Made by a program: the position numbers and the translations under genes. 33,789 nucleotides of DNA, from NCBI RefSeq assembly GCF_004348545.1, contig NZ_SMKL01000069.1:1-33789 (forward strand), written 5' to 3'. The stretch is from Jiangella ureilytica (GTDB taxonomy: Bacteria > Actinomycetota > Actinomycetes > Jiangellales > Jiangellaceae). The notes under the pieces were generated by a model. It saw only the letters and a program-made list of their open reading frames with translations, made no database searches and had not been told where the DNA came from. Below are positions 1-33,789 of this stretch, piece by piece. Numbering within the stretch: the first letter of the stretch is position 1; each line of letters opens with the position of its first letter.

Positions 1-451
1 GCCCGGTGACGCGGACCAGCTCCGTGACCGCGCGATCGGGCTCGGCCAGGTGCTGCAGCACCCGCTCACAGCGGACGGCGTCGAAGGTGCCGTCGGCGAA
101 CGGAAGCTCCGTCACGTCGCCGAGTGCGTACCGGATGCGCGCGCTTTCCGGCGGTGGCGGGTCGTTGCGCAGCCGGCGCCGCGCCTCGTCGATCAGCACC
201 TGCGAGGTGTCGACGGCATGAACCTCGCCTTCGCTGCCGACGGCGACGGCCAGCGACCTGGCCACCTCGCCGAGCCCGCAGCCGGCGTCGAGCACACGCT
301 GGCCCAGCCCCAGGGCCAGCGCCTCCTGGGCGACACGCCGCACCCGCTGGATCGCGTGGTGGCCGGCCGCACGGTCGAGGTAGCCGGTCATCGCGGCCCG
401 CAAGGGGACCGATACGCCGTCGACTCGGGCGAAGGACGTCGCATCGGCCAT
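1..451 (-). CDS. Class I SAM-dependent methyltransferase (C-terminus beyond window)
   Basis: The reading frame is open from an ATG at 451 to the window edge, so only the first 150 residues are visible. They carry the Rossmann methyltransferase signature: motif I VLDAGCG (residues 53-59), an acidic residue at the end of strand 2 (D81), GDVTELPF (111-118) and FDAV followed by VLQHLAEP (131-138), as in ubiE/COQ5-like small-molecule methyltransferases. The ATG lies 5 bases after the stop of the amine oxidase gene, with GAGGGTGAGG as ribosome site inside the end of that gene, so the two are co-transcribed. Transfer of a methyl group from S-adenosylmethionine is expected from the family. The acceptor is unknown. 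The pairing with an amine oxidase suggests modification of one small molecule (inference). Confidence 0.88.
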   Translation of the reverse strand, partial: MADATSFARVDGVSVPLRAAMTGYLDRAAGHHAIQRVRRVAQEALALGLGQRVLDAGCGLGEVARSLAVAVGSEGEVHAVDTSQVLIDEARRRLRNDPPPPESARIRYALGDVTELPFADGTFDAVRCERVLQHLAEPDRAVTELVRVTG

Positions 452-456
452 CGTCC

Positions 457-1947
457 TCACCCTCGTTCGCGGCCAACCGGCTGGGCGTCGGCCGTCAGGA
501 TCTCGTCGACGACGCGCTCGGCGGACTCGAGTGCGCCGTTCATCCAGGCGACCCACTGCTGGGCGGTGTGTTCGCCGGCGAAGTGCACGCGGCGCTCCGG
601 GCGTCGCATGGCCGGACGCATCCAGTGCAGATCGCCGGCTGGCGGCGAGCCCCAGCCGCCGCCGGCCCACGGATCCTCCTGCCATGCCTTGTGGGCGACG
701 CCGATGATCTGTGCGTCGATGCCGGGCACGAGTGATCGGAAGAGCTTGCGCATCGCCAGGACTCGTCGTTCGCCTTGGGAGGCGAACTCGAGCGCCTCGG
801 TGTCGAACATGTAGGCGTGCAGCATGCCGCTGGTCGGGTCGGACTGCTGGGAGCTGGTGTTCCATACGCGGCCGGCCATCGTGTCGGTGGCCACGAGGTT
901 GAGTCCGCCCAGCGGGCCGAGCGGGTCGTTCTGCCAGAATCTGCGCCGGGTCTGGAAATAGCAGCGGGCGGCGGCCATGTAGGGCAGCTTGCGGATCGCG
1001 GCCAGCTTCTCGGGGGAGAAGCCGGCGTCGAGGTGCACCCGGCGCAGCGGGGCGAACGGCAACGCGCAGACGCACCGATCGGCTCGCAGTTGGTGCAGGC
1101 CGGCGCGGTCCTTGTAGCCGATGGTCACACCACGGGGGTCCTGGGCGATCCGCACCACCTCGCTGCGGTACTTGACGCGGCGTCCCAGCGCGGCGGCGAT
1201 CGCGTAGGGGAGGCGGTCGTTGCCGCCGCTGATGCTCGTGACCCGGTCGCCGGCCGGTAACGACTCGACGGCCAGGCCGGCCGCCGCGTTGACGCGCGCG
1301 ACTCGGCCGTTCTGTGCGTAGAACCAGTCACGCCACGCCTTCGAGGCACCCTGTGCGGACAGGTAGTCGTCGATCGTCGTGCGGTCGAGCTCGAGTGCCG
1401 ACGGCACCGAGCCGGGCCAGCCGGGATCAGAGGTGTCACCGAGCTTGAGCATCCCCGACAGCACGTACTGCGGGAAGAGTGCCGCAGGGTCGGGCTGCTC
1501 GTGGGAATGCAGCCCGGGGAACGGCCACGGCTCGTCGGCCGGTGGCGCCAGGAACCGCCGGCCGCGCAGGTGAAAGGCGCGTGTGCCGGTCTCATACGGT
1601 GTGAGTTCGAGGCCGAACTCCTCGACATACCTGAGCGTGTGCTCATGCGTGTCGAAGATCCGGACCGCGCCCAGCTCGGCGTGCCCGCCGCGCCGGAACG
1701 CGTCCCGCACCGTGTGCACGCGCCCGCCCGGCCGGTCCCGCGCCTCGAGCACCGTCACGTCATACCCGCGCTTCGTCAGGGTGTAGGCCGCACCCAGGCC
1801 GGCCAGGCCGGCCCCCAGCACGACCACCTTGCGACCGCCCCGCCCCCCTCGTTCCGATGCTGCCGACCGCACCGGCCCGGCGAGCGTCAACGCACCGGCG
1901 GCGCCCAGGCCTTGCAGAAACGTCCGCCGGCCGAGTGCATGGGTCAT
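457..1947 (-). CDS. Tat-exported FAD-dependent amine oxidase (flavin monoamine oxidase family)
   Basis: A 496-residue flavoprotein. It begins with a twin-arginine signal (RRTFLQG, residues 7-13, then a short hydrophobic stretch), then the FAD dinucleotide motif GAGLAG (45-50) leading to VLEARDRPGGRV (67-77). It ends with the amine-oxidase C-terminal flavin motif HFAGEHTAQQWVAWMNGALE (from about 455). Length and layout fit flavin amine oxidases, which oxidise amines or amino acids to imines with release of hydrogen peroxide. The substrate cannot be read from the sequence. The ATG at 1947 is preferred over the upstream GTG at 1956 because GAGGAG sits 8 bases before it. It is the first gene of an operon with the methyltransferase and is divergent from the PadR gene; two palindromes in the shared promoter suggest PadR control. 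Confidence 0.9.
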   Translation of the reverse strand: MTHALGRRTFLQGLGAAGALTLAGPVRSAASERGGRGGRKVVVLGAGLAGLGAAYTLTKRGYDVTVLEARDRPGGRVHTVRDAFRRGGHAELGAVRIFDTHEHTLRYVEEFGLELTPYETGTRAFHLRGRRFLAPPADEPWPFPGLHSHEQPDPAALFPQYVLSGMLKLGDTSDPGWPGSVPSALELDRTTIDDYLSAQGASKAWRDWFYAQNGRVARVNAAAGLAVESLPAGDRVTSISGGNDRLPYAIAAALGRRVKYRSEVVRIAQDPRGVTIGYKDRAGLHQLRADRCVCALPFAPLRRVHLDAGFSPEKLAAIRKLPYMAAARCYFQTRRRFWQNDPLGPLGGLNLVATDTMAGRVWNTSSQQSDPTSGMLHAYMFDTEALEFASQGERRVLAMRKLFRSLVPGIDAQIIGVAHKAWQEDPWAGGGWGSPPAGDLHWMRPAMRRPERRVHFAGEHTAQQWVAWMNGALESAERVVDEILTADAQPVGRERG

Positions 1948-1962
1948 GAGCTCCACTCCTCG

Positions 1963-2008
1963 TTACTCCAATTTGGACTATGCGCGACGCTACTCCAAAC
2001 TTGAGTAG
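1963..2008. promoter_or_regulatory. Tandem PadR-type operators in divergent promoter
   Basis: Two 19-bp dyads lie between the amine oxidase and PadR starts. The downstream copy (1990-2008) reads CTACTCCAAACTTGAGTAG, with 8-base arms matching at 7 positions. The upstream copy (1963-1981) reads TTACTCCAATTTGGACTAT. Centres are 27 bp apart. The same dyad, perfect, recurs at 13927-13945 before a decayed PadR gene, which ties the motif to this PadR subfamily. Autorepression and repression of the oxidase operon are inferred. Confidence 0.7.
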
Positions 2009-2018
2009 TGTCAAGACC

Positions 2019-2678
2019 GTGACCGCATCCAGGACCCCCCGCCTGACGACGACCTCGTACGCGCTGCTGGGACTTCTCGCCATCCGGCCGTGGACCGCGT
2101 ACGAACTGACCCAGCAGATGCAGCGCAGCCTGCATTACCTGTGGCCGAGGTCCGAGAGCCTGCTCTATACCGAGCCGAAGAAGCTGGTCGATGCCGGGTT
2201 GGCGAGGGTCACCGTCCAGCACCGAGGCGACCGGCCGCGGTCGCTGTACCGCATCACCGCCAGCGGCCGCCGCGCCCTGGAGGCATGGCTCGACACCGAA
2301 CCGGCTCCGCCGGTCCTCGAGCTGGAGGCGATGCTCCGAGTGATCTACGCCGACCAGGGCGCGCCCGACCAGCTGGCCCGGTCGCTGCGCTCGGCCGCCG
2401 CCTGGGCCGACAGCGAACTGGCTCGGGCCCGGCCACAGATCGAGACCTATCTCGACACGGGTGGGCCCTTCCCCGAGCGCCTTCACCTCATCGCGCTCCT
2501 CGTAGGTTTCTACGGCGAGCTCTTCGACCTGATACGGCGATTCTTCACCGAGGCCGCGGACCTCGCCGACACCTGGGACGCCACGACCGGTGTCGGGCTC
2601 GACGCCGAACTGCGCGGCATGCTCGAACGCACGCTACGTCTGAGTGATCCCGAGAACCCGTCAGTCAGCCGTTCCTGA
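2019..2678 (+). CDS. PadR family transcriptional regulator
   Basis: A 219-residue regulator. Residues about 13-85 form the PadR winged helix: SYALLGLLAIRPWTAYEL, then the recognition region and RSLYRITASGRRALEAWL in the wing. Residues 95-210 are the helical C-terminal (Vir-like) dimerisation and effector region. The GTG at 2019 is chosen over an in-frame ATG at 1980 because the latter would overlap both operators and because the decayed paralogue at 13959 starts at the same aligned GTG. No clear ribosome site precedes it, so a leaderless or very short leader transcript is possible. It probably represses itself and the divergent amine oxidase-methyltransferase operon. The inducer is unknown. 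Confidence 0.88.
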   Translation: MTASRTPRLTTTSYALLGLLAIRPWTAYELTQQMQRSLHYLWPRSESLLYTEPKKLVDAGLARVTVQHRGDRPRSLYRITASGRRALEAWLDTEPAPPVLELEAMLRVIYADQGAPDQLARSLRSAAAWADSELARARPQIETYLDTGGPFPERLHLIALLVGFYGELFDLIRRFFTEAADLADTWDATTGVGLDAELRGMLERTLRLSDPENPSVSRS

Positions 2679-2860
2679 GCCGGTCGAGTGCATCGATGAT
2701 GAAGTCGAGCGCGACCTGGAACTCCAGGTCGCGGTCGCATTCGCCGGGGGCGTCATCGTGCGTCACAGCGACGGCAATCTGGGCGGGCATTCGGGCGGAT
2801 CCGGTCGCTACGGCGGGGTGCTTTCGCCGCAGGCGAAACGTGACCGCCGATCGGCCATGA
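2665..2860 (-). pseudogene. C-terminal relic of a TetR-family regulator
   Basis: The minus strand reads an open stretch ending in LEFQVALDFIIDALDRLRNG and a stop at 2665, which looks like the last helix of TetR regulators with a tetracycline-repressor-type C-terminal domain. There is no helix-turn-helix part upstream before the monooxygenase promoter, so the N-terminal two thirds are missing. Its position, divergent from the FAD monooxygenase gene, is the usual place for the repressor of such a gene. The 3' end overlaps the PadR stop codon by about 14 bases on the opposite strand. Similarity is judged by eye on a short stretch. Confidence 0.4.
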
Positions 2861-2886
2861 GGCAAGGCCCCCTCGTGTTGGACGAG

Positions 2887-2907
2887 TAAGGACCTCGGAA
2901 GGTCGCC
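2887..2907 (+). repeat. Copy 1 of a 21-bp upstream element
   Basis: This site matches 7203-7223 at 19 of 21 positions (TAAGGAYCTCGGAAGGTYGC plus one more C). It lies about 80 bp before the monooxygenase start. The GGAA core followed about 14 bases later by CGTC recalls ECF sigma-factor promoters, but the spacing is short, so a promoter or an operator are both possible. Confidence 0.35.
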
Positions 2908-2988
2908 CCGTTAGCGTCGAGTGCATGTGTTCGGACGAGGATGCGGGTCACGATGCGGTCCTGCGGGCGCTGGTGAGGACGTCGGGTC

Positions 2989-4105
2989 ATGCGTGCTGAC
3001 GGCGTGCGAGTGCTCGTGGTCGGTGCCGGTATCGCGGGCCTGGCGGCGGCCCGGACGCTGCGCGCCTGGGGTGCCCAGGTCGAGATCGTCGAGCAGGCAT
3101 CCCGCGTGACGACCCGAGGGTCCGGGTTGTTCCTGCCTGCGAACGGCGTCCGCGCGCTCGACCTGATGGGTCTCGGCGACCCGGTACGGACGCGAGCGGT
3201 CCAGGTCGAGGGGCAGCGGGTGTCTGACCATCGCGGCAGACGGTTGTTCGAGCTCGAACTGGCCGACGTCTGGGGCGACGTCGGGCCGTGCCTGGCGCTG
3301 ACGCGGCCCGCAGCTGCACGAGGTGTTGCTGGCCGGTGCCAAGGACGTGCCCATCCGGTGGGGTACGGGACCGGAGCGAATCGTCGACGGTCTGAACGAC
3401 GTCGAGGTCACCTTCACCGATGGGTCCTCGAGTGGGTATGACCTCGTCATCGGTGCCGATGGTGCCTACTCGACGGTGCGCCAGCTCGTGTTCGACGACT
3501 GGCCGGCACAACCGATCGGCGCGTTCGCGTGGCGTTTCCTCGCCGCCTCGGACGCCGCGCCGCCGGTGTGGTCGCTCATGCTCGGCGGCGGGTCGGCGTT
3601 CCTGACCATTCCGGTGGGCGCCGGGCGGGTCTACTGCTACTGCGACGGACCGCCGTCGGCCGTCGACAAGTCGATGCGCCAGCTACTGGCGGGCTATGCC
3701 GAACCGGTGCCCACCCTGTTGCGTGGCATCGACGCTGCCGGTACGGACGGCGTGGTGCACGGCGGGCGATTGCTGGAGGTCGCGATGCCGTCGTGGTTGC
3801 GCGGCACCGTCCTCCTGGTGGGTGACGCCGCCCATGCGACGTCGCCGAACATGGCGCAGGGCGCCGCGATGGCGCTGGAGGACGCCGTCGTTCTCGCCGA
3901 GTCGCTCGCCGCCTCGCCGACGCTGGCCGACGGACTCCGGGCCTACGAGCTGCGCCGCCGGCCGAGGACGAACTGGGTCTTGGCACAGACACGCCGCCGC
4001 GACAAGCTGCGCCGACTGCCCCCGCTCGCCCGCAATGCGGTGCTGCGGCGGTGGGGAAGACACACGTTCATCGCCGGCCACCGACCGCTACGGGACCAGC
4101 CGTGA
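2989..4105 (+). pseudogene. FAD-dependent monooxygenase interrupted by a single-base insertion
   Basis: Two overlapping frames together encode one FAD_binding_3-type aromatic hydroxylase of about 371 residues. Frame one gives the N-terminal FAD motif GAGIAGLAAARTL and runs to LALTRP. Homology resumes one frame over with QLHEVLLAGAKDVPI, then DLVIGADGAYSTVR (the DG motif) and VGDAAHATSPNMAQGAAMAL (the GD flavin motif). The switch falls at a run of three C at 3307-3309; removing one C restores a continuous frame to 4105 (1117 bases are one more than a multiple of three). Members hydroxylate aromatic or polyketide substrates with NAD(P)H and oxygen. Start ATG 2989 follows GAGGACG. A recent inactivating mutation or a sequencing error are the options; all flavin motifs are otherwise intact. 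Confidence 0.82.
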
Positions 4106-4145
4106 ACGGCGGTCCGGCCGCGAGCGCGACGGCCGGACAGCGCCG

Positions 4146-5603
4146 TCATCCGGGTCGATCGCCGCCGGCGCCGACGTGACGGCTGCGGCCATCCGCCGCG
4201 ACGCTGGCGGCGCCGCGACCACTACCGCGCAGCCTGCGGACGATCCGGGGCACGACGGTCACCGCAACGATTCCGGTGGCGACCGAGAGCGCCAACGCGA
4301 CGACGAAGAGAACTGTGGGCCGCCAGGGCCAGTCTGGACCGTCCAGCTGCAGGTGGTCGACGGGGTACTCGGTGAACTTCGCGGCCGTGCGGGCCGTCGC
4401 CACGTCGGCGCGGGAGGCGAGGTCTCGCAGCACGGGATCGATGCCGGACTCGTGGCCGTGGCGACCCTGGTGGGGCAGCTCCACGGTCAGGTGTCGCTCG
4501 GCGGCCCAGCGCGTCAGGGGCCGGCCGACATCGTCGGCGTGCTCGACGCCGGGCACGACCAAACGGTCGATTGCCGGGCTGTCCCCGTCGGCAAGCTGGG
4601 GAATCAGGACGACGCCATGGCGGGTGGTGACCCATCGCCGCCCTGCGAGCGGGACCGTGCGTGCTGCGGACGATGTGGCTGAGTACAGCTCGAAGGCCGC
4701 CGCGACCTCCGTCTCTCCGACCTCGTCGACGAGGCCGACTCCGATGGTCGGGCGGCCCCAGGGAAAGGCCGCGTTGAGCGCATAGGGAAGGTCGCCGATC
4801 GCCAGCCGGTGCCGTCCGATGGCCGTCGTGCCGCTCATCGACCAGCCTGGGTAGGAGACCTCGCTTCCGATCCGTTCCGCCTCCGCGGGTCCGGCCAGTT
4901 GTTCGACCAGGCGCAGCGCCCCGATGACTCCGGAGGTCACACCGGCAGTTGTGGTGATCGGCCCGTCTTGCACATAGCGCTCGCCCGTCACCCAGGTCGC
5001 GTCCGGATAGGCCTTCTGGAGCGCCCCCACGCGGAACCAGAACGAGGTGGCCGTCCGGCCGTTGAGAATGCCGGCGGCGGCAAGGACGTGGGCACCCGAG
5101 CAGACCCCGAGGATGCGTGTGCCACGCCGTGCCTGCTGGGCCACCCACTCCCGCAGCGGCAGCTCGGCATCGCCGGCCGGCTCGGCCAACGCGGGCACGA
5201 CCACCACGTCGGGCCGGAGCGCCGGGTCGGCCGTGACGGTGTCGAAGGTGTGATGGGGGAGGACCGGCAGGCCGCCGGTGAGGGCCACGGGTTGGCGTCG
5301 TTCGGCGACCGTGTACACCTGAAACGCGGAGGAGCGGGCGAAGACCTCGTACGGCGCCAGCACGTCGGTCACGACCGAGCCGCTGGTTCCCAGCACCACA
5401 GCCACCGTGATGCGGCCGGCCTGCGGCGCCGGCGGCGTGGGCCAGCCGGTTGTGGGCGGGGTCAGCTCGGTCAGACCGTGGCTCTGGCGCATGGTCGTCG
5501 TCACACCGGCGATCACCGTCGTCGCCATGACGGCGGCGGCGATGCCGACGACCAGGACGATGTGGATACCGACGCGGACGGCGCGAGGGAGGGAACGGGT
5601 CAC
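4146..5603 (-). CDS. Membrane-anchored DJ-1/PfpI family protein
   Basis: A 485-residue protein with a transmembrane segment near the N-terminus (about residues 11-34), a DJ-1/PfpI (class I glutamine amidotransferase-like) domain from about 60 to 235 and a second transmembrane segment near the C-terminus (PTVLFVVALALSVATGIVAV). The expected nucleophile elbow is visible as GVCSGAHVLAAAGIL, with Cys168. The stretch from about 285 (TIGVGLVDEVGETEVAAAFE) looks like a second, degenerate PfpI half without a cysteine elbow. The GTG start at 5603 overlaps the stop of the upstream GlxA-type regulator by two bases (GTGA), so translation is coupled. The frame stays open far upstream to 6947, but that extension is the shadow of the regulator gene. 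The function is unknown; sensing or modifying a small molecule at the membrane for the regulator is inference. Confidence 0.8.
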   Translation of the reverse strand: MTRSLPRAVRVGIHIVLVVGIAAAVMATTVIAGVTTTMRQSHGLTELTPPTTGWPTPPAPQAGRITVAVVLGTSGSVVTDVLAPYEVFARSSAFQVYTVAERRQPVALTGGLPVLPHHTFDTVTADPALRPDVVVVPALAEPAGDAELPLREWVAQQARRGTRILGVCSGAHVLAAAGILNGRTATSFWFRVGALQKAYPDATWVTGERYVQDGPITTTAGVTSGVIGALRLVEQLAGPAEAERIGSEVSYPGWSMSGTTAIGRHRLAIGDLPYALNAAFPWGRPTIGVGLVDEVGETEVAAAFELYSATSSAARTVPLAGRRWVTTRHGVVLIPQLADGDSPAIDRLVVPGVEHADDVGRPLTRWAAERHLTVELPHQGRHGHESGIDPVLRDLASRADVATARTAAKFTEYPVDHLQLDGPDWPWRPTVLFVVALALSVATGIVAVTVVPRIVRRLRGSGRGAASVAADGRSRHVGAGGDRPG

Positions 5604-6577
5604 GATGCCACCGTCTCCCCACGCGCCAGCGACGGCGGTCGGCCGTACCGGGCGGCGAACAGGCGCCGGAAGTGTCGCGGGTCTCCGAAGCCGCAGCGCG
5701 CCGCCACCGCGTCGACGGTCAGATCGGTCTCCGCGAGCAGCGTCGCGGCCAGATCGAGACGCAGCTCCTCGTGGTACATGCGCGGTGTCATGCCGATGGT
5801 GGTACGGAAGGCTCGGCTGAGGCCACGCGGTGAGAGATGAGCCACGGACGCGAGATCCTCGAGGGTGTGGTGGCGGTCCAGGTGCTGGGCGAGGTGCTCC
5901 TGGACCCGGTGGACCGCGGTGTGAAGGTGCGCTCGATGCCGCAGGAACGCGCTGAGCTGCTCCCGTGAACCCGACCGGCGGACGTAGACGACCAGCTGAC
6001 GGGCGACCGCGGCGGTGACGGCGGGCCCGTGGTCGCGCTCGACCAGCGACAGTGCGAGATCGATGCCGGTCGCGAAGCCGGCACTCGTGCTGACCGGACC
6101 GTCGTGCACGTACAGCACGGCGTCCTGCACATCTGCTGCGGGGTACCGCCGCCGCATCGCGTCGATCAGCGACCAGTGCGTGGTACACCGGCGACCGTCG
6201 AGCAGACCGGCCTCGCCGAGCGCCGCCGCCCCGGTGCAGACCGACGCGAAGCGTGCGCCGCTGGCGCGTGCTGCCCGTAACCAGTCCACGACCGCGGCGG
6301 ACACGATCGGGTGGCCGGATTCGGGCGGATGCAGCTGGGGACCCGGGATCAGGACGAGGTCGCCCGCCGCCACTGCGCGCAGAGCGCCCAGGTCGGCGAG
6401 GCGAAGGCCCTGTGCTGACGTCACCGCGGGCTGGGCGGCCACGTACTCGATGCGATAGTCGCCGCCTCGATGGTTCGCAGCGTCGAAAACCTGCACCGGA
6501 CCGCCCAGGTCCAGCAGGTTCACCTCCGGCAGCACCAGGACGACGACCGCGCGGCTGCTGGATCCTCCACCGTTCAC
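5600..6577 (-). CDS. GlxA family transcriptional regulator (DJ-1/PfpI domain plus AraC-type HTH)
   Basis: 325 residues. Residues about 9-185 form a DJ-1/PfpI-like ligand domain (VVVLVLPEVNLLDLGGPVQV; elbow ASVCTGAAALGEAGLLDGR). The C-terminal 100 residues are an AraC/XylS DNA-binding domain with two helix-turn-helices (TLEDLASVAHLSPRGLSRAF and VDAVAARCGFGDPRHFRRLF). This is the standard GlxA layout, a family of activators often tied to nitrogen or amino-acid metabolism. The likely start is the GTG at 6577, preceded by a weak ribosome site. It is the first gene of a two-gene operon with the membrane PfpI protein, so both products share the same fold. The direct target and ligand are unknown. 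Confidence 0.9.
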   Translation of the reverse strand: MNGGGSSSRAVVVLVLPEVNLLDLGGPVQVFDAANHRGGDYRIEYVAAQPAVTSAQGLRLADLGALRAVAAGDLVLIPGPQLHPPESGHPIVSAAVVDWLRAARASGARFASVCTGAAALGEAGLLDGRRCTTHWSLIDAMRRRYPAADVQDAVLYVHDGPVSTSAGFATGIDLALSLVERDHGPAVTAAVARQLVVYVRRSGSREQLSAFLRHRAHLHTAVHRVQEHLAQHLDRHHTLEDLASVAHLSPRGLSRAFRTTIGMTPRMYHEELRLDLAATLLAETDLTVDAVAARCGFGDPRHFRRLFAARYGRPPSLARGETVAS

Positions 6578-6902
6578 AGCCGTTCAGCCTAGGCCGCTCA
6601 GCCGTCGCCGCGGCAGGGCCGAGCGGGCCGTGCACCGGACGGATCCGGCACTGCGGGCGTTCGATGCCGCGTCGATGAGGGCGGGGACCGGAGCTGCTAC
6701 GACATCGCACCTGACTCGGAGGGATGACCGATCCAGACATGACGATGCTGACGAGGACAAGGGTCCCGGAAGGAATCGCTCGTACGGTCGCTCGGGAAGC
6801 GGGCGGTATTTTTGCGGCGGCCAGCCGGGCGGAAGGAGGGATCACGATGCAGCGATCGCTGAACCTCTGGAGGGCCGCCACATCGCGACGCGAGGATGTT
6901 CG

Positions 6903-7028
6903 CGCACACGGAGGGATCATTCGCACGGAATTCCACGGCGGTATCACCCACGCGCACGAAGCCGAGTCACCACCATGCCGTCATGGTGCGCGCGCTTGAC
7001 GAGCAGACGATCCGGTCCGTCGACCTCG
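6903..7028 (+). repeat. Diverged direct repeat, copy 1
   Basis: About 126 bp align with 7447-7574 at roughly 80 percent identity by eye, best at the 3' end, where ACGATCCGGTCCGTCGAC is identical. Both copies carry the same pair of coding-like frames with the same one-base offset, so they derive from one ancestral 3' gene end. Confidence 0.6.
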
Positions 7029-7202
7029 GAGCCGACGGGCCGGCGACGGACTGACGTTCACGATCGCCGGGATGCGCCGGTCGACGCCGATCGAACTGGT
7101 CGGGCGGCGACCGGGGCTCGCGGCGCCGTCGCCACGGACGTCCGAGGCTGCCGCCGGGCCGTCCGCTACTCAGTGAGATGACTAACCCGCCGACGGCATC
7201 GA

Positions 7203-7223
7203 TAAGGATCTCGGAAGGTTGCC
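7203..7223 (+). repeat. Copy 2 of a 21-bp upstream element
   Basis: Matches 2887-2907 at 19 of 21 positions; both differences are C to T. It lies 80 bp before the small Tat-like ORF at 7303, a distance similar to that of copy 1 from its gene. This supports a promoter or operator role, but the evidence is only the repeat. Confidence 0.35.
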
Positions 7224-7302
7224 GTCCTACCGTGAGCCCCATCTGCGCGGCGGTCGCATGGTCGCCGCAGGCGTCGGCCACTCTCTCGTGGAAGGACGAA
7301 GT

Positions 7303-7599
7303 ATGGAGGACGAGGTATCGGCGACGGTGGAGACGTCCACCTCGCGAGGGGCGCTGCTGGCTGGCGGCGTGGGGCTCGAGGCTTCGGCCCTCGCCGCGGC
7401 GACTGTGGCACGGATGGGGACGCCCGGAGCGGTACGGACAGCCTGGCGCACGGCGGGGCACTCCACACGGAAGCTCATGGCGGGATCACGCACGCGTACG
7501 ACGAGCTCATCCACCCACCACGCCGTGATGGTGCACGCGCTTGACGAACAGACGATCCGGTCCGTCGACACCGGCCCCGAGACCGATGCGGCGGCGTGA
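7303..7599 (+). CDS. Small hypothetical protein with Tat-like N-terminus, possibly frameshifted
   Basis: 98 residues from an ATG preceded by GGAAGGA at good spacing. Residues about 11-40 (TSTSRGALLAGGVGLEASAL and on) look like a twin-arginine signal in which the second arginine has become glycine. In the middle the natural-looking protein (LAHGGALHTEAHGGITHAYD) is in the next frame, and the tail HHAVMVHALDEQTIRSVD is back in the first. So either the gene is broken by two compensating shifts or only one frame is real. Its 3' half is copy 2 of the direct repeat. I do not recognise the family. Confidence 0.35.
   Translation: MEDEVSATVETSTSRGALLAGGVGLEASALAAATVARMGTPGAVRTAWRTAGHSTRKLMAGSRTRTTSSSTHHAVMVHALDEQTIRSVDTGPETDAAA
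7447..7574 (+). repeat. Diverged direct repeat, copy 2
   Basis: Partner of 6903-7028. It differs by a 3-base in-frame length change near 7510 and scattered substitutions. The two copies lie about 545 bp apart, suggesting an old partial gene duplication. Confidence 0.6.
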
Positions 7600-7624
7600 T
7601 GCGGTTCGTCGGAGAGGAGTCGTC

Positions 7625-8311
7625 GTGATTCTGCGCAAGTTCGCTGCGGCGCTGGTCGCGCTGGCGGCCGGCGCGGCGGCGCTGACCCACCTCGGCACCG
7701 CGCAGGCCGCGGACGGCGCCGGGCTTCGGCCGGGCGATGTGATCTGCACGGATCGCGCGTACGCGGACACCTTCGTCTGGGCCTACGGGCACGCGACGAA
7801 CAAGGTGCCGGTCATCTGGACGGTACGGGCCTCGCCGACCCCCGACGGACCCGAGGTCGACGTCCTGCGCCGTACTGAGTGGGAACTCAAGACGGTGCGC
7901 GTCGGATCGACGCAGAACGGTCCCGCCTACTACCGGGCGTGCCTGGCCAACAAGACCGACAAGACGGTCTACGACTACAAGCTGTCGTTCTACGCGAACC
8001 CCAGCCCGGCCGCAGTCAACGGGATCGGCGCTCACAGGGCCACCCTCGGTCCCGGCGGCCGCGCCTGCGGCGAGTGGGTCGGTGGATGGGCCACCCCGAG
8101 GGTCGAACTGGTCGGCAGGTCCGATGTCGCTGTGCGGTACTCGATTCGTGCGAGTGACGGCGACGCCAATGTCCTGCGCGAGGTCGTGCTCGAGACCGCG
8201 GCGAACGTCAACCGTGTGCTCGCTCCGGCACCGACCGAGAGCTACGAGGTGTGCGTCACCAACACGTCGCCGACGCGGGCGTCGGTGGAGTGGGACCTGA
8301 TCCGCCCGTGA
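7625..8311 (+). CDS. Secreted protein of unknown function
   Basis: 228 residues from a GTG preceded by GAGAGGAG. A Sec signal peptide (MILRKF, then an Ala/Leu-rich core, cleavage expected after AQA at residue 28) leaves a mature protein of about 200 residues. The mature part is rich in beta-strand-like alternation (VPVIWTVRASP, YDYKLSFYANP, SYEVCVTNTSPTRASVEWDL) and has four cysteines (DVICTD, YRACLAN, GRACGEW, YEVCVTN), compatible with two disulphides. I recognise no catalytic motif or named family; a small extracellular beta-sandwich protein is a reasonable description. It stands alone and is followed closely by a strong hairpin. Confidence 0.8.
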   Translation: MILRKFAAALVALAAGAAALTHLGTAQAADGAGLRPGDVICTDRAYADTFVWAYGHATNKVPVIWTVRASPTPDGPEVDVLRRTEWELKTVRVGSTQNGPAYYRACLANKTDKTVYDYKLSFYANPSPAAVNGIGAHRATLGPGGRACGEWVGGWATPRVELVGRSDVAVRYSIRASDGDANVLREVVLETAANVNRVLAPAPTESYEVCVTNTSPTRASVEWDLIRP

Positions 8312-8335
8312 GTCACGACCACGGGTGACGCGACT

Positions 8336-8376
8336 CCGCCCGGGCCGGTGCCCCGATCCGCCACCGGCCCGGGCGG
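8336..8376 (+). terminator. Perfect 15-bp stem hairpin terminator
   Basis: CCGCCCGGGCCGGTG at 8336-8350 pairs perfectly with its complement at 8362-8376 across an 11-base loop, 25 bases after the stop of the secreted protein gene. There is no T tract, as is common for actinobacterial terminators. Confidence 0.75.
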
Positions 8377-8478
8377 ACCGCTGCGGCGGCGCGCGCCGGG
8401 CGGACGCGACCTCGAGATGGCGAAAGGCACTCAGTTGGCTGCGGTCGCACTACCTCGAATCGCAAACTGGTGCACGAC

Positions 8479-8492
8479 TGCCAAGGGTGGCA
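8479..8492. promoter_or_regulatory. Candidate operator of the TetR gene
   Basis: The short dyad TGCCAAGGGTGGCA (5-base arms, 4-base centre) lies 24 bp before the TetR start and just before a possible -10 box (TAGCAT near 8500). The arms are short, so this is only a candidate autoregulatory site. Confidence 0.3.
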
Positions 8493-8515
8493 AGCGGGGT
8501 AGCATGTAGAGCGAG

Positions 8516-9085
8516 ATGACCAACTCAGTGACACGTCCCGGCAAGCGTGAGCGGCTGATCGGCAGCGCCGGCGACCTCATGTACCGGCAGGGGGTGCAGC
8601 GGACCACGCTGGCTCAGATCGCCGCTCACGCCGATGTCCCGGCAGGGAACGTCTATTACTACTTCAAGACCTTCGACGATCTTGTCGAGGCGGTGATCGA
8701 CGACCGCCAGACTACGATTCGCGACACGCTGGCGAAACTCGACCGACGCCGCAGCCCGAAGGCGAAGCTCAAGGGCCTGGCCGAAGAATGGACCGATTCC
8801 GCCGACCTTGTCGCCGTCAACGGGTGCCCCATCGGCAGCCTGGCTTCGGAGCTCAACAAGTCGCATGACCAGCCCGCGGAGCGAGCTGCGGATCTCCTGC
8901 GCACTGTACTCGACTTCATGGAGCTGCAGTTCCGGGAGCTCGGACGACGCGACGCGGCAGCGCTGTCGGTGACCATGATGTCCCGCATCCAGGGCGCCGC
9001 GCTCCTCGCCAACACGTTCGGCGACCCCGCCTTGCTGAAGGCGGAAGTGCGTCGCATCGAGCGGTGGCTGGACGAGCTGTCCTGA
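8516..9085 (+). CDS. TetR family transcriptional regulator
   Basis: 189 residues from ATG 8516 with a weak ribosome site (AGAGCGAG). The N-terminal domain (residues 10-56) holds the TetR helix-turn-helix: KRERLIGSAGDLMYRQGVQR, TTLAQIAAHADVPAGNVYYY, FKTFDDLVEAV. The C-terminal region (65-188) is the helical ligand and dimerisation part with a NGCPIGSLASEL segment, shared with the TetR gene at 10181 (YGCPVGTLTTEL), so both belong to one subfamily. No obvious target lies next to it on either side; the nearest candidate genes are convergent. It may act on itself or at the palindromes at 11591-11634. Confidence 0.88.
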   Translation: MTNSVTRPGKRERLIGSAGDLMYRQGVQRTTLAQIAAHADVPAGNVYYYFKTFDDLVEAVIDDRQTTIRDTLAKLDRRRSPKAKLKGLAEEWTDSADLVAVNGCPIGSLASELNKSHDQPAERAADLLRTVLDFMELQFRELGRRDAAALSVTMMSRIQGAALLANTFGDPALLKAEVRRIERWLDELS

Positions 9086-9218
9086 TCGCTGCCACCGCGG
9101 TCCCTGTCTGTGCCAGCGAACACCAGGTCGGTTCTGCACCGGACCGTTCTGCGTGAATGGGCCAGGTCGGTCTTGGCTAGCCGAGTCGCTGGGTCGTCAT
9201 GATCGCCCGCGGTGCGGG

Positions 9219-9839
9219 TCACAACGGGCGCTGGTGTTGGGTGCGGCGGTCGATGCGGGCTCGTTCGACATCAGGTCGGATGACACACTCGTGGAGATGG
9301 TCGTTGATCAATCCCATGGCTTGCATGAAGGCGTAGACGGTCGTGGGCCCGACGAACTTCCAGCCGCGCTTCTTGAGCTCCTTCGACAGCGCGATGGACT
9401 CGGCCGATGTCGATGCGGCCTGCGGGGCCGCGCGGTTCTGGGCGTCGGGTTCGTAGCGCCAGACGAACGCGGCCAGCGAATCCTCCCGCTCGACGAGCTC
9501 GAGCGCGCGGCCTGCATTGTTGACCACCGCTTCGATCTTGCCGCGATGGCGGACGATTCCCGGGTTCTGGAGCAGGCGATCGACGTCGTGGTCGGTGAAT
9601 CGTGCGATCTGTTCGATGTCGAAGTCGTGGAACGCGGTGCGGAAGTCGTCTCGCTTGGCGAGAATGGTGCGCCAGCTCAGGCCCGATTGGAAACCTTCCA
9701 GGCTGAGTTTCTCGAACAGTCTGCGGTCGTCGCGGACCGGGAAGCCCCATTCGGTGTCGTGGTAGCCGAGGAATTCCGGGGTTGCACCGGCCCAGCCGCA
9801 TCGTGGTTCGCCGTCAGGTCCCAGGAACGTCGTACTCAT
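9219..9839 (-). CDS. tag: DNA-3-methyladenine glycosylase I
   Basis: 206 residues, a usual length for the Tag family. It removes 3-methyladenine from alkylated DNA as the first step of base excision repair. Family marks are visible: RCGWAG near the N-terminus, YHDTEWGFPVRDDRRLFEKL, LSWRTILAKR and the end DHLHEC. The Zn-ligand pattern of E. coli Tag (a Cys near the N-terminus, a His in the YHDxEWG segment, then His-x3-Cys near the C-terminus) is matched. It is the last gene of a TetR-YciI-Tag group, starting 42 bases after the YciI stop. Control of tag by that TetR is inferred from the layout. Confidence 0.94.
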   Translation of the reverse strand: MSTTFLGPDGEPRCGWAGATPEFLGYHDTEWGFPVRDDRRLFEKLSLEGFQSGLSWRTILAKRDDFRTAFHDFDIEQIARFTDHDVDRLLQNPGIVRHRGKIEAVVNNAGRALELVEREDSLAAFVWRYEPDAQNRAAPQAASTSAESIALSKELKKRGWKFVGPTTVYAFMQAMGLINDHLHECVIRPDVERARIDRRTQHQRPL

Positions 9840-9881
9840 CGATCTCGAATCCTTATGTCTTGTGGAGGCGGCACTGGCCGC

Positions 9882-10184
9882 TCAGCCGAGCAGGAACTCC
9901 AGCCGCTTGTCGGTCCTGGCCGGCGCGATCTCGAGGATCTCCGCCTTGACGACGTCTTCGGCGACGAACGGGTCCTCGTCGACCCTGCGCTTCAGGTGCG
10001 GCAACGACGTGTTGTGCGCGACGATCGCCCCGCCCAGACCGGGCCGAATGCTGCCGGCCAGCAGAAAGACACCGTCCTCGAAGCCACGTCGGATCCAGGC
10101 GTTGTGGTCGTCGATGAACTGGCCCGCGCGGCTTCGATGATCAGAGAACCTGAGCAGTACGGTGAACATTCGTTTCTCGCTCAT
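9882..10184 (-). CDS. YciI-like protein
   Basis: 100 residues with the YciI ferredoxin-like fold pattern: MFTVLLRFSDHRSRAGQFID, then DHNAWIRRGFEDGVFLLAGS, then a C-terminal stretch with the typical DPFVAEDVVKAEILEIAPAR. YciI proteins are small dimeric enzymes or binding proteins; a few are hydrolases or dehalogenases on catechol-derived compounds, but most have no known role. The start ATG at 10184 overlaps the TetR stop (ATGA), so it is translationally coupled to the regulator. The longer open frame to 10259 is TetR shadow. Confidence 0.88.
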   Translation of the reverse strand: MSEKRMFTVLLRFSDHRSRAGQFIDDHNAWIRRGFEDGVFLLAGSIRPGLGGAIVAHNTSLPHLKRRVDEDPFVAEDVVKAEILEIAPARTDKRLEFLLG

Positions 10185-10795
10185 GATCGGTTGTGGGACT
10201 CGTCCGTGTCGGGTGTGCCACGTTCGGCGTCGTCGGTGTAGGAGCTCAGCCATTCGCACATCTTCGTCACCTCGTGCGCGATGAAGTCCTCGTCGCGGAA
10301 GGCGTTGGCCACGGCTGCCACTCCCTGGCTCATGGCGAGCAGGTGCATCGCCAGCGCGTCGGCGTCGGCCCCACGTCCGAGCAGCGTGAACTGCCGACGG
10401 AGCCAGCTCCGATAGAGAGTGAAGAGCGCGGTGGCATCGCGTTGTGAGGTGTGGTCCAGCTTGGCCAGCTCAGTGGTCAGCGTCCCGACCGGGCAGCCAT
10501 ATAGCGCGATGTCGGCCCGGTTCGCGAACCACATGTGGATGAAGCTGCGGATGCGGTCGGCGGGTTGCTCTGCGTCCGCCTCCCACTGCTCGAGCAGCTC
10601 CTGGGTCTGCTTCAAACGGGTCTTGATCACCGCGTCGAGGATTTCGTCCTTGGACCTGAAGTGGTAGTAGAAGTTGCCGCGGGAGATCTGCACGACGTCG
10701 GCGATGTCGGAGAACGTCGTGTGCTCGTAACCATGCCGATAGAACAACTGATCCGCAGCATCGACGATGTGCTCACGAGTCGCAGCGTTGCCCAT
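10181..10795 (-). CDS. TetR family transcriptional regulator
   Basis: 204 residues from ATG 10795 with GGGAGG six bases before it. Helix-turn-helix at residues about 7-52 (REHIVDAADQLFYRHGYEHT, TFSDIADVVQISRGNFYYHF, RSKDEILDAVI). The C-terminal domain contains YGCPVGTLTTEL like the TetR at 8516. It leads an operon with YciI and Tag. Directly upstream on the same strand lies a wrecked Old Yellow Enzyme gene preceded by two TetR-type palindromes. TetR regulators that sense electrophiles and control an Old Yellow Enzyme are known (NemR-NemA of E. coli), so this protein may be the former repressor of that gene (inference). Confidence 0.9.
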   Translation of the reverse strand: MGNAATREHIVDAADQLFYRHGYEHTTFSDIADVVQISRGNFYYHFRSKDEILDAVIKTRLKQTQELLEQWEADAEQPADRIRSFIHMWFANRADIALYGCPVGTLTTELAKLDHTSQRDATALFTLYRSWLRRQFTLLGRGADADALAMHLLAMSQGVAAVANAFRDEDFIAHEVTKMCEWLSSYTDDAERGTPDTDESHNRS

Positions 10796-10829
10796 GTGGC
10801 GCCTCCCGGAAATCGTGGCCCGCGCCGTC

Positions 10830-11565
10830 AGGACGCTGGAGGGTAGTCGCTTCGAAAGGTCGGATCATCGGTGCATCCGGTCTGCCCCACCGTGGAACGC
10901 GATGGTCGACGGCCGCCACCTTCCCGTCCCGATCGATGCTCCAGCGTCCACGTCGGCGTCATGTCGCCCTCGAGCACGTGCAGGTAAGCCAGGCGCCATC
11001 GGCCGAGCTCGCGTACCACGTGCTCGACGTGTGCGTGTGGAGCCGCATACGCTTCCGGACGGTCCCGCCGCAGCGGTCGGTGCGATGGTTTGCTGCCGTC
11101 GCGGAGGAACTGATCGATCAGTAGCCGTTGCCGCCATGGACCTGCACGCCGTCGAACCCTGCGTCTGGCCATCGACGAGGCATGCCGGAATGGGGCCGCG
11201 ATGCCGGTGATCTCGTCGGCATCGAGTGAGCGCGGTGTCCCGCATCCCACTGTGGAACAGCTTCAGGAAGATCCGGCCGCCAGTCGAATGCACCGCGTCG
11301 GTCACTCGAAGCCGGCCCTCGGCCTGCGCATCGGTGTGAACCCTGGCGTGAACGGATACCCGACCGTCCGCCGACTCGTGCGTCGATTCGGCGATGATCA
11401 GCCCAGCACGGGCGCGTTGCTGGTAGTAGATCACCGTCAAGGGCGACACGACGCCGTCCTCATCGGCTCGGTTGCTGGTCATCGGCGCCATCACCATCGG
11501 TCGGTCATTGCCACGCCGCCAAGCCGGAGCGGATCGAACAGGTCTGCGCACGCGACTGCCTCCAG
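10830..11565 (-). pseudogene. Old Yellow Enzyme (NADH:flavin oxidoreductase) relic
   Basis: Three frames together spell the first half of an Old Yellow Enzyme. DLFDPLRLGGVAM (near 11545) is followed after a one-base loss by VMAPMTSNRADEDGVVSPL and YYQQRARAGLIIAESTHES. After further shifts come FRHASSMARR and LIDQFLRDGSK (the flavin/substrate loop, normally QFLRDGSN), then HVVRELGRWRLAYLHVLEGD. The barrel should continue for more than 100 residues, but the sequence runs into the TetR promoter, so the C-terminal part is deleted. Such enzymes reduce activated alkenes with FMN and NAD(P)H. The gene cannot make a functional protein. Confidence 0.82.
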
Positions 11566-11590
11566 CGGCAGAGGATCACACCACTATGGG

Positions 11591-11634
11591 TAGGACGGGC
11601 GTCCTAGAACGACGACTCTAGGACGGGCGTCCTA
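11591..11634. promoter_or_regulatory. Two identical TetR-type operators
   Basis: The perfect dyad TAGGACGGGCGTCCTA (7-base arms around GG) occurs twice, at 11591-11606 and 11619-11634, with centres 28 bp apart. Dyads of the form TAGGACG-N2-CGTCCTA are typical TetR sites. They lie just upstream of the Old Yellow Enzyme relic and just after the peroxiredoxin relic, and have survived while both genes decayed. Confidence 0.75.
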
Positions 11635-11640
11635 CGCCCG

Positions 11641-11960
11641 TCAAGGCCAGTGCTGCGAGGCCGGCTGGAGCAGTTCGCCGACGGACCATTGTCGAAGGCG
11701 TAGGTGCCGTACGTAGTCGCGAGCACCTGGCCGCCGGGGGCGATCGGGATGTCGGCGGCGGTGGCCGGCAGAGAGTGGTTGGTGCTTGCGGATGGCTCGT
11801 CTGATGGCCGGGTGCCGCGCGCGTGGGTCGAGCACGGCTCGTGGCGACGACTCGACCACGAACTCTCGATGCAGCGACGATCGAGCGCAGGTGGGGTGGC
11901 AGTGGGTGCAGCCGGCGCAGCGCCTGAACTGCAGGTGCACGAGGCGGGTCGGGGCGTGGG
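11641..11960 (-). pseudogene. Peroxiredoxin-like (AhpC/TSA) protein relic
   Basis: Fragments of a thioredoxin-fold peroxiredoxin-like protein appear in mixed frames. VHLQFRRCAGCTHCH contains the CxxC centre, the next frame gives HLRSIV, then HREFVVESSPRAVLDPRA. Another frame gives DIPIAPGGQVLATTYGTYAF, and the first resumes with QWSVGELLQ. Compared with the family the middle (about 50 residues between HLRSIV and HREFVVESSP) is missing and at least two frameshifts are present. It sits directly before the tandem TetR operators. Identification rests on remembered family patterns. Confidence 0.65.
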
Positions 11961-12120
11961 CCCTCGCCCGACGTGGTGTGGGAAGGACGCGGGACGGCAG
12001 TAGCGAGTTAGATGACCGACTATGCTGCCCGAGAATCGAGGACAGCGTCGTATGGATGTCTCCTGATCTGGCTTCACGTGATGCCGCGCGTCGCCACCTC
12101 GCCGGGCGTCCCGGAACCGC

Positions 12121-12996
12121 CTATCGGCGCCAGGCCGCTGCTGCGCCGACGGCGAACTCGGCGAAGCTCCTCGGCGGCCGTCCGGTGACGTCGAGGATGT
12201 CGTCGTTGAGCACACCTTGCGCGCCTGAGCTGAACGCGTGGACGTAGACCTGGCTGTTGTGCTCGGCGGTCTCTGGTGGCGCGCCGGCGGCGAGGAGCGC
12301 GTCGCGGATGGGTGTGCGGTCGGTCTCGACGTATCTGATCCGGCGTCCCGCGGCCCACGAGATGTGCTCAGCGACTTCCGTCAGGGTCAGTGGTTCCGGG
12401 CCCGCCGGGGCGTACGCCTTGCCCTGGTACCCGTCCTCGGTCAGGGCGATGGCCGCAATCGCTGCGACATCCTCGGTCGACACGTAGCTGACGACGCCGT
12501 CGCCGCCCGGCGCGGCAATCTCGTCGCGTTCTCGGATGCCCTCGACCAACGCCTCGCGCCACCTCAGTCCCTCGGAGAAGTTCTGCATGAACGCGACCGG
12601 CCGCACCAAGGTGTGCGGCACACCGGAGGTCTCGAGGGCCAGTTCGATGCGGCGCAGAGGGTTCTCCGGCGGCGCCTGGCCGACGCCGTACGGGGACAGC
12701 AACACGATCTTCTCGACCCCCGCCTCGGCGGCTCCGTCCAGGAGCGCGCCGACGTAGTCGGCGTGCGCCGCTTGCGGGACGGGGCCGGCGACCAGGAACA
12801 TCGCGTCCACGCCCTTGCGTGCGGCCTCGTAGGTGCTCTCGTCGGTCCAGTCGAAGCGAACCGGCTCGATGCCGGTGCGCGCCGGGAGCAACGACCGGCT
12901 GGCGGCGCGGACGGTCGCGCCCCGCCGCAAGAGCAGCGGGATCAGGCGCCGCCCGACCTTGCCGGTCGCCCCGGTGACCAGAACGGCTGCGCTCAC
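12121..12996 (-). CDS. NmrA-like NAD(P)-binding oxidoreductase
   Basis: 291 residues of an atypical short-chain dehydrogenase of the NmrA/HSCARG type: VLVTGATGKVGRRLIPLLLR with the TGATGxVG nucleotide motif at the N-terminus, DAMFLVAGPV, KIVLLSPYGVG, VPHTLVRPVAFMQNF and a C-terminal helical part (PLTLTEVAEHISWAAGRRI). Members sense NADP(H) redox state or reduce quinone-like or unknown substrates. The usual YxxxK catalytic pair is not evident. The GTG at 12996 is chosen because GGAGG lies five bases before it; the longer frame would use TTG. It is monocistronic, with a TTAGT-TG-ACTAA dyad 30-40 bases upstream. Confidence 0.88.
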   Translation of the reverse strand: MSAAVLVTGATGKVGRRLIPLLLRRGATVRAASRSLLPARTGIEPVRFDWTDESTYEAARKGVDAMFLVAGPVPQAAHADYVGALLDGAAEAGVEKIVLLSPYGVGQAPPENPLRRIELALETSGVPHTLVRPVAFMQNFSEGLRWREALVEGIRERDEIAAPGGDGVVSYVSTEDVAAIAAIALTEDGYQGKAYAPAGPEPLTLTEVAEHISWAAGRRIRYVETDRTPIRDALLAAGAPPETAEHNSQVYVHAFSSGAQGVLNDDILDVTGRPPRSFAEFAVGAAAAWRR

Positions 12997-13019
12997 GTTC
13001 GCCTCCAAGTATGAGTCAA

Positions 13020-13036
13020 GTGAGTTAGTTGACTAA
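13020..13036. promoter_or_regulatory. Candidate operator upstream of NmrA-like gene
   Basis: The dyad TTAGTTGACTAA (13025-13036) lies about 30 bases before the start codon. The overlapping segment GTGAGTTAGTTGACT (13020-13034) matches 14273-14287 before the AfsR-like gene at 13 of 15 positions. The regulator is unknown; MarR- or HxlR-type proteins use sites of this sort. Confidence 0.4.
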
Positions 13037-13339
13037 GTAAAGCGAGGCTACCACGCGAGGCGCGTGTGCTGCCGAAGGTGACGCGTCGCCGGGCCGAGCC
13101 GGTGAGGCTTCTGCATGCCGCGTCCGGCCGTCACGACGAGCTTCGCTCCCGGTGGCGCCATGTGCGGGGTCGGCCTGGTCAACGGCGCGCACACCCCGTG
13201 ATCGCGCTGCGTGGGGAGATCGTCACCGTGCGGACCCTGCTCGGCTGGGGTGGCAGCAGTGAACTGGACCGCGCCGCACTGCAGGAGCACGCCTCGTGAG
13301 TGGGTGCGCGACGATGATCGCCGGCGCGCGCAGCCCGGC
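13037..13339. other. Intergenic stretch with no convincing gene
   Basis: About 300 bp between the NmrA-like promoter and the GNAT stop. A plus-strand frame ends GEIVTVRTLLGWGGSSELDR and a stop at 13299 and looks coding, but no start, partner or family can be supported. It may be the tail of a lost gene. Confidence 0.35.
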
Positions 13340-13879
13340 TCAGGCGGCAGCGTCGAGTCGTAGCTCCATGAAGAGCATGAAGGACTCGAGGCCGGACAGG
13401 CCGGCTTCGGGGTTGTCGAACATCGGCATGTCACGGAAGCCGAGCGACCGGTACAGGGCATGGGCCTCGGTCATGAACGGCGCGGTCTCCAGGCGCGCCA
13501 CCTGATAGCCGATGGTGTCCGCCTCGGCCAGCAGCCGCTCGAGGATGGCCCGCCCGATGCCCTGTCCGCGCGCGTGGGGGCGCACGTACATGCGCTTGAT
13601 CTCGGCCACGACGGAGTCGACGGGCTTAAGCGCGCCGATCCCGGCGATCTCGGCGCCGGCCCGCGCGACGAGGATGCGTCCCCGTGGGCTCAGCAGCTGC
13701 GGCAGCTCCTGGGTGAACTCGCGGTGATGTAAGGCGAGCGAGGCGTCGAGATCGTCGAACACCACTCCGAGGTCGGCCGTGAAGCGTTCGGCGACCCAGG
13801 CCAGGTACTCCAGCATGATCTCGCCGGTGACGGGTTCCACCCGCGCGGGTGGCCCGTCGAGCTGCACGATCTCCGCCAT
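13340..13879 (-). CDS. GNAT family N-acetyltransferase
   Basis: 179 residues. The GNAT core is clear: GRILVARAGAEIAGIGALKP (strands 2-4), EIKRMYVRPHARGQGIGRAI with the acetyl-CoA-binding loop (R-x2-G-x-G/A pattern as RGQGIG), LLAEADTIGYQVARLET and a C-terminal ALYRSLGFRDMP. It transfers an acetyl group from acetyl-CoA to an amine; the acceptor is unknown. ATG 13879 is the natural start. It is divergent from a decayed PadR gene, with a perfect PadR-type dyad about 50 bases upstream, so it was probably under that PadR and may now be controlled by the intact one at 2019 (inference). Confidence 0.9.
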   Translation of the reverse strand: MAEIVQLDGPPARVEPVTGEIMLEYLAWVAERFTADLGVVFDDLDASLALHHREFTQELPQLLSPRGRILVARAGAEIAGIGALKPVDSVVAEIKRMYVRPHARGQGIGRAILERLLAEADTIGYQVARLETAPFMTEAHALYRSLGFRDMPMFDNPEAGLSGLESFMLFMELRLDAAA

Positions 13880-13926
13880 GGATCCCCCGGCGACGGCGCT
13901 CTACTCGAATATGTACCATCTGGACA

Positions 13927-13945
13927 CTACTCCAGAATGGAGTAG
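13927..13945. promoter_or_regulatory. Perfect PadR-type operator
   Basis: CTACTCCAGAATGGAGTAG has 8-base arms in perfect dyad symmetry around GAA. It matches the operator at 1990-2008. The identity continues into the leader (TGTCAAG, then GTGACCG) that surrounds the PadR start codon in both places. A degenerate half (CTACTCGA) lies at 13901. The site is intact although the PadR gene beside it is not. Confidence 0.72.
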
Positions 13946-13958
13946 TAGTGTCAAGGCG

Positions 13959-14230
13959 GTGACCGTTCCCAGATCGCGAACTACCTCGACACCGGCGACC
14001 CGTTCCCCGAGCGGCTGCACCTCATCGCGATCGTCGCGGGCTTCTACGGTGAGCTGTTCGACCTGATGCGCCGCTACCTCGGCGACGCCGCTGACCTGGT
14101 CGAGACCTGGGACGCCACGACCCGGGCCGAGGCCGACGCACCCTGCGCGACCTGCTCGAACAGACCCTGCGACGCACCGAGACGGCTGGCACGCCCGACT
14201 CGGACGGCGACCGACTCGTTGCGGAGCTCG
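13959..14230 (+). pseudogene. Decayed PadR regulator paralogue
   Basis: The start (GTGACCG) aligns with the intact PadR gene at 2019. After about 11 bases the sequence jumps to the effector domain: QIANYLDTGDPFPERLHLIA, FYGELFDLMRRYLGDAADLV, ETWDATTRAEAD, close to the intact protein (YLDTGGPFPERLHLIA, FYGELFDLIRRF, DTWDATT). About 406 bases, holding the whole winged helix, are missing, which also shifts the frame. A second shift near 14130 precedes TLRDLLEQTLRRTE. No DNA-binding protein can be made. Confidence 0.85.
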
Positions 14231-14272
14231 GATCTCCGTCAGCCACCATGGCATTGACGAGCCGTTGTCTTG

Positions 14273-14291
14273 GTGAGTTAACTGACTTAAC
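14273..14291. promoter_or_regulatory. Candidate operator upstream of AfsR-like gene
   Basis: GTTAA and TTAAC form a short dyad (14277-14291) 32 bases before the GTG start. The overlapping GTGAGTTAACTGACT resembles the site before the NmrA-like gene. This is suggestive only. Confidence 0.3.
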
Positions 14292-14322
14292 GCTACTCCG
14301 GCGAGCGATGGGGGAGGAGAGC

Positions 14323-17169
14323 GTGGAAGGTGTGGAGTTCCGGGTCCTGGGGTCGGTCGATGCTCTGCACGAGGGGTCTCGCCTCCGACTGGGCGGACCA
14401 CGGCACCGCAGGCTGCTCGCCGTCCTCCTGGTGCATGCCGGCGAGGTCGTGCCCACCGACCGTCTCATCGATGCGTTGTGGGGGTCGTCGGTCCCGCGGT
14501 CCGCACCTCAGATGGTGCACGTTCGTGTGTCGGAGCTGCGGGCCGCGTTGCGGGCGGGGCAGCCTGAGTTGCTCACGCAGGGGGGCGGCTACCTGCTTCG
14601 CGTCGATGACGACTCGCTGGACGCCCGGCGGTTCGAACGACTCGCCGCCGACGGCTCGCACGCGCTGGCGGACGGCGACGCGGCCCGGGCACGTGCGCAG
14701 CTCGCGCTCGGGCTGGCGCTGTGGCGTGGAGCGGCGCTGGCGGAGTTCGCCGACGAGCCGTTCGCCCGCGCCGAGGCCGTTCGTCTGACCGAGCTCCGGC
14801 ACCAGGCGGTCGAGAACCGGATCGCCGCCGACCTCCAGCTCGGCCGGCACGCGGGCGTGGTGGCGGAGCTGGAGACACTGGTCGCGGAGCATCCGTTGCG
14901 TGAACGGTTCTGGGCCCAGCTCATGGTGGCCCTCTACCGCGCGGGACGCCAGGGTGAGGCACTCGAGGCCTACCACACCGTCCGCCGGCTGACGGCCGAC
15001 CAGCTGGGCGTCGAGCCGGGCGCTGAGCTCCGACGGATACAGGCCGCCATCCTCAGGCACGATCCTGAGCTCGAGCCTCGGCCGACGGCGGCTCGGCGGA
15101 TCGCGGGCAATCTCCCGTCAGCTCTGACCAGCTTCGTCGGCCGGCGGCGCGATGTCGTCGCCATCCGTGGTCTGCTGCGCACGCGACGCCTTGTCACCCT
15201 CGCCGGCGTCGGCGGGGCGGGCAAGAGCCGGCTGGCGGTCGAGGTCGCGTCCGCGTGCCGGTCCGACTTCCGGCACGGGACGTGGCTGGTCGAGCTGGCC
15301 TCAGTGCCGCAGCCGAACCTGGTGCCGTCGGCGATCGCGACGACGCTGGGGATCCGCGAGCACGCGCGCCGTCCGCTGCTCGACATCATCGTCGACTACC
15401 TGGCGACGACCGAGGCGCTGCTCGTGCTGGACGGCTGCGAGCACGTGCTCGACGAGGTCGCCCGTGTCGCCGAGCGGTTGCTCGAACGCTGCCCGGATCT
15501 GCGGATCATCGTCACGAGCAGGGAGCGGCTCGGCATCACCGGCGAGGCCGTCCGGCGCGTGGGCGGCCTGGGCGTGCCGCCGGCAGGTGTCACCGGTGTG
15601 CGGGCCGTTGTCCGGGCCGACGCCGTCCGGCTGCTGGTCGAGCGGGTGAGAGCGGTTCAGCCCGACTTCGAGGTCACGGCCGCCGTGACGGGTCGCCTCG
15701 CCGATATCTGCCGCCGCCTGGACGGTCTCCCGCTTGCCCTCGAACTCGCCGCGGCCAGCATCAGTGCCTGGGGCGTCGACCAGACGGCCGGCGGCGTCCA
15801 TCAGCCGTTCCAACTGCTCACGCGCGGGAGTCGAACCGCGCCTGCCCGCCATCGTTCGCTGCGGGCCGTGGTCGACTGGAGCTACCGACTGCTCGACCAT
15901 CGCCAACGGGCGCTGTTCGATCGTCTATCGGTGTTCGTCGGCGGGTTCACCGTCGACGCTGCGGTGGCGGTGAGCGTCGACGTCGCCGACGGCGAGGCGG
16001 GCGTGCTCGACGGGCTGGCGCGGCTCGTGGACAAGTCGCTGGTGGTGATCGACCGGACCGACCCGGCCACCACGCGCTACAGCATGCTGGAGACCCTGCG
16101 CGCGTACGCGGCAGAACGGTTGGTCGCGTCCGGTGCCGCGGCAGCGGTTCGGACCCGCCACGCGGCCTACACTCTGCAGCTGGTCAGATCCGCCCGCGGG
16201 CAGCTGCACGGCAGGGCGCGGGCGATGTGGCTGCGCCGGGTGGCGGCAGAGACCGGGAACCTGCGCGCGGCCCTGGCGTGGTCGATCGATCAGCGCGACG
16301 CGGCGACCGCCGTCCGGCTGGCCGGACTGCTGTACCCCGTCTGGGAGCGCAACGGCCTCTACCACGAAGGGCGGCGCTGGCTTGAGCGTGCGCTGGCCAT
16401 GGAGGCTCCCGTCGTGCCGGCGATCCGGGCGCTCGCGCTGGAGAGCCAGGCGGGGCTCGCGGCGATCCAGGGCGATCTGGCCGCCGCGACCCGAGCCGTC
16501 GACGAGGCCGTTGCGTTGAGCCGGCAGGTGGGAGACCGCGTCGGCGTGGCGCGCGCGATGACCACCGCCGGGCTGATCGCGATCTACACAGACGACCTCG
16601 ACCGCGCGGTCACGATCCTGGACGAGGCGCTGAGGCACGCCGAGGGACGCCGCGGCGGCCGATGGCCGGCCGGATACGCCCTGCTCTACCTGGCCTACGT
16701 GGCGACCGCACGGGAGGAGTACGAGCAGGCGAGGAAGCTGCTCGAGGAGTGCGAGTCGCACCTGCGGGCAGTGGGCGAGCTGGACGGCCTCGCCCGGGCG
16801 TTGATGGTGCGTGCCGTCATCACCTGGCGCACAGGCGACCAGGCGGAGGCCGCGGAGCTGCTGCGGCAGGGGCTGCACCACTACGAGGGGCTGAGTCACT
16901 GCTGGGTGCTGGCCCTCGGTCTGGGAATCGCGGCGGAGCTCTACAGCACCCGGGGAGACCACGAGCGCGCGATCGCCCTGCTGAGCGCCTCGCAGGCGTT
17001 GCGTGATCCGCTCGGCGTGCCTTTGATGCCCCTCCTGGCGGCCTCCGCGGACCTCGTCACGGCGCGGGCGGGCGCGGCTCTCGAGGCGTCGGCAACCGAA
17101 CGGGCGCGACGGGCCGGCCGCTCCGCGCCGGCGGACAGAGTGCTCGCGGACGCCGTGCGAGATCTCTGA
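14323..17169 (+). CDS. AfsR/SARP-like regulator (winged helix, BTAD, NB-ARC, TPR)
   Basis: 948 residues from a GTG preceded by GGAGG at six bases. Residues 3-95 are an OmpR-type winged helix (VEFRVLGSVDALHE, RRLLAVLLVHAGEVVPTDRL); 95-245 a bacterial transcriptional activation domain (LRERFWAQLMVALYRAGRQG, GVEPGAELRRIQAAILRHDP); from about 265 an NB-ARC-type ATPase with P-loop GVGGAGKS (295-302), Walker B-like LLVLDG and GLPLALELAA; and from about 640 TPR-like helical repeats. This is the large SARP or AfsR class, ATP-dependent activators that often switch on secondary metabolism. The frame is intact and of normal length. There is no adjacent biosynthetic cluster, so its target is unknown; the neighbouring GNAT and NmrA-like genes are candidates. 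A hairpin terminator follows. Confidence 0.92.
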   Translation: MEGVEFRVLGSVDALHEGSRLRLGGPRHRRLLAVLLVHAGEVVPTDRLIDALWGSSVPRSAPQMVHVRVSELRAALRAGQPELLTQGGGYLLRVDDDSLDARRFERLAADGSHALADGDAARARAQLALGLALWRGAALAEFADEPFARAEAVRLTELRHQAVENRIAADLQLGRHAGVVAELETLVAEHPLRERFWAQLMVALYRAGRQGEALEAYHTVRRLTADQLGVEPGAELRRIQAAILRHDPELEPRPTAARRIAGNLPSALTSFVGRRRDVVAIRGLLRTRRLVTLAGVGGAGKSRLAVEVASACRSDFRHGTWLVELASVPQPNLVPSAIATTLGIREHARRPLLDIIVDYLATTEALLVLDGCEHVLDEVARVAERLLERCPDLRIIVTSRERLGITGEAVRRVGGLGVPPAGVTGVRAVVRADAVRLLVERVRAVQPDFEVTAAVTGRLADICRRLDGLPLALELAAASISAWGVDQTAGGVHQPFQLLTRGSRTAPARHRSLRAVVDWSYRLLDHRQRALFDRLSVFVGGFTVDAAVAVSVDVADGEAGVLDGLARLVDKSLVVIDRTDPATTRYSMLETLRAYAAERLVASGAAAAVRTRHAAYTLQLVRSARGQLHGRARAMWLRRVAAETGNLRAALAWSIDQRDAATAVRLAGLLYPVWERNGLYHEGRRWLERALAMEAPVVPAIRALALESQAGLAAIQGDLAAATRAVDEAVALSRQVGDRVGVARAMTTAGLIAIYTDDLDRAVTILDEALRHAEGRRGGRWPAGYALLYLAYVATAREEYEQARKLLEECESHLRAVGELDGLARALMVRAVITWRTGDQAEAAELLRQGLHHYEGLSHCWVLALGLGIAAELYSTRGDHERAIALLSASQALRDPLGVPLMPLLAASADLVTARAGAALEASATERARRAGRSAPADRVLADAVRDL

Positions 17170-17176
17170 GCGACCT

Positions 17177-17208
17177 GAGCCCGGCGACTGCCCCATCGGG
17201 CCGGGCTC
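17177..17208 (+). terminator. Hairpin terminator after AfsR-like gene
   Basis: GAGCCCGGC (17177-17185) pairs perfectly with GCCGGGCTC (17200-17208) across a 14-base loop, 8 bases after the stop codon. It also lies just past the end of the opposing relic and ROK gene and could serve both directions. Confidence 0.65.
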
Positions 17209-17212
17209 GGCG

Positions 17213-17405
17213 TCAGCCGCGGCCGATGTCGGAGCGGTTGGCGGTGACCTGGATGTCTTGTGCTTCCTGGCGGGTCAGCAGGCCGTCGGCTCGCATTGCT
17301 GGACCAGGGCTCGCACCGCGCGTACCAATGCGCCGTGGTCGTCGAAGGGCGCTGTCGCGGCGACCTCGTCGAGGGCCTGGGGCCGGCCGAGTAACGCCCG
17401 AGTGC
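17213..17405 (-). pseudogene. Relic of a FIMAH-like C-terminal domain
   Basis: The minus strand reads DDHGALVRAVRALVQQCE, then, one frame over, ADGLLTRQEAQDIQVTANRS, DIGRG and a stop at 17213. This resembles the tail of the 1513-residue secreted protein in this window (AFMRHVGEVTDRLVTDGVLS to ARSDIGK), a FIMAH-type C-terminal domain. Only about 60 residues remain and they contain a frameshift, so a former secreted carbohydrate-active protein probably ended here, immediately downstream of the ROK gene. Confidence 0.5.
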
Positions 17406-17410
17406 TGTCG

Positions 17411-18622
17411 TCACAGCTGCTCAGCCGGCGACGGCGCCGTATAGACGTCCAGCAGCCGTCGCTCGGCATCGGCGAGGGCGAGCCGCACAGCGCCGAGTGC
17501 GACCGCGTCGTCGCCGAGCTGGGAGAGTTCCAGCCGGGGCGTCACGAGCGCACGCCGACCCAGATGCCGCCGCATGCTCGCCAGCACCGCGTCGCCGGCC
17601 AGGGCGACGCTGCCACCGATGATGACCAGCTCCGGGTCGATCGCGGACACAAAGGAGGCGAGCCCTCGCGACAGCCGAGCGCAGGCCTCGTCCACCGCCT
17701 GAAGGGCCCGGGCATCGCCGTCGGCCGCCGCGGTGAGGACGGCGGCCGCGTCTGCGCCTTCGTCGAAGCCGAGGCTGCGTGCTCGGCGCAGGATCCATGC
17801 GGTTCCGGCCGCGGACTCGAGCGGGCCGAGCCCGTCGGGCTGGACACCTTGCGGTTCCTCCTCCAGTTCGAGGAAGCCGATCTCTCCGGCCGCTCCGTGA
17901 GCGCCGCGGTGCAACTGCCCGTGCACCAGCACGGCCGCACCGACCCGGGCACCCCATTGCACGAGGATCAGGTTCTCGGCAGCACTGCCGACGCCGTTCC
18001 ATCGTTCGGCCATCACGGCGAGGTTGACGTCGTTCTCGACCTGGACGGGACACTCGACGCTGCGCCGGAACAGCCCGCCCAACTCCAGCGAGTTCCATCC
18101 GGGTATCGACGGTGCCTGCACGACGGCGCCCCTCTGCTCGTCCACGATGCCGGGCGTTCCGATGCCTACCGCCGCGAGCGCGGACAACGGGACGGGTACC
18201 GCGTCGAGCGCCTGGCTCATCGTCGACGTCACCTGCTCGAGCAGCTGGGCATGGGTGGTCGCGTCGGTCACGTCACGACGGACGCGAGACGCGACGGTTC
18301 CGCTGAGATCGGCGACAGCGCAGTAGATCTTGTGCGGTCCCACGTCGATCCCCAGCACATATCTCGCGTCGGCGCGGAAACGCAGCACCCGGGCCGGCCG
18401 GCCCATGCGAGGCAGGTCGACCTCGGGCGCCTCGGTCTCCTCGACCCACCCGTCGGCCATGAGCGTCGACACCGCGGCACTGACCGTGGGACGGGACAGG
18501 CCGGTCGCTCGGATGAGGTCCGTCACGCGTGCCGTGCCCGCGGCACGGATGGCGGAGAGCACAGCGGCGCAGTTCATGAGCCGCAGCACCTGGGGCCCGC
18601 TGCCATGTCCGATTTGAGTCAC
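17411..18622 (-). CDS. ROK family transcriptional regulator
   Basis: 403 residues. An N-terminal winged helix (about 17-65: AAVLSAIRAAGTARVTDLIR, ATGLSRPTVSAAVSTLMADG) precedes a ROK/sugar-kinase-like actin fold (VLGIDVGPHKIYCAVADLSG, AVGIGTPGIVDEQRGAV, ENDVNLAVMAERW, ELVIIGGSVALAG). The phosphate loop GIDVGPHK departs from the kinase GGTK, and the CxCGxxGC zinc motif after GEIGF is absent, so it is a regulator, not a kinase, and an atypical one. The GTG at 18622 follows AAGGGG. It is divergent from the secreted sugar dehydrogenase operon, with a ROK-like dyad between, and probably represses it until a sugar or keto-sugar binds (inference). Confidence 0.9.
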   Translation of the reverse strand: MTQIGHGSGPQVLRLMNCAAVLSAIRAAGTARVTDLIRATGLSRPTVSAAVSTLMADGWVEETEAPEVDLPRMGRPARVLRFRADARYVLGIDVGPHKIYCAVADLSGTVASRVRRDVTDATTHAQLLEQVTSTMSQALDAVPVPLSALAAVGIGTPGIVDEQRGAVVQAPSIPGWNSLELGGLFRRSVECPVQVENDVNLAVMAERWNGVGSAAENLILVQWGARVGAAVLVHGQLHRGAHGAAGEIGFLELEEEPQGVQPDGLGPLESAAGTAWILRRARSLGFDEGADAAAVLTAAADGDARALQAVDEACARLSRGLASFVSAIDPELVIIGGSVALAGDAVLASMRRHLGRRALVTPRLELSQLGDDAVALGAVRLALADAERRLLDVYTAPSPAEQL

Positions 18623-18671
18623 TAGTACCCCTTGACACAGACGATCCCGCACCAACATAGTGATCGTCAAC

Positions 18672-18700
18672 ATAGTTAGGGAGGTTTCCTTACTAAGTAT
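18672..18700. promoter_or_regulatory. ROK-type operator
   Basis: An AT-rich dyad in otherwise very GC-rich DNA: left arm ATAGTTAGGGAGG, centre TTT, right arm CCTTACTAAGTAT, matching at 10 of 13 positions. Dyads with TTAG and CTAA ends around a TTT core recall actinobacterial ROK/NagC-like repressor sites. It lies 50 bp before the ROK start and 220 bp before the secreted protein start. Direct repeats CAACATAGT at about 18653 and 18668 overlap its left edge. Confidence 0.6.
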
Positions 18701-18920
18701 AGATGGTGGTCTTCGCCGCTGTCAGATGTGGCCGCGACTGCGTCTGCTCTCGACCGGGACTCGCCCCGTGTCGCACGGCCGCCGAAGGCGCGGCAGCCGG
18801 CCACCCGAAGTCAGGCTCTGCTTGCCGGCACCTGCAGGGCGCTACTCACCTGATTCCCTCCGCAGTAGATCAACACGGCGTTCATTCAGGTCACACCGGT
18901 CCCTTCCCCGGGAGGAAGCC

Positions 18921-21900
18921 ATGTTGGGCAAGCGATCCGCATCGTTACTGTCGTTCCTGGCGCTGCTGATGTCCGTACTGGTCAGCGCGCCGGCCACCGC
19001 GCAGATCGTCGAGGCTCCGGCCGACACCGCGAGCACGTTCGCGGAGCTCTCCGCGGCCGACCAGTTCGAGAAGGTGCTGGTGGCACCGGGCATCTCCCAG
19101 CCGATGTCCATGGACATCGCCGACGACGGCCGCGTCTACATGACCAGCCGCGACGGCGTCATCCGCGTGTATCACCCGGACACCGGGCAGGTGAGCGTGG
19201 TCGCGGAGCTGGACGTGTTCGACGACCACCCGCTGCCGCCGAACCCCGACTTCCAGGGGTCGAAGAACCAGGAGGGCGGCCTGCTGGGCCTGGCCCTCGA
19301 CCCGGACTTCGCGACGAACGGCTGGGTGTACGTGTACTACACCACCCGCGCCGAGAACGCGCACTACCTCTCCCGGTTCGCCGTGGAGGACGACCAGCTC
19401 GACGTCGCGTCCGAGATCGTCATGCTGAAGGTGCCGTACAACAAGACGCACTGCTGCCACGTCGCCGGGGACGTCGACTTCGACTCCGCCGGCAACCTCT
19501 ACCTGAGCACCGGTGACGAGTCGCCGCCGGACCTCAACGAGCAGTACTCGCCGCTCGACAGCCGCCCGACGCACTGGTACAACGACGACCGCCGGACGTC
19601 GGGCAACACGAACGACCTGCGCGGCAAGGTCCTGCGGATCACCCCGCAGCCCGACGGCACGTACACGATCCCGGACGGCAACCTCTTCACCGGCGACGAG
19701 GAGGGCGGCGGCAAGACCCGGCCGGAGATCTTCGCGATGGGGTTCCGCAACCCGTTCCGCATCTCACTGGACCCCGCGACCGACCGGCTGCACATCGGCA
19801 ACTACGGGCCGGACCGGCTGGGCGAGTGGACCGAGCGCGGGCCCTGGGGCTTCGACCAGTACATGGCCACGTCCGAGGCGGCCAACTTCGGCTACCCGTT
19901 CTGCATCGGGAACAACTACCCGTACCGCCCATGGGACTACGCGACCAACCAGCCGCTCGGCGACTTCTACGATTGCCAGAACGGCCCGGTCAACGACTCA
20001 CCGAACAACACCGGTCTCGACCAGCTCCCACCGGTGACGCCGGCGACGATCTACTACCCGCGCAGCTGGGCGAACTGGCCGGAGACCTGGGTCGGCTGGC
20101 CGGCGCAGGAGCTCAACCCGATCCCCGAGCCGTTCCTGAACATGGGCTCCGGCGCGGGCGGGCCGATGTCGGGCCCGGTGTACCGCTACGACGCGAGCCT
20201 GCAGTCCGACACCAAGTTCCCCGAGCACTATGACGGACGCTGGTTCCTGCTCGACTTCCACCGCGGTCACGTGAAGACCGTCGAGCTGGACGAGAACGAG
20301 GACGTCGTCGCCATCGACGACTTCATGCCCGGCCAGACCTGGTCCGGCCTGATGGACGGCGAGTTCGGCCCGGACGGCTCGCTGTATGTGCTGGAGGGCG
20401 GCTCGTTCGGGAACAGCCCGAACGCCGGCCTGTACCGGGTCGACCACGTCAGCGGCAGCGAGCCCGGTACCTGTGAGACCGACGAGTTCGCCGGCACCGA
20501 GCTCGACCGCGAGCGCTGGTCGACGATCGTGCGCGAGAACCCGGAGGGGTACCGGCAGGTCGACGGCGCCCTCGAGATCGACATGCTGCAGGGCGACATG
20601 ATCAGCAACCACCTGAGCGGCAACATCAACACCACCGCGCAGAACCTGATCATGGCCCCGGTGCCGGACGGGAACTGGGTCGCGGAGGCCACCGTCGAGC
20701 TGCCGGCCGGTGTCACCAACCACGACCAGGCCGGGTTCGTCATCTACGAGGACGACCAGAACTTCACCAAGGCGGCCTACTTCCCGCCCTACGGCGGCGC
20801 GGCCGACGGCCGGTTCGAGTACCTGTACCACGAGAACGGTGAGATCCGCTTCCAAGGCGGCGTCGACAATCCGACGGTCGCCGCCGCGCCGCTGACCCTG
20901 CAGCTGCGGCTCACCGGCGACGGCGAGAACGTGCGCGCCGCCTATTCGCGCGACGGCGAGACCTGGATCAACGTGGGGCGGCCGGCGCCGATCTCGAACT
21001 ACGAGGCGCCCACGTTCGGCTTCTTCGCCGCCCACGGCCCGGCGGAGATCGAGAACCCGCTGACCGCGTCCTTCTCCGACTTCTCGCTGTGCGTCCCGGA
21101 GGAGCCCGCGTGCGCCGCGCCGACGGTGGACGACGGGTACCGCCCGCTGTGGGACGGTGCCACGCTGACCGGCTGGAACCAGGCCGGTCCGGGTGGGTTC
21201 GCGGTCGTCCCGGACGGGGAGCGGCCCGGCTCGTGCGCCCTGGAGTCGGTCGGCGATCCGGCCGGCCTGGGGATGCTGTGGCACGAGGAGGAGTTCGAGT
21301 CCTACCGGCTGCACGTCGACTTCAAGGCCGTGGCCGAGGACGACAACTCCGGCGTGTTCATCGGGTTCCCCGACCCCGGCGACGACCCGTGGGTCGCGGT
21401 GCGCCAGGGCTACGAGATCCAGATCGACGACACCGGCGGCTCCCCTGGTGCCGCGGACAGCTCCAAGACCGGTTCGATCTACACCTTCCAGGCGCCGACG
21501 TCGTTCCCGACGGTCGCCGGTGAATGGAACGAGATGGAGATCGAGGTCGACGACCCGATGATCCGGGTGTGGATCAACGACGTCCTGGTCAACGAGTTCC
21601 ACAACCACGACCCCGCACGCGACCTCGCCTCCGGTTTCGTCGGGATCCAGAACAACCGCGTCTCCGACAACGTGTTCTTCCGCGACATCTGGATCAAGGA
21701 GCTCGGCGACACCCAGTGCCCCGAGCCGGAGACGCCGCCGGCGGGCTTCGTGCCGCTGTACGACGGCCGGACGCTGGACGGCTGGACCATGGCCGGTCCC
21801 GGCGGTTTCGAGATCGACGAGTGCGGGCTGCTCGAGCCGTACGGCGGCATGGGCCTGCTCTGGTACGACCGGCAGACGTTTGCCGACTACGTGATGCGGG

Positions 21901-23462
21901 TCGACTTCCGGGTCCAGGCGCCGACGGACAACTCCGGCGTGTTCCTCCGCTTCCCCGACCCGCAGGGTGACGCCGGCCGGCCGGTGAACGAGGGCCACGA
22001 GGTGCAGATCTACGACGCCACCGACAACCCGATGACCCGAACCGGCGCGATCTACAATTTCGCACCGGCCGAGCCACTGGCCACGAACCCGATCGGTGAG
22101 TGGAACACGATGGAGATCGAGGTGATCGGCCAGGAGTACCGCGTCACCCTCAACGATGTCGAGGTCACCACGTTCACCGGCGACGGCAGCCGTCCCCTGG
22201 AGGGCTACGTCGGCCTGCAGAACCACTCGTCGGGCCAGGCGGCCGGTGAGAGCGTGGAGTTCCGCAACGTCTGGATCAAGGAGATCGAGGACGAGCTGAC
22301 GGTCGACGCCTCGGTGTCGCCGGCCGAGCCCGACGGCGCCGGCGGCTGGTACGTCTCACCGGTCACCCTCACGCTCGAGTCCAACGACCCGGACGCGGAA
22401 CTGCTCTGGCGGCCGCGGACGGACGAGACCCAGTGGCGCACGTGGACCGAGCCGGTGGTGTTCGACGCCGACGGCGTCTACAACATCGACTACAAGGCGG
22501 TGCTGCCCGGCGACGGCGGCGGGGAGCCGATCGAGAAGGAGATCCTCGTCGGGTCCGGCGGCTTCGGGTTCAGCGAGACCGACTTCAGCGTGCGGCAGGG
22601 CGACACCGTCAAGTTCCAGTACGTCCCGGGCTATGCGCACGACGTCGTCGTCACCGACGAGAGCGGCGAGGTGCTGGCATCTCGTCCCCTCGGCGACGAC
22701 TGGGAGGACGACCCGTTCTTCTTCGAGGCGACCGAGGTGGGCACGTACTACGTCTACTGCACGCCGCACTCGAACCGGCCCGACCCGGCCGATCCCACGA
22801 CGTGGGCCGGGATGGTGGCGACGTTCGAGGTGACGCCGTCGGGCGGTGAGCCGCCGGTGGAGACCGGGATCGAAGAGATCGAGTTCCTGATCGACGGCAC
22901 GGGCCCGGCCACCGCGGCCGCCCTCGCCGGCGAGCAGGCCGGCGACGTCTACACCGGCCCGGTGACGGTGACCCTGAACGCCCAGGACGCCACCTCCGGT
23001 GTCGCCGAGACGCAGTACCGGCCGGCCGGCGCGGAGGAGCCGGTGGTCTACGCCGAGCCGATCACCGTCACCGAGCCCGGCGACCACGCCGTCGAGTTCC
23101 GGTCGGTGGACGTGGCCGGCAACGTCGAGGACTGGCGGACGGTCGAGTTCACCATCGGCGACGGCGACCCGGGCAACTGTCCGGACCCGGACCCGCGGGA
23201 GACCGTCATGATCGGCGAGGAGGACACCGGCGTGCCCAGCTACGCGCTCGACGACGGGTGCACGGTCAACGACCTCATCCTCGACGAGGACGACTGGAAC
23301 AGTCACGGAGCCTTCATGCGCCATGTCGGCGAGGTGACCGATCGACTGGTGACTGACGGCGTGCTCAGCGGCAGGGAACGAGGCGCCATCGTCCGCACCG
23401 CCGCGCGCAGCGACATCGGCAAACCGGCAGCGTCGAGCCGGATGTCGTGGTCCATGTCCTGA
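18921..23462 (+). CDS. Secreted multidomain sugar dehydrogenase / 3-keto-glycoside hydrolase with cupredoxin
   Basis: 1513 residues from an ATG after GGGAGGAAG. A Sec signal (cleavage after about residue 27) is followed by: a glucose/sorbosone dehydrogenase-type PQQ beta-propeller (about 49-512; HCCHVAGDVDFD, GFRNPFRISLD with the Arg-Asn of the quinone site, LYVLEGGSFGNSPNAGLYRV); a concanavalin/DUF1349-like domain (518-727); two DUF1080 3-keto-disaccharide hydrolase domains (739-929, YEIQIDDTGG; 942-1124, HEVQIYDATDNP, TGAIYNFAP); an Ig/chitobiase-like domain; a cupredoxin (1207-1305) with type-1 copper ligands His1240, Cys1280, His1283, Met1298; a second Ig-like domain; and a FIMAH-like tail (1447-1502). 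It is probably extracellular. I infer that the propeller oxidises a glycoside, the cupredoxin takes the electrons and DUF1080 cleaves the keto-glycoside. First gene of a six-gene sugar operon. Confidence 0.88.
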   Translation: MLGKRSASLLSFLALLMSVLVSAPATAQIVEAPADTASTFAELSAADQFEKVLVAPGISQPMSMDIADDGRVYMTSRDGVIRVYHPDTGQVSVVAELDVFDDHPLPPNPDFQGSKNQEGGLLGLALDPDFATNGWVYVYYTTRAENAHYLSRFAVEDDQLDVASEIVMLKVPYNKTHCCHVAGDVDFDSAGNLYLSTGDESPPDLNEQYSPLDSRPTHWYNDDRRTSGNTNDLRGKVLRITPQPDGTYTIPDGNLFTGDEEGGGKTRPEIFAMGFRNPFRISLDPATDRLHIGNYGPDRLGEWTERGPWGFDQYMATSEAANFGYPFCIGNNYPYRPWDYATNQPLGDFYDCQNGPVNDSPNNTGLDQLPPVTPATIYYPRSWANWPETWVGWPAQELNPIPEPFLNMGSGAGGPMSGPVYRYDASLQSDTKFPEHYDGRWFLLDFHRGHVKTVELDENEDVVAIDDFMPGQTWSGLMDGEFGPDGSLYVLEGGSFGNSPNAGLYRVDHVSGSEPGTCETDEFAGTELDRERWSTIVRENPEGYRQVDGALEIDMLQGDMISNHLSGNINTTAQNLIMAPVPDGNWVAEATVELPAGVTNHDQAGFVIYEDDQNFTKAAYFPPYGGAADGRFEYLYHENGEIRFQGGVDNPTVAAAPLTLQLRLTGDGENVRAAYSRDGETWINVGRPAPISNYEAPTFGFFAAHGPAEIENPLTASFSDFSLCVPEEPACAAPTVDDGYRPLWDGATLTGWNQAGPGGFAVVPDGERPGSCALESVGDPAGLGMLWHEEEFESYRLHVDFKAVAEDDNSGVFIGFPDPGDDPWVAVRQGYEIQIDDTGGSPGAADSSKTGSIYTFQAPTSFPTVAGEWNEMEIEVDDPMIRVWINDVLVNEFHNHDPARDLASGFVGIQNNRVSDNVFFRDIWIKELGDTQCPEPETPPAGFVPLYDGRTLDGWTMAGPGGFEIDECGLLEPYGGMGLLWYDRQTFADYVMRVDFRVQAPTDNSGVFLRFPDPQGDAGRPVNEGHEVQIYDATDNPMTRTGAIYNFAPAEPLATNPIGEWNTMEIEVIGQEYRVTLNDVEVTTFTGDGSRPLEGYVGLQNHSSGQAAGESVEFRNVWIKEIEDELTVDASVSPAEPDGAGGWYVSPVTLTLESNDPDAELLWRPRTDETQWRTWTEPVVFDADGVYNIDYKAVLPGDGGGEPIEKEILVGSGGFGFSETDFSVRQGDTVKFQYVPGYAHDVVVTDESGEVLASRPLGDDWEDDPFFFEATEVGTYYVYCTPHSNRPDPADPTTWAGMVATFEVTPSGGEPPVETGIEEIEFLIDGTGPATAAALAGEQAGDVYTGPVTVTLNAQDATSGVAETQYRPAGAEEPVVYAEPITVTEPGDHAVEFRSVDVAGNVEDWRTVEFTIGDGDPGNCPDPDPRETVMIGEEDTGVPSYALDDGCTVNDLILDEDDWNSHGAFMRHVGEVTDRLVTDGVLSGRERGAIVRTAARSDIGKPAASSRMSWSMS

Positions 23463-23479
23463 ACACCGCTGACAACCCT

Positions 23480-23520
23480 CGTCCGGCGCCGGTCCGCCAC
23501 CCGCGGACCGGCGCCGGACG
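23480..23520 (+). terminator. Perfect 18-bp intra-operon hairpin
   Basis: CGTCCGGCGCCGGTCCGC (23480-23497) pairs perfectly with its complement (23503-23520) over a 5-base loop. It lies between the secreted enzyme stop and the binding protein start, 36 bases before the latter. It could be a partial terminator, an RNA stabiliser or a processing site that uncouples the two expression levels. Confidence 0.7.
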
Positions 23521-23556
23521 GGGGCCATTCAGCCCTCGAACCTCACGGGAGATCTC

Positions 23557-24876
23557 ATGTCGAACCGACTCGGCCGGCTGGCACCGGCCGTGGGTGCAGT
23601 CCTGGTGCTCGCCGCCTGCGGCGAGAGTGCCGATCCACGGGAGAACACCGACGCCGCCGGCGACGAGGACGGCGGCAGCAGCGGGGGCCAGGTGACGCTG
23701 GTCATGGAGAGCTGGCGCAACGACGACCTCGCCATCTGGGAGGACGTCATCCTGCCCGCCTTCCACGAACAGCACCCGGACATCCGGGTGACCTTCCAGC
23801 CGACGGCGCCGGACGAGTACGACGCCGCCCTGGACGCCAAGCTCTCCGGCGGCACCGCGGGCGACCTGATCACCTGCCGCCCCTTCGACGTCTCGCTGCG
23901 CCTGCACGAGGATGGCCATCTCGCACCGCTGACCGACCTGGAGGGGATGGAGGCCTTCGGCGACGTCGCCCGGGCCGCGTGGTCGACCGACGACGGCTCG
24001 GAAACGTTCTGCGTTCCGATGGCGTCGGTGATCCACGGCTTCCTCTACAACAAGGCGGCGTTCGACGAGCTGGGCCTCACCCCGCCGGAGACGGAGGAGC
24101 AGTTCCACGAGCTGCTCGCCGCGATCGCCGCCGACGGCACGTACGCCCCGTTGGTCATGGGCACCGCCGACCAGTGGGAGGCGGCGACCATGGGCCTGCA
24201 GAACATCGGCCCGAACTACTGGAACGGCGAGGAGGGCAGGCAGGCGCTCATCGACGGCGCCGAGCGGTTCGACGACGAGCAGTACGTCGCCGTCTTCACC
24301 GAGCTCGCCTCGTGGGCGGAGTACCTGCCCAGCGGCTACGAGTCGATGACCTACCCCGACGCGCAGAACATGTTCACCCTCGGCCGCGGGGCGATCTTCC
24401 CCGCCGGTTCCTGGGAGATCGCGCTCTTCAACGAGCAGGCGGACTTCGAGATGGGCGCGTTCGCCCCGCCGCTGCCAGAGGGCCAGGACACCTGCTACAT
24501 CAGCGACCACACCGACATCGGCATCGGCATGAACGCGGCCACCGAGCATCCGGAGGAGGTCAGGACGTTCCTGGAATGGACCACTTCGGCCGAGTTCGCC
24601 GATCTGTACGCCAACGCGCTGCCGGGGTTCTTCCCGATGTCCGACCACGACGTCGAGGTCGACGACCCGCTGGCGCAGGAGTTCCTCAGCTGGCGCGACG
24701 ACTGCGAGTCGACCATCCGCAACTCGTACCAGATCCTCTCGCGCGGTGAGCCCAACCTCGAGAACCAGCTGTGGGACCTCAGCGCGCAGGTGCTCAACGG
24801 CACGGTCCAGCCGGCCGATGCCGCCGCCCAGGCCCAGGCGGGCCTGGAGCGCTGGTACGAGCCGCAGCAGCAGTAG
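23557..24876 (+). CDS. Sugar ABC transporter substrate-binding lipoprotein
   Basis: 439 residues. A lipoprotein signal ends in LAAC with the lipidated Cys21, followed by an acidic glycine/serine linker. The mature part is a family 1 (MalE/UgpB-like) solute-binding protein: VTLVMESWRNDDLAIWEDVI, FHEQHPDIRVTFQPTAPDEY, GFLYNKAAFDELGLTPPETE, FTLGRGAIFPAGSWEIALF. It binds a sugar or oligosaccharide at the outer membrane face and hands it to the two permeases encoded next. Start ATG follows CGGGAGA. It lies between two strong hairpins, which fits the high expression usual for binding proteins. Placement after the secreted oxidising enzyme suggests that its ligand is a product of that enzyme (inference). 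Confidence 0.93.
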   Translation: MSNRLGRLAPAVGAVLVLAACGESADPRENTDAAGDEDGGSSGGQVTLVMESWRNDDLAIWEDVILPAFHEQHPDIRVTFQPTAPDEYDAALDAKLSGGTAGDLITCRPFDVSLRLHEDGHLAPLTDLEGMEAFGDVARAAWSTDDGSETFCVPMASVIHGFLYNKAAFDELGLTPPETEEQFHELLAAIAADGTYAPLVMGTADQWEAATMGLQNIGPNYWNGEEGRQALIDGAERFDDEQYVAVFTELASWAEYLPSGYESMTYPDAQNMFTLGRGAIFPAGSWEIALFNEQADFEMGAFAPPLPEGQDTCYISDHTDIGIGMNAATEHPEEVRTFLEWTTSAEFADLYANALPGFFPMSDHDVEVDDPLAQEFLSWRDDCESTIRNSYQILSRGEPNLENQLWDLSAQVLNGTVQPADAAAQAQAGLERWYEPQQQ

Positions 24877-24884
24877 TGCCGTCC

Positions 24885-24917
24885 GGGTGTGGCGCGGGCT
24901 CGGTCCGCGCCACACCC
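24885..24917 (+). terminator. Perfect 13-bp hairpin between binding protein and permease genes
   Basis: GGGTGTGGCGCGG (24885-24897) pairs perfectly with CCGCGCCACACCC (24905-24917) over a 7-base loop, 9 bases after the binding protein stop. Hairpins here usually protect the upstream mRNA and let the binding protein be made in excess of the permeases. Confidence 0.7.
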
Positions 24918-24937
24918 ACTTCCGCGAAGGAGAACGC

Positions 24938-25909
24938 ATGACCCGACCGCGGACCTCGGCGCCGCCCAAGGGGCTCGATGTCGAGGACACGACGGCGAGC
25001 GGCCGGCCCCCGGCTACGCGGCCCGCCGCCCGGCCGCGTCGCCGGTTCCGCACCCACCTGGTGGTCTTCATCGCGCCGGCGGCGGCGATCTACACGATCT
25101 TCATGGTCTACCCGTTGCTCGACTCGTTGCGGCTCAGCCTGTACGCCCCGGTCGACGGCGTCCAGACGTTCGTCGGGCTGGACAACTTCGTCCATCTGCT
25201 CTCCGACGACCTGCTCTCCGACGCGTTCTGGAACGCGGTGTGGAACAACCTGGTGTTCTTCGCCGTGCACTTCTTCGTCCAGAACCCGATCGGCCTGCTG
25301 CTCGCGGCGCTGCTGGCCGCGCCCACGTTGCGGGGCCGGTCGGCCTACCGCACGCTGCTGTTCATCCCGACGACGCTGAGCGTGGTCATCGTCGGGTTCA
25401 TCTGGCAGCTGATCATCAGCCCGGTGTGGGGGTTCGTCGAGACCCCGCTGCTCGGGCAGTCGAGCACCGCCTTGGTGACGCTCGCGCTGATGTCGGTGTG
25501 GCAGTACATCGGCATCCCGATGATCCTCTTCTACGCCGTCCTCATCAGCATCCCGGACGAGCTCATCGAGGCGGCGACGGTCGACGGCGCCGGCGCCTGG
25601 TCGACGTTCTGGCGGGTCAAGTTTCCGCTGATCCTGCCCACCGTCGGCATCGTCTCGGTCATCACCTACGTCGCGAACATGAACGCCTTCGACCTGATCT
25701 ACACCGTCAAGGGCGCCCTGGCCGGTCCGGACTTCGCCTCGGACATCATGGGGACGCTGTTCTTCCGCACCTTCTTCGGCTTCCAGCTCCAGCAGGGCTC
25801 CAGCACCATGGGCGCCACGGTCGCCACCATGATGTTCCTGCTCATCCTGGCCGGTGTGCTGGCGTACTTCTACGGCTGGCAGCGGCGCATCCAGAGCTAC
25901 CAACTGTGA
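24938..25909 (+). CDS. Sugar ABC transporter permease (MalF/UgpA-like)
   Basis: 323 residues from ATG 24938 after GAAGGAGAA. A basic N-terminal tail (about 40 residues, rich in Arg/Pro) precedes six predicted transmembrane helices, starting with VVFIAPAAAIYTIFMVYPLL. The cytoplasmic EAA loop that docks with the ATPase is present as EAATVDGAGAWSTFWRVKFP followed by LILP. This is the carbohydrate-uptake-1 family. No ATPase gene lies in the operon, as is usual in actinomycetes, where a shared MsiK-type ATPase serves many importers. The neighbouring second permease starts 11 bases after its stop. Confidence 0.93.
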   Translation: MTRPRTSAPPKGLDVEDTTASGRPPATRPAARPRRRFRTHLVVFIAPAAAIYTIFMVYPLLDSLRLSLYAPVDGVQTFVGLDNFVHLLSDDLLSDAFWNAVWNNLVFFAVHFFVQNPIGLLLAALLAAPTLRGRSAYRTLLFIPTTLSVVIVGFIWQLIISPVWGFVETPLLGQSSTALVTLALMSVWQYIGIPMILFYAVLISIPDELIEAATVDGAGAWSTFWRVKFPLILPTVGIVSVITYVANMNAFDLIYTVKGALAGPDFASDIMGTLFFRTFFGFQLQQGSSTMGATVATMMFLLILAGVLAYFYGWQRRIQSYQL

Positions 25910-25919
25910 GGAGCCCAGA

Positions 25920-26804
25920 GTGAGCGCTGTGAGCACCCCGGTGCGCGGTGTCGCGCGGCCGCCGCGGGCGGGCCGGACCTGGCGGGCACGGGCCGGTGTG
26001 GCCGTCCCGCACCTCATCCTGATCGCCTACGTCGTCGTGGCGTGCGGGCCGATCGCGCTGATCGTCATGAACGCGTTCAAGTCCCGCCAGGCGATCTTCG
26101 AGGAGCCGTTCGCCTTCCCGACGCCGTCGACGTTGGACCTCGGCGGGTTCGAGACGGTCTTCACCAGGGCCCGGTTCGAGCTGTATTTCCTCAACAGCTT
26201 CATCGTGACCGTCAGCACAGTGGTCCTGGTGCTGCTGCTCGGGTCGATGGCGGCATTCGCCCTGGCCGAGTACCGGTTCGCCGGTATCACCGTCGTGTCG
26301 CTGTACATGGCGGTGGGAATCATGATCCCGATCCGGCTCGGCACGGTCGGCATCCTCGACCTCATGGTCCGGCTGAACCTGGTGAACTCGCTGGCCGGGC
26401 TGGTGCTGGTGTACACCGCGATGGGGCTGCCGCTGGCCGTGTTCGTGCTGACCGCGTTCTTCAAACAGGTGCCGGGCGACCTGAAGGACGCTGCCCGCAT
26501 CGATGGCGCCAGCGAGTACCGGGTGTACGCGCTGGCCCTGCCGCTGGTGCGGCCGGGGCTGGCGGCCATCGGCGTGTACACCATGCTGCCGATCTGGAAC
26601 GACCTGTGGTTCCCGCTGATCCTCACACCCGGCGAGGGGGTCCGCACGGTGACGCTGGGCACCCAGCTGTTCCTCGGGCAGTTCGTCAGCGACTGGAACG
26701 CTGTGCTCGCGGTGCTGACGCTGGCCGCGCTGCCGATGCTGGCCCTGTTCATCATCTTCTCGCGGCAGTTCGTGCGCGGACTGACGTCAGGAGCGATCAA
26801 GTGA
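25920..26804 (+). CDS. Sugar ABC transporter permease (MalG/UgpE-like)
   Basis: 294 residues from a GTG at 25920, preceded by GAGGAG; it begins 10 bases after the first permease. Six predicted transmembrane helices, an EAA-type loop (DAARIDGASEYRVYALALPL then VRPGL) and the C-terminal SRQFVRGLTSGAIK typical of MalG-like subunits. It forms the heterodimeric channel with the preceding permease. Its stop overlaps the start of the next gene (GTGA), so import and the first intracellular oxidoreductase are translationally coupled. Confidence 0.94.
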   Translation: MSAVSTPVRGVARPPRAGRTWRARAGVAVPHLILIAYVVVACGPIALIVMNAFKSRQAIFEEPFAFPTPSTLDLGGFETVFTRARFELYFLNSFIVTVSTVVLVLLLGSMAAFALAEYRFAGITVVSLYMAVGIMIPIRLGTVGILDLMVRLNLVNSLAGLVLVYTAMGLPLAVFVLTAFFKQVPGDLKDAARIDGASEYRVYALALPLVRPGLAAIGVYTMLPIWNDLWFPLILTPGEGVRTVTLGTQLFLGQFVSDWNAVLAVLTLAALPMLALFIIFSRQFVRGLTSGAIK

Positions 26805-27805
26805 GCCCGACGCGCATCGGCATCGTCGGGGCCGGCTTCATGGGGTCGGTCCACGCGGCGGCGTGGGCGGACTGCCCGGACGCCCGGCTGACCGCGGTCG
26901 TCGGCGGGTCCGGCGGCCCGCCCGCGCGGCTGGCGGCGGAGCACGGCATGCGGGTCTGTGCGAGCCTGGACGAGCTGCTCGACCAGGTCGACGTCGTCGA
27001 CGTCTGCGTCCCTACCGACCTGCATCACGAGGTCACGGTCCGCGCGGCCCGGGCCGGACGAGCCGTCGTCTGCGAGAAGCCGCTGGCCCGCACGCCGGGT
27101 GAGGCAGCGGACATGATCGCGGTGTGCCGGGAGGCCGGCGTGCCTCTGCTGCCCGCACACGTCGTGCGGTTCTTCCCCGAGTACGCGGCGGCGAAGGCGG
27201 CGGTCGACGCCGGTGCGATCGGTGAACCGGCGGTGCTCCGGCTGACCCGGGCGTCGTTCCAGCCGGCGAAGCCCGCGGGCAACTGGTACCTCGACGAGGC
27301 GCGCTCGGGCGGACTGCATGTCGACCTGATGGTGCACGACCTCGACTACGCCCGCTGGATCGCCGGCGAGGTCGTGGGTGTGCACGCGCGCAGCCTCCGG
27401 GCGGCCCGTCCGGACGCCGGCACCGACCACGTCCTTGCCATCCTGCGGCACGCACCGGGCGCGATCAGCCATGTCGAGGCGTCGTGGGCGCAGCCGCCGC
27501 CGACGTTTCGCACCCGGGTGGAGATCGCCGGGACCGGTGGCCTGCTCGACTTCGACTCCGACGGCAGCGCGCCGGTGCGCCCGAACCTGCGGGCCGGCGC
27601 CGCGGCGGGGCCGATGCCGCTGCCGTCCAGCCCGCTCGCCGTGTCGCCCTACGCGATCCAGCTGCGGCACTTCCTCGACGTCGTCCGCGGTGCCGCGGCG
27701 CCGATCGTGACGGCCGACGACGCCCTTGCCGCCGTGCGCATCGCGACGGCGATCGGACGGTCGATCGCCACCGGCCGGCCCGCTGACGTGGAGGTGGCCG
27801 CATGA
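26801..27805 (+). CDS. Gfo/Idh/MocA family oxidoreductase 1
   Basis: 334 residues from GTG 26801. The Rossmann motif GIVGAGFMG (residues 7-15; GxGxxG) is followed by CEKPLART (Glu-Lys-Pro at 92-94, carrying the catalytic-site lysine) and GGLHVDLMVHDLDYARWI, the usual metal-free active-site helix with His-x3-Asp. Members oxidise or reduce sugar ring carbons with NAD(P), including the C3 position of glycosides. It overlaps the permease stop by four bases and the next gene by four bases. In this operon I infer reduction of an imported 3-keto-sugar to the plain sugar, or the reverse. Confidence 0.92.
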   Translation: MSPTRIGIVGAGFMGSVHAAAWADCPDARLTAVVGGSGGPPARLAAEHGMRVCASLDELLDQVDVVDVCVPTDLHHEVTVRAARAGRAVVCEKPLARTPGEAADMIAVCREAGVPLLPAHVVRFFPEYAAAKAAVDAGAIGEPAVLRLTRASFQPAKPAGNWYLDEARSGGLHVDLMVHDLDYARWIAGEVVGVHARSLRAARPDAGTDHVLAILRHAPGAISHVEASWAQPPPTFRTRVEIAGTGGLLDFDSDGSAPVRPNLRAGAAAGPMPLPSSPLAVSPYAIQLRHFLDVVRGAAAPIVTADDALAAVRIATAIGRSIATGRPADVEVAA

Positions 27806-28791
27806 GGGTCGGGTTCTTGTCCACCGCACACGTGCACGTCGACGCGTACGTCGGGAACGTCCGGGCCGCCGGGGCCGAGGCGGCCGGCGTCACCGACGAC
27901 GACGCCGAGCGCGGCACCCGGTGGGCCGCCGCGCACGCGGTGCCGTGGTTCTCCTCGCCGGAGCACCTGCTGGACGCGGGACTCGACGCCGTCATCGTCG
28001 GGTCGGAGACAGTGCATCACCGCCGCCTGGTGGAGCTGGCGGCCGCGGCCGGTGTGGCCGTCCTCTGCGAGAAGCCGCTCGCCACCAACGACGACGACGC
28101 GCGCGCCATCGTCGACGTGTGCGCCGCCGCGGGCGTGCCGCTGATGACCGCGTTCCCCATGCGGTTCAGCCCGCCGCTGCGTGAGACCGCGGCTCTGCTC
28201 GCCGACGGCGCGCTCGGCGAGGTCTACGCGTGCACCGGCACGAACCAGAGCGTGCTGCCGACGAGGCACGGCGCCTGGTTCGCCGACCCCGTGCTGGCCG
28301 GCGGGGGTGCCGTCATGGACCACGTGGTGCACCTGGCCGACGTCCTGCGCTGGTACCTGGGCCACGACCCGGTCGAGGTGTACGCGGCCACCAACCGGGT
28401 CCTGCACCGCGACACCGTCGCCGTCGAGACCGGCGGACTGGTCATGCTCGGCTACCCCGACGGCGTCTTCGCGACGATCGATTCCAGCTGGAGCCGCCCG
28501 GAGGGGTATCCCACCTGGGGCGGGCTGACCCTCGAGCTGGTCGGCGAGCACGGCACGATCGCCGTCGACGCCTTCAGCCAGCACCTGACCGTGCATCGCG
28601 CGCCGCCGGACCGGCTGGACTGGCCGACGTGGGGGTCCGATGCCAACCAAGGCATGATCGAGGAGTTCCTTGACGCGGCCCGGCAGCGGCGCGTGCCGTC
28701 CGTCACCGGTGAGGACGGACTGGCGGCGACCCGGGTGGCGCTGGCGGCGTACCGCTCGGCCGCCAGTGGCGAACCGGTGGCACTGCCCTAG
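27802..28791 (+). CDS. Gfo/Idh/MocA family oxidoreductase 2
   Basis: 329 residues; ATG 27802 overlaps the previous stop (ATGA). The N-terminal strand reads VGFLSTAHVHVDAY in place of the standard GxGxxG loop, a variant seen in some family members. CEKPLATN (Glu-Lys-Pro at 90-92) and GGGAVMDHVVHLADVLRWYL keep the core active site. Low similarity to its neighbour suggests a different substrate or step, perhaps a second ring position or an epimerisation through a keto intermediate. It is the last gene of the operon; no hairpin terminator was seen after it. Confidence 0.9.
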   Translation: MRVGFLSTAHVHVDAYVGNVRAAGAEAAGVTDDDAERGTRWAAAHAVPWFSSPEHLLDAGLDAVIVGSETVHHRRLVELAAAAGVAVLCEKPLATNDDDARAIVDVCAAAGVPLMTAFPMRFSPPLRETAALLADGALGEVYACTGTNQSVLPTRHGAWFADPVLAGGGAVMDHVVHLADVLRWYLGHDPVEVYAATNRVLHRDTVAVETGGLVMLGYPDGVFATIDSSWSRPEGYPTWGGLTLELVGEHGTIAVDAFSQHLTVHRAPPDRLDWPTWGSDANQGMIEEFLDAARQRRVPSVTGEDGLAATRVALAAYRSAASGEPVALP

Positions 28792-28945
28792 CGGCGGCCG
28801 CGTTGAGTCCATGCGCCGCGTGGTGCCGTTCGTGGTGCGAACTGGAGTGAACGAGTGTGGCCGCGGGTACGTGGTGCAGCTGTCGGTGAGCGTCCGATCA
28901 GCGCCGAGCGGGCGTCATCCCACGACGCCCAGTCACCGACTGTCC

Positions 28946-29115
28946 TCACGCGTCGCCCGCGGGCAGGGTCTGGTCGTCGTCGGTTCGGACAGGCAGCAAC
29001 AGGGCCGGCTCGTCCGGGCGGAACCGCATGTGTTCGAGCTCGTGGGTGATGCCACGGCGGCGCAGTGTCTCGGCGCCGGCCGCGTGCCCGATCCAGGTCC
29101 ATGCGTGGGTGCGTG
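28946..29115 (-). pseudogene. 3' relic of an unidentified gene
   Basis: An uninterrupted minus-strand stretch reads RTHAWTWIGHAAGAETLRRR, GITHELEHMRFRPDEPALLL, PVRTDDDQ and a stop at 28946. Composition and codon use look coding, but there is no start, and upstream the frame breaks near a second stray tail (WESFRHQLDHGAAAQTDWVT). I do not recognise the protein. Confidence 0.35.
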
Positions 29116-29209
29116 TCAGTCACGGAGCCTCGCTCTTGGGCGTGACCCAGTCCGTCTGGGCGGCTGCCCCGTGGTCGAGCTGGTGCCGGAAGGACTCCCA
29201 CGCGGGCCG

Positions 29210-29346
29210 GTGTCCGCGGCATACGGCTGTCCGGCGGTGAGGTCCAGCACACCGCCGTCGCACGAGCCCTCGTGCGGCGGCCGGACCTGCTGGTACTCGA
29301 CGACGTGTCCAGCGCACGCGATGTCGAGACCGAGAGAAGCCTGTGA
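29210..29346 (+). pseudogene. Relic of an ABC transporter ATP-binding protein
   Basis: The plus strand reads RLSGGEVQHTAVARALVRRP, DLLVLDDVSSARDVETERSL and a stop at 29344. This is the ABC signature (LSGGx) plus Walker B and D-loop of an ABC ATPase, with Walker B ending in DD in place of DE. The Walker A half is absent upstream and the downstream H-loop part is not readable, so only a 45-residue core survives. It is unrelated in position to the sugar importer operon. Confidence 0.6.
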
Positions 29347-29531
29347 GATCGGCTGCTTGGCGAGTCGCAGCCGGGCCGGGTCAGCGCGACTCGCTGATCC
29401 GCCTCCATCGGGTGTGCCGGTTCGAGAATCACGCGAGCTCGTCGTGGACGTGGGGGCGATCCGCCGGCTCCTGAACCAGATCCAGGCAGCCGGCGGATCA
29501 CCGGAAACCCCTCCGTGTTCGGCGCGTCGCG

Positions 29532-30965
29532 TCAGCGCCTCGGCACGACGACGGCGTGCGTGGCCCGGGCCGCGGCGGTGCCGTGGCACAGGAATGTCTG
29601 GCCGGTGAACACGTCGGTCGTGGAGCACCCTTCGTTGTCGGTGAGGGTGACCCGGGCATGGTGCACTCCCGAGGTCCGGTACACGTGCGTCGGCGTCGGT
29701 CCGCCGTCGGCCAGCCTGGTGCCGTCGCCGAAGTCCCAGTCGTAGCGGGCCACCGTCCCGTCCGGGTCGGCCCCGCCGGTGGCGTCGAACCTGGTCACCG
29801 TCCCGGCCCGGCCAGCGGTCGCGGTGAGCGCCGCGACCGGGCCCTGGTTCGGCCGGATCGCCAGCGACTGCGACGCCGGGCCTCGCCCACCGGTCCGCAC
29901 CGGGGAACCCGGAGTGGGGACCAGCCCGTCGGAGGTCACCCGGTACGCAGACAGCTCGCTGGAGTCGAAGTTGCTCACGAACAGGAACCGTCCGTCCGGG
30001 CTGGTGGTGATGCCGACCGGCCCAAGTCCGGCCTTGACCGGCTCTCCGAGCGGGCGCAACCGGCCGTTCTGCCGCACGTGGAAGGCGGTGACCCCGCCGG
30101 TTCCGCTGTCGGGGCGGTCCTGGCCCGGGCTGGCGACGAACAGCCGCCGGCCGTCAGGGGAGATCGCAATGCCCTCGGAGTGGTCGGCGACGGCGTAGGG
30201 CGACCCGGGCACGGCAGTGAGCCGGCCATCGTGGCGGATTCGGAAGCCGTAGACCTCGTCGGTGCTGATAGTGGCGATGTATAGGAACCGGCCGTCCGGC
30301 GTGATCCCCATACCCGTCGCCGCACCGCCGGTCTCCGCCACGACGCCGCGCGACCGCAACTCGCCGTCGGTGCCGATCGCGAAGCGGACGAGGACGTTCG
30401 TCGGCTCGGTCAACGGGATGCCGTGGCCGACGTAGAGCGAGTGGCCGTCCGGAGAGACGACCAAGCCGCGTGGGTTGGCGAACCCGGTCGCGACCGGGTT
30501 CCCGCGGCGGGCCAGCGTGCCGTCGGCGGCGACGTCGAAGACAGTGATGGTGTCGGAGCCGACGTTGCTCACGTACAGCGACCGCCCGTCGGGTGTCATA
30601 GCGATGCCGAAGGTGAAGCTGCCCCCCGTGGGCACCGGCGGCGCCAGTAACGACAGCTCGCCGTTCTCGCCCACCGCGTAGGCGGCGACGCGCCCCGAGT
30701 CCCGGTACGCCACGTAGGCGACGTCGCCGTCAGGGGCGAACACGACACTGTTGGAGCCGTCTCGCCCGCCGGTGGGTTCGAGAATTCCGGTGGCATCGGG
30801 GGTCCCGTCCGCGCCGACGACGAACGACGCGACATCGCTACTGCCGCCGTTGCCGACGACCAGGGTGCGGCTCACCGCCGGCTCGTCACCCGACGCCCCG
30901 GGAACGGCACCGGTGGACGTCGCCAAGCCTGCCGCGAGTCCGGCAGCCAACATGCGTACGAACAT
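29532..30965 (-). CDS. Secreted lactonase-type beta-propeller protein with PKD domain
   Basis: 477 residues from ATG 30965, with GGAGG seven bases before it. A signal peptide (MFVRMLAAGLAAGLATSTGA) is followed by a seven-bladed propeller of the lactonase/YncE type with repeated blade motifs of the form SPDGRxLFVxN (TPDGRSLYVSNVGSDTITVF, SPDGHSLYVGHG, TPDGRFLYIATI, SPDGRRLFVASPG, SPDGRFLFVSNF). Residues about 390-455 form a PKD domain (DWDFGDGTRLADGG, THVYRTSGVHHARVTLTDNE). Extracellular lactonases of this fold hydrolyse phosphogluconolactone-like rings, but many members only bind or display; the reaction here is open. Transcribed divergently from the FN3 protein gene. Confidence 0.88.
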   Translation of the reverse strand: MFVRMLAAGLAAGLATSTGAVPGASGDEPAVSRTLVVGNGGSSDVASFVVGADGTPDATGILEPTGGRDGSNSVVFAPDGDVAYVAYRDSGRVAAYAVGENGELSLLAPPVPTGGSFTFGIAMTPDGRSLYVSNVGSDTITVFDVAADGTLARRGNPVATGFANPRGLVVSPDGHSLYVGHGIPLTEPTNVLVRFAIGTDGELRSRGVVAETGGAATGMGITPDGRFLYIATISTDEVYGFRIRHDGRLTAVPGSPYAVADHSEGIAISPDGRRLFVASPGQDRPDSGTGGVTAFHVRQNGRLRPLGEPVKAGLGPVGITTSPDGRFLFVSNFDSSELSAYRVTSDGLVPTPGSPVRTGGRGPASQSLAIRPNQGPVAALTATAGRAGTVTRFDATGGADPDGTVARYDWDFGDGTRLADGGPTPTHVYRTSGVHHARVTLTDNEGCSTTDVFTGQTFLCHGTAAARATHAVVVPRR

Positions 30966-31308
30966 GCTCGATCCTCCAAGGATCGCCGGCGGACCACGTG
31001 AGGGCGGTGCCGTGGTCCGGCGGCGAGAAGAGCCCTCGGCATCGATTACGGGATCAGGCCCGCGATGGACGGAACGTATGACGAAGGTCACACGGGCAAC
31101 CCGTGCATCCATGATCGGCGCGACGGGGTCGCCGCCGGTCCGCGGCTGGCGGCCTACGGCGCATATGCAATCCATCCGAACATCTCACGTCGTATCTCTG
31201 TGGACGCGGTTGCGGCTCGGTCCTACGCCGGGGTACTCAACGCACTGTCGTCAAGTCGTTAGACGCAGCCCGATGGCAAGTGGCAGCCTCATAGGAAAGG
31301 AACACGCC
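30966..31308. other. Divergent intergenic region without gene
   Basis: About 340 bp between two secreted-protein genes. It has lower GC than its neighbours near 31150-31250 and must hold both promoters. A short dyad CACGGG-CAA-CCCGTG lies near 31092. No gene or RNA was recognised. Confidence 0.5.
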
Positions 31309-31968
31309 ATGCGCGACAATCTACGTCGCATTCTTGCGGTCGTTTGCGCGAGCGCGGCCATCGCCGTCATGTCCGGCGGCACGACCCAGGCAGCCCCTCC
31401 ACCGACCGGCGTCCGCATCACCGAAACCGGGTTCGACACGATCTCACTCGCCTGGTCGCCGGTCTCGGATGCTGAGTTCTATCGCGTGCTGGTCAACGGA
31501 GTCTGGCGAGCTGGGGTCTACTCTCCCGAGATCGCGACCACCGTGACTCAGCTGAGCCCGGGCACGACGTACGTCATCGAGGTGCAGGCGCGGACGGCCG
31601 ATGGCGACTTCGGGCCGAGCGCCACTCTTCGCACGAGCACGCTCGACGACGCTGAGCCCCCGACGACGCCAACTGGTCTTCACGAGACCCGCGACTCAAC
31701 CGGACGATGGACCGGCCTGACCTGGAACGCCTCAACCGACAACTGGAAGGTCGGCAGCTATCGCCTGTACGCCAACGGTCGACTGACGCTGATCGGCGGC
31801 GACGTCGCAGAACCATGGCGGCTCACCGACCCATACCACGGCGGCCTGACCTGCGGCGCGACTTACGAATTCACCGTTGAGGCCATCGACTGGAGCGGTA
31901 ACACGTCCGCACGCAGCGACCCGTTGACCGCCACCATCCCACCATGTGGTGCAGCCGCATCATTCTGA
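31309..31968 (+). CDS. Secreted protein with two fibronectin type III domains
   Basis: 219 residues from ATG 31309 after AGGAA. A Sec signal (cleavage near residue 28, TQA) precedes two FN3 domains: one at about 31-113 (PTGVRITETGFDTISLAWSP, SPGTTYVIEVQARTADGD) and one at about 117-215 (PPTTPTGLHETRDSTGRWTG, TYEFTVEAIDWSGNTSARSD). There is no catalytic domain. FN3 pairs are usually linkers or binding modules of secreted polysaccharide-active enzymes; a free-standing two-domain protein may bind a surface or polymer. The codon use is a little less GC-biased than in the sugar operon. Confidence 0.88.
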   Translation: MRDNLRRILAVVCASAAIAVMSGGTTQAAPPPTGVRITETGFDTISLAWSPVSDAEFYRVLVNGVWRAGVYSPEIATTVTQLSPGTTYVIEVQARTADGDFGPSATLRTSTLDDAEPPTTPTGLHETRDSTGRWTGLTWNASTDNWKVGSYRLYANGRLTLIGGDVAEPWRLTDPYHGGLTCGATYEFTVEAIDWSGNTSARSDPLTATIPPCGAAASF

Positions 31969-32144
31969 ATGGCTGCATGCTCCTCCATCGGGTGAGACCG
32001 AGCGAGAAATCTCCGCCGATCAGCTTCTGGAGTCAGCGGCCACGCTCGGCCGTGACCAGGTGAACTCGTCGCAGCTTCTCTGAGTGGCTCGTTCCGCCAG
32101 CGCAGCGGGCAGTCTCCCCTGACCGGGCAGTAAAGGTGGTGTCA

Positions 32145-32819
32145 GTGCGCGTAGCGATTGCCGGTGGCCACGGCCAGGTCGCTCGCCGGCTGACCCGGCT
32201 GCTGGCTGCGAGGGGCGACGACATCGTCGGGATCGTACGCAATCCCGGCCACGTCGAGGACGTACGGCGAGTGGGTGGGGCAGCTGCCGTACTTGATCTC
32301 GAGCACGCCGGCATCGACGAGGTGGTCGCACCACTGGCCGGGCGCGATGCGGTCGTCTTCTCCGCCGGCTCCGGCAGCAGTGTGACCGCCGCCCGCCGCA
32401 AGAAGGTCGACAAGGACGCCGTCGCGCTGGTCCTGGATGCGGCAGAACGAGGGGGAGTACGGCGGTTCCTGCACGTCAGCTCCATCAACGTGGGTTGCGC
32501 CGAGAGTCCCGGCATCGGCGAGGGGTACGCCGACTACCTGCGCGCCAAGCATGCGGCTGAGCAGGACGTCTTCGCCCGGGAAGGGCTCGCCTGGACCGTT
32601 CTCCGGCCCGGCGTCCTGACCGACGACCAGGGGAGCGGCACTGTGGATCTGGTCGCGGGCGGCCGGATCGCGCCGGAGAGCCCCCGGTTCGACACCGTCT
32701 CCCGAGACGACGTCGCCGCGGTGCTCCTGGCGCTCCTCGACCGTCCCGACACCGCTGGCCGTATCTACGTCGTCGTCGGCGGCACGATCCCGATCGGACG
32801 AGCGATCGACATTGCCTAG
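32145..32819 (+). CDS. NAD(P)-binding SDR-type oxidoreductase
   Basis: 224 residues starting at GTG 32145 (VRVAIAGGHGQVARRLTRLL), with AAAGG eight bases upstream; GTG codons at 32136 and 32139 are alternatives. The GGHGQV loop is the nucleotide motif of atypical SDR group 5. FLHVSSINVG and YADYLRAKHAAEQDVF retain a Tyr-x3-Lys-like pair (YLRAK), then WTVLRPGVLTDDQGSG. Members bind NADP(H); substrates are mostly unknown. It stands alone between a secreted protein gene and an insertion sequence. Confidence 0.87.
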   Translation: MRVAIAGGHGQVARRLTRLLAARGDDIVGIVRNPGHVEDVRRVGGAAAVLDLEHAGIDEVVAPLAGRDAVVFSAGSGSSVTAARRKKVDKDAVALVLDAAERGGVRRFLHVSSINVGCAESPGIGEGYADYLRAKHAAEQDVFAREGLAWTVLRPGVLTDDQGSGTVDLVAGGRIAPESPRFDTVSRDDVAAVLLALLDRPDTAGRIYVVVGGTIPIGRAIDIA

Positions 32820-33138
32820 AATTCGCACCCGGTCCGATCTCGACGTGAACGCCTGACCTCCGGCGCCTACCTCGTCAACCTCCGGCCGCCGGAGACCGAG
32901 ACCGTCTCCCGTCCACATGGGCGTTGCGTCCCGAGCCGAGCAACGCGACCAGGTCCGCGACATCCCTGCGGGCTGCAGATGCGGCCTTTGACGTGCGGGC
33001 GGCTCTTCGACTCGGCCGTGCGGCGCAGGGCTCGCGCTCAGCCACATGCCCATGTGGATCGATTGCCGATTGTCCATGAGCCATGACGACGACCTGTGCT
33101 CGCTTGCCGGCTCATACGGGAGGGTGACGTCCCACCTG
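32820..33138. other. Intergenic stretch, no gene seen
   Basis: About 320 bp between the SDR gene and the insertion sequence. Frames on both strands are short and none shows a family. No hairpin of note was found. Confidence 0.45.
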
Positions 33139-33789
33139 GTGGTGTAACTGATCTTCACTGTGATCGGGTCAGCGAGTTGTTTCAGATCATGCCGTGAGCA
33201 GTGCGGGTGTGGCCACCTCCTGGGGCTGGCGGGTCGTCGGGTTGAGCAGGGCCATGGAGCTTTCGGAGAGGTAGCGGCGGTCGCTGACCTGCCATTCGTC
33301 GTGCGTCTCGACCAGGACCGATCCGGCCAGGCGGAGCAGCGCGGCGGGGTTGGGGAACACCCCGACGACGTCGGTGCGGCGCTTGATCTCCTTGTTCACC
33401 CGCTCCAGCGGGTTGGTGGACCAGATCTTCTTCCAGTGGCTGACGGGGAAGTCGGCGAAGGCGGTGACGTCCTGGCTGGCTTCACGCAGCATCGCCTCGA
33501 CCTTGCCGAACTGACGGCCGAGCATGCCGGCGATGACGTCGAGCTGGGAGCGGACGTGCTCGGCGTCGGGTTGGGCGAAGACGGTGCGGATCGCCGCGGC
33601 GACCATCTCGGCGTGGCCCTTCGGCACCTGGGCCAAGACGTTGCGCAGGAAGTGCACCCGGCAGCGCTGCCAAGCCGCGCCGAGCAGCACCGCCTCGATG
33701 GCGTGCTTGAGCCCGGCGTGGGCGTCGGAGATGACCAGCTGCACCCCGGTGAGGCCGCGGGTCTTCAACGAGCGTAGGAACGCGGTCCA
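33139..33789 (-). mobile_element. IS256-family insertion sequence (partial, runs off window)
   Basis: Contains the 3' part of an IS256/Mutator-type transposase gene. The left boundary is estimated near 33139 because non-coding DNA reading GGTGTAACTGATCTTCACTG begins there, about 45 bases past the transposase stop, as expected for an IS terminal repeat. The other end is outside the window, so the inverted repeat cannot be confirmed. Confidence 0.6.
33187..33789 (-). CDS. IS256-family (Mutator) transposase, C-terminal part
   Basis: The last 200 residues of a DDE transposase; the N-terminal half is beyond the window. ISDAHAGLKHAIEAVLLGAA carries the second catalytic aspartate, WQRCRVHFLRNVLAQVPKGH is the family C-x2-H signature, and NPLERVNKEIKRRTDVVGVF carries the catalytic glutamate. 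The visible frame has no lesion, so the element may be active. It cuts and joins the IS ends. Confidence 0.93.
   Translation of the reverse strand, partial: WTAFLRSLKTRGLTGVQLVISDAHAGLKHAIEAVLLGAAWQRCRVHFLRNVLAQVPKGHAEMVAAAIRTVFAQPDAEHVRSQLDVIAGMLGRQFGKVEAMLREASQDVTAFADFPVSHWKKIWSTNPLERVNKEIKRRTDVVGVFPNPAALLRLAGSVLVETHDEWQVSDRRYLSESSMALLNPTTRQPQEVATPALLTA

Follow-up and report, generated by a model that had tools for sequence, protein, structure and literature searches.

A predicted secreted copper fusion protein from a soil actinobacterium, proposed to oxidise and split sugars

The window analysed here, i.e., the whole stretch of 33,789 nucleotides from Jiangella ureilytica, contains an open frame of 1513 residues that runs on the forward strand from an ATG at 18921 to a stop at 23462, between genes for a transcriptional regulator and for an ABC transporter (Table 1). 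A sequence-only reading had described the product as a secreted chain with a GSDH-type propeller, two DUF1080 domains, a cupredoxin and a signal peptide, and family searches confirmed this composition. The chain also contains parts absent from that reading, i.e., a ConA-like domain, OmpL47-type domains and a C-terminal module. Domain borders were taken from Pfam and NCBIfam matches and then refined on alignments. Ten loci align with almost the full length of the chain, at 73-92% identity in the best segment; a frame artefact was rejected on this ground. The best relatives come from Jiangella (the nearest named), Haloactinopolyspora, Georgenia, Saccharomonospora and an actinomycete MAG. Locus L043, a near duplicate of L042, was left out of the chain alignments and neighbour counts.

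Table 1. Features of the locus, with positions in the window, strand and basis of each assignment
Feature	Position	Strand	Basis
ROK-family transcriptional regulator (ROK plus winged helix)	17411..18673	-	domain scan
Imperfect palindrome TAGTTAGGGAGGTTTCCTTACTA at start of ROK gene, putative operator	18673..18695	.	function inferred
Signal peptide, residues ~1-28	18921..19004	+	judged by eye; N-terminus conserved in alignment
GSDH-type six-bladed propeller, residues 47-515	19059..20465	+	Pfam, model, alignments
ConA-like domain (DUF1349 / GH43_C2), residues ~521-728	20481..21104	+	Pfam
DUF1080 copy 1, residues 739-928	21135..21704	+	profile, alignment, model, Foldseek
DUF1080 copy 2, residues 942-1122	21744..22286	+	profile, alignment, model, Foldseek
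First OmpL47-type domain, residues ~1125-1205	22293..22535	+	position inferred
Plastocyanin-like cupredoxin, residues 1208-1304	22542..22832	+	Pfam, alignment
Second OmpL47-type domain, residues ~1330-1413	22908..23159	+	best NF047446 stretch 1344-1412
C-terminal module, residues 1420-1513	23178..23462	+	by eye
ABC transporter solute-binding protein (SBP_bac_1)	23557..24876	+	domain scan
ABC permease 1 (BPD_transp_1)	24938..25909	+	domain scan of 24935-25909
ABC permease 2 (BPD_transp_1)	25920..26804	+	domain scan of 25923-26804
Gfo/Idh/MocA oxidoreductase 1	26801..27805	+	domain scan
Gfo/Idh/MocA oxidoreductase 2	27802..28791	+	domain scan

The ConA-like domain matched PF07081 at 33.0 bits vs a cut-off of 32.4, and PF17851 at 20.3 bits, under the cut-off of 22.7; confidence in the structure model was low over this region. 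Both OmpL47-type domains are based on the two stretches of the chain matched by NF047446 (NCBIfam). Together with DUF1080 copy 1, these domains would probably bind or position the substrate. As judged by eye, a module of about 90 residues like that at the C-terminus recurs in P0005, P0006, P0007 and P0008, proteins of differing make-up in which it lies at or nearly at the C-terminus, except in P0006; residues 1317-1513 of the chain also gave a BLAST match in locus L028. It may serve for sorting, anchoring or docking.

The propeller scored above the curated cut-off of PF07995 and has a six-bladed fold. The Pfam GSDH match covers only positions 2-232 of 332, and TIGR03606, the NCBIfam model for PQQ-dependent dehydrogenases, gave 47.6 bits vs a cut-off of 434.55. 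Residues of the PQQ site were assigned by profile alignment rather than by superposition of structures. By this alignment, the catalytic trio of His180, Arg276 and Asn277 (equivalent to His144, Arg228 and Asn229) is invariant in 35 of 35 family members. In contrast, the positions of Lys377, Arg406 and Arg408, the clamp that binds the carboxylates of PQQ in sGDH, are occupied in the window protein by His447, Gly476 and Met478, and across the 35 members Lys is found at the first of these positions in none, and Arg at the second in six and at the third in none. An ordinary GSDH protein from the same genome keeps both arginines and has Arg at the Lys position. Absence of the quinone-binding set had been named beforehand as a refuting outcome for the sequence-only reading; the catalytic His/Arg/Asn part of the set stood and the Lys/Arg/Arg clamp did not, so that PQQ binding of the known type, which that reading had assumed, is not supported. 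The fold, the catalytic His/Arg/Asn and a Gly-Pro are shared with E. coli Asd/YliI and Acinetobacter sGDH. However, YliI has the Lys and an R-x-R pattern, and sGDH, in the accessible part of its literature, has Lys377 and Arg408 and oxidises sugar at C1; both are single-domain proteins, unlike the window chain.

Two alternative accounts of the propeller can be weighed against these residues. In the first, propeller and DUF1080 domains would act on the same sugar without redox chemistry; the propeller would work as a hydrolase or lactonase that depends on calcium and His, and the role of the copper domain would be copper storage or protection against oxidants. We regard this as highly improbable, because the Z score of the propeller to quinoprotein dehydrogenases was far higher (about 40 vs 23) and because the equivalents of Arg228 and Asn229, which in sGDH lie around the ketone groups of PQQ according to the accessible descriptions, are invariant. 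In the second, the DUF1080 part would be an active 3-keto-glycoside eliminase/hydratase supplied with its 3-keto substrate by another enzyme or organism, and the propeller a redox-inactive relic or a sugar-binding platform, as in hedgehog-interacting protein. This is unlikely, since an invariant catalytic His/Arg/Asn would not be expected in a relic; further points against it arise below from the copper proteins and the gene content.

Immediately before the catalytic-His equivalent lies a Cys178-Cys179 pair (window 19452-19457), which is found in 29 of the 35 family members. In methanol dehydrogenases, a vicinal disulphide lies over the PQQ. A profile search of 22 genomes of the order, that of J. 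ureilytica included, found no pqqB; in 14 control genomes the PqqB model gave weak matches in six and none above the cut-off. The search for pqqE gave a weak match (58 bits vs a cut-off of 381), with weak matches in all 14 controls as well, and that for pqqC gave none, although no control genome matched pqqC either. E. coli, as described in the accessible literature, owns a PQQ enzyme without making PQQ, so that use of scavenged PQQ is possible. The cofactor may be scavenged PQQ in a remodelled pocket, or something else.

The DUF1080 copies matched PF06439 at 129.4 and 131.2 bits, vs a cut-off of 26.8. In copy 2, the His of the GLQNH motif is kept (His1102; His in 10 of 10 orthologous sequences), whereas copy 1 has Asn912 in its place (Asn in 10 of 10), and other DUF1080 relatives have His in 27 of 28 rows. 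On this basis, copy 2 would be the catalytically active one. A model of residues 730-1301 reached a pLDDT of about 90 in its DUF1080 parts, with a pTM of 0.47 overall. Its best Foldseek match was 4jqt (BT3469), over 474 columns at 10.3 Å rmsd across the pair, and phmmer also matched the DUF1080 pair to two stretches of the 4jqt chain. Further matches were shorter DUF1080 proteins, including 8v31 and 8tda, whose titles read 3-keto-2-hydroxy-glucal-hydratase, and 8rr2 and 9fbe, titled 3-keto-glycoside eliminase/hydratase and containing bound 3-keto sugars; lectins and CBM66 appeared lower in the list with weaker E-values. The profile match and a ConA-like fold common to 3-keto-glycoside eliminase/hydratases thus place both copies in the DUF1080 family, although so lectin-like a fold, as modelled, could serve sugar binding only. 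The Bacteroides/Alistipes AL/BT enzymes (8tda, BT2; 8v31, AL2), like 8rr2 and 9fbe, share the DUF1080 fold but are chains of about 275-281 residues, and their partner oxidoreductases are separate. The literature searched yielded no description of a DUF1080 active site. For the presence of one, on which the sequence-only reading had also been staked, the outcome was split: copy 2 keeps the family motif, the His of which may be catalytic, and copy 1 has Asn in place of this His.

In Saccharomonospora (locus L045), copy 2 is absent from the long chain. An adjoining divergent gene, a frame of 339 codons at 7429-8448 on the reverse strand, encodes it instead as a separate protein with a signal sequence and a C-terminal module resembling those of the neighbouring big chain. 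An assembly gap as the cause of the missing copy was rejected, as copy 2 sits next to the chain as a gene of its own.

The four ligands claimed for the cupredoxin were all located (His1240, Cys1280, His1283 and Met1298) and are conserved in 10 of 10 aligned sequences. The profile match and the order His, Cys, His, Met assign the domain to the type-1 copper proteins of the plastocyanin family. The Cys-x2-His spacing equals that of the plastocyanin used for comparison, whereas the loop to Met is longer than in plastocyanin. The cupredoxin was modelled with low confidence (block means of 25-62), so that the copper-domain claim rests on sequence; it is a candidate electron carrier. A PF00127 search of the genome returned it as the sole match, at an E-value of 0.01. 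Of 296 genomes of the class, 14 have the domain, and the top match of each lies in an ORF of 847 to 1616 residues. These are the J. ureilytica genome, 10 others of the genus, in which one of 12 sampled genomes lacks the domain, and three from two other genera in the family. In one of these 14 genomes, a 331-residue ORF gives a second, weak match. A chance match was ruled out by the ligand conservation, this distribution and the ORF sizes.

Propellers of this type are numerous in the J. ureilytica genome. There were 16 GSDH matches, two in ordinary proteins of 400 and 539 residues and 14 in ORFs of 711-2173 residues. Thirteen of these 14 were scanned with Pfam (the 1124-residue gene at C168:73204 was left out): ThuA, which is linked to 3-keto-trehalose, was present in 10, DUF1080 in five and at least one of them in 11, and a copper domain within the chain in the window protein only. 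Conversely, six of seven DUF1080 matches exceeded the cut-off, and the five ORFs containing them all carry a GSDH propeller. P0003, P0004 and P0005, with the order ThuA-GSDH-PKD-CBM6-ConA-DUF1080, share the propeller subfamily, DUF1080 and ConA-like domains with the window chain, but possess ThuA, PKD and CBM6, have one DUF1080 and lack the copper domain. Contig C168 has a dense cluster of genes for secreted-looking proteins, with five GSDH-family members in a stretch of about 32 kb (59-91 kb; loci L024 and L025); three of the four scanned products carry ThuA and CBM6, and two of these also DUF1080.

A second link between copper and these chains was found on contig C44. The gene for a ThuA-GSDH-PKD-DUF1080 protein (P0006) is directly followed on the same strand by that for P0008 (L028:184-3960, reverse strand), a secreted-looking protein with one cupredoxin, then about ten repeats and, near the C-terminus, a module like that of the window chain. 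Its cupredoxin scored 21.5 vs a Pfam cut-off of 21.2 and was also recovered by protein search; from its sequence, P0008 could be a long-stalked copper electron carrier. This cupredoxin is present in 16 genomes; in 15 of them it lies 265-354 bases from a DUF1080 match on the same strand, and in the 16th it is near a contig start. This pairing was judged by coordinates, the propeller in those ORFs (1375-1511 residues) being seen in the J. ureilytica genome. A blue-copper protein is thus tied to a propeller-DUF1080 chain twice, once by fusion and once by adjacency. Copper carriers that recur inside or beside the chains would be needless for a redox-inactive platform.

In the window, the reverse-strand ROK gene faces the gene for the chain, behind which lie the transporter and Gfo/Idh/MocA genes. 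BLAST found the ROK regulator, the binding protein, the second permease and both Gfo/Idh/MocA proteins also in L037, L038, L040, L041, L044 and L046; the contig of L039 stops just behind the gene for the binding protein. In Georgenia (L042) and Saccharomonospora (L045), a Gfo/Idh/MocA gene accompanies a different ABC system (a Peripla_BP_4 binding protein and an ATPase). Sugar-type ABC uptake and Gfo/Idh/MocA enzymes therefore accompany the chain in all eight informative loci, i.e., those other than L039 and L043. Palindromes similar to that at the ROK gene, among the four best listed, lie upstream of L038, L041, L044 and L046 (four of the nine other loci scanned). The second Gfo/Idh/MocA protein starts with GFLSTAH rather than the usual glycine-rich nucleotide motif, and its Pfam Rossmann match begins at residue 15. 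A lactonase-type propeller fused to a PKD domain is encoded beyond the operon on the reverse strand (window 29532-31175). A profile search of the genome for PF13618, the family of the LacC-type subunit, gave no match, with Caulobacter as a positive control. With regard to the reading in which the 3-keto substrate comes from elsewhere, this search, confined to PF13618, removes one alternative source and leaves others, GMC and NAD enzymes among them.

LacABC of Caulobacter is of flavin and cytochrome nature. According to the accessible part of PMC9007349, it oxidises lactose in the periplasm, the secreted DUF1080 protein CCNA_01705 is proposed to split the 3'-ketolactose formed, and a transporter, two epimerases and a sugar reductase are encoded nearby. 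The window resembles this system in that a 3-oxidation outside the cytoplasm, here a proposed one, would go together with a secreted DUF1080 protein, with a transporter alongside. In Caulobacter, however, each part is a protein of its own and LacABC sits in the membrane (PMC9007349), whereas in the window propeller and cupredoxin form one chain. In a gut bacterium and Agrobacterium, C3 oxidation, β-elimination, formation of 3-keto-glucose and its reduction are likewise assigned to individual enzymes, putative ones among them (PMC10628242, accessible part). Among the matches listed from the literature searched, with its little coverage of subscription journals, and as far as their accessible text goes, there was no fusion of propeller, DUF1080 and copper domain and no PQQ enzyme with 3-dehydrogenase activity.

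CcPDH of Coprinopsis cinerea, an AA8-AA12 protein, carries a CBM1. In the accessible text of PMC6881789, it resembles the window protein in being one secreted chain of a GSDH-fold dehydrogenase and an electron-transfer domain, but has haem b instead of copper and lacks DUF1080. CcPDH is reported to drive LPMOs. Its PQQ is held by Arg273, Arg621, His560 and others, with Arg621 conserved in bacterial enzymes (PMC6881789); this residue would correspond to the Arg406 lost from the window propeller. CcPDH makes a secreted GSDH-fold dehydrogenase with a fused electron carrier a workable plan, as far as that source describes it. A plain AA12 enzyme was considered as the identity of the chain and dropped. 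In a further alternative, the propeller would be a C1-oxidising aldose dehydrogenase whose electrons pass via copper to an acceptor elsewhere, much as the fungal AA8-AA12 enzyme supplies LPMOs, and the DUF1080 and ConA-like domains would do no more than fix the chain to polysaccharide. This seems to us distinctly unlikely. It accords with the plan of CcPDH, with the C1 specificity of the GSDH-fold relatives in the accessible sources (for TrAA12 according to docking), and with the lectin-like DUF1080 fold and the missing His of copy 1. Against a mere anchor, copy 2 keeps the family motif and its existence in Saccharomonospora as a separate secreted-looking protein better suits an enzyme; moreover, every strong DUF1080 match in the genome is tied to a propeller, and ThuA is present in most of the scanned propeller proteins.

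The reading that we prefer, at a probability of about 0.42, is that the window protein is a secreted single-chain oxidative glycosidase of the oxidation-elimination-hydration kind, combining the plan of the Caulobacter/Agrobacterium-type pathway with that of CcPDH. The propeller would oxidise a hydroxyl of an extracellular glycoside, with C3 as the position suiting the partner domains. Electrons would leave singly through the fused blue-copper domain to an acceptor, as its intact ligands and the recurrent pairing suggest. By analogy with solved relatives, DUF1080 copy 2 would then eliminate and/or hydrate the 3-keto-glycoside, setting free a 3-keto-sugar together with the aglycone or the second sugar. 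The neighbouring ABC transporter would import the product, and the Gfo/Idh/MocA enzymes would reduce it to an ordinary sugar inside the cell. The order of the genes and the pathways published for Caulobacter and Agrobacterium suggest these two steps.

The original proposal, in which one chain first oxidises and then cleaves, is partly supported. It draws on the fusions and gene neighbours, with a propeller in all five DUF1080 ORFs and the C44-type cupredoxin close by in 15 of 16 genomes, on the titles of solved DUF1080 structures, and on the invariant His/Arg/Asn; against it stand the lost PQQ clamp, the failure to find pqqB, the oxidation of C1 by known relatives, the degenerate first DUF1080 copy and the presence of the copper domain in just one of the 13 scanned GSDH proteins. 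A more specific form of the proposal is somewhat unlikely, i.e., a non-hydrolytic glycosidase in one chain with a rebuilt pocket (clamp lost, trio kept, Cys-Cys pair against the catalytic His) that oxidises at C3, sends electrons out through its own copper and cleaves with its own DUF1080 domain. If this C3-oxidising form were true, the propeller would represent a third type of 3-dehydrogenase beside the flavin and NAD enzymes, and one common to the large actinobacterial family of ThuA/DUF1080 propellers.

Glycoside cleavage by oxidation and elimination has been recognised only recently beside that by ordinary glycosidases, and its dehydrogenases are to our knowledge separate proteins that depend on flavin or NAD. 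The single-chain oxidative glycosidase, if real, would bring to that chemistry a dehydrogenase that is quinoprotein-like (or uses a new cofactor) and a route out through copper, both within one secreted molecule. A likely function would then also be at hand for the large actinobacterial ThuA/GSDH/DUF1080 group, which accounts for 14 large GSDH genes in the genome of J. ureilytica itself.
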